Shown: in pieces, positions 1-55,961 of the stretch
How positions within the stretch are numbered: the first letter of the stretch is position 1
Layout of the letters: each line of letters begins with the position of its first letter
From: Oscillospiraceae bacterium
GTDB lineage: Bacteria > Bacillota > Clostridia > Oscillospirales > Oscillospiraceae
Assembly (NCBI GenBank): GCA_902787755.1
Contig: CADAHL010000017.1
Span: 1-55,961 of the forward strand
DNA length: 55,961 nucleotides
Reading direction: 5' to 3'
Program-made: the position numbers and the translations under genes
Notes under the pieces: generated by a model
Databases searched by the model: none
What the model was told of the DNA's origin: nothing
Seen by the model: the letters and a program-made list of their open reading frames with translations, nothing else

Positions 1-253
1 GGGCAAGCCCACCGACGAGATCGCGGCCGGCATTGAGATGGCCGTTGCCAAGCGCTGCTTCGTCATGGCCAAGAAGGCCGGCGCCACCGACTCCATCACA
101 CTGACCGGCGGCTGCGCCAAGAACGACGGTCTGAAGGAAGCCATCGAGCACGTTCTGAAGCTGAAGGTCGTCAACCTGAAGACCGACCCCCAGCTGATGG
201 GCGCTCTGGGTGCTGCCGAGTACGCCCGCCAGAAGGGCCTGGCCAAGAAGTAA
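1..253 (+). CDS. 2-hydroxyacyl-CoA dehydratase activase (BcrAD/BadFG ATPase family), C-terminal part
   Basis: The open frame enters from the left edge (reading from base 2) and ends at 253, so only about the last 83 residues are present. The visible part has the ASKHA-fold end typical of the BcrAD/BadFG activases: LTGGCAKNDGL (the glycine-rich adenosine-site motif), then a helix and LMGALGAAEYAR. In the family this homodimeric [4Fe-4S] ATPase injects an electron into 2-hydroxyacyl-CoA dehydratases or benzoyl-CoA-reductase-like enzymes. The catalytic cysteines lie upstream of the window, so the substrate class cannot be seen. It is followed at short distance by two genes on the same strand, so this is probably the first visible gene of an operon. 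Confidence 0.85.
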   Translation, partial: GKPTDEIAAGIEMAVAKRCFVMAKKAGATDSITLTGGCAKNDGLKEAIEHVLKLKVVNLKTDPQLMGALGAAEYARQKGLAKK

Positions 254-300
254 GGCGGTCTGCCGAATTACTCCAGATTTGAAAGGAGCCATTTCTGAAA

Positions 301-465
301 ATGAAGTTTTTTAAGGTGCTTTGGAAGATCTGCAAGGCCCTCCTGCTCGTGATCGGCGTGCTGTTCGTCGTCTACTTCTGGAACCTGGATCAGAAGGTCC
401 TGGGCTGGGCCTACCAGCAGGTCAACGCAATGTTTGACCGCAAGAAGGTCGACCTGGTGTTCTAA
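301..465 (+). CDS. Small single-span membrane protein (54 aa), unknown function
   Basis: A short frame with a good Shine-Dalgarno (AAAGGAG about 10 bases upstream) starts MKFFKVLWKICKALLLVIGV and has one hydrophobic span at about residues 8-25, followed by a short charged tail ending KKVDLVF. It sits between the activase and the acetyl-CoA-synthase-like gene with gaps of 47 and 3 bases, which supports it being translated as part of the operon. No family is recognised. The codon use and conserved spacing make it a better gene than a chance frame, but there is no homology evidence. Confidence 0.6.
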   Translation: MKFFKVLWKICKALLLVIGVLFVVYFWNLDQKVLGWAYQQVNAMFDRKKVDLVF

Positions 466-468
466 GCT

Positions 469-1209
469 ATGGAGCTGTTCAATTCCCTGATCAAGGAGAC
501 CCAATCCCTGCTTTCCAAGGGCAGCCCCAAGGCCTGGGACTATGCCGAGCGGGACTGCTGGAAGGATATCGGCTCCAGCGAGCTGGTGCTCCAGAAGGAC
601 GCGGCCTACGAGCTGGGCGCCTCCGGCCGGGGCTCGGCCAACTATGTGCTCTTTACCTCCTCCCCGGAGCTGGTGAACAAGGATCAGGTCCTGCTCTACG
701 GCCCGGATCTGAAGGAGATCCGGGGCGAGGTGGACTTCGCCCGCATCGTGCTGCTGCGGGTGGGCGTGCTGGCGGACGACGATGAGAGCGTCTACCGCAT
801 CCTCAAGGACATCGAGTTTGCCAAGTACCACGTGTACCCCGAGGGCTACATGGTCCGCATGTCCCCCGAGAATTACCGGGAGCAGGTGCGCGTCAGCAAG
901 CAGGCCGTCCGCAAGGGCATCAATTTCCGGGCCATCGGCGCCAGCTACATCAAGGCCTACAAGAAGGATCCCAACGTCCTCAACGCCACGGTGATCTTCG
1001 TCACCGCCCCCGGCTTTGACTACAACGCCATGAAGGACCTGGCCAAGAAGTCCAGCGAGGCCACCAACACCCTGACCCATATTCTGGAGGGCCTGCCCAC
1101 CGACTGCTCGGTGTGCGCGCTGAAGGATATCTGCGACGAGGTGGAGGGTATGAAAGAACTGCACTTCGGCGTGGGCGACAAGGGTACCGACAAGGGCCAC
1201 AAACACTGA
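469..1209 (+). CDS. Acetyl-CoA synthase/CODH beta-subunit-like protein (stand-alone A2-like domain)
   Basis: A 246-residue soluble protein. The segment VRVSKQAVRKGINFRAIG followed by SYIKAYKKDPNVLNATVIF resembles the A2 domain of acetyl-CoA synthase (R-I-S-K-E-A-F-A-K-G, H-L-G, Y-A-K-F-K, V-T-I-Y). After it comes CSVCALKDICDE, parallel to the Cys cluster that follows A2 in ACS. The A1 (CO tunnel) and A3 (Ni-binding) parts of ACS are absent, so it cannot be a complete synthase. Its start lies 3 bases after the small membrane gene, suggesting translational coupling, and the activase upstream suggests a role in CoA-ester or iron-sulfur electron transfer chemistry. The family call is by remembered sequence similarity; the function is open. 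Confidence 0.55.
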   Translation: MELFNSLIKETQSLLSKGSPKAWDYAERDCWKDIGSSELVLQKDAAYELGASGRGSANYVLFTSSPELVNKDQVLLYGPDLKEIRGEVDFARIVLLRVGVLADDDESVYRILKDIEFAKYHVYPEGYMVRMSPENYREQVRVSKQAVRKGINFRAIGASYIKAYKKDPNVLNATVIFVTAPGFDYNAMKDLAKKSSEATNTLTHILEGLPTDCSVCALKDICDEVEGMKELHFGVGDKGTDKGHKH

Positions 1210-1221
1210 AAAACCCAACGA

Positions 1222-1259
1222 AAAAGGCTGTGGAGACATTGTTTCCACAGCCTTTTTTT
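1222..1259 (+). terminator. Intrinsic terminator after the activase operon
   Basis: Inverted repeat AAAAGGCTGTGGA / TCCACAGCCTTTT with a 9-base loop, ending in a run of seven T. It lies 13 bases after the stop codon at 1209. Confidence 0.9.
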
Positions 1260-1260
1260 G

Positions 1261-1372
1261 TGAAAAGGGAAGAGAGAAAAGGGAAGAGTGAAAAGTGAAG
1301 AGTGAAGAGAGAAAAGGGAAGAGAGATAACGAAAAGTCGGGCGCCAGCCCCTACAGTCGTATTGGCTCCTGT
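1261..1372. repeat. Degenerate intergenic repeat: purine-rich arm of element A plus half of element B
   Basis: Bases 1261-1328 are almost pure A/G and repeat units such as GGGAAGAGAGAAAA and GTGAAGAGTGAAGAG. The same purine arm starts the copies at 26738, 43628, 47038 and 55376, but here no cloverleaf core or right arm follows. Bases 1344-1372 hold GGGCGCCAGCCCCTACA, a half copy of the inverted repeat seen complete at 20725-20787. Confidence 0.6.
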
Positions 1373-1427
1373 GCCGCATCACCCGATTGCCGTCTGTTTT
1401 GGGATGGCGCTTTTCGTCGCCCGGCCT

Positions 1428-2087
1428 TCACTCCCGCTTTCTGGCCAGGGTGAGGCCGGTGACCGAAGCGGCGCCGGCGGCGCGCAGGGTCTTGGCGCAT
1501 TCCGACAGGGTGGAGCCGGTGGTCACGATGTCGTCCACCAGCAGGATCCGCTTTCCCCGGACCCCCTCCGGCTCCGGGACCTGATAGGCTCCGGCAATGT
1601 TGGAACGACGCTTTTGGGCGTTCCCGGTGACTGATTGCGCCCGGGTATGGCGGCACTTGCGCAGCAGCTTTTCCACCGGCAATCCGAGCCGGGACCCCAG
1701 CTCCCGGGCCAGCAGCTCCGCCTGGTCATAGCCCCGGTGACGCAGCCGCCTCCGACTCAGCGGGACCCAGGCGATGCAGTCCCAGACGCCGGGATGCTCT
1801 TTGAGACAGTCGGCCAGAAGCTCCCCGTAGACGGAGGCATAGCCGGGCTGCCCGCCAAATTTATAGCGCAGCAGGGACGCCCGGACGCTGCCCTCGTAGT
1901 ACAGCTGGGACAGACAGCGGTTCAGGTGGGCAAGGCTCTGCTCCGCGGCGGGCCCGGGGGCATAAGGCAGGGCCTTCCGGCAGCCTTTGCAGAAGCGGAC
2001 GCCCTTGCCCCTCCATCGGTGACAGAACACGCAGCGGCTGGGGAAGAAGAACTCCAGGATTTCGTCTCGGATCCGTTGCAAATTCAC
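1428..2087 (-). CDS. ComF family phosphoribosyltransferase-like protein
   Basis: 219 residues. The N-terminus carries a CxxC-type zinc cluster (CVFCHRWRGKGVRFCKGC), and the C-terminus the PRPP-binding loop of type I phosphoribosyltransferases, ILLVDDIVTTGSTL. This is the standard ComF layout; in Bacillus ComFC is needed for uptake of transforming DNA, and many non-competent Clostridia also keep it. The chosen start is GTG at 2085-2087, preceded by AAAGGCGGG. It is the last gene of a three-gene minus-strand unit after ChbG and YfhO, 29 bases behind YfhO. No other competence genes are in the window, so a competence role is not implied here. Confidence 0.85.
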   Translation of the reverse strand: MNLQRIRDEILEFFFPSRCVFCHRWRGKGVRFCKGCRKALPYAPGPAAEQSLAHLNRCLSQLYYEGSVRASLLRYKFGGQPGYASVYGELLADCLKEHPGVWDCIAWVPLSRRRLRHRGYDQAELLARELGSRLGLPVEKLLRKCRHTRAQSVTGNAQKRRSNIAGAYQVPEPEGVRGKRILLVDDIVTTGSTLSECAKTLRAAGAASVTGLTLARKRE

Positions 2088-2116
2088 GGCAAAACCCGCC
2101 TTTCTGCCCGGATACT

Positions 2117-4846
2117 TCAGACTGAGGCCGCTCTGCGGCGGCGGAGGGAGACCAGCCCAAGACCCAGCGTCGCCAGCAGGCTCACCAGGCTGACCGCCGC
2201 GCCGACCCTCAGACCCGGCGGGGTGTACCGCAGACTGACCTGGTGGGTCCCCGGCTCCAGGGATACGGCCAGGAACAACCCCAGCGCATCCTGCGGCCGG
2301 GCGGGGGTCCCGTCCACCAGCAGCTCCCAGCCCTCCTCGTTGGGCAGGCTGAACACCAGCACCGGGGCCTCCGGGCGGATCTCCACCCGGGCTTCGTACC
2401 GGGAATCCCGGGGGCTTTCCAGGGCTACCGGATCCGCCGTCAGGGCCTGATAGGTCTGTTCCAGACCGGGGGAACTTTCATAGAACAGCGCGGGCTGCAG
2501 GGCTTCCCGGGAGGGCGGCTCGGGATAATCCAGCTCCAGAACCAGACGGTCCCCGGGCGCAAAGCTGCCCAGGTGCCGCAGAACCTGAGAATAGAGGGAC
2601 AGATCCGCCGGAACCGGCTGACCGTTGCAGCGCAGCCGGAGACCGCCAGGCGCGGCCTGACCCAGCTGCAGGTATAGGGGATCGGTCCCGGTGATCTCCA
2701 GGGACAGCTCCAGCGTGTCCTCGTCCAGCCACCGCAGGGAGGCTTCGGCGGGAGTGAAGAGGGGCTGGGACCCGGGGGACAGGATCTCATAGATCCGGTT
2801 CAGGTTGTCGGCGGGAGAATCGGTCCAGACCGGGGCGTCCAGGACCTCCGCCGGGGCGGTATAGGCCCAGGGCAGGGCCCAGGGGTTCCGATAGAAGCCG
2901 TCCTCCTCCGGCAGATAGCCGGGCAGGGGATCGGCGAGAGTGTAGCGCACGCCCAGAAGCGTGTCGGCGGCCCGGCTGGAGCCCTGCTCGCCGTTGGCCC
3001 AGTACTCGTCCCGGACCTCGATGCCGATGGCCTTCATCAGGTCCAGGGTCTTCTGTTTCTCGGCGGAGCTGTAGTGGGTCACACCCCGATAATGCAGCAG
3101 CATGGGGTCGTTGTAGTTGAGCAGGATCCGCGCCTTGCGCACCCGCCACAGCTCCGGATCCCGCTGAGCCAGGCGCTGGAAGGACTGACGGTCCTCCCGG
3201 TAAAGAGCGGCGAAGCGGGCGGCGTCCACATGGTCCTCGGTTTCGCAGGCGAAGGCCAGCCAGACGGAGAAGAGCATGGCCGCCAGATGAACCGCCAGCA
3301 GCAGAACCGGACGACGGGTACGGCGGCTCAGCAGCAGACCGGCGCACAGCAGCAGCCACAGCAGGGTGGGAAGGTACATCCAGGGCTTGATGATCACCGG
3401 GTGGCTCAGCCAGGTGCCGCCCAGGCAGCCGAGCAGCAGCGCCGCCGGGAGCAGCAGATCCCGGGGCCGGGCGGAATCCAGCACCTCCAGGGCTCGGGCC
3501 GCCATCAGCACCAGGAAGAAGCAGATCACAAAGGAATAGCGGTAGTTGAAGAGATTGTTTTTTTCAAAGCCGTGCCAGGCCAGGTTGGGCAGATACAGCA
3601 GGGTGGACAGCACCAGCACCAGCAGCATCAGGCCGTTCAGCTTCCGCTCCCGGGCCGGGATGGCGGGATTGAGCAGGCCGGACAGGGCCAGGAGCAGGGT
3701 CAGCTGCCCCACGTAAACATTGGGACTTCCGGACAGCACCTCCCAGTAGAAGGTCACGCCGAAGGACAGCTTGGCGGGCAGCCGGTTGAGCATCAGGCTC
3801 ATCTCGTTGTACATCACGAAGCGCTCGGCCGTGAAATACCACAGGGCCAGGGCGGCCAGGGGGATCAGCGCCGCCGCCCAGCGCAGAGGCGCCCGGCCTT
3901 TTTTCGAGAACAGGCCCCAGAGAAAGCTCAGGCTCAGCAGCCCGGCCAGCAGCGCCAGCGCCGCCAGTGTGGGCAGCACCAGCCGGTTATAGTCCTCCAG
4001 CGACCGGCCGGGGAGCAGATGACGCAGCACGTACAGGGCCGCCGGGTAGCTGTACTCCCTGACGTAGCCCAGGAAGGAGATCTGCACGCCGCCGCTCAGA
4101 CCCTTGAGGCCGGGCAGGAGCAGCACGGCGGAGAGCCCCGCCGCCAGCAGGGAGCAGGCACAGAACAGGCCCACCCGCTTCCAGGGCAGGTCCCGGAGGG
4201 AGGGCAGGTCCCGGCACAGCAGGTAAACAAAGTACAGCGCCGTGAAGATGCACAGCATGAAGGCGGTGTAGAAGCAGGAGACGATGGCCAGGGTCAGGCT
4301 GACCAGGTACAGCAGCCATTTCCCCTCCCGCAGCAGCCGCTCCAGGCCCAGGATCACCAGGGGCAGGAGCAGCACCGTGTCCAGCCACATGACGCACCAG
4401 CCGTAGCTGAGGTTATAGCCGCACAGGGCGTAGGCGGTGGCGCACAGCAGGATCAGGGCGCCGCTCAGCTCCCGCCGGCGCAGGAACAGGGCCATGGTCA
4501 GGCCGCACAGCCCCAGCTTCCCTATGATCAGCAGATCCAGGGCCAGGGGCAGCTTCTCCCCGGGGAACAGCAGCATCAGCAGCTGCAGGGGGCTGGACAG
4601 GTAATAGGCGAACAGGCCGAACACCGAGCCGCCCAGCACCTTCTCGGTGCTGTAGAGAAAATCCGCGCCCCGGAAGAACAGATCCTGATAGAAGGCGTAG
4701 TAGCTCAGATACTGGGCCTGGGCGTCGTAGACAGCCAGGGAGCCGGAGCCGAAGGGGGCCAGCCCCAGAACGGCGCAGGCCGCCAGCGCCAGCAGCACCG
4801 GCAGCAGGAAGGCGGCGGCCAGCAGGGGAAGCTCTTGCTTCTTCAT
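2117..4846 (-). CDS. YfhO family multi-spanning membrane protein
   Basis: 909 residues. A start-proximal span is followed by the YfhO signature region (AQYLSYYAFYQDLFFRG and KVLGGSVFGLFAYYLSSP), then about a dozen further hydrophobic spans to about residue 545, and an extracytoplasmic C-terminal domain with a last span near residues 880-900. This GT-C-like architecture belongs to YfhO proteins, which in other Firmicutes take part in glycosylation of cell-envelope polymers such as lipoteichoic acid using lipid-linked sugars. The start codon overlaps the stop of the upstream deacetylase gene as ATGA (4843-4846), implying translational coupling and a shared envelope-carbohydrate role. The exact acceptor cannot be read from sequence. 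Confidence 0.85.
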   Translation of the reverse strand: MKKQELPLLAAAFLLPVLLALAACAVLGLAPFGSGSLAVYDAQAQYLSYYAFYQDLFFRGADFLYSTEKVLGGSVFGLFAYYLSSPLQLLMLLFPGEKLPLALDLLIIGKLGLCGLTMALFLRRRELSGALILLCATAYALCGYNLSYGWCVMWLDTVLLLPLVILGLERLLREGKWLLYLVSLTLAIVSCFYTAFMLCIFTALYFVYLLCRDLPSLRDLPWKRVGLFCACSLLAAGLSAVLLLPGLKGLSGGVQISFLGYVREYSYPAALYVLRHLLPGRSLEDYNRLVLPTLAALALLAGLLSLSFLWGLFSKKGRAPLRWAAALIPLAALALWYFTAERFVMYNEMSLMLNRLPAKLSFGVTFYWEVLSGSPNVYVGQLTLLLALSGLLNPAIPARERKLNGLMLLVLVLSTLLYLPNLAWHGFEKNNLFNYRYSFVICFFLVLMAARALEVLDSARPRDLLLPAALLLGCLGGTWLSHPVIIKPWMYLPTLLWLLLCAGLLLSRRTRRPVLLLAVHLAAMLFSVWLAFACETEDHVDAARFAALYREDRQSFQRLAQRDPELWRVRKARILLNYNDPMLLHYRGVTHYSSAEKQKTLDLMKAIGIEVRDEYWANGEQGSSRAADTLLGVRYTLADPLPGYLPEEDGFYRNPWALPWAYTAPAEVLDAPVWTDSPADNLNRIYEILSPGSQPLFTPAEASLRWLDEDTLELSLEITGTDPLYLQLGQAAPGGLRLRCNGQPVPADLSLYSQVLRHLGSFAPGDRLVLELDYPEPPSREALQPALFYESSPGLEQTYQALTADPVALESPRDSRYEARVEIRPEAPVLVFSLPNEEGWELLVDGTPARPQDALGLFLAVSLEPGTHQVSLRYTPPGLRVGAAVSLVSLLATLGLGLVSLRRRRAASV

Positions 4847-5727
4847 GCCCGATCCTCCTTCAGCCGTCGCAGGGCCTGTCCCTCCTCATCCCGACAGGGG
4901 CTGGTGAGAAAGCGCACGTCGTCCCGGTTGGTGAGCTTTTCCACATCCTCCGGCTCATAGACCGCGCCGGGGTGGGCCAGCAGCTCCAGGTCCCAGCCCC
5001 TGTTCTCCGCCAGACGCCGGGCGTCGGGCAGCAGGGCCCGGAATTTTGCATAGCCGAAGTTGCCGGAGAACAGAACGCCCAGGAACAGGGACTGTTTCAT
5101 CCGCGCCAGGGCCTGCCCGTGCCGGCGGCGGTCCCGGCGGCAGAGAATCCGCAGCAGGGCGGTCTTGACGATGTTGATGGGATGGAAGGGAAACAGGGCG
5201 GGCAGATGGCGGAAAAACAGCCCCACCGGCTCCGCGGGCATGCGGATGTACTCCACCGGAAGCTCCTCCTCCCGGATCACGTCCATCAGCGCGTCAAAGA
5301 CCACGGGGACCATGTGCCAGTGGGCGTGACCGTCCAGGCGCAGGGGCGCGCCCTGGGCCTGCAGATAGGGCAGCAGGGCGTGGATCTGGGCGCTGAGCTC
5401 CCGCTTCAGCTGCTGCCGGTACTGCCCGTACTTCCCGGTGAGGGGGGCCAGCAGCAGGGAGGAGAAGGAGACCCGGAACACGCCCTCGCCGTCCACCAGC
5501 AGGGGAAGCTGCTCCGGGGGACAAAGGCTCCTGCCCTCCATCAGATTCAGATGGATCGTCAGGCGCAGCTCCCGGGCCACCGGGTCCAGCTGCTCCAGGC
5601 AGCGCTGCAGATCCGGGCTGTTGGGGAAGATGCTGACGGCGTTGAGCACGCCCTCCTCCCGACAGCGCAGGATCCGCCGGCTCTGCTCGGGAAACAGGCC
5701 GTAGTCGTCCGCGTGAAATTCGATCAT
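4843..5727 (-). CDS. ChbG/HpnK (YdjC-like) family carbohydrate deacetylase
   Basis: 294 residues from the ATG at 5725-5727, chosen because MIEFHADDYGL is the canonical family N-terminus and AAAAAGGA lies just upstream. HADDYG supplies the metal-binding/catalytic aspartates; HLNLMEGRSL and LDGHAHWHMVP give the histidine ligands of this polysaccharide-deacetylase-like fold. The family removes N-acetyl groups from chitooligosaccharides or from hopanoid/glycolipid precursors. It heads an operon with YfhO and ComF. The pairing with YfhO suggests an envelope glycan or glycolipid as substrate rather than chitobiose; this is inference from position only. Confidence 0.85.
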   Translation of the reverse strand: MIEFHADDYGLFPEQSRRILRCREEGVLNAVSIFPNSPDLQRCLEQLDPVARELRLTIHLNLMEGRSLCPPEQLPLLVDGEGVFRVSFSSLLLAPLTGKYGQYRQQLKRELSAQIHALLPYLQAQGAPLRLDGHAHWHMVPVVFDALMDVIREEELPVEYIRMPAEPVGLFFRHLPALFPFHPINIVKTALLRILCRRDRRRHGQALARMKQSLFLGVLFSGNFGYAKFRALLPDARRLAENRGWDLELLAHPGAVYEPEDVEKLTNRDDVRFLTSPCRDEEGQALRRLKEDRA

Positions 5728-5782
5728 AGTACCGATCCTTTTTCCTCTCTTTAGTGCCGATGATGTGCAGAACAAAAATGAA

Positions 5783-6091
5783 TTACAGTTTTTTGACAGA
5801 CTTCAAAATTTCCTTAGCCACTTCGTGCTGTTTGGGAGTCATGCTCATCCAGAGATCGGTGATTTCCCTCAGCTCCGGGGTAACTTCAATGGAATCGCCC
5901 TCGGAGAAAAACTCGGAGAGAGTGACACCAAGACCACGGCATATGATCTCAAGGGTTCCGATCGTTGGCACCGTCCCTCTTCGGAAAATATTACCTATGG
6001 TCGCCTCAGGCAAATGGCATTCTTTTGAGAGCCGATAAGTTGACCAGCCTCGTTCATCGATCAGTTGCTGGAGTTTGTTGATTACGTCCAT
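5783..6091 (-). CDS. XRE family helix-turn-helix transcriptional regulator
   Basis: 102 residues starting at the ATG at 6089-6091 (preceded by AGGTGGTG); longer in-frame starts lack a ribosome site. The N-terminal 65 residues form a Cro/CI-type helix-turn-helix: INKLQQLIDERGWSTYRLSK, then LPEATIGNIFRRGTVPTI and a stabilising helix. The C-terminal 35 residues (WMSMTPKQHEVAKEILKSV) form a helix that may dimerise. The DNA here is clearly richer in A and T than its neighbours, which suggests later acquisition. It lies 55 bases upstream of the deacetylase operon on the same strand and could regulate it, or be autoregulatory; no operator was recognised. Confidence 0.85.
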   Translation of the reverse strand: MDVINKLQQLIDERGWSTYRLSKECHLPEATIGNIFRRGTVPTIGTLEIICRGLGVTLSEFFSEGDSIEVTPELREITDLWMSMTPKQHEVAKEILKSVKKL

Positions 6092-6295
6092 TGCATCACC
6101 ACCTGTCTGAATGGATTTTACCCTCCAGATGAGACGGTGCATACTTTAGATATGTTGTCGAATACCTCTCAAATGAGCGGAAAAAGAATACTGCCGAACC
6201 GTCCTGGCCTGTCAGGAAACGCCGCACTGCATTTGTCCCCGGCAATTTCCACCGTTTGCAGCGCTTTTTTCCGTGGCAGATCCGTGCACTTGTGT

Positions 6296-6323
6296 TATAA
6301 TGAATGAAAAAAACCACAGGAGG
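6296..6323 (+). promoter_or_regulatory. proC promoter -10 box and ribosome-binding site
   Basis: A consensus TATAAT lies at 6296-6301, with no clear -35 box at the usual distance. The Shine-Dalgarno AGGAGG at about 6318-6323 precedes the ATG at 6332. Confidence 0.6.
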
Positions 6324-6331
6324 GCGATACA

Positions 6332-7120
6332 ATGATCACCGTTGGTCTGATCGGAACAGGAAACATGGGCTCCGCGGTGGCCCGGGCCATGGCCAACAGC
6401 GGGGAGGAGCTGCGCTTCCTCTTCGCCAACCGCAGCCCGGAGAAGGCACAGCGGCTGGCGGAAGAGCTGGGCGGTGAGATCGTGGACAACCGGGAGGCGG
6501 TCCGGCGCGCCGACTGGCTGGTGATCGGCGTCAAGCCCCAACTGCTTGCGGGCATGCTGGACGGCATCCGGGAGGAGCTGGAGCGCCGGGAGAGGCGGCA
6601 GGTGATCGTCTCCATGGTGGCGGGCCGGGATCTGAAGACCCTGGCGGAGCTGCTGGGGGAGGGGCCCATCATCCGGATCCTGCCCAATATTCCCCTGGCG
6701 GTGGGCGGCGGCGTGACCATGTACGACTGCTCTCCCCAGGTGAGCGGGGAGGAGGAAGCGCTGCTGCGGCGGCTGCTGGGCTCCTCCGGGCTGCTGACCC
6801 GGCTGGAGGAGAGGCTGATGGAGGCGGCCAACGGCGTTACCGGCTGCGGCCCGGCCTTCGCGGCTATGTTCGTGGAGGCCCTGGCCGACGGGGCGGTGGC
6901 CTGCGGGCTGCCCCGGGCTCTGGCTCTGGGATTTGCCGCCCAGATGCTCAAGGGCAGCGCCCAGCTTCTGCTGGATACCGGGGATCACCCGGGCACCCTG
7001 AAGGATCGGGTCTGCTCCCCGGCGGGCAGCACCATCCAGGGCGTGCGGAAGCTGGAGGAGAGCGGCTTCCGGGCCGCGGTGATGGACGCCGTCATCGCCA
7101 CCTACGAGAAAAAGCTGTGA
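6332..7120 (+). CDS. proC: Pyrroline-5-carboxylate reductase
   Basis: 262 residues, normal family length. The N-terminal Rossmann fold starts VGLIGTGNMGSAVARAM (NAD(P)-binding GxGxMG), followed by VIGVKPQ and RILPNIP; the C-terminal dimerisation half has the ProC signature ANGVTGCGPAF and DRVCSPAGSTIQGV. It catalyses the last step of proline synthesis, reduction of pyrroline-5-carboxylate with NAD(P)H, in the cytoplasm. It stands alone with its own promoter and ends at a strong bidirectional hairpin, so it is a single-gene transcript. Confidence 0.96.
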   Translation: MITVGLIGTGNMGSAVARAMANSGEELRFLFANRSPEKAQRLAEELGGEIVDNREAVRRADWLVIGVKPQLLAGMLDGIREELERRERRQVIVSMVAGRDLKTLAELLGEGPIIRILPNIPLAVGGGVTMYDCSPQVSGEEEALLRRLLGSSGLLTRLEERLMEAANGVTGCGPAFAAMFVEALADGAVACGLPRALALGFAAQMLKGSAQLLLDTGDHPGTLKDRVCSPAGSTIQGVRKLEESGFRAAVMDAVIATYEKKL

Positions 7121-7130
7121 CTCAGGCAAA

Positions 7131-7176
7131 AAAACACGGGCCGAGGCTCCCGCATGGGGACCTCGGCCCGTGTTTA
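7131..7176. terminator. Bidirectional terminator between proC and the YbjQ-like gene
   Basis: Long inverted repeat ACACGGGCCGAGG / CCTCGGCCCGTGT flanked by an A run on the left and TTTATAT on the right. It serves both convergent genes. Confidence 0.85.
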
Positions 7177-7197
7177 TATTTACGATCTCCGGGAAAG

Positions 7198-7893
7198 TCA
7201 GCCCTCCGCCTGCTCCAGCTGATCCAGGAGCTTGCGGCAGAAGGGTTTGAACTGCTCGTCCGGCAGGGCGATCATTGTCTGGAGCAGGGGCAGGTTCAGC
7301 CGCTGGTCCAGCGCCTTCAGCCGGGCTTTGCCCCGGACGACAGAGACCAGGTTCAGCACGTAGCGCAGATCGTCCTTCAGAGACTCGCGCTGGTCGGCGT
7401 CAAAGCCGCTCAGGTCCGGCGCATCCGCACGCTGCATCATGACGTCGATCTCCTGGCGCAGCTGAGCCTGATGCTCCTCCCATTCCCGCCGATGGGCTTC
7501 CGCCTCCTCCAGCTGCCGGGCCTCCTGAACCCGCTGCTGTTCCAGCTGCCGCTCCAGCTCCCGCTGACGCCGGGCCCGAATCTCCGTGTACGCCTCCTCT
7601 GTGGCCAGCTTCACCGCCGTGCCGGTAACGCTGACGATCATATAGCCGTTGGATACGCCGCACAGGGTATGCTGCAGCCCCACAATGGCGTCGGCCCCTC
7701 GGGCCTCGGTCTTCATCTGACGGATGGCGGTCTGAAAAGCGTTGGAGACCATGGCGGACTGGCGGCTGTCCGACAGCCCCTCTCCGAAAGCACCGCCCAG
7801 CAGATAGGTGGCCGCGCCGCTGACGCTCCCCAGATAGTCCGTAATGACATAGCCCTCCACGTTGGGGGTGTTGGTGACAATGATATTGGACAT
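7198..7893 (-). CDS. YbjQ-like (PF01906-type) domain protein with coiled-coil tail
   Basis: 231 residues. Residues 1-105 match the YbjQ/UPF0145 family: VTNTPNVEGYVITDYLGSVSG, the IRQMKTEARGADAIVGL helix-strand and MIVSVTGTAVKL. These proteins form pentameric rings of unclear, possibly metal-related function. Residues 115-165 are a highly charged Glu/Arg/Gln-rich helix (repeated RQRELERQLEQQR pattern) that should form a coiled coil, and the last 60 residues form another helical segment. The tail is not part of the usual short YbjQ proteins, which are about 105 residues. The ATG at 7891-7893 has AAAGGAG upstream. Monocistronic. Confidence 0.75.
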   Translation of the reverse strand: MSNIIVTNTPNVEGYVITDYLGSVSGAATYLLGGAFGEGLSDSRQSAMVSNAFQTAIRQMKTEARGADAIVGLQHTLCGVSNGYMIVSVTGTAVKLATEEAYTEIRARRQRELERQLEQQRVQEARQLEEAEAHRREWEEHQAQLRQEIDVMMQRADAPDLSGFDADQRESLKDDLRYVLNLVSVVRGKARLKALDQRLNLPLLQTMIALPDEQFKPFCRKLLDQLEQAEG

Positions 7894-8010
7894 GAGCCTG
7901 CTCCTTTCTTTATCTCTCCCGGAACCATTGTAATGTTCCCGCCGGTTCCTGTCAATCCGCAGGTCCCCGCCGGGCAGGATTCCACGGTGAAAAAATTTTT
8001 CTCAACCCTA

Positions 8011-8039
8011 TTGACAAAGCTGTATTACTGTGATACTGT
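8011..8039 (+). promoter_or_regulatory. Promoter of the GntR-ABC operon
   Basis: TTGACA at 8011-8016 and an extended -10 (TGATACTGT, box TACTGT at 8034-8039) are separated by 17 bases. The -10 box lies inside the inverted-repeat operator that follows. Confidence 0.85.
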
Positions 8040-8086
8040 ATTAAGCGGTTAAGACAGTAACACAGTAATACACAGACAGTAACACA
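8022..8086 (+). promoter_or_regulatory. Operator: 22-bp imperfect inverted repeat with TACTGT half-sites (probable GntR autoregulation site)
   Basis: Left arm 8022-8043 (GTATTACTGTGATACTGT then ATTA) is matched by the reverse complement of 8050-8071 at 20 of 22 positions, around a 6-base spacer. Each arm contains two direct TACTGT units, and a further ACAGTAACAC unit lies at 8076-8085 just before the ribosome-binding site. The left arm covers the -10 box, so a bound dimer of the GntR protein encoded directly downstream would block transcription. Binding is inferred, not shown. Confidence 0.75.
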
Positions 8087-8101
8087 CAGGAGGTGGCCGT
8101 C

Positions 8102-8485
8102 TTGGAATGGAAATTCCGCAGCGATCTGCCCATCTATTCCCAGCTGGTGGAGCAGATCAGCCTTGGCATCGTCTCCGGTGAGTTTCCGCCCGGAGCCAAG
8201 CTGCCGTCGGTGCGGGACCTGGCCATGGAGGCCGGGGTCAATCCCAACACCATGCAGCGGGCGCTGCAGGAGCTGGAGCGGGAGGGTCTGGTCTATACCC
8301 AGCGCACGGCCGGACGCTTCGTCACCGAGCAGATCGGTGTGATCCAGGGGGCCAGGAGGACGATCGCGCGGCAGAGCGCCAGGATCTTCCTGGACGACAT
8401 GAAGAAACTGGGATACGGCAGGGAGGAGATCCTGAGCCTGCTGGAGGAGGAAAAGGAGGAGAATCATGGCGATTCTGGAGTGTAA
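8102..8485 (+). CDS. GntR family transcriptional regulator, YtrA subfamily
   Basis: 127 residues. The start is set at TTG 8102-8104 because the Shine-Dalgarno AGGAGG (8088-8093) lies 8 bases before it, whereas the in-frame GTG at 8093 overlaps that site. The protein begins MEWKFRSDLPIYSQLVEQIS, the hallmark of YtrA-type GntR proteins, followed by the winged helix (KLPSVRDLAMEAGVNPNTMQ and LEREGLVYTQRTAGRFV) and a short 45-residue tail instead of a ligand-binding domain. YtrA regulators usually repress their own operon with the ABC exporter genes that follow, often induced by cell-envelope-active compounds. The gene overlaps the ABC gene by 20 bases. Confidence 0.92.
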   Translation: MEWKFRSDLPIYSQLVEQISLGIVSGEFPPGAKLPSVRDLAMEAGVNPNTMQRALQELEREGLVYTQRTAGRFVTEQIGVIQGARRTIARQSARIFLDDMKKLGYGREEILSLLEEEKEENHGDSGV

Positions 8486-9161
8486 GGGCCTGTCCAAGCG
8501 CTTTGGCAGCGTGCAGGCGCTGGACAATGTGAACCTGACGATCGAGCCCGGACGGGTGGTGGGCCTGCTGGGGCCCAACGGCAGCGGCAAGACCACGCTG
8601 CTGAAGCTGTGCAACGGCCTGCTGACGCCCTCCGCCGGCGAGATCCTGATCGCCGGGGCCAAGCCCGGTCCCGAGACCAAGGCGGTGGTCAGCTACCTGC
8701 CCGACAAGCCCTACCTGGCTGACTGGATGAACGTGGGCCAGCTGATGGACTTCTTCGCCGACTTTTACGGCGACTTCGACCGGGAGCGGGCGCTGGATAT
8801 GCTGGCGCACCTGAACATCAACGAGCAGCAGAGCATCAAGCAGATGTCCAAGGGCACCCGGGAGAAGGTGCAGCTCATTCTGGTCATGAGCCGGAAGGCC
8901 GGGCTATACCTGCTGGATGAGCCCATCGGCGGCGTGGATCCGGCCACCCGGGATTACATCCTGGACACCATCATCCGCAACTACAATCCCGCGGCGGCAG
9001 TGGTCATTTCCACCCACCTGATCGCCGACGTGGAGCAGGTGCTGGACGAGGTCGTCTTCATCCGCAACGGGCAGATCATGCTCCAGTCCCCGGTGGACGC
9101 CATCCGGGAGGACAAGGGCATGAGCGTGGATCAGTATTTCCGGGAGGTGTTCAAATGTTAG
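8466..9161 (+). CDS. ABC transporter ATP-binding protein (YtrB-like)
   Basis: 231 residues with all nucleotide-binding landmarks: Walker A GPNGSGKT (about residues 37-44), a signature motif MSKGTREK that departs from LSGGQ as in other YtrB/EcsA-like exporters, Walker B LYLLDEP, and the switch histidine in VVISTHLIADVE. It powers the membrane protein encoded immediately downstream, overlapping by 7 bases. The gene starts inside the regulator gene, so regulator and ATPase are translationally linked. Confidence 0.93.
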   Translation: MAILECKGLSKRFGSVQALDNVNLTIEPGRVVGLLGPNGSGKTTLLKLCNGLLTPSAGEILIAGAKPGPETKAVVSYLPDKPYLADWMNVGQLMDFFADFYGDFDRERALDMLAHLNINEQQSIKQMSKGTREKVQLILVMSRKAGLYLLDEPIGGVDPATRDYILDTIIRNYNPAAAVVISTHLIADVEQVLDEVVFIRNGQIMLQSPVDAIREDKGMSVDQYFREVFKC

Positions 9162-9994
9162 GCAAACTCTTGAAGCATGAGTTCCGGGCCACCGGACGCA
9201 CCATGCTGCCGGTACTGGGGGTCCTGACGGCTCTGGTCGTCCTGGCCAATCTGGTCGTCCGCTTCGGAGATCAGATCATCAGCCGCTATCGGCTGGCGGC
9301 GGTGCTGTTCGCCCTGATCGTGGCGGCGGCCGTGTTCGGCGTGATCGCGGCGGAGGTCATGGCCATCGTGGTCATGGTCCAGCGCTTCTATAAGAATCTG
9401 CTGGGGGACGAGGGCTATCTGATGCACACCCTGCCGGTGAGCGTTCACGGCCTGATCTGGTCCAAGCTGATCGTCTCCCTGGTCTGGATCTTCGCCACCA
9501 ATCTGGTGATCTTCCTGCTGGGTACTCTGAGCGTGGTGAACCTGGGTGATCTGAGCGTGGGACAGATCATGACCGGCTTCCCCTCCGCCGAGGAGATCCG
9601 CGAGGCGATGGCCAAGCTGGGTATTACCCGGATGGATCTGTGGCTTCTGATCCTGGAGGCGATCCTGATAGTCCTGTGCAGCGGCCTCATCACCTGTCTG
9701 CATTTCTACGCGGCCATGAGCCTGGGCCATATGTTCACCCAGAACAAGATCCTGATGAGCATCGTGTTCTTTGTGGGCATCAATTTCCTGTTCAGCGCCA
9801 TGGGTGGGATCCTGGGCACGGTGAGCATCCAGTTCAATGCCGATCGCTTCTTCATGGAGAGCAGCACCGTTCTGGACGGTCTGCGCCAGCTGCGGATGAT
9901 GATGAACTCTATGCTGGGCTACAGCCTGGTACAGGGACTGATCCTGTACATCGCCACCGCCCTGGGTCTGCAGAAGGGCCTGAACCTGGCATAA
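9155..9994 (+). CDS. ABC transporter permease (ABC-2-like membrane subunit)
   Basis: 279 residues with about six hydrophobic spans (near residues 18-36, 45-68, 105-125, 165-190, 200-222 and 250-270). It starts MLGKLLKHEFRATGRTMLPV, a typical beginning for single-chain exporter permeases (KHE-F-xx-t-R). It partners with the preceding ATPase, and together with the GntR regulator makes a three-gene operon closed by a terminator at 10007. The substrate is unknown; antimicrobial peptide or lipid-II-related stress export is the usual suggestion for the YtrA family. Confidence 0.88.
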   Translation: MLGKLLKHEFRATGRTMLPVLGVLTALVVLANLVVRFGDQIISRYRLAAVLFALIVAAAVFGVIAAEVMAIVVMVQRFYKNLLGDEGYLMHTLPVSVHGLIWSKLIVSLVWIFATNLVIFLLGTLSVVNLGDLSVGQIMTGFPSAEEIREAMAKLGITRMDLWLLILEAILIVLCSGLITCLHFYAAMSLGHMFTQNKILMSIVFFVGINFLFSAMGGILGTVSIQFNADRFFMESSTVLDGLRQLRMMMNSMLGYSLVQGLILYIATALGLQKGLNLA

Positions 9995-10006
9995 ATTCCG
10001 ATATAA

Positions 10007-10042
10007 GAAACAGGCTTGGGAGCGTGCTTCCAAGCCTGTTTT
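10007..10042. terminator. Bidirectional terminator between the ABC operon and the lipoprotein gene
   Basis: Stem AAACAGGCTTGGGA / TTCCAAGCCTGTTT with a short loop, A run on one side and T run on the other. It separates two convergent genes. Confidence 0.88.
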
Positions 10043-10052
10043 GGTATCTTGT

Positions 10053-11147
10053 TCAGTTCTCCGGCGCGGGATCCTCGCCCGGTTCCACGGCGCCGAGATA
10101 GCGGTGCTCGGTGCCGTCCGGGGTCACCAGCAGGAAGGAGAGGATCCGGCCGTCGGGCTGATACAGGGCCTCCACCCGGTAATCGCCCAGATAGTCGCAC
10201 AGGCGGTAGCTCCGCTCCTCCTCCCGCAGGACCCGGGTCTCGCTGGCGGTCCACTGAATGAGGCCGTTCTCCACCTCCCGCAGGCCCCGGATCTGCAGGC
10301 CGTGGGTGCCGGGCAGCAGCTCCGCCGCCCCGGTCAGCTCTGCCAGCTCCAGGGCTTCGGGCGTTTCGCCCTCGGCGGGATCCAGGCGGTACACCAGACC
10401 GTCGCCGCCGGTGTAGTACAGGCAGCCGTCAAAGAACAGCGGCGCGTAGGCCGCCCCTTCGGTCAAAACCAGCTCCTTGCCGTCGGACAGGCGCCGGAGA
10501 TGCAGCCTCTCGTTGTCCAGATCGTCCTGATACAGCACCAGGCCGCCGCAGGAATAGGGATAATAGCAGTCCCGGAAAATGAGGGTCTCCTCCCCGCTGC
10601 CGTCAAGCTCGCAGAAGCAGTAGAAGCCGTCGGAGCGGCGATAGCGCAGCGTCTCGTCCACCAGCTGGAGATAATCCACCGGACCGTCCACCAGCGTCTC
10701 CCGGCTGTCGCCGTCCACGGCTACCCGCTCCAGGGCGCCGCCGCGGGCGGTATTGACGTAGTAAAGCATCCTGTCGTGCAGGCACAGATACTCCGGCACG
10801 CAATCCTCCGCCAGGATCCGGAAGTCCTCGGGCTGACCGCCCTTCAGGTGAAAGCGGGCCAGCACCGGGCGGTATTCCTCGTCAAAGCTGAAGCAGTAAA
10901 GCCACTGGTCGGAGACCAGAGACCGGTTGGCGAACATGAAATTGGCCATCTGCCGGGATTCGGCCGGGCTGAGCTCCGGGATGGCCAGCGGCTGGGGCGT
11001 GGGCTCCGGCGTTGAGGCGGGCTCCGACATCTCCGCAGGGGCCGGGATCTGGGCTTCCGTCCCGGCGGATTCCGCCCTTCCGCAGGCGCCGAGCAGCAGA
11101 GCCAGCAGGACCGACAGGAGCAGAAGACAGACAGTTGATCGTTTCAT
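10053..11147 (-). CDS. Surface lipoprotein with DUF5050-like beta-propeller repeats
   Basis: 364 residues. A lipoprotein signal peptide ends in LALLLGAC (lipobox cysteine at about residue 22), followed by a Pro/Glu/Ala-rich tether to about residue 60. The rest is a run of strand-turn repeats with aromatic YYVN, LYYT-G-GLVYRLD and LRYRRSDGFYCF patterns, like the DUF5050/prolow-density propeller proteins found exported in Clostridia. No catalytic motif is visible. Anchored outside the membrane; role unknown. The gene stands alone. Confidence 0.7.
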   Translation of the reverse strand: MKRSTVCLLLLSVLLALLLGACGRAESAGTEAQIPAPAEMSEPASTPEPTPQPLAIPELSPAESRQMANFMFANRSLVSDQWLYCFSFDEEYRPVLARFHLKGGQPEDFRILAEDCVPEYLCLHDRMLYYVNTARGGALERVAVDGDSRETLVDGPVDYLQLVDETLRYRRSDGFYCFCELDGSGEETLIFRDCYYPYSCGGLVLYQDDLDNERLHLRRLSDGKELVLTEGAAYAPLFFDGCLYYTGGDGLVYRLDPAEGETPEALELAELTGAAELLPGTHGLQIRGLREVENGLIQWTASETRVLREEERSYRLCDYLGDYRVEALYQPDGRILSFLLVTPDGTEHRYLGAVEPGEDPAPEN

Positions 11148-11228
11148 AGGGATCCGTTCCTTTCTTACCGGCGTATTCTACCATAGATGCCCCGGCGCTG
11201 GCAAGAGAAAAGCGGCCGAAAAAGCGTC

Positions 11229-11257
11229 TTGACAAGGCGGGCGGATGGGTCTACCAT
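11229..11257 (+). promoter_or_regulatory. Promoter of the pantothenate operon
   Basis: TTGACA at 11229-11234, 17-base spacer, TACCAT at 11252-11257. It leaves a leader of about 50 bases before the ATG at 11310, too short for a typical riboswitch. Confidence 0.75.
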
Positions 11258-11309
11258 AAACCTGCGCCGCACCCGGCCTGACTGGGGCGACAGCAGAAAG
11301 GAATTGAAT

Positions 11310-11891
11310 ATGGAAAAACACATGAGCACCCGCACCCTGACCGGCGTGGCGATCTTCACGGCCATTGTGGTCGTTCTGCAGTTTGTCAGCGCCGCCGTCC
11401 GCTTCGGCCCCTTCTCCATCACCCTGGCCCTGATCCCCATCGTGGTGGGCGCCGCGCTCTACGGCCCCTGGGCGGGAGCCTGGCTGGGCTTCACCTTCGG
11501 CATGGTGGTCCTTCTCTCCGGAGACGCCGCCCCCTTCATGGTGGTCAATCCCCTGGGCACGATCCTGACCGTGCTGCTCAAGGGCGCCGGCGCGGGCTTC
11601 CTCTCCGGCCTGGTGTACAAGCTGCTGGCCAAAAAGAACGAGTGGCTGGGGGCGATCCTGGGCGCCGTCGCGGCTCCCATCGCCAACACCGGCATTTTCC
11701 TGCTGGGCTGCCTGCTCTTCTTCCTGCCCACCGTTACCGAGTGGGGTACGGCCGCGGGCTTTTCCAACGTGGGTCAATACATGATCTTCGGCCTGGTGGG
11801 CGGCAACTTCCTGGTGGAGATGCTGACCATCCTGGTCCTCAGCCCGGTGATCCTGCGGCTGATCAAGATCGGCAAAAAAGAACAGAAGTGA
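11310..11891 (+). CDS. ECF transporter S component, probably for pantothenate
   Basis: 193 residues from the ATG at 11310 (AGAAAGGA upstream). Six hydrophobic spans; the sequence has the ECF S-component pattern ALIPIVVGAALYGPWAGAWLGF, then PLGTILTVLLKG and a last span at about residues 160-185. S components bind a vitamin and dock on a shared EcfA/A'/T module encoded elsewhere. The next gene, 9 bases on, is pantothenate kinase, so pantothenate is the likely ligand (PanT-like). The specificity is inferred from this neighbour, not from a ligand motif. Confidence 0.82.
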   Translation: MEKHMSTRTLTGVAIFTAIVVVLQFVSAAVRFGPFSITLALIPIVVGAALYGPWAGAWLGFTFGMVVLLSGDAAPFMVVNPLGTILTVLLKGAGAGFLSGLVYKLLAKKNEWLGAILGAVAAPIANTGIFLLGCLLFFLPTVTEWGTAAGFSNVGQYMIFGLVGGNFLVEMLTILVLSPVILRLIKIGKKEQK

Positions 11892-11900
11892 GGGTTTCCC

Positions 11901-12665
11901 ATGATCCTGGGCATCGACGTAGGCAATACCAATATCGTTCTCGGCTGCATTGAGGACGGCGTGATCACCAACACGGTCCGCATCCGCACCGAGGCCGGCC
12001 AGACCGCCGCGGAATACGGCATCAAGCTCAAGCAGCTGCTGGACTTCTTCGGGATCGACAGCAAGGGCTTTGAAGGCGCGATCCTCTCCTCCGTGGTTCC
12101 TCCGGTCACAAATCCGCTCAAGCAGGCGGTGGAATGGCTCACCGGTGTGAAGTGCCTGCTGGTGGGGCCCGGGATCAAAACCGGGATGAACGTGCGCATC
12201 GACGATCCCGGCACCCTGGGCTGCGACCTGGTGGTCGGCGGCGTGGCGGCGATCCATGAATACGGCGCCCCGGTGATCGTCATGGACCTGGGCACCGCCA
12301 CTACCATCACCCTGATCGACGAACAGTGCGCCTTCCGGGGCGGCGCGATCCTGCCCGGCGTGAAGCTGGGCTACCGCGCCCTGGCCGCCGGGACCAGCCT
12401 GCTGCCGGATATCTCCATCACGCCGCCGAATAAGTGCATCGCCACCAACACCGTGGACTGCATGCGCTCCGGCGCGGTGTTCGGCACCGCCGCCATGATC
12501 GACGGGATGGTCGAGCGCATGGAGACTGAACTGGGCAGGCTCTGCGCCATCGTCGCCACCGGCGGCATCGCCAAGCACATCGTCCCTTACTGCAGGCGGG
12601 AGATCGTCTGCGACAACGAGCTGCTGCTCAAGGGCCTGTGGGTCTTGTGGCAGAAGAACCGCTGA
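11901..12665 (+). CDS. coaX: Type III pantothenate kinase
   Basis: 254 residues. ILGIDVGNTNIVLGC is the phosphate-1 loop of the ASKHA kinases as in CoaX; VMDLGTATTITLID is the second phosphate loop; GGAILPGVKLGYRAL and NTVDCMRSGAVFG are conserved in CoaX. It phosphorylates pantothenate in the first step of coenzyme A synthesis, in the cytoplasm. It is the second gene of the operon with the ECF S component, coupling uptake to trapping by phosphorylation. A bidirectional terminator follows. Confidence 0.96.
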   Translation: MILGIDVGNTNIVLGCIEDGVITNTVRIRTEAGQTAAEYGIKLKQLLDFFGIDSKGFEGAILSSVVPPVTNPLKQAVEWLTGVKCLLVGPGIKTGMNVRIDDPGTLGCDLVVGGVAAIHEYGAPVIVMDLGTATTITLIDEQCAFRGGAILPGVKLGYRALAAGTSLLPDISITPPNKCIATNTVDCMRSGAVFGTAAMIDGMVERMETELGRLCAIVATGGIAKHIVPYCRREIVCDNELLLKGLWVLWQKNR

Positions 12666-12690
12666 GGGGCCTCACGTTCCGCTTCTGAAG

Positions 12691-12740
12691 AAAAAAACAA
12701 CCGGCTGTGAAGAACCTGTTCTTCACAGCCGGTTGCTTTT
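12691..12740. terminator. Bidirectional terminator between coaX and the SPOR gene
   Basis: 17-bp perfect stem (CAACCGGCTGTGAAGAA and its complement) with a 4-base loop, preceded by seven A and followed by CTTTT. Confidence 0.92.
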
Positions 12741-12749
12741 CGGTGGGGC

Positions 12750-13496
12750 TCAGGTGTTGTCCACGGAGACGGGCAGCTGGAGCATGCGCACGGAGGAGTC
12801 CAGGCGGCCGGTGGCCTCCCGGATCTGGCCGCGGTAGGCCACCGCGTCTTCCCGGTTCTCAAACACACCGCCGATGACGATGTAGCAGCCCAGCAGCTTG
12901 ACCACATGACCGTCAAAGCCGAGAGCGGCCAGCTCGTCCCGACGCGCTTCCGCCGCGGCGAAATTGCTGCCGCCGGTGAACTGCACGGTGTAGACGGTCT
13001 TGGTCTCTTCCTCATTGCCGTTCATGTCGATGAAGGAGCCGGTGGGAGTCTCCCAGCCGTTGAAGAGAACGTCGCCAACCACAAAGGGATCCTTCTTGTA
13101 GTGCTCCACGAACTCGTCCAGAGCGGCCTGGGGCAGCTGGGCGCTGGTCACGTAGGCGTTGGCCCGCTCGGTCTCCTCCCGGATCATGCGGCAGTAGCGG
13201 TAGGCGTTGGTCACGTCAGTGAACTTGCCGCACATGATGCGGTAGCCGTTGTCCACTGCCAGCAGGAAGCAGTCAAAGCCCTCGGCCAGCATATCCTTGC
13301 GGATGCGCTCGGCCCCGTCCAGATTGGGACCGGCAGCGACCTGGACGGTGTAGACCTCGACCTGCCCGTCTTCGGACCGGTAGCTCTGGCCGTCGGGATA
13401 CGTGGGTTCGGTTTCGGCAAAGGCGGTGACGGTCAGCGTGCTGAGCATCAGCACCGCCAGGAAAAGCGCGATCAGAGAACGAAAGTGTTTCTTCAT
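12750..13496 (-). CDS. Exported protein with two SPOR-like repeats
   Basis: 248 residues. A signal peptide (KKHFRSLIALFLAVLMLSTL, cut after about AFA) is followed by two copies of a SPOR-like unit: VEVYTVQVAAGPNLDGAE to about residue 125 and VYTVQFTGGSNFAAAEARR to the C-terminus, each with the alternating Y-x-V-Q / G-x-F-x-n / A pattern. SPOR domains bind denuded peptidoglycan at septa or in spore cortex. GGAGG lies before the ATG. Monocistronic and convergent with coaX. Confidence 0.72.
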   Translation of the reverse strand: MKKHFRSLIALFLAVLMLSTLTVTAFAETEPTYPDGQSYRSEDGQVEVYTVQVAAGPNLDGAERIRKDMLAEGFDCFLLAVDNGYRIMCGKFTDVTNAYRYCRMIREETERANAYVTSAQLPQAALDEFVEHYKKDPFVVGDVLFNGWETPTGSFIDMNGNEEETKTVYTVQFTGGSNFAAAEARRDELAALGFDGHVVKLLGCYIVIGGVFENREDAVAYRGQIREATGRLDSSVRMLQLPVSVDNT

Positions 13497-13623
13497 TTCC
13501 TATTCCTCCCAATTTTCATGGTTCGGATCTATTATAGACGCTTTTGGGAAAAAGCGCAAGAGGTTACCCGGGGGATCCGGGCTCTTTCTCTCCGGCAGGA
13601 GGAAACACGGGGAAAAATAAGAC

Positions 13624-13652
13624 TTGCTATTGAAGTTGCCTTAGTGTATAAT
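13624..13652 (+). promoter_or_regulatory. Promoter of the EF-G-like gene
   Basis: TTGCTA at 13624-13629, 17-base spacer, TATAAT at 13647-13652. A small hairpin (GTACCG ... CGGTAC, about 13653-13684) lies in the leader before the ATG at 13726. Confidence 0.7.
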
Positions 13653-13725
13653 GTACCGGACATCTTGTGATCACTTTTCGGTACGATCATTCAGTCTATA
13701 TAACCTGACAGAGAGGAAGCAACAA

Positions 13726-15735
13726 ATGGATAGTAAAAACATTCGCAACATCGCCCTTCTGGGCCACGGCAACAGCGGCAAGACCAGCCTGACCGAGAGC
13801 ATGCTCTTCGTCACCGGCGCCATCGACCGCCAGGGCAAGGTCTCCGACGGCAACACCGTCTGCGACTACGACGCCGAAGAGATCAAGCGCCAGATCACCA
13901 TCTCCACCGGCATCGCTCCCGTCACCTTCGCCGGCCGGAAGATCAACGTTCTGGACTGCCCGGGCTACTTTGACTTCGTGGGCGAGGTTCTGTGCTCCCT
14001 GCGGGCCGTGGAAGCCGGCGCTGTTCTGGTCACCGCCAAGGACGGCCTGTCCGTGGGCGCCGAGCGCAGCTGGAAGTACCTGAAGGCCGCTGAGAAGCCC
14101 ACCATGTTCATCATCTCCAAGACCGATGAGGAGCATGGCGACTACTTCGCCGTGGTGGACGCCCTGCGCGAGAAATACGGCTCCACCGTGGCTCCCGTCA
14201 CCATCCCCACCTCCGACGGCACCGGCGTGATCGACCTGGTGCACAATGTGGCCTACATCACCAAGGGCGGCAAGACCGTCAAGGGCGACATTCCCGCTGC
14301 CGACGCCGGCCATGCCGAGGATCTGCGCATGGAGCTGATGGAAGCTGCCGCCACCACCGAGGAGCTGATGGAGAAGTTCCTGGAGACCATGGAGCTGGAG
14401 GAGGACGAGATCGTCACCGGTATCAAGGCCGGCTTTGCCGCCCGTGAGATGTTCCCCGTGTTCGCCAGCGCCGCCATGTCCAACATCGGCACCGAGGCCC
14501 TGCTGCAGGGCATCTGCGACTATGTTCCCGCTCCCGTGGAGGTCGAGGGCTTTGAGCCCGCCGGCCCCGTCCAGGGCTTCGTGTTCAAGACCATTTCCGA
14601 CCAGTTCGGTAAGTACAGCTTCGTCAAGGTCATCAAGGGCACCATCACCGCCGACCTGTCTCTGAGAAATCTGCGCGCCTCCAGCACCGATAAGCTGGGC
14701 CGCCTGTACACCGCCACCGGCAAGAAAATGGTCGAGGTCAAGGACGCCTGCTGCGGCGACATCGTGGCCGTGGGAAAGATGGACTGGAAGACCGGCGACA
14801 CTGTCTGCGATCCCAAGCTGGACGAGGAGCTGCCCGGCATCGAGATGCCCGAGCCCTGCTACTCCATGGCTATCTCCCCCAAGACCAAGGGCCAGGACGA
14901 CAAGATCGCGACCGGCCTTGCCCGCCTGAACGAGGAGGATATCTCCTTCAATCTGGTCAACAACGCCGAGACCCGCCAGATGGTCATCTCCGGCCAGGGC
15001 GACATCCAGGTGGACGTGCTGTGCGCCAAGCTGAAGACCCGCTTCGGCGTGGATACCGAGCTCAAGCCCGCCCGCGTGGCTTACCGCGAGAAGATCAAGG
15101 GCCGCGTGGAGGCCCACGGCCGTCATAAGAAGCAGTCCGGCGGTTCCGGCCAGTTCGGTGACGTTTGGATCCGCTTCGAGCCCCAGGACGAGCAGGACGA
15201 CATGATCTTCGCCGAGGAAGTCTTCGGCGGCTCCGTTCCCAAAAACTTCTTCCCCTCTGTGGAAAAGGGCCTGCGCAACGCCGTTCAGAAGGGCGTTCTG
15301 GCCGGCTATCCCCTGGTTGGCCTGAAGGCCACCCTGTACGACGGCTCCTACCACCCGGTGGACTCCAACGATATGGCCTTCCAGACTGCCGCCCGTCTGG
15401 CTTACCAGGACGGCATCCCCAAGGCCAAGCCCACCATCCTTGAGCCCATCGGCCTGCTGCAGGTCACCATTCCCGACGACAACCTGGGCGATATCATGAG
15501 CGATATCAGCTCCAAGCGCCGGGGCACCGTGCTGGGCATGAACGCGGTGGACGGCATGCAGATCGTGGAGGCTGAGGTCCCCATGGCCGAGATGAGCTCC
15601 TACACCATCGACCTGCGCTCCATGACCCAGGGCCGCGGTTCCTTCACCTGCAAGTTCATCCGCTACGAGGAAGCGCCCGGCAACGTGCAGCAGAAGGTCA
15701 TCGAAGAGGCCAAGGCTCTGGCCGAGCAGGAGTGA
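13726..15735 (+). CDS. Elongation factor G-like protein, EF-G type II subfamily (FusA2-like)
   Basis: 669 residues; start at ATG 13726 with GAGAGGAAG upstream. Domain I has G1 GHGNSGKT, switch I KRQITISTGI, G3 DCPGYFDF and G4 SKTD in place of NKxD; domains II-V follow at normal length, ending RGSFTCKFIRYEEAP. The tyrosine at the position of the GTPase-activating histidine (DTPGH in housekeeping EF-G) and the DGNTVCDYD segment mark the EF-G II / FusA2 subfamily rather than the canonical factor. Such paralogues bind GTP but often lack ribosome-stimulated turnover, and their role is poorly known. The housekeeping fusA is expected elsewhere, near rpsL/rpsG. Confidence 0.85.
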   Translation: MDSKNIRNIALLGHGNSGKTSLTESMLFVTGAIDRQGKVSDGNTVCDYDAEEIKRQITISTGIAPVTFAGRKINVLDCPGYFDFVGEVLCSLRAVEAGAVLVTAKDGLSVGAERSWKYLKAAEKPTMFIISKTDEEHGDYFAVVDALREKYGSTVAPVTIPTSDGTGVIDLVHNVAYITKGGKTVKGDIPAADAGHAEDLRMELMEAAATTEELMEKFLETMELEEDEIVTGIKAGFAAREMFPVFASAAMSNIGTEALLQGICDYVPAPVEVEGFEPAGPVQGFVFKTISDQFGKYSFVKVIKGTITADLSLRNLRASSTDKLGRLYTATGKKMVEVKDACCGDIVAVGKMDWKTGDTVCDPKLDEELPGIEMPEPCYSMAISPKTKGQDDKIATGLARLNEEDISFNLVNNAETRQMVISGQGDIQVDVLCAKLKTRFGVDTELKPARVAYREKIKGRVEAHGRHKKQSGGSGQFGDVWIRFEPQDEQDDMIFAEEVFGGSVPKNFFPSVEKGLRNAVQKGVLAGYPLVGLKATLYDGSYHPVDSNDMAFQTAARLAYQDGIPKAKPTILEPIGLLQVTIPDDNLGDIMSDISSKRRGTVLGMNAVDGMQIVEAEVPMAEMSSYTIDLRSMTQGRGSFTCKFIRYEEAPGNVQQKVIEEAKALAEQE

Positions 15736-15835
15736 TCCCCGGTCTGAGGGCTTCGCTCCGAATCTGACGGTATGATTTCTCTGACAGCGGCTCCAAGGGG
15801 CCGCTGTCGGACTATTCCGAGAGGGTGACGCATTC

Positions 15836-16663
15836 ATGAAACGCAGCATGGCTGCCGTAAAAAATCTGATCTGGCTCATCGCCATCGGCCTGAGCCTGGG
15901 GATCATGGCAGTGGCCCTGGTCATCGCCGCCTTTACCCGCTATGAAGGTCCGATCCAGCGGGGCGGCCCGGCGCTTGGGGAAGAGGAGCCCGCGGTCATT
16001 GCCGAGCAGGGCCCGTCCACGGTGCTTGTGGGCGACGGGCAGCTGCACATGCTCACAAAGACCGACGACGGCGGGCAGGCCTATCTGGACAGGCTCACCC
16101 TGCTGGTGGACTCCAATCTGATCGGCCTGCGGTCCTATCGGATCCTGGAGGAGATGTCCGCCTCGGCCCAGGTCTGGGGCAGCGCCAGCGAGGACATCCC
16201 CGCCGATTCCCTGGACGGCATCGCCCTGTCCTTCTCCGACGGCTCCAGCCTGAGTCCCGCCCAGGCGGTGATCGCCCGCCGGCCCCAGATCCTGGTGATC
16301 TCCGTGGGCTCCGACAGTCTGGTGGGCGTGAGCCAGGAGCGCTTTACCGAGGGCTACAAGGAGCTGATCCGCAGCATCCGGGAGGCGGATCCCGCGCTGC
16401 CCATCGTCTGCTGCTCCATCAGCTCTGTCACCGTGGGCTACTCCGGTCCCTCCGGACTCACGCCCAACGACGTGCGCAACGCCAACCAGTGGATCCAGCA
16501 GATCTGCACCGACACCGGCGTCTACTACTGTGACGCGGCCTCGGCCGTGGACGACAGCGCCGGCTGGCTCATGGGGGACTATGCCTCCCTCAACGGCAAG
16601 GCCCTGAACTCCGCCGGCGTGCAGAAGGTCCTGGAGTACCTGTGCAATCACATGATCCCGTGA
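15836..16663 (+). CDS. SGNH-hydrolase-like exported protein with degenerate active site
   Basis: 275 residues with one N-terminal membrane anchor (about residues 10-32) and an extracytoplasmic domain. The order of blocks fits a GDSL/SGNH fold: LLVDSNLIGL at the place of block I, QILVISVGSDSLVGV at block III, and an end block where the family Asp-x-x-His is replaced by a YASLNGKALNSAG stretch with Asn where His is expected. The nucleophile Ser may survive in VDSN, but the catalytic His seems lost. It follows EF-G II by 100 bases that hold a GC-rich hairpin (15783-15809). Function unknown; a binding rather than hydrolytic role is possible. Confidence 0.6.
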   Translation: MKRSMAAVKNLIWLIAIGLSLGIMAVALVIAAFTRYEGPIQRGGPALGEEEPAVIAEQGPSTVLVGDGQLHMLTKTDDGGQAYLDRLTLLVDSNLIGLRSYRILEEMSASAQVWGSASEDIPADSLDGIALSFSDGSSLSPAQAVIARRPQILVISVGSDSLVGVSQERFTEGYKELIRSIREADPALPIVCCSISSVTVGYSGPSGLTPNDVRNANQWIQQICTDTGVYYCDAASAVDDSAGWLMGDYASLNGKALNSAGVQKVLEYLCNHMIP

Positions 16664-16713
16664 AAAAACGCCCGCGGCCGGGAAACACAGTTCCCGCCGC
16701 GGGCGCTTTTTCC
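16664..16713. terminator. Bidirectional terminator after the SGNH-like gene
   Basis: GC-rich stem CGCCCGCGGCCGGGAA / TTCCCGCCGCGGGCG, with six A before and CTTTTTCC after; convergent genes on either side. Confidence 0.85.
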
Positions 16714-16723
16714 GTTTTCGGTT

Positions 16724-17410
16724 TTATGCGGTCTCCAGGGAGACGCCCAGCTTCTCCAGGGCGGTCTTCTGGGCCGGGGTCGGGGCCTGGGTGCAGACGA
16801 TGCGGCGCAGCCGGTCCAGTCCGGCCTCCCTTGCGCCCCAGGTCTCCAGCGCCTCCGCCAAGGCTGAAAGGCCCGTCCGATCCAGCACCAGGCAATGGGG
16901 TCGGATGCGACCGAGCTGACCTACAAAGCCCCGGGCATCCTCACAGAACCAGAGGCAGCCGCCCACGCTCAGGCAGGCGCAGAGCTCCTCCCGGACGAGC
17001 TCCGGAGAGGAATAGGGGAGCAGATTGGCGAACACATCCCCCTCCTCGCAGCCGGCCGCGGGGGCGACCCGGGCGGGGCCGGCGGGCAGCGGAGCGGCGG
17101 GGCCGGACTGGATGGCCCGCTGCAGATCGCTGTCCTGCAGAGTCCGGGAACTCTTCGGGTCGATGGCCTTTCCGGCCAGCTCCGAGGCGATCAGAGCCAT
17201 GGCCCACAGGCCGTGGTCGGCGATGCGCAGGCACAGGGAAGCGCCGGGAAGATCTTCCATCAGACGGACGAGCCGGGCGATCTGGTCCCCGGCCTCCCGA
17301 TAGCTCAGGCTGCTGCCGGAGAGCACAAAGGCCGGGCGGTCGGGAAAGCGTTTGAGGGCGGCCAGGTACAGGCCGGCGGGGGAATCGAATTTGACGACGG
17401 GCTTTGGCAT
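16724..17410 (-). CDS. Truncated adenylation-domain-like protein (acyl-CoA synthetase relic)
   Basis: 228 residues; start ATG at 17408-17410 with GGGAGGAGGAG upstream. The N-terminus LYLAALKRFPDRPAF and SLSYREAGDQIARLV, then a helix-rich ALIASELAGKAIDP, resemble the first third of ANL acyl-CoA synthetases. DVFANLLPYSSPELV matches the region after the ATP loop and GLDRLRRIVCTQAPT the region before the A5 motif. The ATP-binding A3 motif (T-S-G-T-T-G) is missing, and the frame ends just where Y-G-x-T-E should follow. The full family is about 500-600 residues. It lies after the pseudouridine synthase gene with its own ribosome site. Either a decaying gene or a non-catalytic protein. Confidence 0.55.
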   Translation of the reverse strand: MPKPVVKFDSPAGLYLAALKRFPDRPAFVLSGSSLSYREAGDQIARLVRLMEDLPGASLCLRIADHGLWAMALIASELAGKAIDPKSSRTLQDSDLQRAIQSGPAAPLPAGPARVAPAAGCEEGDVFANLLPYSSPELVREELCACLSVGGCLWFCEDARGFVGQLGRIRPHCLVLDRTGLSALAEALETWGAREAGLDRLRRIVCTQAPTPAQKTALEKLGVSLETA

Positions 17411-17428
17411 GACGGCTCCTCCTCCCAT

Positions 17429-18388
17429 TTATTCGGGAAAATACTGCTGCACGAAATCCACCTTCTCCACCGTGAACTCCCGGCCCCGGAGATAGTCCAG
17501 GATCCCGGCGTCGGTGGGGAAGTCGAAGCGGAGCTTGTAGGAGTACAGGGCCTGGCCCTTCTCCTCGTAATCCTTGTTGAAGCGCTCACTGCCGTATTTG
17601 CCGTCCCCCAGCAGGGGCCAGCCGGCGTGGGCCATCTGGACCCGGATCTGGTGGGTCCGGCCGGTGAGCAGCCGGCATTCCACCAGGCTCAGGGGGCCCT
17701 TGGAGCGCAGCACCCGGTATTCGGTCACGGCGGTCTTGGCCCCGGGCTCGGGCCGGTCCTTGACAAACACCTGGTTCTTTTTGGCGTCCTTGAACAGGTA
17801 GTTCTCCAGCCGCCCCTCCGGGGGCTTGGGACGGCCCCGGACGGCGCAGAGATAAAACTTTTCGATCTCCCGGTCCCGGATCTTGTCGTTGAGGATCCGC
17901 AGGGCCTCGGCATTCTTGGCGGCGATGACGATGCCGCCGGTGTTCCGGTCGATGCGGTTGCACAGGGCGGGGGCGAAGGAATTTTCCTCCCGGGGTCGCC
18001 ATTCGCCCTTTTGCGCCAGGTAGGCTTGAATATTGGCGATCAGCGTGTTATAATCCCATACCCCGGCGCTGTGGCACAGGACGCCGGGCTTTTTGTCCGC
18101 CAGCAGGATATTCTCATCCTCGTAGACGATGCTGAGCCGAGGGGTGCCCACCTTCAGATAGGAATTCTCCTCCCGGGGCTTCTCGAAAAACTCATCGTTG
18201 ATGTACAGCTGCAGGGTGTCGCCCAGGTTCAGACGGGTGTCCCGCTTGGCACCCTTGCCGTTTACCTTGATGCGCTTGAGGCGGATATATTTCTGCAGCA
18301 GACTCTCCGGCAGCAGAGGCACGGCCTTGGACACGAAGCGGTCCAGCCGCTGACCGGCGTCATTGGGTTTTACCAGTAGCTCTTTCAT
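17429..18388 (-). CDS. RluA family pseudouridine synthase
   Basis: 319 residues using the ATG at 18386-18388; an alternative ATG at 18398-18400 has no spaced ribosome site. Residues 10-70 form an S4-like RNA-binding domain (AGQRLDRFVSKAVP, KYIRLKRIKVNG). The catalytic motif is CNRIDRNTGG with Asp147, equivalent to the H-R-L-D of RluA enzymes. LTGRTHQIRVQMAHAGWPLLGD is the second signature. It isomerises uridines in rRNA; S4 plus catalytic domain suggests an RluC/RluD-type 23S target. The upstream region is shared with the divergent yceD promoter. Confidence 0.92.
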   Translation of the reverse strand: MKELLVKPNDAGQRLDRFVSKAVPLLPESLLQKYIRLKRIKVNGKGAKRDTRLNLGDTLQLYINDEFFEKPREENSYLKVGTPRLSIVYEDENILLADKKPGVLCHSAGVWDYNTLIANIQAYLAQKGEWRPREENSFAPALCNRIDRNTGGIVIAAKNAEALRILNDKIRDREIEKFYLCAVRGRPKPPEGRLENYLFKDAKKNQVFVKDRPEPGAKTAVTEYRVLRSKGPLSLVECRLLTGRTHQIRVQMAHAGWPLLGDGKYGSERFNKDYEEKGQALYSYKLRFDFPTDAGILDYLRGREFTVEKVDFVQQYFPE

Positions 18389-18443
18389 AAAAAAGTCCAT
18401 TCCCGCACAGCGTTTTTTCGTATTATACAACGGAAAATAAGTG

Positions 18444-18472
18444 TTGACAAGTGGGAAGGCTTCAACTATAAT
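18444..18472 (+). promoter_or_regulatory. Consensus promoter of yceD-rpmF
   Basis: Perfect TTGACA (18444-18449), 17-base spacer, perfect TATAAT (18467-18472). It is the strongest-looking promoter in the window, as expected for a ribosomal-protein operon. Confidence 0.92.
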
Positions 18473-18500
18473 GTTACAGCGACTGCAGCGAGGTGCGTTT

Positions 18501-18992
18501 ATGCGGCTTGATCTGAGAGATATCATCGAGGTGCCCGGCGGGTCTGTCCCCTTTTCCTGCGAGGTGGAGACGGACAGGCTGGACTTTCCTTCTGTCAGGG
18601 CCTATCTGTCCAAACCCCAGGCCCAGGGCCGGGTGTATAACGAGGCAGGAGTGCTCCATCTGGAGGGCTCGGTGAGCGCCGAAATGCGCTGCGTCTGCGA
18701 CCGCTGCGGCACGGAGTTCGACAGCCGGAAGGAGACCGTTCTGGAGGGCGTGATCGTCGAGGAGGAAAACCCGGATTATCCCGAGTATTTCGTTCTGGAC
18801 GGCAACGACCTGGACCTGGACGACGTGATCTCCACCTGCCTGATCCTGGATATGGAGACCAAGTTTCTCTGCCGGGAGGATTGCAAGGGGCTGTGCGCCC
18901 GCTGCGGCAAGAATCTCAACCTCGGTCCCTGCGGATGCGGGAAAGAAATCGATCCAAGATTTGCTGTGCTTGAGCAGCTTTTGGATAAATAA
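18501..18992 (+). CDS. yceD: DUF177/YceD family protein (23S rRNA accumulation)
   Basis: 163 residues from ATG 18501 (GCGAGGTG upstream). It has the DUF177 layout: an N-terminal beta region (PFSCEVETDRLDFPSVRAYL), the first CxxC (CVCDRCGTEF), an acidic middle, and a C-terminal zinc knuckle CKGLCARCGKNLNLGPCGC. YceD homologues are needed for normal 23S rRNA levels and are nearly always cotranscribed with rpmF, as here (43 bases apart). Cytoplasmic. The gene name is by family and context. Confidence 0.9.
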   Translation: MRLDLRDIIEVPGGSVPFSCEVETDRLDFPSVRAYLSKPQAQGRVYNEAGVLHLEGSVSAEMRCVCDRCGTEFDSRKETVLEGVIVEEENPDYPEYFVLDGNDLDLDDVISTCLILDMETKFLCREDCKGLCARCGKNLNLGPCGCGKEIDPRFAVLEQLLDK

Positions 18993-19035
18993 AAATTGAG
19001 CTGCTCAGAACAGCTGAAATTCAGGAGGTGTCAAT

Positions 19036-19221
19036 ATGGCAGTCCCTAAGGGAAAGGTATCCAGAGCAAGACGGGATAAGCGGCGCTCTTCCCACTGGAA
19101 GCTCACCACTCCCGGCATCATCGTCTGCCCCAACTGCGGCGAGTACTGCATGCCCCATCGCGCATGCCGCCACTGCGGACAGTACAAGGGCCGCGCGGTC
19201 CTGAACGTCGAGGAGAAGTAA
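19036..19221 (+). CDS. rpmF: 50S ribosomal protein L32
   Basis: 61 residues, [17 protein letters not shown] start, then [16 protein letters not shown] and CRHCGQYKG. Both CxxC pairs are present, so it is the zinc-binding form. AGGAGGTG precedes the ATG. Structural protein of the large ribosomal subunit near the peptidyl-transferase exit side. Second gene of the yceD-rpmF operon; a terminator follows at once. Confidence 0.98.
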
Positions 19222-19231
19222 AAAACAGCTT

Positions 19232-19264
19232 GAGGAGGAGAGGGAAGACCCGCTCCTCCTTTTG
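19232..19264 (+). terminator. Intrinsic terminator of the yceD-rpmF operon
   Basis: Stem AGGAGGAG / CTCCTCCT with GC loop, ending TTTTG, 11 bases after the rpmF stop. Confidence 0.8.
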
Positions 19265-19281
19265 CTATGACAGGCGGCCGA

Positions 19282-19335
19282 CTGCGCGGGGAGTTAACCC
19301 CTGGGTCGGCTTCGCCGACAGCCCCCCGCACAGGG
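19282..19335. repeat. Small multi-hairpin intergenic element
   Basis: An outer stem (TGCGCGGGG with CCCCCCGCA) encloses two small hairpins, GGGGAGTTAACCCC (19288-19301) and TCGGCTTCGCCGA (19306-19318). The second hairpin is identical to one in the repeat copy at 55422-55436. It separates rpmF from the DUF512 gene. Confidence 0.55.
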
Positions 19336-19355
19336 GAGCCGGTAAGGAAGAAGAT

Positions 19356-20720
19356 ATGGACAACATCATCAAATCCATCGACCCCTCGAGCCCTTTGCGG
19401 CATCACGCCCAGGTGGGGGACAATCTGATAGCCATCAACGGCAAGCGGGTCCTGGATGTGCTGGACTACAAGTTCTACGCCTACGACCCCCGGCTGGATG
19501 TGACCCTGCGCCGACCCGACGGAGAGGAGTACCACGTCCAGGTCCATAAGCGGGAGGGCGGCGACCTGGGGGTGGACTTTGAGAGCTATCTGATGGACAA
19601 GCCCCGGTCCTGCGCCAACAACTGCGTCTTCTGCTTTATCGACCAGCTGCCCCCAGGCATGCGTCCCACCATGTATTTCAAGGACGACGACGCCCGCCTG
19701 AGCTTTCTGCTGGGCAATTACATCACCCTGACCAATCTCTCCAAGCGGGAGATCCAGCGGATCATCGACCTGCACGTCAGCCCTGTGAACGTCTCGGTCC
19801 ACACCACCAATCCCGAGCTGCGCTGCCGGATGCTGAAGAATCCCCGGGCCGGGGAGACCATCGACACCATGCGCCGCTTTGCCGAGCACGGCATCGTCAT
19901 GAACTGCCAGATCGTCTGCTGCCCCGGCTGGAACGATGGCGAGGAGCTGCAGCGGACCATGGAGGACCTGGCAGGGATGTACCCGGCGGTGCACAGCGTG
20001 TCCATCGTGCCGGTGGGCCTGACCCGATTCCGGGAGGGCCTGGAGAAGCTGGAGCCCTTTACCAGGGAGCACGCTTCCGAGACCATCGACCAGATCACCG
20101 CCTTCGGCGACCGCTGCGTGGAGCGGCTGGGCAGCCGGATCTTCTGGTGCGGGGACGAGCTGTATCTGGAGGCGGGCCGGGAGCTGCCCCCGGATGAATT
20201 TTACGAGGAGCACACCCAGCTGGAAAACGGTGTGGGCATGCTCCGCCTGATGGAGACCGAGTTCCGCTCGGCCCTGCGTCTGTCGGAGGAGCCAGACGGA
20301 GTGCCCTTTTCCATCGCCACCGGCGTGGCCGCCGCCCCCTTCTTCGAGGGGCTGCTGGCGATGGCCCGGGAGAAATATCCCGGACTCCGGGGAAGGGTCT
20401 ACGCCATTGAGAACGACTTTTTCGGCCACAGCATCACCGTGGCGGGCCTGGTCACCGGCCGGGATCTGATCCGGCAGCTCAAGGGAAAGGAGCTGGGGGA
20501 GCGGCTGTTCATCTCCCAGAATATGCTCCGCCGCCAGGAGATGGATTTCCTGGACGACGTGACCCTGGAGCAGGCGGTCCGGGAGCTGGGCATTCCCATC
20601 TATCCCACCGAGGCCGACGGCTTTGCCCTGTGGGACGCCATTTCCGGCGACATGCTGCCGGAGATCCGCTCTCCCAGAGCCTCGGAAGTGACCGAATACT
20701 ATCAGTATAACCAGAATTGA
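19356..20720 (+). CDS. DUF512 / radical-SAM-like iron-sulfur protein with N-terminal PDZ-like domain
   Basis: 454 residues; start ATG 19356 after GGAAG. Residues 1-65 resemble a PDZ domain (PLRHHAQVGDNLIAINGKRV). Residues 80-95 contain a CX3CX2C cluster, CANNCVFCF, the radical-SAM iron-sulfur site, followed by DDARLSFLLGNYITLTN and VHTTNPELRCRML as in this family. The C-terminal DUF512 part includes IATGVAAAPFF and FFGHSITVAGLVTGRDL. The family is common in Clostridia and cyanobacteria and often sits next to der, as here, but its reaction is unknown. Confidence 0.88.
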   Translation: MDNIIKSIDPSSPLRHHAQVGDNLIAINGKRVLDVLDYKFYAYDPRLDVTLRRPDGEEYHVQVHKREGGDLGVDFESYLMDKPRSCANNCVFCFIDQLPPGMRPTMYFKDDDARLSFLLGNYITLTNLSKREIQRIIDLHVSPVNVSVHTTNPELRCRMLKNPRAGETIDTMRRFAEHGIVMNCQIVCCPGWNDGEELQRTMEDLAGMYPAVHSVSIVPVGLTRFREGLEKLEPFTREHASETIDQITAFGDRCVERLGSRIFWCGDELYLEAGRELPPDEFYEEHTQLENGVGMLRLMETEFRSALRLSEEPDGVPFSIATGVAAAPFFEGLLAMAREKYPGLRGRVYAIENDFFGHSITVAGLVTGRDLIRQLKGKELGERLFISQNMLRRQEMDFLDDVTLEQAVRELGIPIYPTEADGFALWDAISGDMLPEIRSPRASEVTEYYQYNQN

Positions 20721-20724
20721 GCTT

Positions 20725-20787
20725 GTAGGGGCGACCCTTGCGGTCGCCCGTGACAGGACGGCGGGCGACCGCAAGGGTCGCCCCTAC
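20725..20787. repeat. Element B: perfect 26-bp inverted repeat
   Basis: GTAGGGGCGACCCTTGCGGT... (20725-20750) is repeated exactly inverted at 20762-20787 around an 11-base loop. It fills the gap between the DUF512 gene and der. Half-copies with changed inner sequence end in the same GTAGGGGC / GCCCCTAC core at about 1350-1368 and 55520-55541. No T run follows, so it is a dispersed repeat more than a terminator. Confidence 0.8.
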
Positions 20788-20814
20788 AGAGTTACCGTAT
20801 AAAGGAGGCAAGGT

Positions 20815-22140
20815 ATGTCAAGACCTCTTGTTGCCATCGTTGGACGGCCCAACGTAGGCAAATCCATGCTGTTTAACCGCCTGGTGGGGCAGCGGCTCTC
20901 CATCGTGGAGGACACCCCCGGCGTCACCCGGGACCGGCTCTATGCCGAGTGCGAGTGGTGCGGGCGGAAATTTGATATTGTGGACACCGGCGGCATCGAG
21001 CCCACCACCGACAGCGAGATCCTGCTGTTCATGCGGGAGCAGGCCCGGATCGCCATCGACCAGGCCACGGTGATCGTGCTGGTCACCGATCTGCGCACCG
21101 GCGTCACCGCCGCGGACCAGGACGTGGCCAATATGCTGCTGCGGGCCAAAAAGCCCGTGGTGCTGGCGGTGAACAAGGCCGACTCCACCGGCGCCACCGA
21201 TCCCGGCGTCTACGAGTTCTATTCCCTGGGCCTGGGCGATCCCATTCCCACCTCCGCGGTCCACGGCCACGGCACCGGCGATCTGCTGGACGAGTGCCTG
21301 AAGTATTTTCCGCCGGCGGATGAGGAGGAAGAGGAAGAGGACCTGATCAAGGTGGCCATCATCGGCAAGCCCAACGTGGGCAAGTCCTCCCTGCTCAACC
21401 ATATCCTGGGCGAAAAGCGGGTCATCGTCAGCGACGTGGCCGGCACCACCCGGGACGCGGTGGACAGCGTGTACGAAAACGAGATGGGCCGCTACCTGTT
21501 CATCGACACCGCTGGCATCCGCCGGAAGTCCAAGGTGGACGAGCGGGTGGAGAAGTTCTCCGTCATGCGGGCCCAGCTGGCCATCGAGCGGGCGGACGTG
21601 TGCCTGATCCTCATCGACGCCCGGGACGGCGTCACCGATCAGGACACCAAGATCGCTGGCCTGGCCCACGAGGCGGGCAAGGCCAGCATCGTGGTGGTGA
21701 ACAAATGGGACCTGGTGGAGAAGGAGACCGGGACCATGGAGAAGATGCGCAAGGACATCATGCGGGATCTGAGCTTCATGAGCTACGCCCCCATCCTGTT
21801 CATCTCCGCCCTCACCGGCCAGCGCACCAACCGCATTTTCGAGCTCATCAACTTCGTCAACGACCAGAGCAATATGCGCATCTCCACGGGCATGCTCAAC
21901 AACGTGCTGGCCGACGCCCAGGCCCGGGTCCAGCCGCCTACGGACAAGGGCCGGAGGCTCAAGATCTACTACATGACCCAGACCGGCATCAAACCGCCCA
22001 ACTTCGTCATTTTCTGCAATTCCAGGGAGCTGTTCCACTTCTCGTATCAGCGCTATCTGGAGAATCAGATCCGGGCGGTCTTCGGCCTGGAGGGCACGCC
22101 GGTGCGCCTGGTGATCCGGCAGAAGGGAGACACGGAATGA
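20815..22140 (+). CDS. der: Ribosome biogenesis GTPase Der (EngA)
   Basis: 441 residues with the diagnostic tandem GTPase domains: GRPNVGKS (about residues 8-15), DTPGVTRDR, VNKAD in the first; GKPNVGKSS (about 183-191), DVAGTTRDAVDS, VNKWDLVEK in the second; then a KH-like C-terminal domain (KIYYMTQTGIKPPNFVIFCN). It is essential for assembly of the 50S subunit. The ATGA overlap with the following plsY-like gene (22137-22140) matches the usual der-plsY order of Clostridia. Confidence 0.97.
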   Translation: MSRPLVAIVGRPNVGKSMLFNRLVGQRLSIVEDTPGVTRDRLYAECEWCGRKFDIVDTGGIEPTTDSEILLFMREQARIAIDQATVIVLVTDLRTGVTAADQDVANMLLRAKKPVVLAVNKADSTGATDPGVYEFYSLGLGDPIPTSAVHGHGTGDLLDECLKYFPPADEEEEEEDLIKVAIIGKPNVGKSSLLNHILGEKRVIVSDVAGTTRDAVDSVYENEMGRYLFIDTAGIRRKSKVDERVEKFSVMRAQLAIERADVCLILIDARDGVTDQDTKIAGLAHEAGKASIVVVNKWDLVEKETGTMEKMRKDIMRDLSFMSYAPILFISALTGQRTNRIFELINFVNDQSNMRISTGMLNNVLADAQARVQPPTDKGRRLKIYYMTQTGIKPPNFVIFCNSRELFHFSYQRYLENQIRAVFGLEGTPVRLVIRQKGDTE

Positions 22141-22784
22141 TCGTCTATTGGATCCTGCTGCTGCCCACGGCCTTCATCGCCTACGTCTGCGGCAGCATCA
22201 GCACCCAGGCCCTGGCCGGGCAGTTCGTGTTTCACAGCGATCTGCGCAAGCTGGGCCGGGGGAACGTGTGGCTGTCCAACTTCCGGCGGATCTACGGCAT
22301 CAAGGGCTTTCTGCTGCTGAGCCTGGTGGAGATCCTGAAGGCGCTGATCCCCATCCTTCTGGGCGGCCTGCTGCTGAGCATCCGCAGCCACGGGGACGTG
22401 GGCCGGGCCTTCGCGGCCTTCTGCGTGATGCTGGGCCGGCTCTATCCGGTGTTCAACCGCTTCCGGGGCTGCCACGGCACCCTGGCCCTGGTGGTGGCCT
22501 CCTTCTGCATCGATCCCTCCGCGGGCTTCGCCGTGGCGGTGCTGGCCGCGGGTCTGAGCTGGTTTACCAGGTATCTGTCCCTGGGCGCCCTGGGCGGCGC
22601 GGTGGTGCTTATCGCCACCTGTGTTCTGGTGGTGGATCAGCAGCTGGTGGTGATCCTGGCGGCCCTGACCGGCGCGCTGGTGATCTTCCGGCATCTGAAG
22701 GCCATCGGGCGGCTCACCCGGCGTCAGGAGCCCAGGCTCAGCTTCCGGGAGGATCTGAGCTACAAATTCGACGAACGGCTGTAA
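22137..22784 (+). CDS. PlsY-like membrane acyltransferase with degenerate motifs
   Basis: 215 residues, about five hydrophobic spans, overlapping der by 4 bases. Position and topology are those of PlsY, the acyl-phosphate:glycerol-3-phosphate acyltransferase that starts phospholipid synthesis. However, the first conserved loop reads GRGNVWLSNFRRIYGIKG instead of G-S-G-N-x-G-A-T-N, the Asp-x-x-K-G after it reads VEILKAL, and the G-G-K-G-V-A-T loop reads FRGCHGTLALV. These are the substrate-binding loops, so activity is doubtful. gpsA, the usual next gene, is absent. A canonical plsY may lie elsewhere. Confidence 0.7.
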   Translation: MIVYWILLLPTAFIAYVCGSISTQALAGQFVFHSDLRKLGRGNVWLSNFRRIYGIKGFLLLSLVEILKALIPILLGGLLLSIRSHGDVGRAFAAFCVMLGRLYPVFNRFRGCHGTLALVVASFCIDPSAGFAVAVLAAGLSWFTRYLSLGALGGAVVLIATCVLVVDQQLVVILAALTGALVIFRHLKAIGRLTRRQEPRLSFREDLSYKFDERL

Positions 22785-22795
22785 TGACAAACGAC

Positions 22796-22858
22796 AAGGA
22801 TCCCGGACGACAGCGGGCCTTCCCACGGGGGAGGAGACGGCTGTTGTCCGGGATCTTT
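22796..22858 (+). terminator. Terminator-like hairpin after der-plsY
   Basis: AAGGATCCCGGAC(G)ACAGC pairs with GCTGT(T)GTCCGGGATCTTT across a 26-base loop. It ends in TTT only, so strength is uncertain. Confidence 0.65.
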
Positions 22859-22872
22859 GCGCTTTCCGCTGC

Positions 22873-22901
22873 TTGCAAGGCCGGGGGGCTTATGCTATAA
22901 T
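22873..22901 (+). promoter_or_regulatory. Promoter of the aminopeptidase gene
   Basis: TTGCAA at 22873-22878, 17-base spacer, extended -10 TGCTATAAT with TATAAT at 22896-22901. Confidence 0.85.
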
Positions 22902-22942
22902 AGTTTGAATAATTGTCAGAAACAGACGAATGGAGGAGCTTT

Positions 22943-24178
22943 ATGGATACACAGACCCTTCGCAACTACGCCCGACTCATCGCCCGCAGCGGCGTGAACC
23001 TGATGCCCGGTCAGACGGTGGTGATCCGCTCGGAGCCGGTACAGCTGGACTTTGTGCAGATGCTGGTGGAGGAGTGCTACCTGGCCGGGGCCGGCAAGGT
23101 GCGCATGGAGTGGAATTACCAGCCGCTCACCCGCCTGCATTATCAGTACCGGAGCCTGGAGAGCCTGAGCACCCTGGAGCCCTGGGAGATCGAGAAATAC
23201 AAATACCAGGCCGAGACCCTGCCCGCCACCATTTTTCTGGATTCCGAGGATCCGGACGGCCTCAAGGGCGTGGATCAGGAGAAGATGGCCAAGGCCCGGC
23301 AGGCCATTTACCCGGTCATCCGCCCCTACCGGGACGCCATGGAGAACAAATACCAGTGGTGCATCGCCGCGGTGCCCGGGAAGGAATGGGCCGAAAAGCT
23401 CTTCCCCGAACTGGACGAAGCGGAAGCCGAGGAGGCCCTGTGGAAGGCCATCCTCCACTGCGCCCGGGCCGATGGGCCCGACCCGGTGGAGACCTGGGAA
23501 AGGCACAGCAGCGAGATCCACCGCCGCTGCGACTGGCTCAACTCCCTGAAGCTGCGCCGGCTCAACTACCGCAGTGAGTCCCACGGCACCGACTTTACCG
23601 TGGGCCTGCTGCCCCAGATGCTCTTCTGCGGCGGCTCGGAGAAGCTGGAGGGCAGAGAGCTGTGGTATAACCCCAACATCCCCTCCGAGGAGGTCTTCAC
23701 CAGCCCCCGGGCCGGGGACGCCGAGGGCATCGTTTACGCCACCCGGCCGCTGAGCTATCAGGGCCAGCTCATCGAGAATTTCTCCGTCCGCTTTGAGAAG
23801 GGCCGGGCCGTGGAGGTCCGGGCCGAGAAGGGCGAGGAGCTGCTGAAGACCATGATCGCCATGGACGAGGGGGCCTCGATGCTGGGCGAATGCGCCCTGG
23901 TGCCCTACGAAAACCCCATCCGGGAGAGCGGCATCCTGTTCTACAACACCCTGTTTGACGAGAACGCCGCCTGCCACCTGGCCCTGGGCATGGGCTTTAG
24001 CTCCTGCCTGAAGGATTACGAGAACTATACCCTGGAAGAGGCCCGGGCCCTGGGCGTGAACGACTCCATGATCCACGTGGACTTCATGATCGGCTGCGCG
24101 GACCTGAGCATCACCGGCGTCACCGAGGACGGCGCCGAGGTGCCGATCTTCCGCAACGGCGGCTGGGCCGTCGAATAA
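22943..24178 (+). CDS. M29 family aminopeptidase (AmpS/PepS-like)
   Basis: 411 residues, start ATG 22943 with GGAGGAG upstream. It begins LRNYARLIARSGVNLMPGQT, the typical N-terminus of M29 peptidases. The metal site is visible: PNIPSEEVFTSP (first Glu), LGECALVPYENPI (second Glu), FDENAACHLALG (His) and NDSMIHVDFMIG (His and Asp), which bind two cobalt or zinc ions. It removes N-terminal residues from peptides in the cytoplasm. The gene has its own strong promoter and is followed by a hairpin at 24185-24210. Confidence 0.92.
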   Translation: MDTQTLRNYARLIARSGVNLMPGQTVVIRSEPVQLDFVQMLVEECYLAGAGKVRMEWNYQPLTRLHYQYRSLESLSTLEPWEIEKYKYQAETLPATIFLDSEDPDGLKGVDQEKMAKARQAIYPVIRPYRDAMENKYQWCIAAVPGKEWAEKLFPELDEAEAEEALWKAILHCARADGPDPVETWERHSSEIHRRCDWLNSLKLRRLNYRSESHGTDFTVGLLPQMLFCGGSEKLEGRELWYNPNIPSEEVFTSPRAGDAEGIVYATRPLSYQGQLIENFSVRFEKGRAVEVRAEKGEELLKTMIAMDEGASMLGECALVPYENPIRESGILFYNTLFDENAACHLALGMGFSSCLKDYENYTLEEARALGVNDSMIHVDFMIGCADLSITGVTEDGAEVPIFRNGGWAVE

Positions 24179-24184
24179 GGGGAA

Positions 24185-24210
24185 CGGTATCGCTCTGAGA
24201 GGAGCGATAC
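24185..24210. terminator. Hairpin downstream of the aminopeptidase gene
   Basis: GGTATCGCTC / GGAGCGATACC with a 5-base loop, 7 bases after the stop codon; no T run follows directly, a T6 run comes at about 24245. Confidence 0.5.
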
Positions 24211-24293
24211 CGCCCATAGGGGAGAGCCCCTCTGCTGCGCCCCTGTTTTTTCCGGTGGAGGGATCGTCGAAAACTGCTCTGGAGGGCTGTGCG

Positions 24294-24998
24294 ATGAAAC
24301 AAAAATTCAAATTCTACGTGGAAAAGGACGGCTTCTGGGCCGAGGCCTCGGTGATCGTGATGGCCATGGCCATCTTCTTCCGGCTGATCGGCACCATCAA
24401 CGGCTGGGGCGACAGGACCTTTGCCCTGACCCAGATCATTCTGCCCGTGCTCAGCGGACTGCTGTTCCTCCTGTGCGTGCTGCTGCTGGGGAAGCTGGCC
24501 TTCTGGTCCACCAGTCTGCCGGTGCTGCTGGGCGTGGTGTTTTTTGTGCTCAAGTCCCTGGGCTTCGAGAGCAAGCTGCACATGGTGCTGTGCGTGATCC
24601 TGTACGTGGTGGTGGCGGTGCTGTATGTGGGCACGGTGTTTACCCTGATCCCCACCAAGTGGCTGCTGGTCCCCCTGTTCTGCCTGCCCTTCCTGTACCA
24701 TATCTTTATTGAGGATCTGCCCGCCATCCGGGATACCGTCAACCCCCTGAGCTTTGCCGACGGGATGCAGGAGATGAGCGTATTGTGCATCATGCTCTCC
24801 CTGCTGCTGATCAGCCTGGCCATGAAGAAGCAATTCGCCGAGCCCAAGGCGGAGCCGGAGTCCGGGGAGGAGCTGCCCAAGATGAAGGCTCCCAAGCTGG
24901 TGGTGGGCAAAAAGCCCGAGGCGGAAGCCGAACCCGCCGGGGAAGCGGAAAAGGAAGACGAGAACGAGACAGACAGCGCGGAGGATCACGAGGCATGA
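24294..24998 (+). CDS. Multi-spanning membrane protein with acidic C-terminal tail, unknown
   Basis: 234 residues, start ATG 24294 (GGAGGGC upstream). About five to six hydrophobic spans fill residues 18-180 (for example ASVIVMAMAIFFRLIG, VLLGVVFFVLKSLGF, MVLCVILYVVVAVLYVG). The last 55 residues are cytoplasm-like and very rich in Glu, Lys and Ala. No family is recognised. It is coupled by an ATGA overlap to the following LRR protein gene, so the two products probably act together at the membrane. Confidence 0.7.
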   Translation: MKQKFKFYVEKDGFWAEASVIVMAMAIFFRLIGTINGWGDRTFALTQIILPVLSGLLFLLCVLLLGKLAFWSTSLPVLLGVVFFVLKSLGFESKLHMVLCVILYVVVAVLYVGTVFTLIPTKWLLVPLFCLPFLYHIFIEDLPAIRDTVNPLSFADGMQEMSVLCIMLSLLLISLAMKKQFAEPKAEPESGEELPKMKAPKLVVGKKPEAEAEPAGEAEKEDENETDSAEDHEA

Positions 24999-26740
24999 GC
25001 GCAGCCGGGCAAAAACCCAAATATAAAAAACGGCTCATTGCCCTGGTGGCGGGTCTGGCGGCCCTGCTGGTGCTGATCCCGGTGCTTCTGTTCCTGGATC
25101 CCGGCGGCGAGCGCCGGTTCCGGCAGACCTATCAGGAGGCGGCCGCCGCCTATCAGGCCGGGAATTACGACAACGCCCTGAGTCTGCTGCGCCGGGCCGA
25201 GGGGATCCGCCACAGCGACGAGAGCATGATGCTCATGGTGGACTGCTACGAGGCCCAGGGGAACCTGGACATGGCCCTGGAGATCCTCCGGCAGATGGAC
25301 ACCGGCGAGAGCCGGGTCTCCAGCCGCATCGCCTCTCTGGAGCGCCGGCGGATGCAGGACCGGGAGGCGGAGACCCTGACCATCGGCGACCGGGAGCTGC
25401 GCCTGGATCTGACCGAGCTGGATCTGAGCGGAGCGGGCCTGGGCGACGCCGTCCTGCCCCAGCTCAGGAGCTTCCGGGCCCTGGAGACTCTGAATCTCAG
25501 CCGCAACGGCATCGACGACCTGACCGAGCTGAAGAGCTTCGGCGGCCTGACCAGCCTGGATCTGAGCGGGAACCCGGTCTCGGATCTGAGCCCCCTGGCG
25601 GCCCTGAGCGGCCTGCGCTATCTGGTCCTGGACGACACCGGGGCGGCGGACTTCACACCGCTGTACAAGCTGAGCAATCTTAGTTCCCTGAGCCTGCTGG
25701 GCCTGGAGCTGACGCCGGAGCAGCTCAGTGAGCTGACCGCGGCGCTGCCCAACTGCGCCATCCATACCGACTCGGACCGGGAGGGGATCCTGACGGTGAC
25801 GCTCCACGGCGTGAGCTTTGCTTCGGACGTGAAGGTGCTGGATCTGAGCGGGATGGGCCTGCGGGACCTGAGCGCGCTGCGGGTCTGTACCCAGCTGACC
25901 ACGCTGCGCCTGGGCGATAACGCCATCGGCGATCTGCAGCCGCTGATGAACCTGTCCCAGCTCCAGACGCTGGAGCTGCAGAACAATCAGATCTCGGATC
26001 TGCGGCCCCTGATCGGGCTGAGCAGCCTGAGCAGTCTGAACGTGGCCGGCAACCAGATCACAGAGACCAGCGCCGCAGGATCCATCGCGTCCCTGCGGGT
26101 GCTGGATCTGAGCGACAATCCCATCCGGGATTTCTCCGGCCTGGGACTGCTGACGGATCTGGGGACCCTGCATCTGGAAAACTGCGGTCTGGCCAGCGAG
26201 AACCTGGTGGAGCTGTATCCCATGGCCCACCTGCGGCTGCTGTATCTGGACGGCAACGAGGGCCTGGCCGACAGCGCCATCGGCGGCCTGCAGCGGGCCC
26301 TGCCCGGCTGCGCCATCAGCCATTCGGACCTGATCTACACGGTGGAGCTGGCGGGCAGTCTGTTCCTCTCCAACCTGACCGAGCTGGATCTCAGCGGCCG
26401 GGGGATCGACGACCTCAGCGGCATCGAGGCCTTTGGCAGCCTGGAAAAGGCGGATCTGAGCCACAACGATATTCGGGTGCTGCTGAACCTGCAGATCTGC
26501 AAGTCCCGGGACAGCCTGAGAGAGCTGGACCTGTCCTTCAACCAGCTGGCGGACGTGTCCGCCCTGGCGGAGCTGAAGGCGCTGGAGGTCCTGGACCTGA
26601 GCGGCAACCATATCGAGCTGCTCCAGCCTCTGAACCAACTGACGGGCCTGAAGAAGCTGTACCTCACCGGAAATCCCCTTTCCGAGGGCCAGCTGGAGGC
26701 CCTGCGGGCCGCCCTGCCCGACTGCGAGATCGTATATTAA
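24995..26740 (+). CDS. Membrane-anchored TPR plus leucine-rich-repeat protein
   Basis: 581 residues. A basic start is followed by one membrane span (about residues 17-36), a TPR-like pair (AAAAYQAGNYDNALSLLRRA and YEAQGNLDMALEILRQM), then from about residue 130 to the end about 15-18 internalin-type repeats with the pattern LxxLDLSGNxIxDLSPLxxL. The repeats are exposed outside the cell and probably bind a protein or glycan. No LPxTG is present; anchoring is by the N-terminal span. It is translated together with the preceding membrane protein gene (ATGA). Confidence 0.82.
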   Translation: MSAAGQKPKYKKRLIALVAGLAALLVLIPVLLFLDPGGERRFRQTYQEAAAAYQAGNYDNALSLLRRAEGIRHSDESMMLMVDCYEAQGNLDMALEILRQMDTGESRVSSRIASLERRRMQDREAETLTIGDRELRLDLTELDLSGAGLGDAVLPQLRSFRALETLNLSRNGIDDLTELKSFGGLTSLDLSGNPVSDLSPLAALSGLRYLVLDDTGAADFTPLYKLSNLSSLSLLGLELTPEQLSELTAALPNCAIHTDSDREGILTVTLHGVSFASDVKVLDLSGMGLRDLSALRVCTQLTTLRLGDNAIGDLQPLMNLSQLQTLELQNNQISDLRPLIGLSSLSSLNVAGNQITETSAAGSIASLRVLDLSDNPIRDFSGLGLLTDLGTLHLENCGLASENLVELYPMAHLRLLYLDGNEGLADSAIGGLQRALPGCAISHSDLIYTVELAGSLFLSNLTELDLSGRGIDDLSGIEAFGSLEKADLSHNDIRVLLNLQICKSRDSLRELDLSFNQLADVSALAELKALEVLDLSGNHIELLQPLNQLTGLKKLYLTGNPLSEGQLEALRAALPDCEIVY

Positions 26741-26853
26741 AAGAGAAGAGAGAAGAGTGAAGAGATATTGGTTCCGCTTTGCGGATGGATCATGATTCAT
26801 CGCCGAAGGCGAACCCATAACGTTTCACTTTTCACTCTTCCCTTTTCCCTTCC
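26738..26853. repeat. Element A copy 2 (complete): inverted arms with three-hairpin core
   Basis: Purine arm 26738-26766 (AAAAGAGAAGAGAGAAGAG...), core 26768-26818, and complementary pyrimidine arm 26821-26853 (TTTCACTTTTCACTCTTCCC). The core holds TCCGCTTTGCGGA (26773-26785), ATGGATCATGATTCAT (26785-26800) and TCGCCGAAGGCGA (26800-26812), closed by TTGGTT / AACCCA. It starts within the LRR stop codon. Confidence 0.8.
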
Positions 26854-26886
26854 TCATACTTAGCCTGCTGTTAAGGAGAAAAACAT

Positions 26887-28872
26887 ATGAAACCGATTGC
26901 CCTGTCCGATATCCTCAACTATCGCTTCCTCTCCAACCTCCGCTTCTCCCCGGATGGGGAGCGGGCCGCCTTCGTGGTGGCCACGGCGGATGAGGAAAAC
27001 AACGCCTACGAGCAGCGCCTGTGGCTCTATGAGCAGGGCCGGGTCCGACAGCTGACGGATCTGGGCAAGGAGGGCCGCTTCCAGTGGCTGGACGAGAACC
27101 GGCTGCTGTTTCCGGCGGTCCGCTCGGCAAAAGAGAAGAAGCGGGCCGAGGCCGGGGAGGAGTTCACCTCCTTTTATGTCCTGGATCTCCGGGGCGGCGA
27201 GGCCCTGCCCTTCCTGAGCCTGCCGGTGGCCGTGGGCGGCTTCCGGGTGCTGGACGAGGGACACCTGGCCCTGACCGTCACCGTGGACAAGAGCAGGCCC
27301 CAGCCCTGGCTGGCCACGGAGGAGGAAAAGAAGGACGCGGCCAAGGAGAAAGAGGAGAACAAGGACTACGAGGTCTTTGACGAGACCCCCTTCTGGTTTA
27401 ACGGCGACGGCGTCGTCAATGGCAAGCGGGACCAGCTTTTGATCGCCGAGATCGAGACCGGCAAGCTCAGCGCCTTGACCCAGGCCCCGGAGGAGCTGCT
27501 GGGCTTCACGGTCCTGGGGGACGAGGTCTTCTTCGCCTCCAACGTCCGGGGCGCAAAGCAGAGCCTGCTGGGCTTTAGCCTCCGGGCCTGCAACTGGAAG
27601 ACCGGCGGGACCCGGCAGCTGCTGCGCCGGGAGGATCTGAGCTTTGCCGCCCTGGAGGCGGTGGGGGAGGAGCTGTGGATCTTTGCCTCCGAGACCCGGC
27701 GCTACGGCCTGAACGAGAACAGCTGGGTCTATGCCCTGGATCCCCGGGGCGGAGAGCTTCGGCTGCTGCGGCGGGAGGAGTACTGCCTGTATAACTCCAC
27801 CGGCAGCGACTGCCGCCTGGGCGGCGGCCGCCAGTGGGCGGCCCAGGACGGCAGTCTGTATCATCTGACCACCCGGGAGGGCAGCTGCGTCCTGTACCGG
27901 ATGGATCCCGACGGCAGCGACACCCCCGTCCTGACCCGGGAGGGCAGCATCGACGCCTTCGACCTGCACGGAGACCGGTTGCTGCTCATCGGCCTGTACG
28001 ACATGCGCCCCCAGGAGCTCTACGAGTGCCGCCTGGGCGAAGAGCCCCGGCGGGTCAGCGATTTGAACGGCGAGGCTATCCGGGACCGCTATATCGCCAG
28101 GCCCGAGGCGCTGCACCTTCAGAGCCGGGGCCTGGAGATCGAGGGCTGGGTCCTCAAGCCCATGGACTTCGATCCCGCCAAGCGCTATCCCGCGGTGCTG
28201 GATATCCACGGCGGCCCAAAGACCGTCTACGGTCCCCTGTTCTATCACGAGATGCAGGTCTGGGCCGGCCTGGGCTATTTCGTCTTTTTCTGCAATCCCA
28301 AGGGCAGCGACGGCCGGGACAACGAGTTCGCGGACATCCGGGGCAAATACGGCACCGTGGACTATGAGAATATCATGGACTTCACCGACGCGGTGCTGGA
28401 GGCCTATCCCCAGATCGACCCGGAGCGGGTCTGCGAGACCGGGGGCAGCTACGGCGGCTTCATGACCAACTGGATCATCGGCCATACCGACCGCTTCTGC
28501 TGCGCCGCCTCTCAGCGCTCCATCTCCAACTGGCTCAGCTTCTGGGGCGTCAGCGATATCGGACCCTTCTTCACCCCGGATCAGAACGCCGGGGACCTAT
28601 ACCGGAGCCCGGAGAAGCTGTGGGAGCGCTCCCCCCTGAAGTACGCGGCGGCGGTGAAGACCCCCACGCTGTTTATCCACTCCGACGAGGACTACCGCTG
28701 CCCCCTGGAGCAGGGCCTGCAGATGTACTCTGCCCTGATCGACCGGGGCGTGGAGACCCGGCTGTGCCTGTTCCACGGCGAGAACCACGAGCTCAGCCGC
28801 TCCGGCAAGCCCAAGCACCGGCTGAGACGGCTCAAGGAGATCACCGACTGGTTCGAGAAACACGCGAAGTGA
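26887..28872 (+). CDS. S9 family peptidase (acylaminoacyl-peptidase-like, prolyl oligopeptidase family)
   Basis: 661 residues; TAAGGAG precedes the ATG. The N-terminal two thirds form a beta-propeller (FSPDGERAAFVV and later blade repeats); the C-terminal third is an alpha/beta-hydrolase. The triad is visible: Ser521 in GGSYGGFMTNW, Asp600 in HSDEDYRCP and His634 in HGENHELS. The oxyanion segment is VLDIHGGPKTVYG. It trims short peptides in the cytoplasm (no signal peptide). Separated from the next gene by 111 bases without a clear terminator, so read-through into the TIR operon is possible. Confidence 0.94.
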   Translation: MKPIALSDILNYRFLSNLRFSPDGERAAFVVATADEENNAYEQRLWLYEQGRVRQLTDLGKEGRFQWLDENRLLFPAVRSAKEKKRAEAGEEFTSFYVLDLRGGEALPFLSLPVAVGGFRVLDEGHLALTVTVDKSRPQPWLATEEEKKDAAKEKEENKDYEVFDETPFWFNGDGVVNGKRDQLLIAEIETGKLSALTQAPEELLGFTVLGDEVFFASNVRGAKQSLLGFSLRACNWKTGGTRQLLRREDLSFAALEAVGEELWIFASETRRYGLNENSWVYALDPRGGELRLLRREEYCLYNSTGSDCRLGGGRQWAAQDGSLYHLTTREGSCVLYRMDPDGSDTPVLTREGSIDAFDLHGDRLLLIGLYDMRPQELYECRLGEEPRRVSDLNGEAIRDRYIARPEALHLQSRGLEIEGWVLKPMDFDPAKRYPAVLDIHGGPKTVYGPLFYHEMQVWAGLGYFVFFCNPKGSDGRDNEFADIRGKYGTVDYENIMDFTDAVLEAYPQIDPERVCETGGSYGGFMTNWIIGHTDRFCCAASQRSISNWLSFWGVSDIGPFFTPDQNAGDLYRSPEKLWERSPLKYAAAVKTPTLFIHSDEDYRCPLEQGLQMYSALIDRGVETRLCLFHGENHELSRSGKPKHRLRRLKEITDWFEKHAK

Positions 28873-28983
28873 GCTCCGGGGAAAGACCAGGGGAACAAAA
28901 AGGGAAATTCGACGACTATATCAGCGTGGGCGGAGGGATGACTTCCCGCCGCCTGCGAAACGGATAAACAGGAGAGATCATCT

Positions 28984-29571
28984 TTGCGCTGGGTACAACA
29001 TTGGATCATTGGCGAGCATTGCCTGGAGGGCCGGAGATCCCTGCCCTATCAGCTGGGCTGCCTGCTGCCGGACTGGTTTGAGCGCCACCCCATCCACCGG
29101 GTGAAGGAGTCCTTCCCCCGGTTCCTGAACCGGGCGGAGCGGATCCGGCATCTGCCCGCCGGTCCCCGCCGGGACTGGCTGTTGGGGACCCTGGGGCACT
29201 ATCTCTGCGATTACTGCACCATGGCCCACAACGAGGAGTACTACCGCTTCTACCGTCACCGGGTCTATGAGGTGATGGCGCAGAAGTATATCAAGGCCCG
29301 GGTCCGGAAGGAGCCTCTGTGCTGGCAGCAGGAGCGGGAGGAGACTATCCCCGCCGAGCTGCTGGATCCCAAGCTCCCCGCCGACCGGTTCCGGGAGGCC
29401 CTGTCCGCCTGGCTGACGGAGGGCCTCGGCCGGCTGCGGCAGGAGATCGAGGCCCTGGACAGCCCGGCCTGGTACCGGGACGAGCGGGTGGCGGAGCTGG
29501 ATATCCGCCGGGCCCACCGGCTGCTGCGCGGCCTGAACCAGATCCTGAACGAGACCGACAAGGGAGCGTGA
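28984..29571 (+). CDS. Zinc-dependent phospholipase C-like protein
   Basis: 195 residues, read from a TTG start at 28984 preceded by AGGAGAG. The layout H-W-I-I-G-E-H, GCLLPDWFERHPIH, LGTLGHYLCDYCTMAHNEEYY follows the zinc-dependent phospholipase C / S1-P1-like helical fold, with His and Asp residues as probable metal ligands. The protein is much shorter than secreted phospholipases and has no signal peptide, so the name is a fold assignment only. It is the first gene of a tight cluster with a TIR-domain gene 5 bases downstream and a membrane-protein gene after that. Confidence 0.65.
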   Translation: MRWVQHWIIGEHCLEGRRSLPYQLGCLLPDWFERHPIHRVKESFPRFLNRAERIRHLPAGPRRDWLLGTLGHYLCDYCTMAHNEEYYRFYRHRVYEVMAQKYIKARVRKEPLCWQQEREETIPAELLDPKLPADRFREALSAWLTEGLGRLRQEIEALDSPAWYRDERVAELDIRRAHRLLRGLNQILNETDKGA

Positions 29572-29575
29572 TACT

Positions 29576-30499
29576 GTGGAGGAAAACCGGAAATACGACG
29601 TGTTCATCAGCTATCGCTGGGACGGCGGCGACCAGTGCGCCTGGCTGCTGCACGACCATCTGCTGAACGCGGGCTACCGGGTCTACCTGGACATGGAGGG
29701 CTTCAACCACGGAGATTTCAACGAGCAGATCCTGGGCATCATCCGGAACTGCCGGGACCTAATCCCGATCCTCTCCCCGGGGGCGCTGAATCCCCGGGAG
29801 GGCCGGGACTATCTCCGGGAGGAGCTGCGCGCGGCGGTGGAGAGCGGCGTGAACGTGGTGCCCTATCTGCTGCCCGGTTTTGAATGGCCCGGGGAGAGGC
29901 CGGACTGGCTGGAGAAGGTGAAGGGCTCCACCGGTGCAAGCTACAGCAAGGAGTATTTTCCGGCCACGGTATCGAAGGTAAAGAGTCTGCTCACCGCCGC
30001 GCCCCGGACCGAAGAGAGTCCGGCCGCGCAGCCGGCGACCCCGCCCGAAGCCGGACCCAAGGCGGCGCCCGTCCGGCGGGAGGCGCCGGAGCCGGACTTT
30101 CCGCTCCGGGTACTGGAGCCGGACAAGAAGCGCTTCCTGGGCATGAGCTACAGCAAGGACCTGATGGCCCGGATCCGGAAGGAGAACCGGGAGCAGCTGA
30201 CGGACCTGCGGGGGGAGCTGAACCGGCTGCTGGACCGGACGAGTCCCGATCCGCTGGAGGCCTTTCAGAAGGCCTGGATCGCCATGCGTCTGGTGAGGGA
30301 TCAGCTGGGGGCCTACCCCTTCTGGGAGTGGGACGTGGATCAGGCCCGCATCCCCTTTGTGAAAAACTACGAGGACAATCTGAACCAGCTGCGCCGGGAG
30401 GCGGAGTCCGGGGAGCCGAGTCTGAGCCCGGAGGGGCTGCGGCAGCTGAAGCTGTTCGGCACGGGGCTGGATCAGGTGATCCAGGCGTTGGACAACTGA
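29576..30499 (+). CDS. TIR-domain protein
   Basis: 307 residues from a GTG at 29576, with AGGGAG upstream and only 4 bases after the previous stop. Residues 5-135 are a TIR domain: KYDVFISYRWDGGDQCAWLL (strand A and box 1), GYRVYLDMEGFNHGDFNE (BB loop), LIPILSPGAL and REGRDYLREELRAAV with Glu83 at the NADase position. Residues 136-185 form a Pro/Ala/Glu linker, and the last 120 residues form charged helices. Bacterial TIR proteins hydrolyse or cyclise NAD and serve in immunity or signalling. Whether this one is active is inferred from Glu83 only. Confidence 0.88.
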   Translation: MEENRKYDVFISYRWDGGDQCAWLLHDHLLNAGYRVYLDMEGFNHGDFNEQILGIIRNCRDLIPILSPGALNPREGRDYLREELRAAVESGVNVVPYLLPGFEWPGERPDWLEKVKGSTGASYSKEYFPATVSKVKSLLTAAPRTEESPAAQPATPPEAGPKAAPVRREAPEPDFPLRVLEPDKKRFLGMSYSKDLMARIRKENREQLTDLRGELNRLLDRTSPDPLEAFQKAWIAMRLVRDQLGAYPFWEWDVDQARIPFVKNYEDNLNQLRREAESGEPSLSPEGLRQLKLFGTGLDQVIQALDN

Positions 30500-30509
30500 G
30501 GAGGGCGAC

Positions 30510-31169
30510 ATGGAGATTCTGACCGGCTTCGGGATCATTCTGGTGATGATCCTGTGCAGCAAGTTCCTGCGCACGCTGGCCTTCGGGCGCTCGGACTCCA
30601 TCGCGCTGGAGGTGGCGATCTGCTCCTTCCTGTACGATCTGGTGCTGGCGGTGAAGCAGAGTCCCGACTGGGCCTGGTTCTGGCGGGAGGAGCTGATGCG
30701 CTGTCTGGTGCTGCTGCTCTTCGCCTTTGTGATCGCGGCGGTGCACCGCCACTACAAGGACCTGGCCATGGCCAAGGTGGACCGGCAGGTGGACCACCTG
30801 CGGACGATCCTGCACAGCGGACGGACCCCCGGCCCCGGAAAGCGGACCGTGGCGGACACGGTGCTGGACAACACCGGGCTGCTGGCCCGGGCCTCCATCG
30901 ACGTGTGGTATTCTCAGTTCATGGACAAGCTGTTCTTCCGCCTGCTCAAGCGGACGGATAAGGGCGAGGTAAAGAGCTTCCGGAAGAAAAAGAGCCTGGT
31001 GCGCTGGGCCTTCGCGGACATCCTGAACAGCCTGGACATCACCCCGGAGGGGGAGAAAAAGCTGAACGACCGGGATCTGAACATCGAAAACCGCAGCCAG
31101 ATCATCGGCATGTGCATCTTCGATGTGCTGGAGATCGCCAGCCTGCTGGTGGCCCTGCGGATCCTGTGA
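30510..31169 (+). CDS. Membrane protein of the TIR operon, unknown
   Basis: 219 residues. Spans at about residues 3-24, 28-46 and 62-80 are followed by a basic cytoplasmic region (HRHYKDLAMAKVDRQVDHLR; FRKKKSLVRWAF) and a last hydrophobic stretch near the C-terminus (IIGMCIFDVLEIASLLVAL). No family is recognised. It starts 10 bases after the TIR gene with GGAGGGC as ribosome site, so it should be made together with it; a membrane effector or anchor is a reasonable but untested idea. Confidence 0.7.
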   Translation: MEILTGFGIILVMILCSKFLRTLAFGRSDSIALEVAICSFLYDLVLAVKQSPDWAWFWREELMRCLVLLLFAFVIAAVHRHYKDLAMAKVDRQVDHLRTILHSGRTPGPGKRTVADTVLDNTGLLARASIDVWYSQFMDKLFFRLLKRTDKGEVKSFRKKKSLVRWAFADILNSLDITPEGEKKLNDRDLNIENRSQIIGMCIFDVLEIASLLVALRIL

Positions 31170-31171
31170 GG

Positions 31172-31204
31172 CCGTCAAAAAAGTCCTTTGGACTCTTTTG
31201 ACGG
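31172..31204 (+). terminator. Terminator of the TIR operon
   Basis: CCGTCAAAA-AGTCC / GGACT-TTTTGACGG, stem about 14 bp with a TTT loop, two bases after the stop codon. Confidence 0.7.
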
Positions 31205-31211
31205 AGAGGCT

Positions 31212-31344
31212 GCAGCCCGGTGCGCGCACTTGCTGTCCGCTTACCGCGGCCAGCTCGCACACTTCCGGGCTGAGAAGTATTTTCTCCGACGTACACGCCG
31301 CCGGAGAAAATGGATTTAACTTTATTTGCGCCTGCGGGCGCAAA
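31212..31344. other. Structured intergenic stretch with three further hairpins
   Basis: CAGCCCGG ... CCGGGCTG (31212-31272, with inner CCGC/GCGG), TTTTCTCCG ... CGGAGAAAA (31280-31310) and TTTGCGCCTGCGGGCGCAAA (31325-31344). The last is suitable as a terminator for the minus-strand nucleotidase gene. The first could be part of a small RNA or a dispersed repeat; no second copy was seen in the window. Confidence 0.5.
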
Positions 31345-31377
31345 CTCTGCGAGTTAGTATGGGGGAAGGGGGGAGGC

Positions 31378-33171
31378 TTATTCGGCCGTCTCCACGATCA
31401 CGATACGGCCTTCGCCGTAGGGATCCTCGTACTGTTCGCCCACAACGCCGCCCAGATCGTCGATGATGTAGTCCATCAGGACCTGGTTGTCCAGCTTCAC
31501 GCGGTCCTGCAGCAGCTTGCAGCCGGCAAACATGGTGTAGCCGTCGCCGTTGTTCAGGAGCATGTAGTCGTGGCTGGCCAGGGTGTAGGTGGCGGCGGGA
31601 TCGATGGGCTCGCCGTGGATGAGCACGTTCTTCACCCGGCGCTCGCCCTCGACGCCGGCAAACATGCCGTTCTCGTCGGTGATGCAGCCGCTCTCGATGT
31701 AGGAGTGGATCTCATAGCTCAGACCGGCCACCTGCAGGAAGCCGCCCAGCTCGCCGGGAACGGAGCGGGAGCCCCACTCCAGGGCGTCCAGGATCTGCTG
31801 GCCGCTGACCTCGATGACGCACATGGCGTTGCCGAAGGGATGAACCTTCAGAATGTTGTTCAGGGTGATGTCGCCGGCGTCGATGCTCACGCGGATGCCG
31901 CCGCCGTTGACGAAGGCCACGTCAGCGCCGGACTGGGCCAGATAAGCGTCGGCGCACAGGTCGCCCAGGTTGGTCTCCTGGCTGCGGACGATGCGGATGG
32001 GCTTGCCGTTGGCGTCCACGGCTTCAGGATCGGTGATGGTCAGAGTGACCTGGGTGTTGGCGACGACCTCGTTGAGCTTCTTGTTCAGCTCGGCGGTGGC
32101 GTCCTCCACAGCCGCGGACATCTCGTTGTTCAGGCCCAGCAGAGCGGGCAGGGAGTCCTTGTTGTTCCAGGTGTAAAGACCGGTGGAGACCTCGCCGTCA
32201 GCGGTGATCCGGCAGTAGCCGATGGCGCCCAGCTTGGTGCCGCAGGCGGAGCGGAGCACGTCCTCTCCGTCCTTGTTCTTCATGACCACCTGCTCGGAAT
32301 CGTGCCGGTGACCGTCCAGGAGAACGTCGATGCCGTTGGTGTTGGAGAGCACGTCGGCATAGGTCCAGGGGCGGCACTCCTCTTCGTCGCCCAGGTGAGC
32401 CATGACGATGACGTAGTCGGCGCCTTCGGCCCGGGCCGCATCAGCGGCATTCTGGACTGCGGTGTAGACCGCCTCGCCGGTGTCGTCCTGCAGGAAGCCG
32501 TAGACGTAGTTGCCTTCCTCGTCCATGAAGTAGCGGGGAGTGGAGGAGGTCAGGGTCCTGGGAGTGGTCACGCCCACAAAGGCGAACTTATAACCGGCCA
32601 GCTCCTTGATGACGTAGGGCTGGAACACCAGCTCGCCGTTGTGGTTGAAGTTGCAGCTGATGTAATCGAACTCGGCCTTCTCGGCCAGGGCCAGGAACTG
32701 ATCCATGCCATAGTCGAACTCGTGGTTGCCGGGGATGGCGATGCTGTAGCCGACCTTGTTCATCAGGTCAACGATGGCTTCGCCCCGGGTCATGGTGCCC
32801 ACAGGCTCGCCCTGGATGCTGTCGCCGTCGTCCACCAGGATGACCGTGTCACCACGGGCGACCAGGCTGTCGCGCACGGCCTGGAGGCCGGCGTAGCCAA
32901 AGCCCTGGTCAATGCCGCAGTGCACGTCGCTGGTGAACAGAATGACCACGTCGCCGTTGGGCTCTACTTCGGGGGCCGGGGCAGGCTCCTCGGCAGGGGC
33001 CGGGGCAGGCTCTTCGGCGGGAGCTTCCGCGGGCTCTTCGGCAGGGATCTCGGCGGGCTCCTCGGCAGGAGCCTCGGCAGGGGCCTCGGCGGGAGCGGCG
33101 GGCTGTGCGCCGCAGGCGGCCAGGACCAGCATGGCCGCCAGCAGGAGGAACGCAAGCAATCTCTTCTTCAT
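31378..33171 (-). CDS. 5'-nucleotidase family surface lipoprotein (metallophosphatase)
   Basis: 597 residues. Lipoprotein signal LLLAAMLVLAACGAQ, then a low-complexity tether of repeated PAEEPAE-type units (about residues 25-70). The metallophosphatase domain shows ILFTSDVHCGID, VDDGDSIQGEP, AIPGNHEFDYG, VMAHLGDE and LDGHRHDSEQVV, which bind two metals; the C-terminal 5'-nucleotidase domain has NLGDLCADAYLAQSGADVAFVNGGGIR and FGNAMCVIEVSGQQI. It would release phosphate from nucleotides or similar esters outside the cell. Monocistronic, with a TATAAT box at 33219-33224 on the minus strand. Confidence 0.93.
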   Translation of the reverse strand: MKKRLLAFLLLAAMLVLAACGAQPAAPAEAPAEAPAEEPAEIPAEEPAEAPAEEPAPAPAEEPAPAPEVEPNGDVVILFTSDVHCGIDQGFGYAGLQAVRDSLVARGDTVILVDDGDSIQGEPVGTMTRGEAIVDLMNKVGYSIAIPGNHEFDYGMDQFLALAEKAEFDYISCNFNHNGELVFQPYVIKELAGYKFAFVGVTTPRTLTSSTPRYFMDEEGNYVYGFLQDDTGEAVYTAVQNAADAARAEGADYVIVMAHLGDEEECRPWTYADVLSNTNGIDVLLDGHRHDSEQVVMKNKDGEDVLRSACGTKLGAIGYCRITADGEVSTGLYTWNNKDSLPALLGLNNEMSAAVEDATAELNKKLNEVVANTQVTLTITDPEAVDANGKPIRIVRSQETNLGDLCADAYLAQSGADVAFVNGGGIRVSIDAGDITLNNILKVHPFGNAMCVIEVSGQQILDALEWGSRSVPGELGGFLQVAGLSYEIHSYIESGCITDENGMFAGVEGERRVKNVLIHGEPIDPAATYTLASHDYMLLNNGDGYTMFAGCKLLQDRVKLDNQVLMDYIIDDLGGVVGEQYEDPYGEGRIVIVETAE

Positions 33172-33218
33172 CGAAATTCCCTCATTTCTATCGTTTTTCC
33201 GAAATATCGGATGAGAAG

Positions 33219-33224
33219 ATTATA
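33219..33224 (-). promoter_or_regulatory. Extended -10 box for the 5'-nucleotidase gene
   Basis: Minus strand TATGCTATAAT (TATAAT at 33224-33219). No good -35 box lies at 16-18 bases, consistent with an extended -10 promoter. Confidence 0.55.
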
Positions 33225-33268
33225 GCATACCCTGGCAGACTTTCGCAACCGCTTTCCAGACAGTTCCA

Positions 33269-33315
33269 GAAAAAAGATCGCCCCCGGCGCCGGAACAAGG
33301 TCCGGGACCGGGGGT
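33269..33315 (-). terminator. Terminator after the PfkB gene
   Basis: Minus strand CCCCCGG..CCGGA / TCCGG..CCGGGGG stem, then CGATCTTTTTTC. It closes the MATE-PfkB operon. Confidence 0.85.
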
Positions 33316-33328
33316 ACATGGAAGGGGC

Positions 33329-34267
33329 TTATTCTTCTTCGGGAACCTCCAGATCCAGACCCAGCTCCCGGGGCAGGAAACGGGGACAGGTGTTCTCAGA
33401 CACGGTGATCACCGAGGAGGCCAGCCGGGCGCCGATCTCGCAGGAATCGCGCAGGTCCTTTCCGTAGGTCAGGCCGATGGCCACGCCGGCACAGAAGGCG
33501 TCCCCGGCGCCGGCGGTATCCCGGACCCGGACGGGCTTGGCCGGGCAGACCCCGTGCTCGCCCTCGCAGGTGGCGTAGACCGCGCCGTCGCCGCCCATGG
33601 TCACCACCATGGAGGGGATGCGGGCGCTGCGGATCCGCTCCACCAGCTCCTCGGCCAGCTCCGAGGGCCGCAGCTCGGAGAAATCGGCGGCAAAGAGCAG
33701 ACCGGCCTCCTGGACGTTGCAGACAAAGCAGTCCACATCCTGGAGGAAGTCCCGGCGCTGGGAGGCGATGCTCATGTTGGCCACCAGGGCATAGACCCGC
33801 TTTCCGTGCTTTTTGGCCAGGCGCAGGATGGACTTGACGATGTCCTTGTCCATATCGATCTCCAGCACGATGCTGTCCGCGTCGGCAAAGATCTCGTCCC
33901 CCTGCTCCTCCAGCAGCGTGAGCATGGGATCCATATTGGGCCGCTTGGAGATGGAGGAGACGATATCCCCGGCGGCATCGTGGATGGCCAGCCATATGCC
34001 CATGCCGTCCGGCACCCGGATCACATAGCGGGTGTCCACCTTGTGATTGTGCAGCTTGCGGATCACCTCGCCGCCCTCGGCGGTCTCGTCCACCATGCTC
34101 ACAAAGCGGGGGCGCAGCTCCACGTTGGCGATGTCCTCCGCCACGTTCCGGCCCACGCCGCCGTGGACGATCTCCACCCATCCGGCGTTGCGCCCGGAGG
34201 GGATATACTTGTTGTCGGGGAAGCCCTTGATATCTACGAATACGTTTCCGGCGACTACGATCGGCAT
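33329..34267 (-). CDS. PfkB family carbohydrate (or nucleoside) kinase
   Basis: 312 residues, start ATG at 34265-34267 with AAAGGAG upstream. The ribokinase fold is clear: VVAGNVFVDIKGFP start, GGVGRNVAEDIA (substrate-side glycine motif), VVTMGGDGAVYA and the catalytic DTAGAGDAFCAG. The GRN-AE pattern and length are close to pseudouridine kinase or ribokinase-like enzymes, but the substrate cannot be fixed from motifs. It follows the MATE gene by 34 bases on the same strand. It is not next to the sugar operon at 40-45 kb, so a shared pathway is not supported. Confidence 0.88.
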   Translation of the reverse strand: MPIVVAGNVFVDIKGFPDNKYIPSGRNAGWVEIVHGGVGRNVAEDIANVELRPRFVSMVDETAEGGEVIRKLHNHKVDTRYVIRVPDGMGIWLAIHDAAGDIVSSISKRPNMDPMLTLLEEQGDEIFADADSIVLEIDMDKDIVKSILRLAKKHGKRVYALVANMSIASQRRDFLQDVDCFVCNVQEAGLLFAADFSELRPSELAEELVERIRSARIPSMVVTMGGDGAVYATCEGEHGVCPAKPVRVRDTAGAGDAFCAGVAIGLTYGKDLRDSCEIGARLASSVITVSENTCPRFLPRELGLDLEVPEEE

Positions 34268-34301
34268 AAGCTGCTCCTTTCGTCTCTCTATGCGTTGGGG
34301 A

Positions 34302-35654
34302 TCAGGCGCCTGCTTTATCAAAGCTGTGCACCCAATCGGCTTTCCAATAGTAAATGCCCAGAAAAATGACGCTCAGGGCCCAGGTCAGGGGATAGACCCA
34401 GTTGACGGTGTTGATGCTGGGGTACAGGGGGACCATGATCTGCAGAAAGGCCACCCGCACCACGCACCAGAACAGCAGCATGGAGACCATGGGCACCACC
34501 GCCTTGCCCGCGCCCCGGAGCACCGCCGCCAGACCGTGGGCCAGGGCCAGCAGGAAGAACATCGGCGCGCAGACATAGGCCCGCTGGGCGCCGAAGGCGA
34601 TGGCCTCCGGCTCGGAGGTGAAGGCGCCTACCAGAACGGGGGCCAGGGCCGCTACCAGAAGGCCCACAGCTTCGGCGGCCAGCATGCAGCAGATCAGACC
34701 GAAGCGGGCGCCCCGTTTGGCCCGGTCGTATTCTTTGGCACCCAGGTTCTGGCCCACGAAGGTGGTGATGGAGATGATGAAGCTGTTGATGGGCAGGAAG
34801 GCGAAGCCCTCGATCCGCCCATAAGCGCCGCAGCCGGCTACGGCCATGGTGCCGAAGGCGTTGATGTTGGACTGGACCACCACGTTGGCGATGGCGATTA
34901 CCGAGTTCTGCAGGCCGGAGGGCAGACCGTAGCGCACGATCAACCGGAGCATGGGCCAGTCGAAGCCGATCTTCCGGGGCATCACCCGGTAGTCCTCCGG
35001 GGTGGTCAGAAGCCGCCGCAGGCACAGCAGGCCGCTGAGAAACTGGGCCAGAATGGTGGCCAGGGCCGCCCCGCCCACGCCGGTGTGGAACAGACCGATG
35101 AAGGCGATATCCAGCACCACGTTCAGGCACGAGGAGAAGATCAGGTACTTCAGGGGATTCTTCCCGTCGCCCACCGCCTGCATCACGCCCCGCAGGCCGT
35201 TGTACATCACCAGGCCCAGGCTGCCGGCGAAGAAGATCCGGATATAGGTCACCGACTGCTCCATCACGTCTTCGGGCGTGTCCATCCAGCGCAGCAGCAC
35301 CGGGGCGAAAATCACGCCGAAGACCGTCATCAGCAGGCCGGCGGTCAGGCTGAAGGCGATGTTGGTGTGGATGGCCTTGGACAGGTTCTCTTTGTCCCGG
35401 GCGCCGAAATACCGGGAGACCAGAACGCCCGCTCCGGCGGAGATGCCCACAAAGAGGCTGATGATCAGGTAGACCAGAGTCCCGGTGGCGCTGACCGCGG
35501 CCAGGGCATCATTGCCCAGCATCCGACCCACGATCAGCGCGTCGGCGGTGTTATAGAGCTGCTGGAACAGGTTGCCCAGGAACAGAGGCGCGGCGAAGCG
35601 GAGCATCTGGGCGCCGATGGGTCCTTCCGTCATGCGCAGGGAATCCTGTTTCAT
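34302..35654 (-). CDS. MATE family efflux transporter
   Basis: 450 residues, start ATG at 35652-35654 (AGAGG upstream). Twelve hydrophobic spans in two pseudo-repeats; starts MTEGPIGAQMLRFAAPLFLGNLFQQLYN, and NTADALIVGRMLG is the classic NorM/DinF-type segment. It exports drugs or metabolites driven by sodium or proton gradients. A promoter and a hairpin with terminator character lie in its leader (35703-35779). Confidence 0.93.
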   Translation of the reverse strand: MKQDSLRMTEGPIGAQMLRFAAPLFLGNLFQQLYNTADALIVGRMLGNDALAAVSATGTLVYLIISLFVGISAGAGVLVSRYFGARDKENLSKAIHTNIAFSLTAGLLMTVFGVIFAPVLLRWMDTPEDVMEQSVTYIRIFFAGSLGLVMYNGLRGVMQAVGDGKNPLKYLIFSSCLNVVLDIAFIGLFHTGVGGAALATILAQFLSGLLCLRRLLTTPEDYRVMPRKIGFDWPMLRLIVRYGLPSGLQNSVIAIANVVVQSNINAFGTMAVAGCGAYGRIEGFAFLPINSFIISITTFVGQNLGAKEYDRAKRGARFGLICCMLAAEAVGLLVAALAPVLVGAFTSEPEAIAFGAQRAYVCAPMFFLLALAHGLAAVLRGAGKAVVPMVSMLLFWCVVRVAFLQIMVPLYPSINTVNWVYPLTWALSVIFLGIYYWKADWVHSFDKAGA

Positions 35655-35702
35655 AGCACAAGCCTCTTGTCCGCAGGCGCCCGGAGCGGGCGACCGGTGA
35701 TA

Positions 35703-35737
35703 AAACAGGGACCGCACGATCCGCGCGATCCCTGTTG
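35703..35737 (-). terminator. Hairpin with T tail upstream of the MATE gene (terminator or attenuator)
   Basis: Minus strand AACAGGGATCGC / GTGCGGTCCCTGTT (imperfect) followed by TTTATC. It lies directly after the MATE -10 box, so it either ends the upstream PGDYG transcript or acts as an attenuator in the MATE leader. Confidence 0.6.
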
Positions 35738-35749
35738 ATCGTTTTCGAC

Positions 35750-35779
35750 ATTATAACCCGAAGCTCTCCGGGCTGTCAA
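35750..35779 (-). promoter_or_regulatory. Promoter upstream of the MATE-PfkB operon
   Basis: Minus strand TTGACA (35779-35774), 18-base spacer, TATAAT (35755-35750). Confidence 0.75.
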
Positions 35780-35848
35780 TAAGTGTCAGGAGAAGGGGAG
35801 TGAGAACAAAGAAAAAGAGAGCCCAGGGCCGGCAGCTGGCTGCCTGCC

Positions 35849-35876
35849 CGGCGGAGCGGATCATGATCCGCTCCGG
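35849..35876 (-). terminator. Palindromic hairpin after the PGDYG-like gene
   Basis: GCCGGAGCGGATCATGATCC... palindrome (22-bp core GGAGCGGATCATGATCCGCT plus CC). It lies just after the stop codon on the minus strand; a T-rich stretch (CTCTTTTTCTTTG) comes about 30 bases later. Confidence 0.55.
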
Positions 35877-35881
35877 CATCC

Positions 35882-36421
35882 TCAGCTCAAAATCTCGTAG
35901 GCCGCGTCGAACTCCTCCCGGACCACGAAGTTGAAGTCCACGTCGGTGATCTGCCCAAGCTCGTCCCGGTCGATCCGATAGAAGACCAGCACCGCGTCCC
36001 CGGGGGCTGTGAGCCGGGTGCCCCAGAGCTGGGCGGAGAAGCAGCGCTCCGGATCGGCCTCGTTGAGGATCAGCCGCCCCCGGGCCAGAAGCCAGTCCAG
36101 CGCCTCCGGGCGGGGCTGACCCAGCTGCCAGGCGTCCAGGGTCTTCGGGATGGCCACGAAGCCCGTCTCCGTCTCCCGGTGGGTTTGCAGAAAGACCTCC
36201 CGACGGACGGGGTAGGGGAAGCCTCCCTGATCCAGCTTCACAAAGTCCCCGGGCTGAGCCAGTTCTCCGGGGCCCTCGCCGCTCTCCCGGGTGCGGACCC
36301 GGATCCCGCCATCGGGCTGGGGGACCAGCAGGCCCCGGGCGATCAGCTCCCACTCCAGGGGGCTTCCCTCGCCCAGACACAGGGCGGTCACCGGTCCGGC
36401 AGGACGCTTGCGTACCTTCAT
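35882..36421 (-). CDS. PGDYG-domain-like protein, partner of the RyR-domain protein
   Basis: 179 residues; start ATG at 36419-36421 inside the ATGA overlap with the upstream RyR gene. The middle part PGDFVKLDQGGFPYPVRREVF resembles the short PGDYG domain (G-D-[YF]-[LV]... P-V-x-x-x-x-F). The rest includes LEWELIARGLLVPQPDGG and a C-terminal DVDFNFVVREEFDAAYEIL. No membrane spans. The strict coupling suggests a complex with the RyR protein. The domain call is tentative; function is unknown. Confidence 0.55.
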   Translation of the reverse strand: MKVRKRPAGPVTALCLGEGSPLEWELIARGLLVPQPDGGIRVRTRESGEGPGELAQPGDFVKLDQGGFPYPVRREVFLQTHRETETGFVAIPKTLDAWQLGQPRPEALDWLLARGRLILNEADPERCFSAQLWGTRLTAPGDAVLVFYRIDRDELGQITDVDFNFVVREEFDAAYEILS

Positions 36422-38808
36422 GACTGCCCGCCTTTCTCCGGCCGGAGAACCTGCAGAACCAGATCCAGCCAGTACTCTCCCTCGTCGGCTCCGCATTCCG
36501 CCAGCAGGGGGAAGCGCTGCAGCAGCGTCTGGGCCGTTTCGTTTTCCCCAGCCACGTTCAGGCGCCGGGCCAGCTCCGGAAGCTCGGCCGCGGTAAGCCG
36601 AGGGCCGTTCTCCCCGTAGGGAGAATCATAGAGTTTCAGACCCAGGGGGGCGGGGGCGACCTCCGGATGCCGGAGCCGGGGCGGCGCTTCGCTTGGCCGG
36701 GGCGACGGAGCGGGCCGGGGCCCTTCCTCCGCCTGCTGACCCTTTTTCACCAGCGACCGCAGGTCGGACACATAGTCCAGCAGGTCCTTGTCGTCCTCGG
36801 TGTTGTTGTAATCCACGCACTCCACCAGACAGGGGTGAAGCCGGGCGGGGATGTTCTTGTAGGCGTAGAAGCACAGCTCCCGCCAGTCCTCCGGACGCAG
36901 GGAGCCGTCCCGGACCCGGCAGAGGGTCTCGTACAGCTTGGGCGGCCGGGAGAAGCCCAGGGAGCGCAGGAAGGCGCACCAGCGGCGGTGCTCCAGCCAG
37001 CGGAGCCGGTCCACCAGAGGCTGATCCAGGGGCTCCATGGCCTGCTGATAGGCCAGTTTCCTCTCCAGCTCGTCCCCGTCCCGGACCCCGGCGCAGTACA
37101 TCTTCACCGGGGTGTGGAAGGCCCGGGCCACCCGGGACCAGTCGTTGTACAGATCGTCCCGGGAGGCGCTCACGTCCTTCAGGGAGTGGAGCTCCGCCTC
37201 CCGGCCCCGGCGCTGCCGCAGCCGGACCAGGTCCGCGCCGTCCACCGCCACGCTCTCCCAGCGGAAGCGATCCTCCAGGGTGCCGAAGATCAGCATGTCG
37301 GGGCTGACCCGCGTCTCGTCCAGACGCCCATAGTCCCGGAACCGTTCGCTGACCACCCGGCTGGTATCGCTGTTCTGGACCAGCAGAGAGACGGTCTTCT
37401 TCCCCGGGTATTTCCCGGAGCCCTTCAGCAGGCTCAGAGTCCGGCGCAGCTCGTCGCCCAGGGCCACGTTCTCCTCGTCGCTGTCCCCCATGACCAGGAA
37501 GCGGCTGGCCTGGGCCAGACGGAAGGGCTCCTGACTGCCGTACTGGCAGACCCGCTCCGCCGTCAGCAGCTCCCGGATCGGCGCGGTCCGGGGATCGGCC
37601 TCCACAAAGCACAGGGAGGCGTAGATGGGGGAGGGGTCCTCTTTGCCGGGCCGCAGGCGCAGACACTCGTGGCCCGGCTTGCAGGAATCCAGCAGCTCCG
37701 GGCTGAAGCGCCGCAGGGCGGTGGCCAGCTCCGGCTCGTCCCCGTCGCCGGTCCCGGAGGGGGGATAGACCATGGCGATGCGCAGGGGGTGATCCAGCAT
37801 CTGGCCCTGCCAGAAGACGGTAGAGAACATCTCCCGGGCAAAGGGTCCCCGGCCGAAGATCACCACGTCCAGGCCCTGCCCCGGCTCCAGATCCCGGAAC
37901 AGGGGGGCCTCGTCCAGGTGCAGACAGCAGGCCGTGGCCTTGTCCCGCACCACCCGGACGGTGACCCGCTTGTCCCCCACCAGGGTATCATAGCGGTGCT
38001 TCACCGCCCGCACATTCTCCAGCGCCTCGCTGTGATCGGAAAAGAGGGTGATGACGCAGCCCCGCTCCGGCTTCCACCGGGGCCTGTCCGCCTGGAGAAG
38101 ACCCTCCAGGGCCACCAGGTTCCCCGCGTCGTCCAGCTCGCCGTCCGGCGTCTGGTCGATCAGGAAAAAGCAGCAGGCCCGGGAATACCGAAAGCCCCCG
38201 CAGTGCAGCAGATCCTCCTGCAGGCACACCGCGTGCAGGTCCTTGGCCTGCACCAGCAGCTCCGAATCCTCCTCGCCGCCGTCGGAATAGCAGTCGGTGA
38301 AGACGATGGCGGGGCGGCCGCGCCCGGCCTCCCGGTCCAGAATATCCCGGGCCAGGAGGATCGAGCGCTCGTTGAGCTCGGAGAAGATCATCAGCCGCCG
38401 GCGGCGCACCGCCAGCAGACGCAGCTCCGGAGAGATCCCGGCCAGCACGTCGTAGATGACCGCGCCGCCCACGATGGGCGCCACGGTAAAGACCACGGCC
38501 CGGTACCAGTAGAGGATCCCGGCCAGGATCCCGTCTCCGGCCCGGGGGCCGCCGGTGATGGCCTCATAGCCCGCGTCCAGAGAAAAGACCTGCATGGTGT
38601 CGATAAACACGCCGGAGGGGAAGAAGCGCTCCCCGTCGGCGGCCAGTCTGGCGCATTCCACCAGGAACACCGCCCCCACCACCGCCAGGGTCAGCCGCAG
38701 CAGCCTCCGGCTCAGCCGCTGCTGCCGGGACAGAAAGAAAAACCGCAGGATCCCCCAGCAGAACAGGGCCAGGGAACACAGATTCAAAAACAAGCTCCAC
38801 GGATGCAT
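36418..38808 (-). CDS. Membrane protein with two RCK/TrkA-N-like Rossmann regions and a C-terminal RyR domain
   Basis: 796 residues; GGGAGGAGG before the ATG. Three hydrophobic spans at about residues 6-26, 37-57 and 98-124 precede a cytoplasmic part. A first Rossmann-like region starts RRRLMIFSELNERSILLARD, a second LDVVIFGRGPFAREMFSTVF, as in RCK/TrkA-N gating domains. At about residues 590-680 a bacterial RyR domain is recognisable: RLRWLEHRRWCAFLRSLGF, a loop, then YKNIPARLHPCLVECVDYN (compare eH-x-R-W and L-H-P-x-L). The last 110 residues are Pro-rich then helical. RyR domains are thought to sense nucleotide ligands. Strong own promoter; operon with the PGDYG-like gene. Confidence 0.7.
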   Translation of the reverse strand: MHPWSLFLNLCSLALFCWGILRFFFLSRQQRLSRRLLRLTLAVVGAVFLVECARLAADGERFFPSGVFIDTMQVFSLDAGYEAITGGPRAGDGILAGILYWYRAVVFTVAPIVGGAVIYDVLAGISPELRLLAVRRRRLMIFSELNERSILLARDILDREAGRGRPAIVFTDCYSDGGEEDSELLVQAKDLHAVCLQEDLLHCGGFRYSRACCFFLIDQTPDGELDDAGNLVALEGLLQADRPRWKPERGCVITLFSDHSEALENVRAVKHRYDTLVGDKRVTVRVVRDKATACCLHLDEAPLFRDLEPGQGLDVVIFGRGPFAREMFSTVFWQGQMLDHPLRIAMVYPPSGTGDGDEPELATALRRFSPELLDSCKPGHECLRLRPGKEDPSPIYASLCFVEADPRTAPIRELLTAERVCQYGSQEPFRLAQASRFLVMGDSDEENVALGDELRRTLSLLKGSGKYPGKKTVSLLVQNSDTSRVVSERFRDYGRLDETRVSPDMLIFGTLEDRFRWESVAVDGADLVRLRQRRGREAELHSLKDVSASRDDLYNDWSRVARAFHTPVKMYCAGVRDGDELERKLAYQQAMEPLDQPLVDRLRWLEHRRWCAFLRSLGFSRPPKLYETLCRVRDGSLRPEDWRELCFYAYKNIPARLHPCLVECVDYNNTEDDKDLLDYVSDLRSLVKKGQQAEEGPRPAPSPRPSEAPPRLRHPEVAPAPLGLKLYDSPYGENGPRLTAAELPELARRLNVAGENETAQTLLQRFPLLAECGADEGEYWLDLVLQVLRPEKGGQS

Positions 38809-38837
38809 CGCAGGACCTCCTCCCGTCGTTCGGTCAA

Positions 38838-38866
38838 AGTATAGCAGAACTCGGAAATTTTGACAA
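38838..38866 (-). promoter_or_regulatory. Promoter of the RyR-PGDYG operon
   Basis: Minus strand TTGTCA (38866-38861), 17-base spacer, TATACT (38843-38838). Confidence 0.85.
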
Positions 38867-38949
38867 TCATATCTCGGAACTTCTGCGCAAACCCGATGCT
38901 TCGACGGGGAAGGGACGGATCTGTTCCCGGACCCTGCCGCGGGTTCCGG

Positions 38950-39207
38950 TCAGTCCGGCCCCTTGTACTTGCGTCTGGTGGCAAGGCCGCCCCGGATATG
39001 CCGCTCGGCCTTGTTCCGATCCAGCAGACGGCGCACCTGCCGGGACAGGCTCCGGTCGATCCGGGGCAGGCGTTCGGTCAGATCCTTGTGCACGGTGGAT
39101 TTGCTCACGCCGAAGCGCAGGGCGGCGGCCCGGACGGTGGCCGACTGTTCGATGATGTACAGGGCCTCGTCCCGGACCCGATCCTCGATGTTTGTTTGCA
39201 CAGTCAT
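38950..39207 (-). CDS. spoIIID: Sporulation transcription factor SpoIIID
   Basis: 85 residues; start ATG at 39205-39207 with GGGGGAG upstream. The helix-turn-helix ATVRAAALRFGVSKSTVHKD and the basic C-terminal tail HIRGGLATRRKYK are diagnostic. SpoIIID switches mother-cell gene expression between sigma-E and sigma-K stages, so the organism should make endospores. It lies just upstream of the RyR operon on the same strand; that operon has its own promoter in between. Confidence 0.95.
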   Translation of the reverse strand: MTVQTNIEDRVRDEALYIIEQSATVRAAALRFGVSKSTVHKDLTERLPRIDRSLSRQVRRLLDRNKAERHIRGGLATRRKYKGPD

Positions 39208-39308
39208 CACTCCCCCTGGGCCGAAAGCGACGGCCCGGTCATGGTCCATGTATATGACCGGCGGCGGGGAGATATGAGCCCTGACGAAAACCGGGGAGCG
39301 GAGACGAA

Positions 39309-39349
39309 AAAACCGGAGGATGAGAAAACCTGCGTTTTCCATCCTCCGG
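39309..39349 (-). terminator. Terminator of nagB
   Basis: Minus strand CCGGAGGATGGAAAAC ... GTTTTCTCATCCTCCGG followed by six T. Confidence 0.88.
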
Positions 39350-39369
39350 CGAGGTCGTTTCTGCTTTCT

Positions 39370-40104
39370 TTACCCTTTGTAGCCGATCTGCTCGGCCAGG
39401 GCCTTGGTGATGATGACGGTGGAATCGGGATGGGCCTTCATCAGGGTCACGGGGCACCTGGGGGTGATCACGTCCTCCACCAGCAGCTTCCGGGCGGCCT
39501 CGGCCTTGTTGGAGCCGCTGATGATGGTGACCAGCTTCTTTGCCCGCATGATCTCGCCGATGCCCATGGTCAGAGCGGTGCGGGGCACCTCGTCCCGGGA
39601 GGCGAAGAAGCGGGCGTTGGCGTCGATGGTGCTCTCGTCGATGTACTCCATGTGGGCGGAGGCGTGCAGCTCGTCGGCAGGCTCGTTGAAGGCGATGTGT
39701 CCGTCGGGACCCACGCCCAGCAGCTGCAGGGCCACATGACTGTCGCGCAGCACGGCCCGGAACTCCTCCAGGTTCTTCTCCACGTCGCCCAGGCCCTTGG
39801 CCACATAGGTGTGGGCCTTGTCGATGTTGATATGGTCAAAGAGATTGGAGTCCATGAAATAGCGGTAGCTCTGCTCGTGGTCCGGGGCCAGGCCCACGTA
39901 CTCGTCCAGGTTCACGGTGCTGACCTGGGAGAAGTCCAGACCCTCTTCCCGGAAGCGGCGGGCCAGCTCCTGATAGATGCCCACCGGGCTGGAGCCGGTG
40001 GCCAGACCCAGGCAGCAGTCGGGCTGGGAGCGGACTACGGCTTCGATGAGATCGGCGCCGATGGCGCACTGCTCTTCATAGCTGTCAACGACAAATACCT
40101 GCAT
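39370..40104 (-). CDS. nagB: Glucosamine-6-phosphate deaminase
   Basis: 244 residues, full length. Conserved blocks: LGLATGSSPVGIYQEL (phosphate loop), STVNLDEYVGL (catalytic Asp), QLLGVGPDGHIAFNEP (catalytic His and Glu side) and ALTMGIGEIMRAKKL. It converts glucosamine-6-phosphate to fructose-6-phosphate and ammonia in amino-sugar catabolism. AAAGGAG precedes the ATG; single-gene transcript with promoter at 40165-40193 and its own terminator. nagA is not nearby. Confidence 0.97.
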   Translation of the reverse strand: MQVFVVDSYEEQCAIGADLIEAVVRSQPDCCLGLATGSSPVGIYQELARRFREEGLDFSQVSTVNLDEYVGLAPDHEQSYRYFMDSNLFDHINIDKAHTYVAKGLGDVEKNLEEFRAVLRDSHVALQLLGVGPDGHIAFNEPADELHASAHMEYIDESTIDANARFFASRDEVPRTALTMGIGEIMRAKKLVTIISGSNKAEAARKLLVEDVITPRCPVTLMKAHPDSTVIITKALAEQIGYKG

Positions 40105-40164
40105 AGATTTCTTCTCCTTTGTTAGAATCTGCGGGCGGAAGGGTCCCGCGCTTTTCCGGGGAAC

Positions 40165-40193
40165 AGTATAGCACAGAGAAAAGGGGCTGTCAC
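40165..40193 (-). promoter_or_regulatory. nagB promoter
   Basis: Minus strand GTGACA (40193-40188), 17-base spacer, TATACT (40170-40165). The -35 box lies inside the terminator of the upstream sugar operon. Confidence 0.75.
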
Positions 40194-40220
40194 CAGATTT
40201 TTTCCGGCGACAGCCCGATT
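40181..40220 (-). terminator. Terminator of the sugar-catabolic operon
   Basis: Minus strand GGGCTGTC-GCCGG / CTGGT-GACAGCCC with an A-rich loop, followed by CTTTTC; it overlaps the nagB -35 region. Confidence 0.75.
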
Positions 40221-40240
40221 TTTTCTATCTGATTGCCGTA

Positions 40241-40921
40241 TTACAGCGACAGAACGAGGTTCTCTCCGGTGATGCCCACATAGGCGCCTTCCGCGGCCTG
40301 GGGGGAATCGGGGTGGCAGGTCAGCCACTTGTTGCGCATCCACAGCAGCTTTTCCTCGCCGTCGGCGCCGGTGTCCACCCCGTCGATGGGGGTGTTGGTA
40401 TCCTTCTCCAGCACGACCAGGCAGTTGAAGCCCCGGTCGGAGACCCGGCAGGGCGCGAAGTGCAGCACCAGAGGCAGCACCTCCACCGCCGTCATGGGCG
40501 GCAGATAGAAGCCCACCACGTCGCCGGAGTTCATGGCGCCGTCACGCAGGGTTTCCGGCAGGGCCAGCAGCAGCACCAGACCGGTGGTGGAGAAGTTCAC
40601 CTCGCTGCAGCGGTGGTATTCCATGGCGTTCAGGCAGTGGCCCTGACCGTTGCAGAAGCCGGCCTGCACCGGCATCATGCCGAAGGCCCGGCGGCGGAGA
40701 GAGGGCAGGGCGTCGGCGCCCTCCAGACCCTCCTCGGAGGGGAAGTATACGTTCCCGGATTGGGGGATGGCCACCTGGTCCAGGCGGCGGGCCAGATCGG
40801 CGGTCTCCCGATCGCTCAGGGGCAGGACCCGGCCGTAGGGGGCGAAGGCCGCGTCGCGCACGTCGTACAGGGGCAGGCGGGGGTTCTTCTCCCGCAGGGC
40901 TTCCAGAAGCTTGGTTTCCAA
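40241..40921 (-). CDS. DUF4867 family cupin-like protein (candidate sugar isomerase)
   Basis: 226 residues, last gene of the operon. The sequence fits DUF4867: AMEYHRCSEVNFSTTGLVLLL with Glu, His and Glu as possible metal ligands, GDVVGFYLPPMTAVEVLP and LVLHFAPCRV with another His, in a double-stranded beta-helix-like layout. As I recall, a DUF4867 protein was assigned as the sulfoquinovose isomerase in a Bacillus sulfoglycolytic cluster, which would fit the transketolase, RpiB and dehydrogenase genes upstream. Assignment here is by context; no activity motif proves the substrate. Confidence 0.7.
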   Translation of the reverse strand: METKLLEALREKNPRLPLYDVRDAAFAPYGRVLPLSDRETADLARRLDQVAIPQSGNVYFPSEEGLEGADALPSLRRRAFGMMPVQAGFCNGQGHCLNAMEYHRCSEVNFSTTGLVLLLALPETLRDGAMNSGDVVGFYLPPMTAVEVLPLVLHFAPCRVSDRGFNCLVVLEKDTNTPIDGVDTGADGEEKLLWMRNKWLTCHPDSPQAAEGAYVGITGENLVLSL

Positions 40922-40934
40922 TTTTTGTTCCTCC

Positions 40935-41840
40935 TTATGCTTTGCTTTCCTTATGCAGCTTTGCCCGCAGCAGGATCACCGCGGCGCCCGAGAGCACTAC
41001 CAGGATCCCCAGCAGCTTTTTGGCGGTCAGGGCCTCATCCAGGAAAAAGACCCCGATCAGGCAGCTGACCACCGGCATCAGCAGCAGGTACAGCTTCACC
41101 AGCCAGACCTCAAAGTGCTTCAGGTTGCGGTAATAGAAAAAGTAGATGCCGGTCTGGGCCAGACCGCCCAGAGCGGCCAGGAGCCAGAAGCGGGCGTCCG
41201 CGGGGAAGGCCGGGGCCTTCAGCTGGCCCGCGAGTCCCGCGCTGCAGCCGAACAGCAGCAGCACCACGAAGTTATTATAGTAGGAGATCATGTCCGAGTC
41301 CTCGTGGTACTTCTCCTGGGCGGTTTTGATAATAAAGGCGTTGGCGGTGACGCAGGCGGCGCTGAGCAGGAAAAACAGGTCCGTGGGATGGAACTCCATG
41401 CCGCCCAGCTCCACCCCCAGCACCAGCAGCACGCCCAGCAGCATGATCCCGGTGCCGATCCAGTCGGACAGATACAGCCGCTTGTGATAGACGATGACGG
41501 TGACCAGATTCACCATCAGCACGTCGGTCTTCAGCAGGGCCGTGCCGGTGGAGAGACTGCCCCCGGCGTAGCCCAGGTTGGCAAACAGGTCCAGCAGAAA
41601 GCCGAACAGGCCGATGAGCAGCAGGATCAACACCGCCTTGCCCTGGTGGAACAGCCGCCGAAAGCTGCCGTCCAGCAGCAGCTGCGCGGTCAGGAACACC
41701 AGAGCCGCCGAGCGCAGCAGAAAGCCCGCCAGCAGGGCCGAGCCGGTCCGGTCCACCAACACCTTGGACACGGCGTAGTACACCGACCAGCTCAGCACCA
41801 TCCCGGCCACCATCAGGATGTATTTCCGTTCGTCCTTCAT
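40935..41840 (-). CDS. DMT superfamily (EamA-type) transporter
   Basis: 301 residues with ten hydrophobic spans in two EamA halves (VYYAVSKVLVDRTGSALLAG in the first; LLAALGGLAQTGIYFFYY in the second). ATGA overlap with the dehydrogenase gene upstream (41837-41840) and 13 bases before DUF4867. In a sugar or sulfo-sugar operon it would import the substrate or export an end product such as dihydroxypropanesulfonate. The direction and substrate cannot be read from sequence. Confidence 0.88.
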   Translation of the reverse strand: MKDERKYILMVAGMVLSWSVYYAVSKVLVDRTGSALLAGFLLRSAALVFLTAQLLLDGSFRRLFHQGKAVLILLLIGLFGFLLDLFANLGYAGGSLSTGTALLKTDVLMVNLVTVIVYHKRLYLSDWIGTGIMLLGVLLVLGVELGGMEFHPTDLFFLLSAACVTANAFIIKTAQEKYHEDSDMISYYNNFVVLLLFGCSAGLAGQLKAPAFPADARFWLLAALGGLAQTGIYFFYYRNLKHFEVWLVKLYLLLMPVVSCLIGVFFLDEALTAKKLLGILVVLSGAAVILLRAKLHKESKA

Positions 41841-42937
41841 TGGAGCTTCAAAAACATCTCCCGCAGGGCGGCCTCATCCAGAGGCACCGGGTTGTTCTTC
41901 ATCAGGGGATGAGCGGCGCAGTCCCGGCAGAGCTTGTCCAGATCCACGTTCTCCAGCTGGCTGAGCCGGGTGCGCAGGCCGCCCAGCTCCTTCAGCTCCG
42001 CGATCCGCCGGGCCAGCTCCTCCGTGCCCGTGAGCCCCACGGCCCGGCACAGGGCCTCCAGCCGCTCGTCGGCGTTGATGCGCACCAGGCTGTCCAGGGT
42101 GAAGGCGCAGGCCTCCCCGTGGGGCAGGTGGTAGTCCTCGCTGAGGGGATAGCTGCAGGCGTGGCTGGCGGCGGTCTTGGGCAGGGCGAAGCTCAGTCCG
42201 CCCAGGAGCGCGGCATAGGCCATATTGGCCCGGGCCTCCCTGTCGCCGCCGTCCCGCCAGGCCCGCTCCAGGTTGGCCAGTACAAGGCCCACGGCCTCAA
42301 TGGCCATCAGGTCGGAGATGGGCTGATGGTTCCGGCTCCAGTAGCCCTCCAGGGCGTGGGCCAGGGCGTCCAGGCCGGTGTTCATGGTGGTCCGGGGCGG
42401 CACCGAGGCCGACAGCTCCGGGTCCACGATGGCGGCGGTGGGCATGAAGGCCGGGTTGTTGATGGTCTTCTTCTCGGTTCCGCGGCTGACCACGGACACC
42501 TGGGTCACCTCGCTGCCGGTGCCGGCGGTGGTGGGCACGGCCAGAATGGTCAGGCGGCTGCCGGCGTCAAAGCTCCGGCGGCCCTCGTAGTAGTCCAGGG
42601 CAGAGCCCGGGTTGGAGGAAACCGCCGCGGCAAACTTGGCGGTGTCCATGGCGCTGCCGCCGCCGATGCCGATGACGGCGTCGGCGCCGTGCTCCCGGCA
42701 CAGGGCCACGGTCTGCTCAATGCCGGAGAGCTGGGGGTTCTGCTCCACCCCGTCGAACAGGGCGGTGAGCCGGGGATCGGCCTGCATCAGGGCCTTCGCC
42801 CGGGGGGAGAAATGTTTTCCGCAGACCAGCACGGCGCTCCGGATCTTCATTTCGTCCAGGATCTGCCCCAGGCAGGAAAACTTTCCCTCCCCGAACCAGA
42901 TCTTCACCGGCTGGGAATAGACGAAGGACTCAGCCAT
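41837..42937 (-). CDS. Iron-containing alcohol dehydrogenase (candidate sulfolactaldehyde reductase)
   Basis: 366 residues, group III ADH fold. GIGGGSAMDTAKFAAA is the NAD-binding glycine motif, LAVPTTAGTGSEVTQVSVV the second, and the metal ligands are visible in GLDALAHALEGYW (Asp, His), ASHACSYPLSEDYHLPHGEA (two His). It overlaps the isomerase gene by 8 bases. In the proposed sulfo-transketolase route it would reduce 3-sulfolactaldehyde to 2,3-dihydroxypropane-1-sulfonate; a polyol or glycerol-type role is the alternative. Confidence 0.88.
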   Translation of the reverse strand: MAESFVYSQPVKIWFGEGKFSCLGQILDEMKIRSAVLVCGKHFSPRAKALMQADPRLTALFDGVEQNPQLSGIEQTVALCREHGADAVIGIGGGSAMDTAKFAAAVSSNPGSALDYYEGRRSFDAGSRLTILAVPTTAGTGSEVTQVSVVSRGTEKKTINNPAFMPTAAIVDPELSASVPPRTTMNTGLDALAHALEGYWSRNHQPISDLMAIEAVGLVLANLERAWRDGGDREARANMAYAALLGGLSFALPKTAASHACSYPLSEDYHLPHGEACAFTLDSLVRINADERLEALCRAVGLTGTEELARRIAELKELGGLRTRLSQLENVDLDKLCRDCAAHPLMKNNPVPLDEAALREMFLKLQ

Positions 42938-43403
42938 AGATCTTGTCCTCGATCTCGGAGACCTTCACGGCGAACTTGTGCATGTTGGCCGCCCGCCAGT
43001 CCTCCAGATCCTGGCACCACTGGGTGTTCAGGAAGGTCTTGACCATCTCCACGGCCATCTCGGGGCCAACGATCCAGCCGCCCATGCACAGGATGTTGGC
43101 GTTGTTGATGGCCCGGGCCATCTTGGCCGAGTACACGCCCTCGCAGGCCACGGCGTACACGCCCCTGTACTTGTTGGACACCACGCACATGCCCGCGCCG
43201 GTGCCGCAGATCAGCACGGCCTTGTCGTAAGTGCCGTTCTGCACCAGGGGGGCCACGGTATCGGCCACCTCGTAGTAGGGGTGGACATGATCCAGATCCA
43301 CGGTGCCCAGATCGTCAAATTCCACGCCGGTCTCCGTGAGCCAGGCCCGGATGGCCTCCTTGGCGGCAAAGCCGGACTTGTCGCTTCCAATGGCTATTTT
43401 CAT
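42930..43403 (-). CDS. RpiB/LacA/LacB family sugar-phosphate isomerase
   Basis: 157 residues; start ATG at 43401-43403 with AAAGGAG. The family motif ICGTGAGMCVVSNKYRGVYA holds the catalytic Cys; then EGVYSAKMARAINNANILCMGG. At the N-terminus the usual GSDHAG/GCDHVG is changed to GSDKSGFAAKE, with Lys for His. RpiB proteins interconvert ribose-5-P and ribulose-5-P, but in operons with a split transketolase they can act on four-carbon substrates such as 4-deoxy-4-sulfoerythrulose (SqwI). Coupled to the dehydrogenase gene. Confidence 0.88.
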   Translation of the reverse strand: MKIAIGSDKSGFAAKEAIRAWLTETGVEFDDLGTVDLDHVHPYYEVADTVAPLVQNGTYDKAVLICGTGAGMCVVSNKYRGVYAVACEGVYSAKMARAINNANILCMGGWIVGPEMAVEMVKTFLNTQWCQDLEDWRAANMHKFAVKVSEIEDKIYG

Positions 43404-43424
43404 AATCAATCTCCTTTCCATATT

Positions 43425-43540
43425 GGCCCCCTTGCCTAAAGGGGGCTCCCGCGAAGCGGGTGGGGGATACTCCTTTCCTTACAGGCCCACTTGGTATCCC
43501 CCCGGCCCTGCGGGCCACCCCCCTTTAGGCAAGGGGGGCT
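43425..43540. repeat. Element C copy 1: nested palindrome inside the sugar operon
   Basis: Outer arms GGCCCCCTTGCCTAAAGGGG (from 43425) and CCCCCCTTTAGGCAAGGGGG (from 43518) are complementary. Inside are CCCGCGAAGCGGG (43448-43460), an inner stem TGGGGGATAC / GTATCCCCC (43461-43470 with 43494-43502), and GGCCCTGCGGGCC (43504-43516). A diverged copy lies at 55632-55755. Confidence 0.8.
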
Positions 43541-43627
43541 TGCGGCACACACAGTCTTCGAAGGGGCGGAGGGGTTGCGCTGGGTTTGTATCCTGCCCTT
43601 TCCTTTTTGGCCCCCTGTTGGGGCGAT

Positions 43628-43742
43628 AAAAAGTGAAGAGTGAAGAGTGAAAAGTTATGGCATCGCCTTCGGCGATGGATTGGAATCCATGCCGCAAAGC
43701 GGCATACCACATCTCTTCACTCTTCTCTCTTACCTCTTCACT
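43628..43742. repeat. Element A copy 3 (complete)
   Basis: Purine arm 43628-43654 (AAAAAGTGAAGAGTGAAGAG...), hairpins TCGCCTTCGGCGA (43663-43675), ATGGATTGGAATCCAT (43675-43690) and TGCCGCAAAGCGGCA (43690-43704), and pyrimidine arm 43711-43742 (ATCTCTTCACTCTTCTCTCT...). It follows element C copy 1, so the 351-base gap between the transketolase and isomerase genes is repeats with about 85 bases of other sequence. Confidence 0.82.
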
Positions 43743-43754
43743 TGATTCCGAATT

Positions 43755-44678
43755 TTACTTCAGGCTCAGGGCCTCTCTGGCCTTGGCCAGCAGATCCTCC
43801 TGGGTCAGGCCCATGGCCTTGCGCAGATAGGGGGTCTTGCCCACCTCGCCGAAGCGATCCTGCACGCCGAAGGCCACCACGGGGACCTTCTCCCGGGCCA
43901 GAGCTTCCACAACGGCGGAGTGGAGGCCGCCGATGACGTTGTGGTTCTCCACGGTCAGCACCGCGCCGGTCTTCCGGGCGGAGGCGATGACGGTCTCCCG
44001 GTCGATGGGCTTGATGGTGTGGACGTTGATGACCTCGGCGTCAACGCCCTCGGCCTTCATAGTCTCGGCCAGATCCAGGCAGTCCTTGGTGAACATGCCG
44101 GAGACGAAGATCGAAAGATCCTTGCCCTCCCGCAGGGTGTCGGCCTTGAAGAGATCAAACTGGTAGTCCTCGGGGAAGACGACAGGCTGGACCTTGCGGA
44201 ACAGACGCATGTACACCGGGCCCTGATAGGCGCCCAGCACGGGCATGGCGGCGCGCAGCTGCACCTCGTCCACCGGCTCGAAGATGACGATGCCGGGGAT
44301 GGAGCGGACCACGCCGATGTCCTCCAGACTCATGTGGGTGCCGCCGTTGAGCTCGGCGGAGATGCCGGGGTCGGTGCCCACGATCTTCACGTTGGATTTG
44401 GCGTAGGAGATGGAGATGGCGATCTGGTCGCAGATGCGCCGGGTGGCGAAGGGCGTGAAGCTCTCGATCCAGGGCTTGAAGCCGTAACTTGAAAGCCCCG
44501 CGGCGATGGAGGCCATGTTCTGCTCGGCCACGCCGCAGTCAAACATCTGCCGGGGGAAGCGCTCGTACAGGTTCCGGGTGCCGCTGGCCTTGGAGAGGTC
44601 GGCGTCCAGGACGCAGACGTGCTTGTCCTGCTCCATCATCTCCGCCAGGCACTGGGCGTAAACAGCTCTCATTTCCAT
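43755..44678 (-). CDS. Transketolase, C-terminal (pyrimidine-binding/regulatory) subunit
   Basis: 307 residues. FDCGVAEQNMASIAAGLSSYG contains the conserved Glu that activates thiamine diphosphate; FTPFATRRICDQI, NVKIVGTDPGISAELNGGTH and the C-terminal VLTVENHNVIGGLHSAV are typical of split transketolases. It works as a heteromer with the N-terminal subunit encoded 3 bases upstream. In the sulfo-transketolase pathway this pair is SqwGH; in other operons such pairs act on apulose-4-phosphate or ordinary pentose phosphates. Confidence 0.92.
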   Translation of the reverse strand: MEMRAVYAQCLAEMMEQDKHVCVLDADLSKASGTRNLYERFPRQMFDCGVAEQNMASIAAGLSSYGFKPWIESFTPFATRRICDQIAISISYAKSNVKIVGTDPGISAELNGGTHMSLEDIGVVRSIPGIVIFEPVDEVQLRAAMPVLGAYQGPVYMRLFRKVQPVVFPEDYQFDLFKADTLREGKDLSIFVSGMFTKDCLDLAETMKAEGVDAEVINVHTIKPIDRETVIASARKTGAVLTVENHNVIGGLHSAVVEALAREKVPVVAFGVQDRFGEVGKTPYLRKAMGLTQEDLLAKAREALSLK

Positions 44679-44681
44679 GGT

Positions 44682-45509
44682 TTATGCCTCCCCTCTGATC
44701 TCGGCGATGGCGGCCTTGGCCTGCTCCTCGCTGATGTTGCAGTTGTGGTTGCCGGCGCCCAGATCCTCGATCCACTTCACGCCGCAGCCCTTTTTGGTGT
44801 TCAGGATCACCATGGTGGGCTTGCCGCCGCCAAGACCCAGCTTGGCGTGCTTGACGGCCTCGGAGACCAGCTCCACGTCGTTGCCGTCCTCCACGTCGAT
44901 CACGTTCCAGCCGAAGGCGGCCCATTTCTCCGCCAGGGGGGCCACGTCGTTGACCTGGGCCACGGGCCCGTCGATCTGCAGCTTGTTGTAGTCGGTGAAG
45001 GCAATCAGGTTGTCCAGACCCTTGGCCGCGGCGAACATGGCCGCCTCCCAGATCTGGCCCTCCTGACTCTCACCGTCGCCGATGATGGTGTAGATGGTGG
45101 CGCCGTCCTGCTCCAGCTTGCTGCCCAGTGCCACGCCCACCGCGCAGCTGAAGCCCTGGCCCAGAGAACCGGTGGTCATGTCGATGCCGGTGGTCAGATT
45201 CATGTCGCAGTGGCTGGGCAGATGGGTGCCGCCCTGGTTCAGGGTCAGAAGCTCGGCCTTGTCAAAGTAGCCCCGGTTGGCCAGCGTGGCGTACACTGCC
45301 GGGCCGGCATGGCCCTTGGAGCAGATCAGACGGTCCCGCCCGGGCATTTTGGGCTGTTTGGGGTCGATGTTCATCTCCTGGAAATACAGCACTGCCAGCA
45401 CTTCCACCACGGACAGGCAGCCGCCGATGTGGCCCACGCCCAGGTGGCCGATGGTGGTCATGATGTCGCAGCGGATGTCCTTGCAGATTTCTTTGAGATC
45501 GCAGTTCAA
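44682..45509 (-). CDS. Transketolase, N-terminal (thiamine diphosphate-binding) subunit
   Basis: 275 residues from a TTG at 45507-45509; AGGAGGG lies 7 bases upstream, and no ATG is near. GHAGPAVYATLANRGYF, TTGSLGQGFSCAVGVALG and the diphosphate/Mg motif GDGESQEGQIWEAAMFA ... FTDYNKLQIDG are all present. First gene of the operon, so the whole set is controlled from the promoter at 45552-45580. Substrate inferred from the operon, not from the motif. Confidence 0.93.
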   Translation of the reverse strand: MNCDLKEICKDIRCDIMTTIGHLGVGHIGGCLSVVEVLAVLYFQEMNIDPKQPKMPGRDRLICSKGHAGPAVYATLANRGYFDKAELLTLNQGGTHLPSHCDMNLTTGIDMTTGSLGQGFSCAVGVALGSKLEQDGATIYTIIGDGESQEGQIWEAAMFAAAKGLDNLIAFTDYNKLQIDGPVAQVNDVAPLAEKWAAFGWNVIDVEDGNDVELVSEAVKHAKLGLGGGKPTMVILNTKKGCGVKWIEDLGAGNHNCNISEEQAKAAIAEIRGEA

Positions 45510-45551
45510 TTCGCAACCCTCCTAAATATAATGTGCCGTGTCATCTCGTCA

Positions 45552-45580
45552 AGTTTAATCCCCCATACCCTCTTTGTCAA
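45552..45580 (-). promoter_or_regulatory. Promoter of the sugar-catabolic operon
   Basis: Minus strand TTGACA (45580-45575), 17-base spacer, TAAACT (45557-45552). It is divergent from, and 23 bases away from, the promoter of the isomerase-like gene, so one regulator could control both. Confidence 0.65.
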
Positions 45581-45603
45581 GGCGGGTTTTTCCTTTGCCG
45601 CGG

Positions 45604-45632
45604 TTGACAGAACCGGACCGGGAGATTATGAT
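45604..45632 (+). promoter_or_regulatory. Promoter of the L-fucose-isomerase-like gene
   Basis: TTGACA 45604-45609, 17-base spacer, TATGAT 45627-45632. ACGGAGGAA precedes the ATG at 45675. Confidence 0.88.
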
Positions 45633-45674
45633 ACTTGCCGACAGAAACCATTATCATACGGAGGAACCTGCAAA

Positions 45675-47015
45675 ATGGACCAGTTTTGCCCTGTGTATAT
45701 TCCGGTGGGCGTGCCCACCTTCCATCTGGAGAGCGCGAAGGACGCCTTCGAGCGCTCCTGCAGACTGCTCAGGAGCGTGGAGCCCCGCTTTGTCTGCCCG
45801 GACGAGATGCTGCTGAGCGTGGACAAGCTGCGGGACTACCTGCAGGGGAAGGACCCGGATCTGGTGGTGTTCCAGAACCTGACCTTCGCCAACGCCGCTT
45901 ACATGTCCGAGGTGCTGCGCCGCTTTGACTGCCCGGTGCTGCTCTGGACCCTGCGGGAGCCGGTGATCGACGGGGGACGGCTGCGCCTCAACTCCCTGAC
46001 CGGGGCCTATTCCGCCGCCAACACCCTGCGGGCCTTCGGCGACCGGCCCTTCGGCTACGTCTTCGGCGCGCCGGAGGAGGACGAGGTGGAGCGGGCCGTC
46101 CGGGCCCACACCCGGGCCGCGGCGGTGAAGAAGGCCATGCGGAGCCTGAAGATGGCCGCGGTGGGCCATACGCCCCAGGGCTTCGGCTTCGGCCGGGCGC
46201 TGGATGCGGAGCTGATGAACACCTTCGGCGTGGAGCTGGAGGCCATCGAGGCCCGGGAGCTCATCGACATGGCCAAGGGCTACTCCGACGAGGACTGCCG
46301 GGAGTACCTGGAGCAGACCGAGGCCGAGACCCGGGGCCTGGACAGGACCCCGGAGAAGAACCGGCTGGATCACGCCCGGCTGCTCCGGGCCTACTGCGAG
46401 TACGTTCAGAGCCACGGCATCGGCGCCCTGGCCAGCCGCTGCTGGCCGGATTTCTTCACCGCCTACGGCACCCCGGTGTGCACGGTGCTGAGCCAGCTCA
46501 ACGACCGGAACGTGGCCGCCGCCTGCGAGGCGGATATCTACGGCGCCCTGTCCATGTGGGTGGGCATGCGCCTGAGCGGAGAGCCGGTGTTCTTCGGCGA
46601 CCCGGTCTCCCTCAACGAGCAGGAGTCCAGCCTGACCTTCTGGCACTGCGGCGCGGCGGCCTGCTCCCTGGCCCGGAAGGATACGGGCGCGGTGGTGGGC
46701 GTGCACCCCAACCGGAAGATCGGCCCGGCCATGGACTTCGGCTGCCAGGCCTTCCCCGAGGCCACCATCTTCCGCATCGGCCGGGAGCCCGACGGCAGCT
46801 TCCGCTTCTTCATCGCCGAGGGCGAGGCCCTGGACAAGCCCAAGCAGTTCATCGGCACCTCCCTGGTCATCCGCACCGATTCCCCCAGCAGGACCCTGGT
46901 GGAACAGAGCGTGCTGGCCGGCTTCGAGCCCCATTTCGTGGTGATGAAGGGCCGCTTCGGCGACGCGCTGGAGGCCCTGGCCGAGATGTTCGGCTTCGAG
47001 GTCTACAGGGGATAA
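45675..47015 (+). CDS. L-fucose/L-arabinose isomerase family protein
   Basis: 446 residues. The first half is a periplasmic-binding-like fold (VFQNLTFANAAYMSEVLRRF, CPVLLWTLREP), the second half the metal-binding isomerase domain (NRNVAAA-like NDRNVAAACEADIYGALSMW, SLTFWHCGAAACSLA with a His ligand). The AraA/FucI superfamily converts aldoses to ketoses with manganese. It is divergent from the sugar operon and shares its control region, so it is a second candidate, besides DUF4867, for the entry isomerase of that pathway. Confidence 0.82.
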   Translation: MDQFCPVYIPVGVPTFHLESAKDAFERSCRLLRSVEPRFVCPDEMLLSVDKLRDYLQGKDPDLVVFQNLTFANAAYMSEVLRRFDCPVLLWTLREPVIDGGRLRLNSLTGAYSAANTLRAFGDRPFGYVFGAPEEDEVERAVRAHTRAAAVKKAMRSLKMAAVGHTPQGFGFGRALDAELMNTFGVELEAIEARELIDMAKGYSDEDCREYLEQTEAETRGLDRTPEKNRLDHARLLRAYCEYVQSHGIGALASRCWPDFFTAYGTPVCTVLSQLNDRNVAAACEADIYGALSMWVGMRLSGEPVFFGDPVSLNEQESSLTFWHCGAAACSLARKDTGAVVGVHPNRKIGPAMDFGCQAFPEATIFRIGREPDGSFRFFIAEGEALDKPKQFIGTSLVIRTDSPSRTLVEQSVLAGFEPHFVVMKGRFGDALEALAEMFGFEVYRG

Positions 47016-47037
47016 GAGTGCGCGGTGCGCAGGCAGT

Positions 47038-47157
47038 AAGGGAAGAGAGAAAAGCGAAAAGTGAAGAGTGATGGTGTCCCGCGAAGCGGGACGGATTCAA
47101 ATCCGTCGGCGGAGCCGACACCGCAATTCTTCACTATTCACTCTTCACTCTTCACTC
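47038..47157. repeat. Element A copy 4 (complete)
   Basis: Purine arm 47038-47070, hairpins GTCCCGCGAAGCGGGAC (47076-47092), CGGATTCAAATCCG (47092-47105), GTCGGCGGAGCCGAC (47105-47119), closing stem GGTGT / ACACC (47073-47077, 47118-47122), pyrimidine arm 47127-47156 (TTCTTCACTATTCACTCTTC...). Confidence 0.85.
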
Positions 47158-47182
47158 GCCATCGCGGTCCCGCCCGTTTTCG

Positions 47183-47211
47183 TTGAAAAGCAAAACCGGC
47201 TATGGTATGAT
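47183..47211 (+). promoter_or_regulatory. Promoter of the thiol-disulfide/Sel1 operon
   Basis: TTGAAA 47183-47188, 17-base spacer, TATGAT 47206-47211. Confidence 0.8.
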
Positions 47212-47243
47212 AAGCGGAGAGACAGAGAAAAGGAGAGATCCGA

Positions 47244-47525
47244 ATGAAAGAGATGCTCCTATTTTACCGGGACGACTGCGGCTACTGCCATAAGGCCCAC
47301 CGGGCCCTGGCGGAGCTGTTCGAGGAGGAGCCGGCCTACCGGGCCGTTCCCCTGAGACTGGTGGACGAGGTGAAGGAAGCGGCCTATGCCGACACCTTCG
47401 ATTACTACGCCGTGCCCACCATCTATGTGGACGGGAAAAAGCGCTTCGAGGCCCACATCGGCATGAGCTACGAGGCCATCCGGGCCGAGGTGAAGGCCGC
47501 CCTGGACGCCGCCTTGAAGGATTGA
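47244..47525 (+). CDS. Small thioredoxin/glutaredoxin-fold protein
   Basis: 93 residues. FYRDDCGYCHKAHRAL carries the redox CxxC (CGYC), and YYAVPTIYVDGKKRFEA has the cis-Pro loop (AVPT) and the G-x-x-x-F strand. The length fits glutaredoxin-like or minimal thioredoxin proteins. Cytoplasmic disulfide reduction is likely; the partner is unknown. First gene of an operon with the two envelope proteins below, 22 bases apart. Confidence 0.88.
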   Translation: MKEMLLFYRDDCGYCHKAHRALAELFEEEPAYRAVPLRLVDEVKEAAYADTFDYYAVPTIYVDGKKRFEAHIGMSYEAIRAEVKAALDAALKD

Positions 47526-47547
47526 GACTGAGGAAGGACGAGAGACC

Positions 47548-49443
47548 ATGGAAAAGGGGCAGGACCCCATTTTGATCCGGGCCGACACGGAAGAGGACCG
47601 GGAGGCGGCCAGAAAGCTGCTGGCGCTGTACCAGGCCCGGGAACCGGAAGAGGAACAGCCGCAGACGGCCTGGAGCCCCAGCAGCTATGCCGGGGCGTCC
47701 CTCATGCAGATCTCGGTGCTGGCCGGGGAGGGCGATCCCTACGCCATGCTGGCCTGCGCCCGGCGCTTTGCCGATTCCCTGTCCGCCCAGGACTGGGACG
47801 CCTCCCTGGGCTGGCTGCGGCTGGCGGCGGAGCGGCTGAAGGACCGGAGCGGGGATCAGAAGCTCCGGAAGGAGGCGGCGGATACCTGCGTGTTCCTGGG
47901 CAGCCGCTTTGAGGAGCTGGGCGAAGGGAAACGGGCCTTCGGCTGCTATCAGGCGGCGCTGGCCCTGGACGTGACCCGGGACGAGGCGGTGATCCGCTGC
48001 TATGAGGAGGGACTGGGCACAGAGCCCGATCCGGACAAGGTCCGGGAGCTTCGGGAGAAGCGGGCCCTCCGGGGCGGGATCCGGGAGCGCTTTGTCCGGG
48101 CGGAGGAATATCTGGCCAATTCCGACGGCGACCGGGCGGTAAGCTGGCTGCGGCTGAGCCTGGAGGCCGGGGACGCGGGCGACTCCGCCAATGTGGCGCT
48201 GCGCCGCTTCATCCGGGCCCTGCTGGGCCGGGTGGGCCAGGCGGACGAGCAGGGCCTGGTGCCTGACGAGCAGGAGGAGATCGAGGAGCTGGAGCTGCTG
48301 ATCAACAACGGCAGCGCCGAGGCGGCCTTCCTCCTGTCCAGAATGGCGGGCAGCGACGAGCGCCGGCGGGAACTGCTGATCCTGGGCTCCCGGGGCTGGC
48401 CCATGGAGATGGCCCAGCGCTGCCGGCAGGCCCTGGAGAAGCCGAAGGAGGACAAGCCCCCGGAGCCGGTGAAGGAGAAAAAGCCCCTGCTGCGCATCGA
48501 GAAGCTGCCCGAGGATCCGGAGGAGCGGAAGGCGGCCCTGGCCATCCGGCGGGACGTGCAGAGCATGCGCCTGCGGGCCTGGCGGGACTACCGCCGCCAG
48601 GAGCGACCCCTGGTCCAGACCTTCCTGTGCCTGGTGCTGCTGGTGCTGGCCCTGCTGCTGGGCCTGGGCATCGGCGACGCGAAAGTGACGGAATACGCCA
48701 AAACCGGCCATTATCAGGGCTTTTGCCAGCCCCAGGAGGGCAAGCTGCAGTATGTCTATCTGACGGCGGAGAAGCCGGACGAGCAGGGGGACATGCGCGC
48801 CACGCTGGAGATCCGGCCCTTCGACGGCGAGTTGGGAGAGAGCCAGTCCTACAGCGGCTATCTCTGCGTCCAGGGCGGCATCCCTGGCTTTTCCCTGATG
48901 ACCGCCGACGGGCTGCGGCAGATTTATACCATGGACGCGCAGCTGGACAATACTCTGGAGCTGAGCGCCTCCGGGGCGGCTATGGCCCGCTACCCGGAGC
49001 TGACGCTCTACCGGGACGGCAGCGACGAGCAGCGCCGCTGGAGCGGCGGCTTCGGCAGCCAGAGCGGCAATTACCTGACCCGGCAGCTGCCCGAGGAGGT
49101 GGACGGTCTGGATCCGATCTCTCCCGGCTCGCCCAACCTGGTGCAGCTCTGGAACGGCCGGACCTATTCCGGCGGCCTGGTGCTGGAGCCCGGCCGGGAC
49201 AGCGGCACCGCGGTCTATGAGCTGAACAGCCGCTATTCGGTCATGAGCCTGTGCTTCGGCGCTCTGAGCGAGGAGGGCTGGGGGACGGTCATCATCACAG
49301 CCGACGGCGAGACCCTGTTTGAGAGCCGGCTGAACCCGGGCGGCTTGGCCCAGCTTCAGAGCCTGGGGATCGCCGGGGCCGGAGAGATCAGCATTACGCT
49401 CAGCGGCAGCGAGCTTGCGCTGGCGGACCTGACAGTGAGGTGA
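47548..49443 (+). CDS. Membrane protein with cytoplasmic Sel1/TPR-like repeats and extracellular NPCBM-like domain
   Basis: 631 residues. Residues 1-290 are helical repeats of Sel1/TPR character (AGEGDPYAMLACARRFADSL, AFGCYQAALALDVTRDEAVI, AVSWLRLSLEAGDAGDSA). A basic, Lys/Pro/Glu-rich stretch and one span at about residues 354-374 follow. The outer part (375-631) ends in a beta-rich domain YELNSRYSVMSLCFGALS, TVIITADGETLFESRLNPGG, like the NPCBM carbohydrate-binding module. It may link a cell-surface glycan signal to a cytoplasmic repeat scaffold. The domain names are my assignment; no enzyme motif is present. Confidence 0.62.
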   Translation: MEKGQDPILIRADTEEDREAARKLLALYQAREPEEEQPQTAWSPSSYAGASLMQISVLAGEGDPYAMLACARRFADSLSAQDWDASLGWLRLAAERLKDRSGDQKLRKEAADTCVFLGSRFEELGEGKRAFGCYQAALALDVTRDEAVIRCYEEGLGTEPDPDKVRELREKRALRGGIRERFVRAEEYLANSDGDRAVSWLRLSLEAGDAGDSANVALRRFIRALLGRVGQADEQGLVPDEQEEIEELELLINNGSAEAAFLLSRMAGSDERRRELLILGSRGWPMEMAQRCRQALEKPKEDKPPEPVKEKKPLLRIEKLPEDPEERKAALAIRRDVQSMRLRAWRDYRRQERPLVQTFLCLVLLVLALLLGLGIGDAKVTEYAKTGHYQGFCQPQEGKLQYVYLTAEKPDEQGDMRATLEIRPFDGELGESQSYSGYLCVQGGIPGFSLMTADGLRQIYTMDAQLDNTLELSASGAAMARYPELTLYRDGSDEQRRWSGGFGSQSGNYLTRQLPEEVDGLDPISPGSPNLVQLWNGRTYSGGLVLEPGRDSGTAVYELNSRYSVMSLCFGALSEEGWGTVIITADGETLFESRLNPGGLAQLQSLGIAGAGEISITLSGSELALADLTVR

Positions 49444-49447
49444 GAGC

Positions 49448-49948
49448 ATGGCGAGAGACAACGATCTGTTTACTGCCCGGCGGCACGGCCTGACCCTGCA
49501 GCTGCTGATGACGCTGGTGACCATGCTGCTCAATTCCCTGACGCTGCTGGGGATCCTGGAGCTGTCCGGCGGGGTGGAGGTCCTGCGCCGCTTCCTGCGG
49601 CTGATCCTGCCCTGGGCCGCGCCCTTCCTGTTTCCCTTCCAGCTGCTGATCCACCGGGACCTGATCGGCTCCGGCAGCCACACCATGCCCTGGCTGCTGC
49701 GCCTGGGCCAGACCGTGCTGGCCCTGGGACTGCTGCTGTTCTGGTGGTGGCTGGGCCGGCAGGGGATGGATTTCTCCGGCGCCGGCGACTGGCTGAGGGC
49801 GGGGATCTTCGATCCCATCGTCCGCAGCGCCAGAGGCGTCGCCCTGTATGAGGGCGTGATGCTGCTGCAGGACGTGATCTTCGACATGATCCCGCCCCGG
49901 CAGGAGGCCCCTCCCGCGGATCTGGAGATCGGGGAAGAGGACAAATAA
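49448..49948 (+). CDS. Small multi-spanning membrane protein, unknown
   Basis: 166 residues, 4 bases after the preceding gene with GAGGTGAG as ribosome site. Three to four hydrophobic spans (about residues 15-35, 45-67, 80-102, possibly 125-142) and an acidic tail. No family is recognised. Tight spacing points to a complex with the Sel1/NPCBM protein. Confidence 0.65.
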   Translation: MARDNDLFTARRHGLTLQLLMTLVTMLLNSLTLLGILELSGGVEVLRRFLRLILPWAAPFLFPFQLLIHRDLIGSGSHTMPWLLRLGQTVLALGLLLFWWWLGRQGMDFSGAGDWLRAGIFDPIVRSARGVALYEGVMLLQDVIFDMIPPRQEAPPADLEIGEEDK

Positions 49949-49954
49949 AAAACG

Positions 49955-50024
49955 CAAACTCCCCCGGATACCGGGCAAACTCCCCCGGATACCGGGACCA
50001 TCCCGGAATCCGGGGGAGTTTTTT
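49955..50024 (+). terminator. Terminator with a duplicated 5' arm
   Basis: The 21-base unit CAAACTCCCCCGGATACCGG(G) occurs twice in tandem (49955-49975 and 49976-49996) and is complementary to CCCGGAATCCGGGGGAGTTT (50001-50020), which is followed by TTTG. Either left arm can pair with the single right arm. Confidence 0.8.
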
Positions 50025-50179
50025 GCTTATGTCGAAGGGCAAAAAAAGCGCGGACCGGGATTCCGGTCCGCAAGACAGGGTTGTGGGATAAAGATATGAG
50101 CCATTGGATAAGCTGTGAGTATAGGATAGCGTTTTGCTCCGCTTTTGTAAAGAGCGAAGAAAATCTTGTTTTGTCGAAT

Positions 50180-50209
50180 GCATAAAATCTTTTGCAGGCG
50201 GCTATACTA
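50180..50209 (+). promoter_or_regulatory. Possible forespore-type (sigma-F/G) promoter before DUF378 gene
   Basis: GCATA (50180-50184), 18-base spacer, TATACTA (50203-50209) fits the sigma-G pattern G-H-A-T-R / C-A-T-x-H-T-A with one mismatch, and has no sigma-A -35 box. Weak evidence. The 290 bases before the gene hold otherwise only the terminator at 49955 and a small repeat (CGGACCGG...CCGGTCCG at about 50052-50069). Confidence 0.35.
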
Positions 50210-50239
50210 TGGGCGAAATCTGATGAGAGGAGTTTTCCC

Positions 50240-50446
50240 ATGATCATGGATCGAATCGCGCTGGCGCTGGCCATCGTCGGCGGCCTCAACTGGGGCAGTA
50301 TCGGCCTGTTTCGTTTTGATATCGTCGCCTGGCTCTTCGGCGGCCAGACGGCCACGGTCAGCCGGGTGGTGTACACCCTGGTGGGCCTGGCGGCGATCTG
50401 GTGCATTTCGCTGCTGTTCCGCAGCGACGCCATCACCGACGAATAA
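50240..50446 (+). CDS. DUF378 domain small membrane protein
   Basis: 68 residues from ATG 50240 (GAGAGGAG upstream). RIALALAIVGGLNWGSIGLF and DIVAWLFGG, then a second span VVYTLVGLAAIWCISLLF, exactly the DUF378/YuzA family pattern. Two membrane spans; function unknown. Single-gene transcript between two terminators. Confidence 0.92.
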   Translation: MIMDRIALALAIVGGLNWGSIGLFRFDIVAWLFGGQTATVSRVVYTLVGLAAIWCISLLFRSDAITDE

Positions 50447-50452
50447 GCTGTT

Positions 50453-50488
50453 GAGGGTGTGAAGCAATTTCACACCCTCCGTTTTTTT
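50453..50488 (+). terminator. Terminator of the DUF378 gene
   Basis: GAGGGTGTGAA / TTTCACACCCTC with GCAA loop and seven T. Confidence 0.93.
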
Positions 50489-50510
50489 ATGCTTCCCTTT
50501 TCCGGCAGCG

Positions 50511-50551
50511 CCCTTTCCCCGGAGAAAGCCCGGAGCCGGGCCGCCGGGGAA
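50511..50551 (-). terminator. Hairpin after the MBL-fold gene
   Basis: CTTTCCCCGG / CCGGGGAAAG outer stem with inner GCCCGG / CCGGGC; no strong T run on the minus strand. Confidence 0.55.
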
Positions 50552-50574
50552 AGAGGATCGGAGGCACCATGGCC

Positions 50575-51198
50575 TCAGGCTTCCGCGGTCACCGGGCAGC
50601 GGAGCACGATGGTGATGGGCTCCGGGGAGGGCCGCAGCTCCAGGCTGGAGCACTCCAGGCGCAGCACCCGCTCCCGGCGCTCCAGAAAAGGCTCCACCGG
50701 GCCGATCACGTCGTAGCCGAAGCCCCGGCCCCGGTAGTGCATGGGGATGGTGACGCCGGCGCCGATATCCCGGGCCACCTGATCGGCCGTGGCGGCGTCG
50801 ATGGTGTAGTGCCCGCCCACGGGGATCAGCAGCACGTCGATCTTCCCCAGCTTTTCCAGCTGCGCCGGCTCCAGCCGGTGGCCCAGATCGCCCAGATGGC
50901 ACAGACGCAGGCCCTCGGCCTGAAGAACGGTGATGGTGTTCTCGCCCCGGAGGATCCCGCCCAGCTCGTCGTGAAAGCTGGGGATCCGCTCGATGACAAA
51001 CTCGGGGCTGCGCCCGGTCAGGTGCACGCCCTGGGGATAGAAATGGTCCCGGTGGCCGTGGGAGCAAAGCACCGTGTCCGCCGTCAGCGCGGGCAGGCTC
51101 AGCCCCGGCACGCTGCCCGGGGCATAGGGGTCCAGGACCGCGGAGCCCGCCTGGGACTTCACCAGAAAACAGGAATGGCCATACCATGTGAGTTTCAT
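50575..51198 (-). CDS. MBL-fold metal-dependent hydrolase (UlaG/YtkL-like)
   Basis: 207 residues; start ATG at 51196-51198 with GGGAG upstream. MKLTWYGHSCFLV is the typical start of the short UlaG-type MBL proteins; the metal site is CSHGHRDHFYP (HxHxDH), HLGDLGHRL (Asp) and PMHYRGRGFG (His). It probably hydrolyses a phosphodiester or lactone in the cytoplasm; the substrate is unknown. Divergent from the VanY promoter. Confidence 0.9.
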   Translation of the reverse strand: MKLTWYGHSCFLVKSQAGSAVLDPYAPGSVPGLSLPALTADTVLCSHGHRDHFYPQGVHLTGRSPEFVIERIPSFHDELGGILRGENTITVLQAEGLRLCHLGDLGHRLEPAQLEKLGKIDVLLIPVGGHYTIDAATADQVARDIGAGVTIPMHYRGRGFGYDVIGPVEPFLERRERVLRLECSSLELRPSPEPITIVLRCPVTAEA

Positions 51199-51277
51199 TG
51201 AACAACAGCTCCCTTTGAGCAATGGTTTTCCGCAGCCATTATAACAGAGAGCGAGCCCGGGTTCAACAAAAATGATG

Positions 51278-51306
51278 TTGACCCGAGGGAGTCAAAATGG
51301 TATGAT
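51278..51306 (+). promoter_or_regulatory. Promoter of the VanY pair
   Basis: TTGACC 51278-51283, 17-base spacer, TATGAT 51301-51306. The leader has small GC hairpins (CGAAGCGGAACACTTCG at about 51321-51338). Confidence 0.82.
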
Positions 51307-51377
51307 ATCATAGAATCTGTGCGAAGCGGAACACTTCGACGCTTCGCGCCTCGCCTTAGGAAAGGGAGGGCCTCATT

Positions 51378-52412
51378 ATGACCGCAAAACGCATTCTTCG
51401 GATCATCGCCGGCGTGCTCGTTCTGGCGATCTTCTGCGTTTACACATACGCCAGAAGCTACGTCTCCCCCAAGACCCGGGATCTGGGTCCGGCGGGCGGG
51501 ACCTTTGACTTCCAGGGCTGGCAGGCGCCGGCGGCGCCGCTGGATCCGCTGCTGGAGCGGCTGGGGATCCATATCCCGCCTCCGGAGCAGCTGCTGCGCT
51601 CCGAGGACGCCGAGACCTCCGTTCAGCCCACGGCGGCCCCCACGGCTCAGCCGGAGAAGACCCCGGAGGAGACCGCCCCCGCCGAGACCGGCGAGGAGTC
51701 CGGGGAGCAGCCCGCTCCCGCCGAAGAGACCCCGGAGCCGACGCTGGATCCCAATTCCCCGGCGGCCAGAGCCGCGGCCCTGGGTCTGCCCGCGCCTCCG
51801 GAGATCGACGTGAACAGCTGGGAATTCATGCTGGCCAACGGCGACCACTCCATTGGAGAGTATGCCCCGGAGCAGCTGGCCTATCTGAACCAGACCGCCG
51901 ACGAGATGGATATCCAGTACGGCTTCAACCCCAACCGCTGCCCGGTGGATTCCCGGATCGCCCAGCCCCTGCTGGACTTCGCCAGAGGCTGCCGGGACGC
52001 GGGCCTGCCCGTGTACCTGTCCTCCGGCTACCGTGACTACGGTACCCAGGCCGCCAACTTCACCCGGATCTGCCAGAACAACGGCGTGACCGACGGAAAG
52101 GACTCCAACGGCCACTACATCACCATGCCCGCCGGCTGCAGCGAGCATCAGACAGCCCTGTGCTGTGACATCACCGACCGCTACTATGAGATCAAGAACT
52201 CCAGCATCGAGCAGACCGAGACCTTCCAATGGCTGGTGGAGCACTGCTGGGAGTACGGCTTCATCCACCGCTTCCCCTCCGGCAAGGAGGACGTGACCGG
52301 CGTCATGTACGAGCCCTGGCACTTCCGCTATGTGGGCAATGAGGCGGCGGAATATATCACCCGCAACGGCCTGGTGCTGGAAGAGTTCCTGGCCCTGTAC
52401 GGGGTGGAATGA
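51378..52412 (+). CDS. D-alanyl-D-alanine carboxypeptidase, VanY-type (M15B), membrane-anchored
   Basis: 344 residues; GGGAGG before ATG 51378. An N-terminal anchor (about residues 7-24) is followed by a long Pro/Glu/Thr-rich tether (85-130) and the M15B domain: YLSSGYRDYGTQAANF, GCSEHQTALCCDITD (zinc His and Asp) and YEPWHFRYVG with catalytic Glu312 and zinc His315. It trims the terminal D-Ala of peptidoglycan stems outside the cell. It is followed 9 bases later by a lipoprotein paralogue. Confidence 0.94.
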   Translation: MTAKRILRIIAGVLVLAIFCVYTYARSYVSPKTRDLGPAGGTFDFQGWQAPAAPLDPLLERLGIHIPPPEQLLRSEDAETSVQPTAAPTAQPEKTPEETAPAETGEESGEQPAPAEETPEPTLDPNSPAARAAALGLPAPPEIDVNSWEFMLANGDHSIGEYAPEQLAYLNQTADEMDIQYGFNPNRCPVDSRIAQPLLDFARGCRDAGLPVYLSSGYRDYGTQAANFTRICQNNGVTDGKDSNGHYITMPAGCSEHQTALCCDITDRYYEIKNSSIEQTETFQWLVEHCWEYGFIHRFPSGKEDVTGVMYEPWHFRYVGNEAAEYITRNGLVLEEFLALYGVE

Positions 52413-52421
52413 GGCGAAGGA

Positions 52422-53417
52422 ATGAAGAGAAGCAAAAGCCTTGTCCTGTTCAGTCTCCTGCTGGCCGCGGTGCTGCTGGCCGGCTGCAGGATGAACGCCC
52501 TCCTGCCCAGCGAGATGGAAGCGCCCGCCCAGGCCCAGCCGGAGCAGGCCGCGCCCGCTGAGCCGGAGGAGATCCCGACCCCCGAGCCGGAGGAGATCCC
52601 GGAGCCGGAGGCCCTGCCTGCGGAAGAGATCCCAGACCCGGAGGAGGCCCCGGCCGAGGCCGAGGCGGTCCGGCCCGAGGAGACCGAAGAAGCGGCGCCG
52701 GAGGCCGAAGAAACGGCCCCGGAGGTCGAGGAAGAGGCCCCGGCCGCGGAGCTGTCGGCGGGGACGCTGCCCCAGGCCCCGGATCCCAGTCAGCTGCCGC
52801 CCCTGCCGGAGGTGGATATCCACTCCTGGCAGTTCATGCTGGGCAATTCCTACAACAGCGTGGCCTTCTACTATCCCAAGGAGCTGGCCTACTTCGAATC
52901 CCAGGGCATGGACGGGCGGATCTACGACGATACGCTGCGCCTGATCACCGACGCCCGGGACGCCGGCTGCCCCATTTACATCGCGGTGGGCTACCGCAAT
53001 CAGGATTTCATGCTCTATCTGACCCTCAACGGCATGTACGCCATGCCCGACGCCCGGGAGGCCTGGAAGCACACCCAGCCCATGGGCACCAACGAGCATC
53101 AGATGGGCCTGGGCATCGACTTTACCGACGAGATCAACAACGCCGCCTCCTACTACGCCTTCTGGGACAGCGATCCGGAGACCTCGGTCACCTTCCAGTG
53201 GCTGATGGAGCACAGCCAGGACTATGGCTTCATCTACCGCTATCCGGCGGAGAAGCAGGCCTGGTACGGCACCCCCTGCGGCCACTGGCACTTCCGCTAT
53301 GTGGGCGTGGAGGCCGCGCAGTATATGAAGGAAAACGATCTGTGCCTGGAGGAGTTCCTGCGGCTCTATGATCCCAACGCCGCTTTCATCCCCGCGCACG
53401 GGAATATTTATGAGTGA
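52422..53417 (+). CDS. VanY-type paralogue, lipoprotein, probably inactive
   Basis: 331 residues. Lipobox LLAAVLLAGC (Cys at about 22), then a Pro/Glu-rich tether to about residue 125, and an M15B domain similar to the gene before it: IAVGYRNQDFM, GTNEHQMGLGIDFTD and CGHWHFRYVG. The zinc His and Asp and His290 are kept, but the catalytic Glu, three residues before His290, is Gly287, and SSGYRD reads AVGYRN. So the fold and metal site may remain without the catalytic base. A regulatory or binding role, or a changed chemistry, is possible. Confidence 0.88.
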   Translation: MKRSKSLVLFSLLLAAVLLAGCRMNALLPSEMEAPAQAQPEQAAPAEPEEIPTPEPEEIPEPEALPAEEIPDPEEAPAEAEAVRPEETEEAAPEAEETAPEVEEEAPAAELSAGTLPQAPDPSQLPPLPEVDIHSWQFMLGNSYNSVAFYYPKELAYFESQGMDGRIYDDTLRLITDARDAGCPIYIAVGYRNQDFMLYLTLNGMYAMPDAREAWKHTQPMGTNEHQMGLGIDFTDEINNAASYYAFWDSDPETSVTFQWLMEHSQDYGFIYRYPAEKQAWYGTPCGHWHFRYVGVEAAQYMKENDLCLEEFLRLYDPNAAFIPAHGNIYE

Positions 53418-53464
53418 GCACTCAGTGCGCAGTACGGTGTACTCAGTCCTGTACACGAAGCACT

Positions 53465-53514
53465 AAAAGCAAAGGCGCCGTGAAAACCCGGGTTTTCACG
53501 GCGCCTTTGCTCTT
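53465..53514. terminator. Bidirectional terminator between the VanY pair and the vWA gene
   Basis: 25-bp almost perfect stem AAAAGCAAAGGCGCCGTGAA... with its complement around CCCGGG; A run and T run at the ends. Confidence 0.92.
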
Positions 53515-54168
53515 TTATCTCTTGCTCTTCCGGGAGCGGTGGTCTTCGGAGACCCGGGCGCTCCAGGTGGGAGGCACGGCCTGCCGCATGCGCGTGGAGG
53601 AGACCACGTTCTCCACCGCCTCAAAGGACAGCTCCATGCCCAGGTCGTCGGGGTTAAAGTCCACGCAGCGGTCCGCGCCGATGCCCAGGCCGCCGGCGGT
53701 GGTCACCGCGTCGATGTTGGCCCCCAGGAACAGGAACTCCCAGCCGTACTTCTCCTTCTCGTGCTCGATGAGCCGGCGCAGCTCCTCCGGGCGGTAGCGG
53801 TGACTGGCGTTCTCCATGCCGTCGGTGGTGATGACCACCAGAGTCTTCTCCGGCACGTCCTCGGGCCGGGCGTAGCGGTGGATCCGGGCGATGTGGCGGA
53901 TGGTGTCGCCCACCGCGTCCAGCAGGGCCGTGCTGCCGCCGGTGCTGTAGTCCCGCTCGGTCAGCTCCGGCACCCGGTCCAGGGGCAGCCGGTCGTGGAT
54001 CCGGTCGTGCCGGCTGCTGAAGAGCACGGTGGTCACCCAGGTCTGGCCCGGCAGCTGCCGCTGTCTGGCGATCAGGGAATTGAAGCCCCCGATGGTGTCC
54101 TTCTCCAGGCCGTGCATGGAGCCGCTGCGATCCAGAATGAATACCAGCTCGGTGATGTCGTTCTTCAT
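53515..54168 (-). CDS. von Willebrand factor A domain protein (TerY-like)
   Basis: 217 residues; AGGAGG 8 bases before the ATG. The MIDAS is complete: VFILDRSGSMHG (DxSxS), the Thr/Ser in DYSTGGSTALLDAVG and ITTDGMENAS (Asp). Cytoplasmic, metal-dependent protein binding is the general role. The gene follows the macro-domain gene by 98 bases; its ribosome site lies in an 11-bp inverted repeat (54172-54218). A pairing with the macro protein is likely by position. Confidence 0.9.
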   Translation of the reverse strand: MKNDITELVFILDRSGSMHGLEKDTIGGFNSLIARQRQLPGQTWVTTVLFSSRHDRIHDRLPLDRVPELTERDYSTGGSTALLDAVGDTIRHIARIHRYARPEDVPEKTLVVITTDGMENASHRYRPEELRRLIEHEKEKYGWEFLFLGANIDAVTTAGGLGIGADRCVDFNPDDLGMELSFEAVENVVSSTRMRQAVPPTWSARVSEDHRSRKSKR

Positions 54169-54171
54169 GAT

Positions 54172-54218
54172 GAAAACCTCCTGTAGTTTTGTTTACGGGC
54201 ACAGTATAGGAGGTTTTC
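54172..54218 (-). promoter_or_regulatory. Inverted repeat that can hide the vWA ribosome-binding site
   Basis: Minus strand GAAAACCTCCT (54218-54208) is perfectly complementary to AGGAGGTTTTC (54182-54172) across a 25-base loop; the second arm contains the Shine-Dalgarno. TATACT overlaps the first arm (minus strand 54210-54205), so a transcript that starts locally would lack it. Confidence 0.6.
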
Positions 54219-54266
54219 TCTTTCCGATGGTCGCCGGGAAAGCGACATTTTTCCGCCCCCCCGGGC

Positions 54267-55307
54267 TTATCCCAGCAGGGTCTGGTCCTTTTCAAACAGC
54301 AGGTCGTTGATGGTGAAGATGTCGTAGATGCCCTGGCTCAGGCAGTATTCCACGATCACGTCCCCCAGAATGCTGGGAGACAGGGTGTACCCGGCCTTCA
54401 TCAGCAGCTCCCGGGTCTCGGGCAGGCTCAGCCGCAGGGCCACCGCCAGAGCCAGAGCCGTGCTCTTTTTGGGGTGGTAGTCCACGTTGCAGCGGATCTT
54501 GGAGAAGTGCTTCCGGTCCAGATTGGCCCGGAGATAGCAGTCGGAATCCTTCTCAAAGCCCTTTTCCCGGATCAGCCGCAGGACCATCTGAGAGAAGCTC
54601 TCGTCCAGCACCAGGGCCTCCTCGGGCAGGCGCGGGGCCGCGGCAAGATCCAGGTCGGCGTCGGAGAAGGCCTCCGGAGCGGCGCCGGGAAACTCCATGG
54701 AGGCGGAGAAGGCGGGCCGCCGCCGATCTCTCCGGGGCGACGGGGCCGAAGGCTCGGCGGAGGGGCGGTTTTGCAGCCGGGGCCGGGAGCGGCTGTCCAG
54801 GTGGCGGCCCAGCTCCTCGCACAGCTCCGGGTCCGGCTGGAACTGGGAGCGGTCGTGGATCACCAGGGTCACGAAGGAGTCCTCGCACAGGGCCAGATGG
54901 GCCCGGATCTCCTCCTGGGCGATCCGCAGGGCCAGGGCCCGGGGGTAGGCCTGGGTGCCGGTGCCGATCAGGGGCAGGGCCACGGTGGGCGCGTCCAGGG
55001 CCCGGACCAGGGCCAGGCTCTCCCGGTAGCAGGAGCGCAGCAGCGCCTCGCTCTCCCCACCCGGGGTCCAGACCGGCGCGGCGGTTTGGATGACGGCCAG
55101 GGCGCCTAGCTCGAAGGCTGGGGTCAGGACGGCCCTGCCGTAGTCCAGCCGGGGCAGCGCCGCGCAGTGCCGGGCCAGCTCCGGTCCGGCCAGATGGTGG
55201 ATCTGCCGGTCCAGGCCGCCGCTGCCGCTGTAGTCCGGGTCGGTGGGATTGACGATCAGCCGGGCGCCGACCCGGGTCACGTCCCCCTGCAGGATGGAAA
55301 AAGGCAT
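54267..55307 (-). CDS. Macro-domain protein with C-terminal helix-turn-helix-like domain
   Basis: 346 residues; GGGAGG before the ATG. Residues 1-150 are a macro domain: FSILQGDVTRVGARLIVNPT, GSGGLDRQIHHLAGPEL and PLIGTGTQAYPRALALRIAQ. The usual N-A-A-N pair reads NPTD, so ADP-ribose binding may remain but hydrolase activity is doubtful. Residues 165-225 are a disordered linker. The C-terminal 115 residues (FSQMVLRLIREKGFEKDSDCY, LDRKHFSKIRCNVDYHPKKS, ALALAVALRLSLPETRELL) form a CI-like helical domain common in Firmicute signalling proteins. Likely an ADP-ribose-type sensor. Confidence 0.82.
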   Translation of the reverse strand: MPFSILQGDVTRVGARLIVNPTDPDYSGSGGLDRQIHHLAGPELARHCAALPRLDYGRAVLTPAFELGALAVIQTAAPVWTPGGESEALLRSCYRESLALVRALDAPTVALPLIGTGTQAYPRALALRIAQEEIRAHLALCEDSFVTLVIHDRSQFQPDPELCEELGRHLDSRSRPRLQNRPSAEPSAPSPRRDRRRPAFSASMEFPGAAPEAFSDADLDLAAAPRLPEEALVLDESFSQMVLRLIREKGFEKDSDCYLRANLDRKHFSKIRCNVDYHPKKSTALALAVALRLSLPETRELLMKAGYTLSPSILGDVIVEYCLSQGIYDIFTINDLLFEKDQTLLG

Positions 55308-55375
55308 GAGCGCAGCCTCCCTTCGTTTTTTCTATATTGTAAGCCCGAAGCCCCGGGATTGCAAGAAGGGAAGGA

Positions 55376-55460
55376 AGAGGGAAAAGGGAAGAGAGAAAAG
55401 TGAAGAGTGGATAGTTGCGGTGTCGGCTTCGCCGACGGATTCAAATCCATGCCGCGGAAC
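55376..55460. repeat. Element A copy 5 (truncated)
   Basis: Purine arm 55376-55410, hairpins GTCGGCTTCGCCGAC (55422-55436) and GGATTCAAATCC (55437-55448), then only half of a third hairpin (ATGCCGCGGAAC) and no pyrimidine arm. Confidence 0.75.
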
Positions 55461-55631
55461 GATGATCTATGCGCATTCGCCGAAGCAGCCGGTGAACCAA
55501 GAGCGTACCGCCCGGGACGTCGAGGACGCCGTCCCCTACGAAGGGAACGGTACGTTGTTATACAACTCCGAACTCCGAATTCCGAACTGTCGCCGGTGCC
55601 GTCCCTCTGTGGCAGGAAGCAGCGTTCTTGT

Positions 55632-55755
55632 GGCTCCCCTTTTGGAAAGGGGAGCTGCCGCTTCAGCGGCTGAGGGGATAAGTAGCAGCAAAAGCCGGCA
55701 GCAGCAATCCCCTCCGAGCGCTTCGCGCCCACCTCCCCTTGCTAAGGGGAGGCCT
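55632..55755. repeat. Element C copy 2 (diverged)
   Basis: Outer arms GGCTCCCCTTTTGGAAAGGG and ACCTCCCCTTGCTAAGGGGA; inside GCCGCTTCAGCGGC (55657-55670), TGAGGGGAT / ATCCCCTCC and GAGCGCTTCGCGCCC. Same order of parts as copy 1 at 43425 but different sequence. Confidence 0.75.
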
Positions 55756-55961
55756 ACGCAGGCCGCCGGGGAGCCCGTGGCCCCGCCCGGCGGGGGAACC
55801 TGGGAGATACAGGAACTTCCGGGCGAATCCGGTCCGCCCGGGGGTGTTCCAAGAGGGGATCGCCCCTCTTGGGCGTTTGAATTAGGGTGGGTCTCGGGAG
55901 GGGAAGAAATCGCAATCTTCCCCTCCCGAGGGTCGTTTCTCTTTGGTTCTTTCTCTTTGGA

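Follow-up and report, generated by a model that had tools for sequence, protein, structure and literature searches.

The 55,961-nucleotide stretch of DNA analyzed here (the window: contig CADAHL010000017.1 of an uncultured Oscillospiraceae gut bacterium, of a type known mainly from ruminants, assembly GCA_902787755.1) very probably carries, judging from gene and residue comparisons, a sulfo-transketolase (sulfo-TK) module, in which sulfoquinovose (SQ) would be converted to isethionate by an SQ isomerase, a split transketolase, an RpiB-like isomerase, and an alcohol dehydrogenase (ADH) (Table 1). A sequence-only reading of the window had proposed the sulfo-TK assignment, which is now backed by an adjoining SQ isomerase gene, a sulfoquinovosidase (YihQ) elsewhere in the genome, residue-level tests, and conserved synteny. 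Its account of the chemistry, however, requires revision. It had named dihydroxypropanesulfonate (DHPS) as the product and had taken SqwF for a sulfolactaldehyde reductase; as described in the available portions of PMC12890257 and PMC9594981, sulfo-TK makes the C2 compound sulfoacetaldehyde, which SqwF reduces, so that isethionate is expected, while sulfolactaldehyde and DHPS belong to the sulfo-TAL and sulfo-EMP pathways. The name SqwD was likewise misplaced on the SQ isomerase: those same portions use SqvD or SftI, and give SqwD as the CoA-acylating sulfoacetaldehyde dehydrogenase of another sulfo-TK variant.

Table 1. Features of the putative sulfo-TK locus (positions in the window)
Feature	Position	Strand	Basis or remark
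Terminator-like hairpin, 3' of DUF4867 gene	40184..40216	-	hairpin scan
DUF4867 protein (SqvB/SftX-like cupin)	40241..40921	-	PF16161, 205 bits
EamA/DMT transporter, proposed isethionate exporter (SqwE role, inferred)	40935..41840	-	PF00892
Predicted sulfoacetaldehyde reductase (SqwF role; metal-dependent Fe-ADH, BkTauF-like)	41837..42937	-	6jko match, residues
LacAB/RpiB family isomerase (putative SqwI role)	42930..43421	-	PF02502; likely start 43403
Gap with two hairpin elements (genome-wide repeat), outside pathway	43422..43754		repeat matches
Predicted SF transketolase subunit, C half (SqwH-like)	43755..44678	-	PF02779, PF02780, RAFDR motif
Predicted SF transketolase subunit, ThDP-binding N half (SqwG-like)	44682..45509	-	PF00456; TTG start after AGGAGG
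Divergent promoter region, 165 bp	45510..45674		common to operon and SQ isomerase gene
Minus-strand promoter TTGACA-17-TAAACT	45580-45552	-	promoter scan, 10/12
Plus-strand promoter TTGACA-17-TATGAT	45604-45632	+	promoter scan
Predicted SQ isomerase (SqvD/SftI-like, fucose/arabinose-isomerase fold), 446 aa	45675..47015	+	NF048012, PF02952

Gene organization

Pfam profile searches confirmed the positions and families of the six minus-strand genes. Spacings down the operon are +3, +333, -8, -4, and +13 bases, so its earlier description—overlaps or gaps under 15 bases save for one repeat-filled gap—is correct. At least 60 matches to the sequence of that gap were counted genome-wide, with 40 of 102 candidate places scored; most are to the second hairpin element, and some are a single palindrome read on its two strands. 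For the RpiB-like protein, 43403 is the probable start, preceded by AGGAGA; a length of 157–158 aa in nine of 11 homologues examined bears on this start. For all seven genes, dN/dS is 0.07–0.47 against four relatives (three for DUF4867).

The operon promoter was recovered where the sequence-only reading had placed it, and promoter-like sites are above chance (nine observed, 0.7 in shuffles). The terminator proposed at 40181 fared less clearly: a terminator-like hairpin is present, but such sites are no commoner than in shuffles (three observed, 4.7 expected from shuffling). The divergent gene for the SQ isomerase, the first enzyme of the pathway, had been overlooked.

Evidence for the individual enzymes

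The divergent isomerase matches the sulfoquinovose isomerase model NF048012 at 372 bits (E 4e-111), below its curated cut-off of 700. The isomerases of two sulfo-TAL clusters also fall short (415 and 408 bits), and this cut-off was therefore rejected as a decisive test. A PDB sequence search with the isomerase returned nothing at E 0.01; a structural model (eight sequences, pLDDT 80) has L-arabinose and L-fucose isomerases as its best PDB folds. Relatives at 57–63% identity are located in sulfo-TAL clusters (E. rectale type; L197, L198, L203–L209); with the NF048012 match, they point to an SQ isomerase here, though one scoring under the curated cut-off.

The C half of the split transketolase carries the RAFDR head-group motif (R4, A31, F74, D103, R161). 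The motif occurs in 78 of 80 cluster copies (72 distinct, since the copies include loci fetched twice from one contig, for example L201/L154 and L066/L090), versus one of 22 paralogues, themselves a chosen part of those found; locus L199 lies outside this count and its RAFDR was read separately. The motif is not exclusive to SQ clusters, as it also appears in L178 and in three of five orphan pairs. Around orphan pairs L074–L078, open reading frames read by eye reveal no evident sugar pathway. A transketolase His-to-Asp change was rejected as a stand-alone sulfo marker because it is present in many paralogues outside SQ clusters.

In all 72 aligned rows (69 distinct) of the RpiB-like family, Lys stands in for one histidine and Ile or Val for another, with the Cys kept. 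The window protein has Lys and Ile in place of the SDH and H-N/D-A-N motif histidines, both of which the genome's ordinary RpiB retains; it thus lacks the histidines of ordinary ribose-5-phosphate isomerase B and fits an RpiB-family sulfoerythrose isomerase distinct from that enzyme. Lys/Ile also occurs in paralogues outside SQ clusters, and L167, a pair with no SQ genes in its vicinity, carries these replacements too; on their own they are therefore insufficient evidence. The sequence-only reading had held that pentose enzymes as closest characterized homologues would count against it. On the surface this is the case: among solved structures the RpiB-like protein is closest to ordinary RpiB enzymes, and both transketolase halves score best against NCBIfam models of ordinary transketolases, with every score under cut-off. 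In both proteins the residues of the substrate site differ from those of the ordinary enzymes.

The best PDB match of the ADH is 6jko, the sulfoacetaldehyde reductase BkTauF (251 bits; next 158). D192, F252, T257, H261, and H275 are kept, while F265 is Tyr and Q196 is His, as in TauF homologues; these residues are consistent with a sulfoacetaldehyde reductase of the metal-dependent ADH family. No SqwE sulfite/sulfonate transporter of the MSTE9 type lies in the cluster, which has an EamA protein instead; sulfo-TK members without SqwE have been described, so SqwE is not a core feature. EamA occurs in 54 of the 80 loci and DUF4867 in 30, many loci being cut by contig ends. The DUF4867 protein, 31–37% identical to sulfo-TAL cluster versions, matches 9gyy at 168 bits with all four metal ligands kept, and we propose that it aids ring opening of SQ or 6-deoxy-6-sulfofructose (SF) or acts as a mutarotase aid.

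Further genes lie elsewhere in the genome. The sequence-only reading was right that the window holds no sulfoquinovosidase: all three GH31 places are on other contigs. The genome search that it suggested found the GH31 enzyme YihQ (G000:C26), unlinked to the operon, at 608 bits against an NCBIfam cut-off of 553 and at 412 bits to YihQ 5aed. A GPH symporter, also on another contig, shares 80% identity with a symporter that is cluster-linked in 20 of 52 loci over 15 kb. An SF transaldolase (SftT) was not found: the assembly, 92% complete, has no PF00923/TAL_FSA match, and a control search recovers this family from 10 of 14 genomes. An ordinary RpiB and another split transketolase are also encoded.

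Proposed pathway

We observe gene content, order, residues, and co-occurrence, and infer each reaction. SQ would be released by YihQ, imported by the GPH symporter, and converted to SF by the divergent isomerase, with ring opening perhaps aided by DUF4867. The split transketolase would transfer two carbons of SF to glyceraldehyde-3-phosphate, forming xylulose-5-phosphate and leaving sulfoerythrose, which the RpiB-like enzyme would convert to sulfoerythrulose. The same transketolase would then split sulfoerythrulose into sulfoacetaldehyde and more xylulose-5-phosphate; reduction of sulfoacetaldehyde by the ADH would give isethionate, with the EamA protein as its probable exporter.

Distribution among relatives

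The 80 related loci belong to uncultured, mostly rumen-type bacteria. The isomerase and five operon genes occur together in 53 of them, in a single order and orientation in 53 of 53. Within the genus, YihQ is present in 32 of 36 genomes with the isomerase and in none of 21 without (32/4/0/21 in 57 genomes, nominal p 6e-12), in a table to which fragments and incomplete assemblies contribute without adjustment. Among 91 same-genus genomes, a close isomerase is missing from six that encode the transketolase C half, and a close transketolase from six that encode the isomerase; G067 and G071, both in this second group, carry a divergent set. At the order level, a YihQ match occurs in the absence of a close SQ isomerase in two genomes of 35 (G091, G115). 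When 196 relatives of G257 were screened for further canonical clusters at E 1e-120, G257 itself was the only match; for five phylum-level matches the transketolase set was not found within stretches of 5.6 to 19.9 kb.

Alternative pathways

A phosphorylated pentose, tetrose, or apiose could also be processed by a split transketolase and an RpiB-family isomerase. A near-identical Pfam set is labelled pentose phosphate for eight of 14 members of one DUF4867 network cluster, in the part of PMC11968277 available to us, and the RpiB-like protein matches an erythrulose-4-phosphate isomerase model (101 bits, under the cut-off of 240). We nonetheless regard such a pathway as quite unlikely, given that neither the operon nor the divergent gene encodes a kinase, that an SftI-like isomerase adjoins and YihQ co-occurs, and that two RpiB histidines are replaced while a normal RpiB exists elsewhere in the genome. 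Apiose, ribitol, and tetrose routes were rejected on the missing kinase and the adjoining isomerase, and an ordinary pentose-phosphate set because an ordinary RpiB and a further split transketolase are already encoded in the genome.

It is very unlikely that the sulfo-TK enzymes yield mainly DHPS or sulfolactate through a sulfolactaldehyde branch. Bifurcated TK/TAL clusters are known in Faecalicatena (PMC11659671, as excerpted), and L199 carries an SftT-like gene beside its transketolase set; but with no TAL_FSA match in the window's genome, a transaldolase would have to be encoded in the portion that the assembly misses, and the operon ADH is nearest to a sulfoacetaldehyde reductase among solved structures. 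Sulfo-TAL itself was rejected for lack of a transaldolase in the genome. Sulfo-TK can also end in sulfoacetate (SqwD/SqwKL type), as is known for other bacteria from the sections seen of PMC12890257 and PMC9594981, and some relatives' loci have the RpiB-like gene with no ADH; the window operon, however, lacks genes for an aldehyde dehydrogenase or a CoA ligase and encodes an ADH that bears TauF residues, which makes this ending extremely unlikely here.

Origin of the transketolase

The transketolases of different sulfo-TK clusters do not form one clade (AU p 5.6e-5; 0.006 without motif columns), for a grouping fixed after a first FastTree view, with the MSTE9 reference absent and gain not separable from loss. 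Non-monophyly of these sequences suggests, and is not proof of, repeated recruitment. Tentatively, and with slightly more doubt than belief, we propose that SF transketolase activity arose at least twice: the pairs of these rumen-type Oscillospiraceae would derive from another split-transketolase lineage than the canonical type (L199, L071/L073), the two converging on RAFDR, and in the same genus G067 and G071 would pair that other lineage with the same SQ isomerase family. The pathway itself is already known; the lack of a single transketolase clade is less expected.

Plants contain very large amounts of the sulfosugar sulfoquinovose, whose fermentation yields sulfonates that feed hydrogen sulfide formation in the gut; isethionate can be turned into hydrogen sulfide by other microbes. 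With this cluster, the predicted cross-feeding product for this lineage is corrected from DHPS to isethionate. Should the transketolases be polyphyletic, sulfo-TK members would be missed or misplaced by annotation that relies on transketolase homology alone, and RAFDR would allow a repeated switch from phosphate to sulfonate recognition to be tested.

Comparison with known systems

Sulfo-TK was published in 2026 for Candidatus Limivicinus, probably the genus of the window's genome; the accessible text (PMC13219744) reports a sp900317375 cluster from cow rumen, sulfo-TK capacity in 35.5% of 313 genomes, and two yihQ copies in some species. Ca. Limivicinus sp900317375 and the window share a rumen-type Oscillospiraceae setting and isethionate-producing sulfo-TK (predicted for the window). 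Clostridium sp. MSTE9 has the same reaction set and enzyme families as described in PMC9594981, PMC12890257, and PMC11659671 (each in part), and its exporter SqwE is described as a sulfite/sulfonate transporter where the window has EamA. The active-site residues of BkTauF match those of the window ADH, the role proposed for BkTauF in the excerpt of PMC6616044 being taurine nitrogen assimilation, which is a different pathway. The sulfo-TAL clusters, with their related SQ isomerases, include YihQ in nine of nine and DUF4867 in eight of nine (not seen in L197), and use an SftT-like transaldolase and an SftF-like reductase in place of transketolase, SqwI, and SqwF. Locus L199, a canonical-type bifurcated cluster, resembles the sulfo-TK/TAL cluster of Faecalicatena sp. 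DSM22707 as partially described in PMC11659671. In contrast to L199, the window's genome has no transaldolase; identity between the two is 55% (N) and 45% (C) for the transketolase halves, 44% for the RpiB-like protein, and only 32% for the ADH. Common to the window and this bifurcated type are an SQ isomerase, a split transketolase with RAFDR, SqwI, and a metal-dependent ADH.

Gene content of the operon and its surroundings

The operon and a divergently transcribed isomerase gene appear to encode a sulfoglycolytic transketolase (sulfo-TK) pathway. All protein families assigned by the sequence-only reading were borne out across six genes: the two halves (N and C) of a split transketolase, an RpiB-like isomerase, an alcohol dehydrogenase (ADH), an EamA transporter and a DUF4867 protein. 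Spacing is tight except for a 333-base gap, filled by two hairpin elements, between the C-half transketolase gene and that for the RpiB-like protein. The gap sequence has 60 genome matches, from 40 of 102 candidate places scored; most represent the second of the gap's elements, that with GTGAAGAG arms, and some are both strands of a single palindrome. Another hairpin type, with CCCCCTTGCCTAAAGGGGG arms, adjoins this element.

The divergent gene, overlooked by the sequence-only reading, encodes a product whose sole NCBIfam match is the sulfoquinovose (SQ) isomerase SftI (372 bits, E 4e-111, against a curated cut-off of 700) and whose sole Pfam match is Fucose_iso_C; its predicted model (pLDDT 80) has a fold like L-arabinose and L-fucose isomerases (TM about 0.7). 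The two promoters point outward, inside 165 bases. Cluster genes are under purifying selection (dN/dS 0.07-0.47).

The window's genome (G000; 2.54 Mb) also encodes a YihQ sulfoquinovosidase (608 bits; NCBIfam cut-off 553), with YihQ 5aed and SftG 6pnr as its top solved relatives, and an intact GPH symporter of 469 aa that shares 80% identity with one found linked to the cluster in 20 of the 52 loci exceeding 15 kb. Operon, YihQ (contig C26) and symporter (C24) lie apart, and the SQ genes are therefore on three contigs in this assembly. A search for a transaldolase found none in this 92% complete assembly.

Coordinates of features in the window and, in the last row, on contig C26 of the same genome
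Feature	Position	Strand	Remarks
Six-gene operon	40241-45509	-
SQ isomerase (SftI relative)	45675-47015	+	446 aa; across promoter region from operon
Sigma-70-like promoter	45604-45632	+	11/12 matches
Sigma-70-like promoter	45580-45552	-	10/12 matches
Hairpin intergenic element, GTGAAGAG arms	43424-43752; 47038-47160; 26741-26846; 55389-55455
Flanking gene	36418-38808		796 aa; no Pfam match at E 0.001
Flanking gene	47548-49443		631 aa; no Pfam match at E 0.001
YihQ sulfoquinovosidase (L064)	G000:C26:22460-24433		divergent beside enolase; apart from SQ operon

Distribution and co-occurrence

Related loci were taken as the best 80 of at least 505 stretches of the genome collection encoding an isomerase relative. 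All are titled uncultured or MAG bacteria; titles name a ruminant in 20, carry RUG or RUI labels (which we take to denote rumen assemblies) in 39, and neither in 21. Copies covering >80% of the query numbered 79 for the isomerase, 77 and 70 for transketolase N and C, 67 for the RpiB-like protein, 59 for ADH, 54 for EamA, 30 for DUF4867, and 26 and 27 for YihQ of the window's and a second type, contig ends cutting many loci. One of the two YihQ types lies inside the fetched stretch of 51 of the 80. The isomerase, both transketolase halves, RpiB-like, ADH and EamA genes occur together in 53 of the 80 loci, with identical order and orientation in all 53.

Among 57 same-genus genomes, 32 have both isomerase and YihQ, four the isomerase only, none YihQ only and 21 neither (p 6e-12); the corresponding counts for isomerase and transketolase in all 91 same-genus genomes are 54, 6, 6 and 25 (p 2e-11), both p values being nominal because the genomes are related. 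Against this co-occurrence, two of the 35 order-level genomes match YihQ but lack a close isomerase.

Few genomes beyond the genus have a close isomerase (E up to 1e-60): 4 of 391 at class level and 9 of 394 at order level, the window's own left out. Nine of the 13 out-of-genus loci carry SftT- and SftF-like genes of the transaldolase route, sulfo-TAL (L197, L198, L203-L209); the others are a bifurcated TK/TAL cluster (L199), one of the window's type (L201), one cut by a contig end (L202) and one distant (L200). Two same-genus genomes (G067, G071; loci L071, L072, L073) combine an SQ isomerase of the window's kind (65-66% identical) with a TK/RpiB/ADH set unlike that of the window (identities: C half 47-48%, RpiB 55%, ADH 40%).

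Predicted pathway and residue conservation

The sequence-only reading had predicted sulfo-TK with dihydroxypropanesulfonate (DHPS) as product. In the portions available of PMC12890257, PMC9594981 and PMC11659671, sulfo-TK forms the C2 compound sulfoacetaldehyde, which SqwF reduces to isethionate, and DHPS is the product of the sulfo-EMP and sulfo-TAL routes; the pathway call therefore stands and the product does not. The name SqwD, which that reading had given to the SQ isomerase, belongs in these sources to a CoA-acylating sulfoacetaldehyde dehydrogenase. Each catalytic step of sulfo-TK would be performed here by a cluster product, with the GPH protein as putative SQ importer, DUF4867 as a possible ring-opening helper and EamA as candidate isethionate exporter.

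In the available text of Borusak et al. (PMC11659671), RSFHR in ordinary transketolases is set against RAFDR in sulfofructose transketolases. The window's transketolase has RAFDR (R4, A31, F74, D103, R161), as do 78 of 80 cluster copies (72 of the 80 distinct), the other two having KSFDR; one of 22 chosen paralogues has RAFDR. Taken singly, the His-to-Asp part is common among transketolase paralogues. At L109, L127 and L157 the sulfo-TK cluster is adjoined, on the opposite strand, by a further transketolase pair, which is divergent and has the motif KCFDR.

The RpiB-like protein has Lys for the SDH histidine in all 72 aligned rows (69 distinct; window, L071, L073, L199 and L201 included), Ile (71) or Val (one) for the second histidine, and Cys throughout; both histidines are present in the other RpiB that the genome encodes (G000:C28). 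Lys and Ile also occur in a transketolase-RpiB pair (L167, genome G089) with no SQ gene within the fetched 3.4 kb and no close SQ isomerase in its genome; this pair may belong to a different route that handles a non-phosphorylated sugar.

The top solved relative of the ADH is 6jko (251 bits, versus 158 for the next), listed as a methanol dehydrogenase and identified in the part of PMC6616044 available as the sulfoacetaldehyde reductase BkTauF. D192, F252, T257, H261 and H275 are kept, and the two replacements, Q196 to His and F265 to Tyr, both occur in TauF homologues. The ADHs of L071, L073 and L199 agree with the window's; two unrelated ADHs deviate at T257 and F265. The top NCBIfam model for the ADH (PsrA, TIGR03405) and the second-best for EamA (TIGR03340) concern phosphonate utilisation, both far under cut-off (40935-42937); the handling of phosphonoacetaldehyde may thus resemble that of sulfoacetaldehyde.

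Transketolase phylogeny

Five same-genus genomes (loci L074-L078) have transketolase pairs, 70-86% identical to the window's, but not the other pathway genes; three of these orphan pairs carry RAFDR and two RSFDR. In a sixth genome (G002) a C-half fragment lies at a contig end. In a tree of joined subunits from 39 loci, window-type and orphan pairs form one clade (100/100), and the L199 and L071/L073 pairs fall in another branch, alongside paralogues (95/96). Constraining all sulfo-TK pairs and orphans together was rejected (AU p 5.6e-5; 0.006 without two motif columns), as were the window type with L071/L073 (p 2.3e-4) and L199 with L071/L073 (p 0.006). The full motif requires five changes on the tree.

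It is conceivable, then, that the sulfofructose transketolase arose repeatedly, a reading to which we give slightly less than even weight because the AU grouping was chosen once a first quick tree had been seen, the tree lacks the MSTE9 reference, and the intervening paralogues may instead have lost the function. Repeated origin of sulfo-TK transketolases did not appear in the portions of the literature searched, nor the word "convergent" in the accessible text of PMC13219744.

Comparison with known systems

All four metal ligands of 9gyy (E97, H99, E103, H150) are kept in the DUF4867 protein. As far as the available text of PMC11968277 goes, neither mutarotase nor kinase activity was detected for the E. 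rectale member, and a 14-member DUF4867 network cluster has eight members labelled pentose phosphate; the neighbour families of that cluster are those of this operon minus the isomerase, and it may merit re-examination as sulfo-TK. For Candidatus Limivicinus, which belongs to the Oscillospiraceae and lives in the cow rumen, the part of PMC13219744 available describes isethionate-producing sulfo-TK, present in 35.5% of 313 genomes and transcribed in microcosms. To judge from its relatives' habitat and family names and from its many genomes, the window's genus is probably the same one; the cluster therefore adds to a known pathway.
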